This document shows positions 1 through 14,347 of a DNA stretch of 14,347 nt, in pieces. Where the stretch lies: positions 1-14,347 of the forward strand of contig DUKW01000104.1 of NCBI GenBank assembly GCA_013329105.1, written 5' to 3'. Numbering within the stretch: position 1 is the first letter of the stretch; every line of letters begins with the position of its first letter. Under the pieces are notes generated by a model. That model was given only the letters and a program-made list of their open reading frames with translations. It was not told the DNA's origin and made no database searches. The stretch comes from Candidatus Methanomethylophilaceae archaeon (GTDB lineage Archaea > Thermoplasmatota > Thermoplasmata > Methanomassiliicoccales > Methanomethylophilaceae). The position numbers were made by a program, and so were the translations under genes.

Positions 1-732
1 CTGGGCAACCTGACGGTCTTCCTGTGGGCCCTTCGAGAGAGAGAGATGTTCCTGGATCTTTTCGTCAAGCTTTGTGGGCAGAGGATGACCACCAACTATC
101 TTCGCATAGGCGGGGTACGTAACGATATGCCCTATCTCTTTGAGAGGGATTGCATGCGTGTCGTGGAGCTTTTTGAGAAAAGGCTCTGGGATCTTGTCGA
201 TCTCAACGACGAGTCGGCGATATTCCTGTCGAGGATGCAGGGGGTCGGATACATTTCGCGCAAAGATGCGGCTAATATAGGACTCACTGGCCCCACCATG
301 CGAGGAAGCGGTGTGGACTTCGACGTGCGTCGTGACGATCCTTATGAGGTCTACGACGAGTTGGATTTTGAGGTTCCGATCTCTAAGGACGGTGACGCAT
401 ATGCGCGTTATGCTGTGCGCATCGAGGAGATGTTCCAAAGTTGCGAGATCATTCGCCAGGCAATGGCGAGAATGCCAAAGGGTCCTGTCAGGCTCAAGGC
501 CCCACGCAACGTTCCCGAGGGAACTCATTTCGCAAGGATCGAGGATCCACGCGGGGAGGGCCTCATGTATCTGGTTTCTGACGGTAGCGATCATCCTTAT
601 CGATTGAAGGTTAAGAGCCCCATCTTTGTCAATGTGTCCGCAGCGAAGAAGATGGTTCTAGGTGCTAGAATGGCTGACGTACCTGCAATTATGGGCACGG
701 TCGATATGTGTCTTGGGGAGACGGACAGGTGA
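1..732 (+). CDS. fpoD: Fpo/Nuo-like complex subunit D (49-kDa catalytic-type subunit), 5' partial
   Basis: The frame is open from base 1, so the N-terminus lies outside the window; about 243 C-terminal residues are visible. The stretch ALREREMFLDLFVKLCGQRM followed by YLRIGGVRND is the NuoD/FpoD signature. The protein ends in DMCLGETDR, the usual NuoD-type C-terminus, and lacks the DPCxxC ligands of a NiFe hydrogenase, so it is the complex I form and not an Ech or Mbh large subunit. In complex I this subunit sits in the connecting arm beside subunit B and helps form the quinone (or methanophenazine) cavity. The cavity residues near the N-terminus are not visible here. The TGA stop overlaps the Shine-Dalgarno sequence of fpoH, which implies one operon with probable fpoA, fpoB and fpoC upstream (inferred). 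Confidence 0.95.
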   Translation: MGNLTVFLWALREREMFLDLFVKLCGQRMTTNYLRIGGVRNDMPYLFERDCMRVVELFEKRLWDLVDLNDESAIFLSRMQGVGYISRKDAANIGLTGPTMRGSGVDFDVRRDDPYEVYDELDFEVPISKDGDAYARYAVRIEEMFQSCEIIRQAMARMPKGPVRLKAPRNVPEGTHFARIEDPRGEGLMYLVSDGSDHPYRLKVKSPIFVNVSAAKKMVLGARMADVPAIMGTVDMCLGETDR

Positions 733-736
733 TAAT

Positions 737-1891
737 ATGAGCTTTTGGGATTGGGTAACGATTCGCGATTCAACGGCCAACACACTGTCTCCCTTTGACG
801 TTTATAACCTGCCTTATGCCGTAGGCCATGGGCTTTGGGACATAATAGGGGGCATCTTAGCTTGGTTGTTAAACCTAATATTCCCTGGCAATGGGGTTTC
901 CATATGGCTGGTGGGCGATGCTGTGAGCAACGCCCTTGCGCTCATCCTTATGGCCGTTGTTGTGTTTGCTGTCATATTCGTAGTGAATATAACTATGATA
1001 TGGGCGGAGAGGAAAGTATTAGGCAGGATTATGGACCGCCGTGCGACACGTATAGGTCCTGCAGGATATTTGCAGAACATCGCTGATGGTCTCAAAACTT
1101 TCCTCAAAGAGAATATCATTCCCGATAAGGCCGACAAGAAGGGTTATATGTGGGCCGTGACCCTGGTCATCGGTAGTGCTATTCTCGTATCTGGAATGAT
1201 TCCGCTGAGCCCCAGATGGTTCCTAACCGACTATGGGGTGGGTCTTCTTATAATATACGGATTGTTCGCTGTGGCTCCGTTCATGATTCTGGTGGCCGGT
1301 TGGTCACAGAACAACAAATACTCACTATTAGGTGGTATGAGAGCGGCAGCGCAGATGATCAGCTATGAGGTACCCATGCTCATGGTCTTCGCCAGCGTTG
1401 TACTGATGGCGGGCAGTCTCAACATAAATGACATAGTGCAGTTCCAGATGGACAACACATGGTTCATAGTTCCGCAGATAATTGGGTTTGTAGTTTTCCT
1501 GGTAGCCACGATTGCAGAGGCGGAAAGGATACCTTTCGATCTCCCTGAGGCGGAGGCCGAGCTAGTCGAGGGGTGGCAGACCGAATATGGCGGTATGAAG
1601 TGGGGGCTGATCATGCTAGGTGATTACTTCCGCGGTTATATCGCCTGTGCACTGGGAGCTATAATGTTCCTGGGTGGCTGGGCGGTCCCATTCACCGATT
1701 CCCTTATCATACCGGAGATAGTGTTCCTACTGAAGGTTTTCCTGTTGTTCTTCGTGATGATATGGGTCAGAGGGACATTTGCCCGTATCAGAACAGATCA
1801 GATCCTGAACATCGGTTGGAAAGTCTTGCTCCCTCTGGCAGTATTGAACCTGCTTGTCGTGGTGCTGCTTAAGATGGGAGGTGTTTATTGA
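737..1891 (+). CDS. fpoH: Fpo/Nuo-like complex membrane subunit H
   Basis: This 384-residue polytopic membrane protein anchors the connecting arm to the membrane arm and forms the entrance to the quinone-type site. Family motifs seen are AERKVLGRIMDRR (about residues 90-102) with RIGPAGYLQNIADGLK after it, GMRAAAQMISYEVP (200-213), and the acidic loop PFDLPEAEAELVEGWQTEYG (266-285). The ATG at 737 was chosen because AGGTGA (727-732) precedes it and an upstream in-frame ATG at 662 lies deep inside fpoD. The AERK motif starts near residue 90, whereas in E. coli NuoH it lies near residue 40. The protein therefore seems to have an N-terminal extension of about 50 residues that includes a hydrophobic stretch (about 38-49). 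The stop codon overlaps the fpoI start. Confidence 0.95.
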   Translation: MSFWDWVTIRDSTANTLSPFDVYNLPYAVGHGLWDIIGGILAWLLNLIFPGNGVSIWLVGDAVSNALALILMAVVVFAVIFVVNITMIWAERKVLGRIMDRRATRIGPAGYLQNIADGLKTFLKENIIPDKADKKGYMWAVTLVIGSAILVSGMIPLSPRWFLTDYGVGLLIIYGLFAVAPFMILVAGWSQNNKYSLLGGMRAAAQMISYEVPMLMVFASVVLMAGSLNINDIVQFQMDNTWFIVPQIIGFVVFLVATIAEAERIPFDLPEAEAELVEGWQTEYGGMKWGLIMLGDYFRGYIACALGAIMFLGGWAVPFTDSLIIPEIVFLLKVFLLFFVMIWVRGTFARIRTDQILNIGWKVLLPLAVLNLLVVVLLKMGGVY

Positions 1892-2631
1892 TGGCGCTTA
1901 AGTTTCTTGATAAGTATCCTAAAAACACTGCCCGGCATCTTTGGGTATTGAGGCCGCTCTATGCGACCTTGAAAAATATGATAAGGACAACTATACACCG
2001 GCCGGTTACTATCATGTATCCTTACGAAAAGGAATGGATACCTGATAACTACCGTGGAAGGCCAGGATTGGTGTTCGAGAAATGTTTGGGGTGTGGCATA
2101 TGTGAAAGCATGTGCCCAACTACCTGTATCGAAATGGTGGAAGTCGACGATGAAAAACTGGGAAAGGTTAGAAGACCTCAGGTGAACGTCGGCCGCTGTA
2201 TGATGTGCGGATACTGTGCCGAATATTGCCCAGTGAATGCAATGACAGTCACACCCGATTATGAGCTTGCCGCTTTTACCCGAGAGGATCTTATCTTCGA
2301 TCCCTACCGTCTTAAGTGGGAGAATGTAACTCAGGGTATGGAGGTGCATCTTGAGGAGCACCTGCCGTCAAACCTTGCAAAGGGTATATACGACCAGCCT
2401 ACGGCATATTTCAAGGTAGATAGGCCAAAGCTCATAGAGGATAAGTGTATAAGCTGCGCCCGCTGCTCCAAAACATGTCCAGTGGGGGCCATTGAGATGG
2501 TGGAAGTGGGTGTCAATGAGAAAGGAAAGCCAATCAAACACCCCAAGGTGGACGATTCAAAGTGCGTGTTCTGTCAGCAATGTATAAACATCTGTCCTAA
2601 GAGTGCGCTAGAAATAAACGAGGTGCTCTGA
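1891..2631 (+). CDS. fpoI: Fpo/Nuo-like complex iron-sulfur subunit I with four 4Fe-4S motifs
   Basis: This 246-residue protein carries electrons through 4Fe-4S clusters toward subunit B. It contains four canonical CxxCxxCxxxCP motifs: C65/C68/C71/C75, C103/C106/C109/C113, C186/C189/C192/C196 and C225/C228/C231/C235. The first pair, with the N-terminal lead, is the standard NuoI/FpoI domain. The second pair forms an additional complete 2[4Fe-4S] ferredoxin-like domain after a linker of about 70 residues. Usual FpoI/NuoI proteins have two clusters and are shorter. An extra cysteine (C79) follows cluster 1. The ATG at 1891 is favoured over the adjacent TTG at 1888 and is served by GGGAGGTG (1876-1883). 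It overlaps the fpoH stop (TGATG), and its own stop overlaps fpoJ in the same way, so translation is probably coupled. With no fpoF in view, the extra domain may be the electron entry point (inference). Confidence 0.95.
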   Translation: MALKFLDKYPKNTARHLWVLRPLYATLKNMIRTTIHRPVTIMYPYEKEWIPDNYRGRPGLVFEKCLGCGICESMCPTTCIEMVEVDDEKLGKVRRPQVNVGRCMMCGYCAEYCPVNAMTVTPDYELAAFTREDLIFDPYRLKWENVTQGMEVHLEEHLPSNLAKGIYDQPTAYFKVDRPKLIEDKCISCARCSKTCPVGAIEMVEVGVNEKGKPIKHPKVDDSKCVFCQQCINICPKSALEINEVL

Positions 2632-2945
2632 TGTTTGGAATTGACTCAAGCGATGTGCTGGGAATGGATCTCAGTTGGTTCGGTTTGGACACCTTTTTCT
2701 TCCTGATTGTGGCAGCTATAACAGTTGCCGCGGCGATCTATGTGATATATTCGGAGGAGGTGGTCCATAGCGCCCTTTATCTGGCATTGACCTTTGTAGG
2801 GGTGGCTCTTGTCTACTTCTTCCTGAATGCAGAGTATATGGCTGTTATTCAGTTGATGGTCTATGTCGGTGCGGTCACCATTCTGTTCGCTTTCAGCATA
2901 ATGCTGACCAGGAGGAACATGGTCGGAGGTGATTCCGATGAATAA
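2631..2945 (+). CDS. fpoJ: Fpo/Nuo-like complex subunit J, N-terminal half
   Basis: This 104-residue membrane protein corresponds to the N-terminal part of NuoJ. It has about three hydrophobic helices, and the segment YMAVIQLMVYVGAVTILFAF (about residues 67-86) matches the conserved NuoJ TM3 region, whose pi-bulge helix is part of the coupling path in complex I. A split J gene is known from methanogen fpo operons. GAGGTG (2620-2625) precedes the ATG, which overlaps the fpoI stop. The TAA stop overlaps the next half-gene by 8 bp. Confidence 0.93.
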   Translation: MFGIDSSDVLGMDLSWFGLDTFFFLIVAAITVAAAIYVIYSEEVVHSALYLALTFVGVALVYFFLNAEYMAVIQLMVYVGAVTILFAFSIMLTRRNMVGGDSDE

Positions 2946-3195
2946 GAAGATCATGATAGGGCTGACCCTAACGGTTTTGTTGGGAGCCTTGTTGATCGGT
3001 ACTGCCGTTACTGTTGACTGGGGTGCAGGAGATGAGATACATGCTATCCCATTCAACCCTCCTGAGGGAGAGATTTCTGATACCCTGAATCAGGTCTTGT
3101 TTGATGAATATGGTGCGGTAGTTATGGTAATGGCCGTGCTGATGTTCTCTGCCATCATTGGCGGGGTATTCCTAGCTAAGGAGGACTGGGAATGA
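2938..3195 (+). CDS. fpoJ: Fpo/Nuo-like complex subunit J, C-terminal half
   Basis: This 85-residue membrane protein has two hydrophobic helices (about residues 5-25 and 60-80). Its position directly after the N-terminal J half and before K identifies it as the C-terminal half of NuoJ, as in the methanogen J-J arrangement. The ATG at 2938 is favoured: GGAGGT at 2925-2930 gives a 7-nt spacing, while the alternative GTG at 2929 lies inside that Shine-Dalgarno sequence. Its reading frame differs from that of the first half, so the two are separate genes and not a single frame broken by a stop. The stop overlaps the fpoK start. Confidence 0.88.
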   Translation: MNKKIMIGLTLTVLLGALLIGTAVTVDWGAGDEIHAIPFNPPEGEISDTLNQVLFDEYGAVVMVMAVLMFSAIIGGVFLAKEDWE

Positions 3196-3494
3196 TACCC
3201 ATAGAGATGTTCCTGGGGCTCTCGGCAATCCTCTTTGCTGTTGGGGCATTCGGTGTACTGACAAAGAAGAACGGTCTGGTAGTATTGATGTGTATTGAAA
3301 TGATGCTCAACGCGGCCAATATTAATCTTGTTGCCTTCTCCGCCTTTTTTAACGACGTTGTTGGGCAAATCTTTGTGATCATGACCATAACTGTGGCCGC
3401 TGCGGAGGTAGCTGTAGGTATAGCCATACTGCTTAACCTCTACAAGACCAGCGGAACGACCGATTTGGAAGATATAAATCTCCTGAGGTGGTGA
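3192..3494 (+). CDS. fpoK: Fpo/Nuo-like complex subunit K
   Basis: This 100-residue protein with three transmembrane helices matches NuoK in length and sequence. The two membrane-embedded glutamates needed for proton translocation are visible as E36 in VLMCIEMMLNAANIN and E72 in VAAAEVAVGIAI, at the same positions as in E. coli NuoK. The Shine-Dalgarno sequence AAGGAGG lies at 3178-3184, and the ATG overlaps the preceding stop (ATGA). It belongs to the same operon and acts in the membrane arm between J and the antiporter-like subunits. Confidence 0.96.
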   Translation: MIPIEMFLGLSAILFAVGAFGVLTKKNGLVVLMCIEMMLNAANINLVAFSAFFNDVVGQIFVIMTITVAAAEVAVGIAILLNLYKTSGTTDLEDINLLRW

Positions 3495-3498
3495 ACAG

Positions 3499-5535
3499 AT
3501 GTTGTTCATAGATTATGCATGGTTGATACCAATAATCCCGCTGGCCGCGTTTCTGATAATTGGGTTTTTCGGTCACAAGACACCTGAAGGAGGCGGCTAC
3601 ATAGCCATCATAGCAGCCGCCGTATCTTTTGTACTCTCAGCGTTGGTCGGTTACGAGATCCTGTCCGGTACTGTGGCTGCGCCGTATGTCAACGATATCG
3701 TGTGGTTGGAGATGTCTCCAGGCGTTGTTCTGAACTTCGGCCTGTATATCGATAACCTCTCTGTGCTGATGTTGATATTTTCATCACTTATCAGCACCCT
3801 GATCTTCATTTACTCGATTGGGTACATGCACGATCAGGGAGAAAGGAAGAGAAGATACTACACAGAGGTGTCTCTTTTCCTGACTGCGATGCTAGGCCTG
3901 GTCATATCCAGCAACTTCTTGGAGATGTTCATCTTCTGGGAGATTGTTGGTCTATGCTCATACCTTCTAATAGGTTTCTGGGGTTTCAAGCATCCAAAGG
4001 GTGAGAAGGCATCCATTGCTGCTGCCTCAGCAGCAAAGAAGGCCTTCTTGGTTACCAGAATGGGAGACGTATCTCTGTTGGCCGGACTATTCGTTTTGCT
4101 TAACGCCTTTGGCAGCCTAGATTTCGTCTCTCTGTTCGATCCGGCCAACATCGCCGCGGTAGATAATTCGACATTAGCGTTGGGATCGTTACTGATCTTT
4201 GGCGGCGTCATCGGTAAGAGCGCGCAGTTCCCGCTGCATGACTGGTTGCCAGACGCTATGGAGGGTCCGACTACTGTCTCCGCCCTGATTCATGCCGCAA
4301 CGATGGTTAAGGCCGGTGTCTATCTCACTGCCCGCTCCCTGCCGCTCTTTGTGCAGTCCACGGATGTAACGCTATTCGTAGCAGTAATCGGTGGTTTCAC
4401 GGCCTTCTATGCAGCGACAATGGCTCTGAACAACATGAACATAAAGAGAGTGCTTGCCTATTCCACTCTCTCTCAGCTGGGATATATGGTCCTTGCATTG
4501 GGCGCTGCTGGTTACATGATGGCCGCCAGCCTTGCAGCGGGCGATGTTGAAGTGGACCATGCGATGGGATATACAGCCGGCACTTTCCATATGATGAACC
4601 ATGCGTTCTTTAAAGCCCTGCTATTCCTGGGTGCGGGTTCGGTCATACATGCCGTAGGTACTGAGGACATGCGTCAGATGGGGGGACTGCGCAAGCGCAT
4701 GAGCATAACATCCATAACCATGCTCATAGCCACGCTAGCAATCGCCGGGATACCGTTATTCTCTGGTTTCTGGTCCAAAGATCTGATACTCGAGTCCGTG
4801 CTGCATGTGGCGGAAGGAGGTCACGGCGCCGCATCGGCAGTGTTCTTGATACTGTTCGTGCTGGCACTTGTAACTGCGTTCATGACAGCCTTCTACATGT
4901 TCCGTCTATGGTACATGACGTTTGGCGGCGAAGAGGGTGAGGCCAGTAAGCATTGTCACGGCGAATCGCCGAGATCGATGACATATCCGCTTGTCATACT
5001 GTCTGGGTTCGCCGCGCTATCCGGTTTCTTGATTCTCTTCGGCTTCGCTGACGCGCTGACCTTTAATTTTGTTGACGGGGCGTTCGTGGTAGGAGGGCAC
5101 GGGCTGTCGATGATTGAAGTGCTGGAGGACATATTCTTGAATCCGTTCGCCTATGTGTCCATAGCTCTTGCTGTGCTAGGGTTCTATATAGCCTATCGCA
5201 TGTATGAGGTTAGGGACATAGAACCGGGTCGCTACAATCAGTATGGGGAATCCTCTCTGTACAAACTCCTTCAGAAGAGGTATTACTTCCCGGAGTTCTA
5301 CAACGCATTGGCCTTGAAGCTGGCATATCCAGCGGCCATGGCGGTTGAACAGGTCGATCGTAAAGCGGTCGACGGTACGGTCGATGGTATTGCCAACTCC
5401 ATCACAGGGGGCTCGCAGATGCTGAGAAGAATCCAGACAGGGTTTGTTCAGACTTATGCGGCCTTCGTCGTTGGCGGTGTGCTGCTTGTCATCGTCCTGA
5501 TATACCTTATCGGTTACCTTACAGGGGGTCTGTGA
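3499..5535 (+). CDS. fpoL: Fpo/Nuo-like complex antiporter-like subunit L
   Basis: This 678-residue polytopic protein is homologous to NuoL/MrpA and is the distal ion-pumping module of the membrane arm. Visible landmarks are the TM5 glutamate E148 in FIFWEIVGLCSYLLIGFW, the TM7 lysine K240 in GKSAQFPLHDWLPDAMEGPT, and SALIHAATMVKAGVYL just after it. A long C-terminal part (about residues 575-678) contains a predicted amphipathic region and a final hydrophobic helix, consistent with the NuoL lateral helix that clamps the antiporter subunits. The Shine-Dalgarno sequence is GAGGTGG (3485-3491). The length and residues are normal for the family. Confidence 0.97.
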   Translation: MLFIDYAWLIPIIPLAAFLIIGFFGHKTPEGGGYIAIIAAAVSFVLSALVGYEILSGTVAAPYVNDIVWLEMSPGVVLNFGLYIDNLSVLMLIFSSLISTLIFIYSIGYMHDQGERKRRYYTEVSLFLTAMLGLVISSNFLEMFIFWEIVGLCSYLLIGFWGFKHPKGEKASIAAASAAKKAFLVTRMGDVSLLAGLFVLLNAFGSLDFVSLFDPANIAAVDNSTLALGSLLIFGGVIGKSAQFPLHDWLPDAMEGPTTVSALIHAATMVKAGVYLTARSLPLFVQSTDVTLFVAVIGGFTAFYAATMALNNMNIKRVLAYSTLSQLGYMVLALGAAGYMMAASLAAGDVEVDHAMGYTAGTFHMMNHAFFKALLFLGAGSVIHAVGTEDMRQMGGLRKRMSITSITMLIATLAIAGIPLFSGFWSKDLILESVLHVAEGGHGAASAVFLILFVLALVTAFMTAFYMFRLWYMTFGGEEGEASKHCHGESPRSMTYPLVILSGFAALSGFLILFGFADALTFNFVDGAFVVGGHGLSMIEVLEDIFLNPFAYVSIALAVLGFYIAYRMYEVRDIEPGRYNQYGESSLYKLLQKRYYFPEFYNALALKLAYPAAMAVEQVDRKAVDGTVDGIANSITGGSQMLRRIQTGFVQTYAAFVVGGVLLVIVLIYLIGYLTGGL

Positions 5536-5538
5536 ATT

Positions 5539-7053
5539 ATGGCTGACATGATGCTATCATTACTGCTGTTCACCCCTCTGGTGGGAGCAATATTGGCTCT
5601 GTTTATGGCTGGCGAGAAGAGCAAGTACGCACGTTGGGTGGCCCTGATCTTCAGTGTCATACCTCTAGCCATATCTTTGGTTGTTCTGACCAGTTATGAT
5701 ATGGTTGCCGGCGGAACGCAATTCCTTGAGCAGTATACATGGATAGAGACGGCGTTCCTTAAGATGCAGTATATACTGGGCGTAGACGGACTTAGCCTGA
5801 TAATGGTGTTCCTCACCAGCATCCTAGTATTCCTGGTCGTCCTGTTCTCTTGGGAAGAAAAGGAGAGGCCCAACTTCTTCTTTGCTCTAATCCTTGGGAT
5901 GGAGACCGGTCTACTAGGTGTCTTCATGGCTGCCGACTACTTCCTCTTCTTCATCTTCTGGGAGGTCGCGCTGATCCCTATGTACTTCCTTATCAACATA
6001 TGGGGAGGTCCGCGTAGGCACTATGCTGCCATCAAGTTCTTCATATACACTCATGTGGCGAGCTTGATAATGCTAATAGGGATATTTGCCATGGCCTTCG
6101 GTGCCGCTTCCATCTTAGGTGTGTCACAGCTGAACTTCGCCTTCGACACTATATCGGGTGTGGGTTTCTCATCCACTTTCCAAATACTGGTATTTGGGCT
6201 TCTGTTCTTCGGTTTTGCCGTGAAGATGCCCATGGTACCATTCCATACCTGGTTGCCCGATGCGCACGTGGAGGCCCCCACTGCCGGCAGTGTATTACTG
6301 GCGGGAGTGATGCTTAAGATGGGCTCATACGGTCTTATCCGTATCTGTCTGGACGCACTCCCTGATGGAGCAGTGGCTTGGCAGATACCAATGATTATCA
6401 TAGCCCTGGTATCGATCATATACGGTGCTCTTGCCTGTATTGCACAGCGTGACTTGAAAAAGATGGTGGCATTCTCCTCCATCAACCATATGGGTATGGT
6501 CTTGCTGGGAGTGGCGACACTGAGCGATGTTGGTATAGCCGCTGGTGCATTCCTGATGTTTGCCCACGGATTGATCACGGCCGTGCTCTTTATGGTGTGC
6601 GGTATAACCGGTCACAATCTGGGTACCAGGCAGATACCTTTACTGGGAGGCTTGGCGGCGAAGATGCCTAACTATGCTGCATTCATGATGTTCGGATTCA
6701 TGGCCTCTTTGGGCCTACCGGGCCTTGTGGGTTTTGTGGGTGAGTTCACGGTCCTCTCATCGTTCTACGACTGGGCCCTTGCGGAAGGTATGGTATGGTT
6801 GATCATCCTAGGATTGCTCTCTCTGCTGCTTACTGCCGGTTATTACCTCTGGGCTATGCAGAGGAGTATATTCGGTCCTCTGACCGACAGGATCGATACC
6901 AGCAAGGTAAACGACGTGAACATCTTCGAAGGAATATCGTTGGCCGCCCTTTGCGGTTTGATCGCTCTCTTCGGGATATTCCCTGCTCTGGCATGGGATC
7001 TCATCTTCCCTGTAGCTAGTGATATTGCTGCCGTTCTAGTGGGGGTGATCTAA
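5539..7053 (+). CDS. fpoM: Fpo/Nuo-like complex antiporter-like subunit M
   Basis: This 504-residue polytopic protein is homologous to NuoM. Landmarks are YILGVDGLSLIMVFLTS near residue 80, the TM5 glutamate E142 in FFIFWEVALIPMYFLI, and the TM7 lysine K229 in AVKMPMVPFHTWLPDAHVEA, followed by GSVLLAGVMLKMGSYGL. All are expected for an active ion channel half. The ATG lies 3 nt after the fpoL stop, with AGGGGGT at 5523-5529 as the ribosome site. The length is normal for NuoM. Confidence 0.97.
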   Translation: MADMMLSLLLFTPLVGAILALFMAGEKSKYARWVALIFSVIPLAISLVVLTSYDMVAGGTQFLEQYTWIETAFLKMQYILGVDGLSLIMVFLTSILVFLVVLFSWEEKERPNFFFALILGMETGLLGVFMAADYFLFFIFWEVALIPMYFLINIWGGPRRHYAAIKFFIYTHVASLIMLIGIFAMAFGAASILGVSQLNFAFDTISGVGFSSTFQILVFGLLFFGFAVKMPMVPFHTWLPDAHVEAPTAGSVLLAGVMLKMGSYGLIRICLDALPDGAVAWQIPMIIIALVSIIYGALACIAQRDLKKMVAFSSINHMGMVLLGVATLSDVGIAAGAFLMFAHGLITAVLFMVCGITGHNLGTRQIPLLGGLAAKMPNYAAFMMFGFMASLGLPGLVGFVGEFTVLSSFYDWALAEGMVWLIILGLLSLLLTAGYYLWAMQRSIFGPLTDRIDTSKVNDVNIFEGISLAALCGLIALFGIFPALAWDLIFPVASDIAAVLVGVI

Positions 7054-7054
7054 G

Positions 7055-8512
7055 ATGTCATTACCTGATTTCACCTTGATCGCTCCGCAGCTGATCGTAT
7101 TGGTAACTGCGCTGATCATACCAGCGCTTTACTTCCTGACTAAGAACGATAAAGTGGTCGGCCTGGTATCCATCTCGGGTGTGTTGCTGTCGGGAGCCTA
7201 TCTTGCATGGATGATTATCGACGGAGTCTCGGGAGACTTCCTTAGCGTATATGCTGTGGATGACTTTTCCCTGCTCCTTACAGGCTTGTTCCTAACGGTG
7301 GTCTTCCTCGTCCTGCTATCTTCACTGAATACCGTGGAGCGTGACCATCATCACGGTGAGTATTACGCTCTGTTGCTGACAGCGACGTCAGGTATGATGT
7401 TCGTTGCCTGTGCCCAGGATCTGATCGGGCTTTTTGTCGGTCTGGAGCTTACAAGCATGTCCTCCTATGCGCTGGTGGCATTCCGCAAGAACGATCCTCG
7501 TGCTGCTGAGGCTGCCACCAAGTACCTGGTTATCGGAGGATTATCCACTGCCATGACCCTCTACGGTTTCTCCCTGCTCTATGGGATGACGCAGAGTACG
7601 ATGTTTGTTGATATCGCTGCTGCGATAGGGTCCGCGCCCACGGCAGGTCTGATGATTTCCATGGCGTTGATCATAGCAGGTCTGGGTTTCAAGGTCACGA
7701 CAGTGCCTTTCCATATGTGGGCCCCAGATGTGTATGAGGGAGCAGTAACACCCATTTCCACATTCCTGGCGGTAGGCTCTAAGAAGATGGGCTTTGTGGC
7801 GTTGTTCAAGGTTTTCCTTGTCGGGTTCATTGCGGCACAGGCCACAGTGGTTACCGACATGCAGTACATCTTCGCTGCGCTCGCTGCCATAACAATGACT
7901 CTCGGCAATGTGGTGGCTTTGTCCCAGACAAATATCAAGAGGATGTTGGCCTATTCCAGCATAGCTCAGGCAGGTTACCTGTTGATAGTCCTTGCCGTGG
8001 CAACACCATATGCGCTGACAGGCGGTATACTCCACATGATCACCCACGTGTTCATGAAAGGAGGGGCCTTCATAATCGTGGCTGCCCTAGCCTATGTGGC
8101 AGTAGGAGAGAGGATAGACGACTACAAGGGACTTGCAAGAAGGGCGCCCTTGGTTGCCTTCTCCATGTCGATATTCCTCTTCTCTCTGGCAGGCGTGCCG
8201 CCGTTGGCAGGTTTTGTCAGTAAATTTGTACTGTTCTCCAGTGGTGTGGGTGAACCCGGAGCAGCGCTTAGCGGAGAATGGGTCTGGTTGATATTCCTCG
8301 CGGTCATAAATAGCGCCATATCGCTGTACTATTATGCCCGTGTGGTGAAGTATATGTACGTCGATGAAGGCGAGACCAGCGAGAGGATCAAAGTACCGGT
8401 GCCCTTCATGATAGCCATACTTATCTGTTTGGTGGCCGTCATAGGAATCGGTCTTTTCCCAGAACCGCTCATCTCTCTCTGCGAGAGCGCTGCTGCAGCC
8501 CTGATGAACTGA
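7055..8512 (+). CDS. fpoN: Fpo/Nuo-like complex antiporter-like subunit N
   Basis: This 485-residue polytopic protein is homologous to NuoN, the antiporter-like subunit nearest the K/J side of the membrane arm. Visible residues include E131 in GLELTSMSSYALVAFR, K157 in TKYLVIGGL, and K213 in GFKVTTVPFHMWAPDVYEGA, matching the buried charge row of NuoN. The ATG starts one base after the fpoM TAA, and GGGGGTGA (7041-7048) is its ribosome site. It is the last gene of the operon. Neither an fpoO-like nor an fpoF-like gene follows; instead there is an 82-bp gap with T-runs and then a prenyl synthase. Confidence 0.97.
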   Translation: MSLPDFTLIAPQLIVLVTALIIPALYFLTKNDKVVGLVSISGVLLSGAYLAWMIIDGVSGDFLSVYAVDDFSLLLTGLFLTVVFLVLLSSLNTVERDHHHGEYYALLLTATSGMMFVACAQDLIGLFVGLELTSMSSYALVAFRKNDPRAAEAATKYLVIGGLSTAMTLYGFSLLYGMTQSTMFVDIAAAIGSAPTAGLMISMALIIAGLGFKVTTVPFHMWAPDVYEGAVTPISTFLAVGSKKMGFVALFKVFLVGFIAAQATVVTDMQYIFAALAAITMTLGNVVALSQTNIKRMLAYSSIAQAGYLLIVLAVATPYALTGGILHMITHVFMKGGAFIIVAALAYVAVGERIDDYKGLARRAPLVAFSMSIFLFSLAGVPPLAGFVSKFVLFSSGVGEPGAALSGEWVWLIFLAVINSAISLYYYARVVKYMYVDEGETSERIKVPVPFMIAILICLVAVIGIGLFPEPLISLCESAAAALMN

Positions 8513-8517
8513 AAACC

Positions 8518-8539
8518 TTTTTCAAACCCCTATATTTTT
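8518..8539 (+). terminator. T-rich archaeal-type terminator of the fpo operon
   Basis: Two runs of five T residues (8518-8522 and 8535-8539) lie just after the fpoN stop. U-rich tracts without an obligatory hairpin are the usual archaeal terminator, and I saw no strong stem here. The assignment is inferred from position and composition. Confidence 0.5.
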
Positions 8540-8564
8540 CACACTTCTGCTTTGCCAGTAAAGA

Positions 8565-8572
8565 TTAAGTAG
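8565..8572 (+). promoter_or_regulatory. Candidate TATA box for the prenyl synthase gene
   Basis: TTAAGTAG is centred about 26 nt upstream of the ATG at 8595, and no Shine-Dalgarno sequence precedes that ATG. The spacing fits an archaeal promoter driving a leaderless transcript. Two other starts in this window (at 11190 and 11117) show the same layout. The box sequence is only a partial match to the archaeal consensus. Confidence 0.45.
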
Positions 8573-8594
8573 ACTATACCATTATCAGCGGTCA

Positions 8595-9560
8595 ATGGGA
8601 CAGACATGGGATTCAGAGATTAAAGAGCATCTCCGTCTTGTTGACGAGATGATGGAAGCCAGTATAATCTCATGTCAACCTGAGCTGACAAATCTCTGCC
8701 GCCATGTCCTCTCTTCCGGGGGCAAAAGGATACGCCCCGGGATATGTATACTATCCTTCTTCGCTGCTGGTGGAAAAGACGCTGATAGGGTCATCAGAAT
8801 AGCAACGGCGTTTGAGCTTATTCACAGTGCCACACTAATCCATGATGATATTAACGATGACAGTGAGATTCGTAGAGGCAGGGCCACAGCGCATAATCTC
8901 TATTCAGTTCCTAAAGCCATAATTGCCGGTGATTTCCTCTTCGTTCAGGGGTTTAGATTGGGGGGAGTGATGGAAGAGCCTGTGATTAACTTCATCGCCG
9001 ATGCCTGTAATTCAATGGCAGAGAGTGAGTTTGTCCAATTAGATTATGAGGGCAAGCCAGAGACCTCTGTTGATACATATCTTGAGATCATCGAAGGAAA
9101 GACCGCACGCCCGATAGAGGCCGGGGCCCGAGTGGGCGCCTTCATGGCTGAAGCTGAGCCGGAGGTCATTGAAGCGCTGGGGGGTTTTGGTCTCAACGTG
9201 GGTCTGGCATTTCAGATTGCTGATGATATATTGGATGTTGAGGGTGAAAAGGTCAGTACAGGCAAAGAGCCAGGGATAGATATACTTGAAGGCAAACCAA
9301 CGCTCCCCCTGATCCTGGCTATGGAGGATCCGGAAAAAGGATTAGGTATAAGGCGGATATTTGCTCAAAAGGAAAAAAGTGAGGCTGATGTTGAGGAGGC
9401 GCTTAGGCTTATAAGGTCGACGGACGCCATAGAGAAGAGCAAGGCATATGCCCTGGAGTTTGTTAATAAGGCCAAGGAATATCTTGACAAAATTCCCCCC
9501 TCTGTATATCGAGAATCATTATTTCGGCTAGCCGATTATGTGGTCGAAAGAACTAGGTGA
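8595..9560 (+). CDS. Trans-polyprenyl diphosphate synthase (GGPP synthase or longer-chain)
   Basis: This 321-residue class I prenyltransferase condenses isopentenyl diphosphate onto an allylic primer. Motifs seen are GGKRIRP (42-48), the first aspartate-rich motif DDIND (84-88) with arginines R93/R94 after it, GKTA (168-171), the second aspartate-rich motif DDILD (210-214) and EGKPTLPLI near 232-240. The fifth residue before the first motif is alanine (A79). Small residues there are associated with longer products, while short-chain synthases often have an aromatic residue, so product length is uncertain. The product may feed archaeal membrane lipid (C20) or a longer isoprenoid such as a lipophilic electron carrier. 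The gene starts without a ribosome site, probably leaderless, and its TGA lies 4 nt before the next gene's start. Confidence 0.93.
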
Positions 9561-9564
9561 ACGC

Positions 9565-10659
9565 ATGTCCGACATAATGGAAACGGACGTTCTGGTTGTC
9601 GGTGCAGGTCCGGCTGGAAGCACAGTCGCACGTTATGCTGCTGAGAAAGGACTTGATGTAACGCTCATCGAAAGAAGGTAAAAAATAGGCATTCCTTTCC
9701 GTTGTGGAGAGTTCATGCCCGATGTCAGTGAGATAAAGGCCATTTTCCCCTCTGCGACTGACCTTGATGAGCTGTTTAACATACCCCCATCATTACGCCG
9801 AAGGGATATCGGGGCTATACGGGTGGTAACGCCAAAAGGCAGGAGCTACGACAACCCGTTCCAGGGATATAGCACTGACCGTGATCGCTTTGATCAGTAT
9901 TTAGCGTCTGAAGCAGTATCAGCAGGGGCAGAGCTTATTACCTCATGTGCCTTCATAAAAGCTGCAGATGGTCTTTATCAGACATCAAAGGGGACTTTCA
10001 GAGCCAAGGTTATAGTGGGCGCTGATGGGCCAGGTTCTAGAGTAGCTCGAGAGATGGGACTTCCCTTGCCTAAGCATCCATACCCTGCTGTTGCTGCGCA
10101 GGCGAAGGGGGATTTTGAACCTGTACTGACGATGTTCTTCGGGGGCATAGCTCCTGGGGCATATGGGTGGATCATTCCTAAGGACGGCTCTGCAAATGTG
10201 GGTGTGGGGTGTTCTCCAAAACTGGCTGATCTCCGCCCGTCGGACTATTTTTATCGCTTTGTGGAAACACATGATCTAAACGTGACCAGTCGCATAAGCG
10301 GTAAATATGTACCCGCCCAAGGGCCGATAAAGCCAATATACGATGAGGGCGCCATCACTGTGGGTGATGCGGCAGGGCATGTGATGGCTGTGAATGGCGG
10401 CGGCATACCGCTGGCAATGATCGCCGGGAGGACGGCTGCGGATGTTTTGGAGAAACACATTGTGAAAGGCGGCCCCATTTCTTTATATCAGGAGAGATTA
10501 GAGAACACAATCTTCGGGCCTCTGCGCAGTGCCGCGCGTACTAAGTGGCTGGCAGACGTCTTCGCTTTCGGTTCCGATTTTCGTACGGAATGGTGCATGC
10601 GTACGCTGGGGAGAAGGCGCATCTCGAAGATCTTGCGCTGCCGTTTTCCGTTTCCTTAG
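9565..10659 (+). pseudogene. Geranylgeranyl reductase-family flavoprotein interrupted by in-frame TAA
   Basis: The ATG at 9565 follows AGGTGA (9555-9560) and opens a frame with the FAD-binding motif VVGAGPAGS (residues 11-19). Codon 39 (9679-9681) is TAA. The same frame then continues without further stops through KIGIPFRCGEFMP, YGWIIPKDGSANVGVG, VGADGPGSRVA and GDAAGHVMAVNGGGIP to a TAG at 10657. The total is 364 codons before the stop, roughly the family length. Such enzymes hydrogenate the double bonds of geranylgeranyl chains in archaeal lipids or related isoprenoids. The interruption looks like one substitution (for example CAA to TAA), with no frame change. An ATG at 9715 preceded by GGAG could restart translation, but that 314-residue product would lack the FAD Rossmann start. 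It may be a pseudogene, a sequence error or a recoded gene. It pairs with the prenyl synthase directly upstream. Confidence 0.85.
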
Positions 10660-11117
10660 CGGCTACGCACACTTCGCATCTCCGAACCACAAATGGGGCA
10701 TTCCGCTAAGCGTCGGTTCTCGGTATGGCCACAGCCTATGCAGCTGTATTTCCATCTCCAGACCTTTTTTATGCCCTTCACACCTACGGCTGTGTATTTG
10801 ACATCCAGTAGCTTAGCGACGTTTTGCATTGAGTAATCGTCTGTCATCAACAAGGCTCCTAATTCAAGGGCTAGAGCGAGCAGATCGATATCGGTCGGTG
10901 ATAATCTCCCAGCATCGCCGCTTAATTCTGCCGTTTCAAGAACTTTCCTTCGTGCCTCATCCCCAGGACTGGAAGTTCTTAGAAAGCCTTCCCAATATTG
11001 GACCCTTAGGTCTTTATAACGTCTGAGCTCATCCCAGACGCCTGGTACGGTCACGCAATCTTCGGAGGGAAGGTCTTGGATGGAAAAGAGCACGGAGCTG
11101 TCCAGTACAAGGGTCAT
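10656..11117 (-). CDS. nob1: Nob1-type PIN endonuclease with zinc ribbon (rRNA maturation)
   Basis: This 153-residue protein consists of a PIN nuclease domain followed by a zinc ribbon, the archaeal Nob1 architecture and size. Acidic candidates for the metal site are D6 (in LVLDSSVLF), E30, D76/D78 (SPTDIDLLALAL) and D93/D94 (LMTDDYSMQNVA). The zinc ligands are C126/C129 and C140/C143. Nob1 cuts the pre-16S rRNA to form its mature 3' end during small-subunit assembly. The gene converges with the reductase upstream in coordinates and shares 4 bp at the stop codons. It diverges from the 88-residue gene at 11190. The ATG has no clear ribosome site but has a TATA-like box about 25 nt upstream. 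Confidence 0.9.
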   Translation of the reverse strand: MTLVLDSSVLFSIQDLPSEDCVTVPGVWDELRRYKDLRVQYWEGFLRTSSPGDEARRKVLETAELSGDAGRLSPTDIDLLALALELGALLMTDDYSMQNVAKLLDVKYTAVGVKGIKKVWRWKYSCIGCGHTENRRLAECPICGSEMRSVRSR

Positions 11118-11137
11118 ATTGTTTTCATCACGGTATG

Positions 11138-11146
11138 ATTTATTAG
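11138..11146 (-). promoter_or_regulatory. Candidate TATA box for nob1
   Basis: On the minus strand the box reads CTAATAAAT and is centred about 25 nt upstream of the nob1 ATG (11117). This fits a leaderless archaeal transcript. It sits in the 72-bp gap shared with the divergent 88-residue gene. Confidence 0.45.
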
Positions 11147-11160
11147 TTTTTGTGTGGAAG

Positions 11161-11168
11161 TTAAATAG
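11161..11168 (+). promoter_or_regulatory. Candidate TATA box for the 88-residue gene
   Basis: TTAAATAG is centred about 25 nt upstream of the ATG at 11190 and fits a leaderless transcript. It is only about 15 bp from the oppositely oriented nob1 box, so the two promoters may compete for transcription factors (inference). Confidence 0.5.
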
Positions 11169-11189
11169 AGGTAATTTAATTCGTTAGAG

Positions 11190-11456
11190 ATGATCAACAA
11201 AATCAGCGTTGATGATGATGTAAGGGACTATATCGCCATTTCTGGTAAGGATTACCGCGTCTGCACATCATGTTATGGGCCGGCACTGGTTCCCATTGAG
11301 ATAAAACCGCCCAAAAATACTGACTTGGTAATAAAGATCGGTAACAACACGCTCTACGTTTCACGTGTACAGGCGATGTATATTTCTAGGGTTTCTATGG
11401 ACATGCTTTATGAACCCGAATACTTGAATGCCTGTCCAGCAATCAAGGAGAAATGA
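11190..11456 (+). CDS. Small conserved-looking protein of unknown function with a CxxC motif
   Basis: This protein has 88 residues and I do not recognise a named function. It has a CxxC pair (C25/C28 in VCTSCYGPALVPIEIKPP), a later cysteine (C82) and an alternating hydrophobic pattern (DLVIKIGNNTLYVSRVQAMY). This suggests a compact mostly beta fold that could hold a metal or redox centre, although four cysteines in two pairs are not present. There is no signal peptide or membrane segment. It is divergent from nob1 across 72 bp, and its 3' end overlaps the convergent thiI-like gene by 14 bp. Coding potential is supported by a TATA-like box at the expected distance and by its fit into the otherwise packed layout. 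Confidence 0.72.
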   Translation: MINKISVDDDVRDYIAISGKDYRVCTSCYGPALVPIEIKPPKNTDLVIKIGNNTLYVSRVQAMYISRVSMDMLYEPEYLNACPAIKEK

Positions 11457-12081
11457 GAGAGGCAGAGCCTACCGTTCTGGCCACCATATTCTCTATGTCT
11501 AGGCGGGCCACCATCTCTTTCATCCTCCCTGGGTCGGCCATGGTGACCGGTCTAGAAGGCACAGCTTGGCATGGCAGCGCTGGGCTTATGGATATCTCGT
11601 AAGTACCTATCTTTTTCGCAAAGGATTCGATCTCCAGTTTATCTATCCCTATTAGCGGGCGCAGTATCGGCATTTCAATACCTGATGAGGAGGCCTTTAT
11701 ATTGTGCAGGGTCTGTGAGGCGACCTGACCCAGCGAATCCCCCATTACTAATGCCTCAGCCCCGATATTTTTCGCAAAACGCTCGGCACTTACCAGCATC
11801 AGTTTTTTGCACAGTACGCACTGGTACTTGCGGTTGCATCTCTCCGCGATCTCTGCCTGATTAGCTCCGTGCTCTGCCATGTATAGAGGAACACGCTTAC
11901 CCAGAACTTCAGATAGTCTATTTGCTATAGAAACGACCTTCTCCACGCTGCGATCATCAGAGTAAGGGCGGTTGTCCATATGAAGAAGGGTAAGATCGGC
12001 TCCCCTTTTTGCCATCAAATAAGATGCCACAGGCGAATCGATTCCTCCGGATAGAAGGACCACCACCTTTATCTCGTTCAT
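11443..12081 (-). CDS. thiI: ThiI-like PP-loop sulfurtransferase domain lacking THUMP
   Basis: This 212-residue protein matches the C-terminal adenylation domain of tRNA 4-thiouridine synthase ThiI. It has the PP-loop SGGIDSPVASYLMAKRG (from residue 11), CVLCKKLM with C88/C91, MGDSLGQVASQTL (113-125) and PILRPLIGIDKLEI. ThiI activates the tRNA U8 oxygen with ATP and replaces it with sulfur. In methanogens a CxxC pair in this domain is required and there is no rhodanese domain. The N-terminal ferredoxin-like and THUMP regions that normally bind tRNA are absent, and the upstream neighbour does not encode them. The protein may need a partner or act on another thiolation target. It starts 1 nt after the stop of the 56-residue gene, as the last member of the minus-strand operon. 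Confidence 0.85.
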   Translation of the reverse strand: MNEIKVVVLLSGGIDSPVASYLMAKRGADLTLLHMDNRPYSDDRSVEKVVSIANRLSEVLGKRVPLYMAEHGANQAEIAERCNRKYQCVLCKKLMLVSAERFAKNIGAEALVMGDSLGQVASQTLHNIKASSSGIEMPILRPLIGIDKLEIESFAKKIGTYEISISPALPCQAVPSRPVTMADPGRMKEMVARLDIENMVARTVGSASLISP

Positions 12082-12082
12082 C

Positions 12083-12253
12083 TTAATTGTTGAAACGGTT
12101 GAGGTCTATACCGCCGATTGACGGCCCAAACTCCTCATCATCGTCATCCAAGTCAATGACCATGTTGAAGAGCATGCTAACCATTTCCTTCATCTGCTGA
12201 AGCTCAGCCTTTAGCTCTTTGAGCTCTTTCACTAATTCTTCATTGGAGGTCAT
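12083..12253 (-). CDS. 56-residue coiled-coil/acidic microprotein between csl4 and thiI
   Basis: This is a small gene of 56 residues read on the minus strand from the ATG at 12253 to a TAA at 12083. Residues 4-32 are charged and leucine/methionine-rich with a heptad-like pattern (ELVKELKELKAELQQMKEMV), predicting a coiled coil. They are followed by an acidic run (DLDDDDEEFGP, about 34-44) and a short tail GGIDLNRFNN. It begins 8 nt after the csl4 stop and ends 1 nt before the thiI-like start, so it fills the only gap in this operon. It shows no recognisable domain or membrane segment. It may be an oligomerisation or adaptor peptide for a neighbour (inference). Confidence 0.75.
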   Translation of the reverse strand: MTSNEELVKELKELKAELQQMKEMVSMLFNMVIDLDDDDEEFGPSIGGIDLNRFNN

Positions 12254-12261
12254 GATCGTAA

Positions 12262-12822
12262 TTAAATCACCGCATTACCATAGTCGTCCGCGATCTTCCG
12301 CGTCTCTTTTCTCTCACAGTCCTCGCACCATAGACTGTTGCCTTTGCGGATAAGGTATTTATGACATTTGCTGCAACGAGCTAGGACCACCCCTAAATGA
12401 GGATCAACAGTGACTATCTGCAAAGAGGGTTTGGTCTGCACGACCTTCCCGCGTATTATGTCCCCTTTACGTAGCTCCTTGCTGATATCTTCTGTGTAGC
12501 CAGGCGATATTTTGGATACATGTATGGTTCCATACGTATCCCCTGTCACACTTCGCATAACCCCCTCTTTCGCAATTACATCGCAGGTAGCCATGGTAGG
12601 TTTGATGTCTGAAATGATGGCATATACAGTATCACCTTTCCTGAGAACATTTGGGGGGTTATAAGGCATCACCTCAGCGGTCATCTCCTCCTGATTAAGG
12701 ATCAACTTTCCGTATTGGGAAGCAAAGATGATGCCATTCTGATTGTAAGTGCCTTCAGAGGCGAGGTATTCTTCTTCCACAGCCACTTCGTCTCCTGGCA
12801 GAACAATTCTTGTTTTCGTCAT
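12262..12822 (-). CDS. csl4: Exosome RNA-binding cap protein Csl4
   Basis: This 186-residue protein has the archaeal Csl4 layout: an N-terminal beta domain with the characteristic VLPGDEVAVEEEYLASEGTY start (7-26), a central S1 RNA-binding domain (about 60-140) and a C-terminal zinc ribbon with C150/C153 and C166/C169. Csl4 sits on the Rrp41/Rrp42 ring of the archaeal exosome and helps recruit RNA and DnaG for 3' to 5' degradation. The ATG lies 7 nt after the methylase stop, and the ribosome site AGGTGATG overlaps that stop. It is followed in the same operon by the 56-residue gene and the thiI-like gene. Confidence 0.95.
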   Translation of the reverse strand: MTKTRIVLPGDEVAVEEEYLASEGTYNQNGIIFASQYGKLILNQEEMTAEVMPYNPPNVLRKGDTVYAIISDIKPTMATCDVIAKEGVMRSVTGDTYGTIHVSKISPGYTEDISKELRKGDIIRGKVVQTKPSLQIVTVDPHLGVVLARCSKCHKYLIRKGNSLWCEDCERKETRKIADDYGNAVI

Positions 12823-12829
12823 ATTGTCA

Positions 12830-13435
12830 TCACCTGATAGCTATCATTATGATATCTACGGCCTTTTTTGGTCTTCTATGGAAATTGAACAAGTGAGGGA
12901 TATCGTATTTATATTCTTTGTGGAACCACACTTCCCTTTCGAGGCTGGACAGTAAGCGTTCCAGAAATGGCAATGTTTCTCGCATGTGTAATGAGTAAAT
13001 CTCATCGGCTATCTCCAAGGCCTTGGTAAGAAAGACGCGGTCTGCATTGCGCGTTTGGCAGCCAAATGGCGGATTCATTATTACGGTATCGGCATGGCCA
13101 TCGAAATCCCTAACGTCGGCTTTCACGAACTTAATATCGGCTCCAATGTCAGCACAGTATTCACGGGCCTGTGACAGCGCCTTATCTGAAATATCCACCC
13201 CTGTGACATCTGACGCGCCCATAAGCCAAGAACCGACGGAGAGGACACCTGTCCCACATCCAAGGTCTATCACCTCCTTGCCGCTTATAGACCCTTGGCC
13301 AGCAGCGGTGTAGAGCATATCTGCTGCTATGGGCGCTGGTGTCTGATATTGTTCCAGCACCGCAGATGGCTCTTTGAAGGTGGGGACCCTTTCCAGGGCT
13401 ATCTCAAGCTCTCTAAGTTTCATATCTTCGACCAC
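12830..13435 (-). CDS. METTL5-type RNA N6-adenine methyltransferase
   Basis: This 201-residue SAM-dependent methylase has EQYQTP (28-33), the SAM motif DLGCGTGVLS (57-66), the acidic VTGVDIS strand end (78-84) and the catalytic NPPFG (121-125) typical of METTL5 and other N6-adenine methylases. Human METTL5 modifies 18S rRNA with TRMT112. An archaeal 16S rRNA target is likely by homology but is not shown by the sequence. The frame opens with GTG at 13435; an in-frame ATG at 13423 (KLRELEIALE follows) is an equally plausible start, removing four residues. It is the first gene of the minus-strand operon that continues into csl4, and it is divergent from the glutamate synthase-type gene. Confidence 0.9.
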   Translation of the reverse strand: MVEDMKLRELEIALERVPTFKEPSAVLEQYQTPAPIAADMLYTAAGQGSISGKEVIDLGCGTGVLSVGSWLMGASDVTGVDISDKALSQAREYCADIGADIKFVKADVRDFDGHADTVIMNPPFGCQTRNADRVFLTKALEIADEIYSLHMRETLPFLERLLSSLEREVWFHKEYKYDIPHLFNFHRRPKKAVDIIMIAIR

Positions 13436-13522
13436 CGCATCTAAACACTAAATGGAGTATCCTCACTTTGTGTAAATCTTTCGATGTTCCGTGTTCATAG
13501 CTTCAACCATGTTTTTACTTTG

Positions 13523-13564
13523 GTTCATATGTCTAATGCAACTTAAATAATTAGACATATGAAC
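13523..13564. repeat. Perfect 15-bp inverted repeat with 12-bp spacer
   Basis: GTTCATATGTCTAAT at 13523-13537 is exactly mirrored as ATTAGACATATGAAC at 13550-13564. The 12-bp spacer contains the A/T-rich ACTTAAATA, which could serve as a TATA box on either strand. There is no adjoining T-run on the plus strand, so a dimeric operator is more likely than a terminator. Confidence 0.8.
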
Positions 13565-13607
13565 AAAATATTCAAATAATACAACGTATTTTGTGGCTTC
13601 ACAACAG

Positions 13608-13616
13608 ATAATATTT
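13608..13616 (+). promoter_or_regulatory. Candidate TATA box for the glutamate synthase-type gene
   Basis: ATAATATTT lies about 35-43 nt before the ATG at 13651. Transcription would begin near 13637-13640, leaving a short leader with the AAGAGGA (13636-13642) ribosome site at its edge. The half-site at 13619-13628 sits immediately downstream of this box, a position suited to repression (inference). Confidence 0.4.
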
Positions 13617-13650
13617 GAACATATGAACACTTTGTAAGAGGAACCTTCCC

Positions 13651-14347
13651 ATGAAACTTGGATATCCACTAAAGAACTCCGCATCGCCAGTAAGCCCTTA
13701 CGGTTTTGCTGAGGAAAGCTACATGGTCGACATTCCAAAGGGTAAGATGGCACATACCGGGGGATGCGGCATAGCAGGCTGCATCAATATTGACGGCTCT
13801 CGCATATCAGGATCTAAAATAGAAAAAATGATAACAACGATGTCCGAAAGAGAGAACGGTTTGGGCGCCGGGTTCGTAGCATATGGTCTGTTTCCAGAAT
13901 TTCCCGATGAATATTGTATGCAGTTCTTTTTCGAAGATGAGGAATCAAAGAGGGTAACAGAGGATCACATTTCTAGATGGTTGGATATTGTGAAGGATGA
14001 AAGGGTGTACACTTCCCCCAATCCTCATGTTAACGCGCCTTTACCTATGGTCTGGAGGTATTTTGTCCGCTTTAAAAGGTATACTGATATCTATGTACGC
14101 GTAGGTCTAAGCGAAGAAGATCACATGGTTAGGCTTGTGACATCTGTGAACACGTCCATACCAGGCGCGTACTGTATTTCCAGCGGTAAGAACATGGCAG
14201 TGTTCAAAGGAGCAGGCTACGCTAAGGGGATAGCTGATTTTTATGACATCTCTCGGTATAAAGGGAGTATGTGGCTCGCCCATTCCCGTTTTCCGACGAA
14301 TTCACCAGGTTGGTGGGCAGGAGCGCATCCGATAAGCATTCTGGACT
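13651..14347 (+). CDS. Glutamate synthase-type class II glutamine amidotransferase, 3' partial
   Basis: The frame is open from the ATG at 13651 to the window edge (232 codons). It resembles the archaeal stand-alone GltB amidotransferase domain (GATase type 2), which releases ammonia from glutamine for glutamate synthesis. CGIAGC at residues 39-44 holds the probable nucleophile C39, and HSRFPTNSPGWWAGAHP near the end is the glutamine-binding signature. In this superfamily the nucleophilic cysteine is N-terminal after processing, so the leader of 38 residues may be removed. An internal ATG at 13747 would shorten it to six residues. The start at 13651 is favoured by AAGAGGA at 13636-13642. Partner domains (FMN synthase and GXGXG units) would be expected downstream, outside the window. 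Confidence 0.88.
   Translation, partial: MKLGYPLKNSASPVSPYGFAEESYMVDIPKGKMAHTGGCGIAGCINIDGSRISGSKIEKMITTMSERENGLGAGFVAYGLFPEFPDEYCMQFFFEDEESKRVTEDHISRWLDIVKDERVYTSPNPHVNAPLPMVWRYFVRFKRYTDIYVRVGLSEEDHMVRLVTSVNTSIPGAYCISSGKNMAVFKGAGYAKGIADFYDISRYKGSMWLAHSRFPTNSPGWWAGAHPISILD

Follow-up and report, generated by a model that had tools for sequence, protein, structure and literature searches.

The FpoI protein encoded in the window (the whole 14,347-nucleotide stretch of DNA analysed here) is an ordinary NuoI/FpoI core (residues 30–140) extended by a second 2[4Fe-4S] ferredoxin domain (approximately residues 176–246). We consider it probable, at roughly 60 per cent, that this extra domain is a covalently attached, ferredoxin-like input wire that supplies a headless Fpo complex through its core clusters. 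The fpoI frame (1891–2631, forward strand) begins with ATG, stays open for 246 amino acids, and contains four complete CxxCxxCxxxCP motifs at residues 65–76, 103–114, 186–197, and 225–236, as the original prediction had recognized. The interval to which it assigned them, 2068–2631, lies inside fpoI but covers residues 60–246 only, the gene starting at 1891. The gene sits between fpoH and fpoJ within an fpo/nuo cluster, as the gene order for subunit I has it; the downstream part of the operon is what the window holds, and the contig starts inside fpoD.

1–732, + strand: 3′ part of fpoD; the contig begins within the gene
737–1891, + strand: fpoH; start inferred, frame open from 662
1891–2631, + strand: fpoI, 246 amino acids, four [4Fe-4S] motifs
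2083–2118, + strand: cluster motif 1 (residues 65–76), core dicluster, N6a/N6b pair by homology, inside the NuoI match
2197–2232, + strand: cluster motif 2 (residues 103–114), core dicluster, inside the NuoI match
2251–2415, + strand: NuoI-like tail and linker (residues 121–175)
2416–2628, + strand: second 2[4Fe-4S] domain of ferredoxin type, at the C-terminus (residues 176–246); Fer4_7 at 185–239, structural matches at about 170–245
2446–2481, + strand: cluster motif 3 (residues 186–197), cysteines invariant
2563–2598, + strand: cluster motif 4 (residues 225–236), cysteines invariant
2631–3195, + strand: fpoJ as two genes (2631–2945 and 2929–3195)
3192–3494, + strand: fpoK
3499–8512, + strand: putative fpoL, fpoM, and fpoN, assigned from their order and likeness

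Sixteen cysteines of FpoI fall within the cluster motifs and one more, C79, is present. Against the NuoI model TIGR01971 the protein scores 155.3 bits, with its best stretch at residues 30–140 and above the curated cut-off of 113.05, although this score is the sum of two stretches and the core alone, at 113.8 bits, is barely above the cut-off. The model for FpoI of F420H2 dehydrogenase, NF040612, gives 118.1 bits (80.1 for the core alone) against a cut-off of 180, which was passed by none of 194 phylum genomes and by one of 14 controls. Methanosarcina-type FpoI, which this model describes, is homologous to the window protein over residues 27–144 and has the same two core clusters, whereas the 135 positions of the model leave no space for a second dicluster; by the measure of NF040612, ordinary FpoI carries two clusters. 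Exactly two motifs, as expected of a NuoI/FpoI protein, are found in the core of window FpoI, and four in the protein as a whole. The C-terminus is recognizable as a 2[4Fe-4S] ferredoxin domain by a Fer4_7 dicluster match at residues 185–239, by fold matches, and by the secondary structure of the model.

A chance or frameshifted reading of fpoI is ruled out by the conservation of these features. A protein search returned 239 relatives, and each of the 120 listed, which include the window protein and one fragment, has exactly four motifs; when the window protein is aligned with 42 of these relatives (n = 43), none of the 16 cluster cysteines varies. Searches of 300 genomes of the class included 65 from Methanomassiliicoccales (44 from the window's own family, counting its own genome, and 21 from five others), and the mapping of C-terminal residues that had been suggested over this order found FpoI encoded through to its C-terminus in 64 of the 65. 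A single match ending at residue 244 at the least was obtained in 62, two genomes (G229 and G250) have the match in two pieces, and G289 is the sole case in which no FpoI match was found. Four motifs are present at 81 of 82 order loci, some genomes being entered twice (79 were counted by script, and L064 and L065 by direct translation), and L074 has three because the contig ends there. Two contigs of MAG isolate CSBr16_145 (L035 and L036) each encode one four-motif FpoI, 81 and 80 per cent identical to that of the window, and may represent mixed strains or two copies.

It might be supposed that the extra clusters sit outside the electron path, the domain having a structural, assembly, or electron-storage role, given that complex I has an off-path cluster, N7, and that two-cluster relatives of FpoI exist. 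However, the eight extra cluster cysteines are as strictly invariant across the 43 sequences as those of the core, and the domain is encoded almost throughout the order, which makes such a role improbable.

In complex I, electrons get to the membrane arm via the clusters of subunit I. With a ferredoxin domain fused to this subunit and no dehydrogenase module recognized, an extension of the input path is the simplest reading. By homology the two core clusters would be equivalent to N6a and N6b, with a linker of about 60 residues leading to the second ferredoxin domain. Reduced ferredoxin, for which MvhADG–HdrABC is thought to be the source in the order, would donate to the C-terminal clusters, and electrons would then pass to the core clusters, to FpoB, and into proton pumping; this path presumes ferredoxin as the donor, inward flow, assembly of clusters 3 and 4, and a suitable tunnelling distance to the core. 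The Fpo-like complex of the order has been put forward as a main proton pump. Proposals in the literature covered here have it oxidizing ferredoxin reduced by MvhADG–HdrABC and passing the electrons on to HdrD or to a lipid carrier (PMC4153887, PMC7374477, PMC6147122, PMC6019823). Genes for CCG proteins and for a single [NiFe] hydrogenase large subunit are present in the window's genome, which is compatible with this scheme. Two properties may speak against an input wire: the C-terminal module is less conserved than the core (mean pairwise identity 0.62 versus 0.72), and the C-terminal domain is near neutral (net charge +1 in window FpoI, mean −0.1 over 43 sequences) and does not have the basic surface that one might expect for docking an acidic ferredoxin. 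Electron entry into the Fpo-like complex of this seventh order is not settled in the sources covered, and no mention of an extra FpoI domain was found in the literature on such complexes, its primary papers being partly covered. Since the domain is conserved, spans some 70 residues, and belongs to one subunit, it could be deleted or assayed by itself, which opens the question of electron input to experiment.

The C-terminal unit that the original prediction had described as added is real, conserved, and of the 2[4Fe-4S] ferredoxin type, and in a structural search its predicted fold (approximately residues 170–245) resembles the appended ferredoxin domains of ferredoxin-linked enzymes, although matches of this strength are expected for many ferredoxin domains. 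In HydB (8a5e) and in chain A of 7bkb, which we take to be HdrA, a 2[4Fe-4S] domain is likewise appended to a redox subunit, but these domains are attached to flavoproteins and not to subunit I of complex I. The AlphaFold2 single-chain model (pLDDT 84.6, pTM 0.69) does not fix the mutual orientation of the two halves of FpoI. None of the 50 Foldseek matches listed has a TM-score over the FpoI model above 0.37, so no listed chain spans both halves in one arrangement. The third match among PDB sequences, and the best to a subunit I, is NdhI of photosynthetic complex I (6hum; FpoI residues 36–182), a complex that has no NADH module and takes ferredoxin as its donor; unlike window FpoI, NdhI has two clusters and a cluster-free tail.

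The likeness to chain A of 7bkb also bears on a second possibility, that the domain is a docking or relay arm for one dedicated partner, giving a physical Fpo–Hdr supercomplex, for instance with HdrA of HdrABC–MvhADG, which would bypass free ferredoxin on input, or with HdrD, which would channel electrons to the heterodisulfide. A direct partnership of HdrD with the Fpo-like complex has been suggested (PMC7374477, PMC6147122, PMC6019823). CCG-domain (HdrB/HdrD-type) proteins occur in all 13 genomes searched (the window's own and 12 relatives), and in two other families, f25 and f31 (family and locus numbers are our own), the gene for one lies less than 3 kb from the fpoB–fpoI pair. CCG proteins are unspecific, however, being present in 12 of 14 control genomes including Escherichia coli, the fold match is of the kind that many ferredoxin domains would give, and no hdr gene was recognized beside fpoI in the window. 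An Hdr partner also leaves unexplained the same domain type in mcrA-negative representatives, and we regard it as unlikely.

Those representatives come from a wider comparison, in which architectures were assigned for 22 of the 33 class families (f9, f11, f12, f15, f16, f17, f20, f21, f26, f29, and f32 being the 11 without one), those outside the order from few genomes each. Four motifs are found in f1–f6, which make up the order, and in f13, f14, f19, f23, f25, f27, f28, and f31. Mapping in other Thermoplasmata thus bears out the four-motif layout in several families but not in f10, f18, f22, f30, and f33, which have two motifs, as do f35, f53, f59, f60, and f62 from other classes of the phylum. 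Family f7 has three motifs; two f8 genomes have six, and the third f8 genome, like f24, has five that fit the strict pattern. Of 31 class representatives, the seven from the order and no others gave an MCR alpha match, and mcrA-negative representatives in several class families also carry four-motif FpoI. A trait of the window's own genus, or of methanogens alone, was rejected on this distribution together with the order-wide presence of the domain; because mcrA-negative representatives share the unit, neither a peculiarity of this one methanogen nor a tie to heterodisulfide chemistry is supported. The relay or docking reading in the broad sense is plausible and should be extended beyond one methanogen to the class as a whole and its complex I. 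Among matches of a third protein search that bear an organism name, the stronger comprise four labelled Thermoplasmata and one each labelled Methanomassiliicoccales and Methanobacteriota/Euryarchaeota, and the weaker are a Helarchaeota and a Cetobacterium protein that may be other polyferredoxins.

The presence of the domain in related non-methanogens could also suit entry from a donor other than ferredoxin, be it a flavodoxin or some unknown oxidoreductase, or an electron exit in a reverse, ferredoxin-reducing mode. A luciferase-like monooxygenase gene, possibly for a flavin or F420 enzyme, follows fpoI in f25 (L163), but it is the only flavin-enzyme type among 17 Pfam-scanned genes near four- and six-cluster fpo genes, and we give these options very little weight.

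In f25, f27, f28, and f31 (L163, L164, L165, and L167) the fpoB–fpoI pair is separate from the other fpo genes. The idea that it forms a soluble unit without a membrane arm was rejected, since fpoD and fpoH are present on other contigs of those genomes. By Pfam, the gene within 3 kb of the pair in L163 and L167 is of a CCG plus Fer4 (HdrD/GlpC-like) type; L164:14528–15691 resembles such a gene by look.

The f8 and f24 proteins (L150:9952–10869, L151:9540–10451, and L162:9337–10311) are six-motif forms, with one motif degenerate in f24. They share with window FpoI the core and ferredoxin-type additions, but have two extra diclusters rather than one and a last motif spacing of 46 rather than 39. 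As in the window, their fpo clusters are followed by GGPPS- and GGR-like genes.

The first two genes after fpoN in the window encode a polyprenyl synthetase and then a geranylgeranyl reductase. A search of the window's genome (73 per cent complete) gave no match to FrhB_FdhB_C, the FpoF domain by which an F420H2-oxidizing complex would be recognized. Counted by domain and not as FpoF proper, FrhB_FdhB_C turned up in 13 of 101 order genomes (no match in 88) and in 7 of 31 class representatives (no match in 24). It was found neither in any of the seven two-cluster representatives (f18, f22, f30, and f33) nor in the three representatives of f8 and f24, and its lack therefore goes with both architectures. 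Because the two-cluster f18, f22, f30, and f33 and Methanotrichaceae-type complexes also do without FpoF, a rule by which missing FpoF brings extra clusters was rejected, as was the view of the unit as a consequence of that loss, and the extra domain is not needed by such complexes in general. FpoO is reported to be lacking in three genomes of the order (PMC4153887), and the Methanothrix Fpo to be without FpoF (PMC12918732, PMC7399021). The geranylgeranyl reductase frame is interrupted by an in-frame TAA at 9679–9681, a true disruption or a sequencing error, and the listed 314-residue ORF from 9715 consequently has no N-terminal FAD-binding part.

A tree of the core domain was built from 44 rows after a signature filter that left out f10, f35, and f62 (two motifs) and f19 (four). 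A group of 20 rows (support 81/88) unites the order with f7, f23, f25, f27, f28, f31, and a single database protein; apart from f7, all its members have four motifs. The rows of f8 and f24 cluster together as a clade (100/99), the four-cluster f13 stands beside two-cluster rows, and f14 stands apart; the positions of f13 and f14 call for more than one gain or for some losses. Four label changes are required where the least possible is two, and the extra domain may have had one origin or several. In a module tree resting on 72 columns, the C-terminal modules of the order and of f23–f31, with spacings of 39–41, form one group (94/78) that also takes in the f14 module, whose spacing is 46. The module may have arisen by internal duplication or by capture, and is probably older than the order. 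Tentatively, and at less than even odds, complex I of Thermoplasmata without an NADH or F420H2 module might be viewed as a subunit I core carrying none, one, or two ferredoxin units (two, four, or six clusters), a modular Fe–S wire that would be a covalent stand-in for the input module, matched to the donor of each lineage, with the methanogens of the order having received the four-cluster version from non-methanogenic ancestors.

A different extension is seen in Methanotrichaceae-type FpoI (P0224, P0226, P0233, P0234, P0238, and P0239, of which P0224 bears the family name and the other five were placed by likeness). As in window FpoI the core is followed by a C-terminal extension, but these proteins have two clusters and the extension is without a [4Fe-4S] motif; it holds 14–21 lysines and is Ala-rich in five of the six, P0238 being the exception. 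A lysine-rich tail has reportedly been noted before in Methanosaeta FpoI. Taken with the two-cluster forms and the series of two, four, and six motifs, this tail suggests several solutions to electron input in complex I lineages without a dehydrogenase module.

Two further proteins were encountered. P0235, of 245 amino acids, begins like NuoI and contains six cluster motifs, and in L141 (f42) a NuoI-like domain is part of a 629-residue frame with a GltD-like oxidoreductase part, which by eye is like NCBIfam PRK13984.
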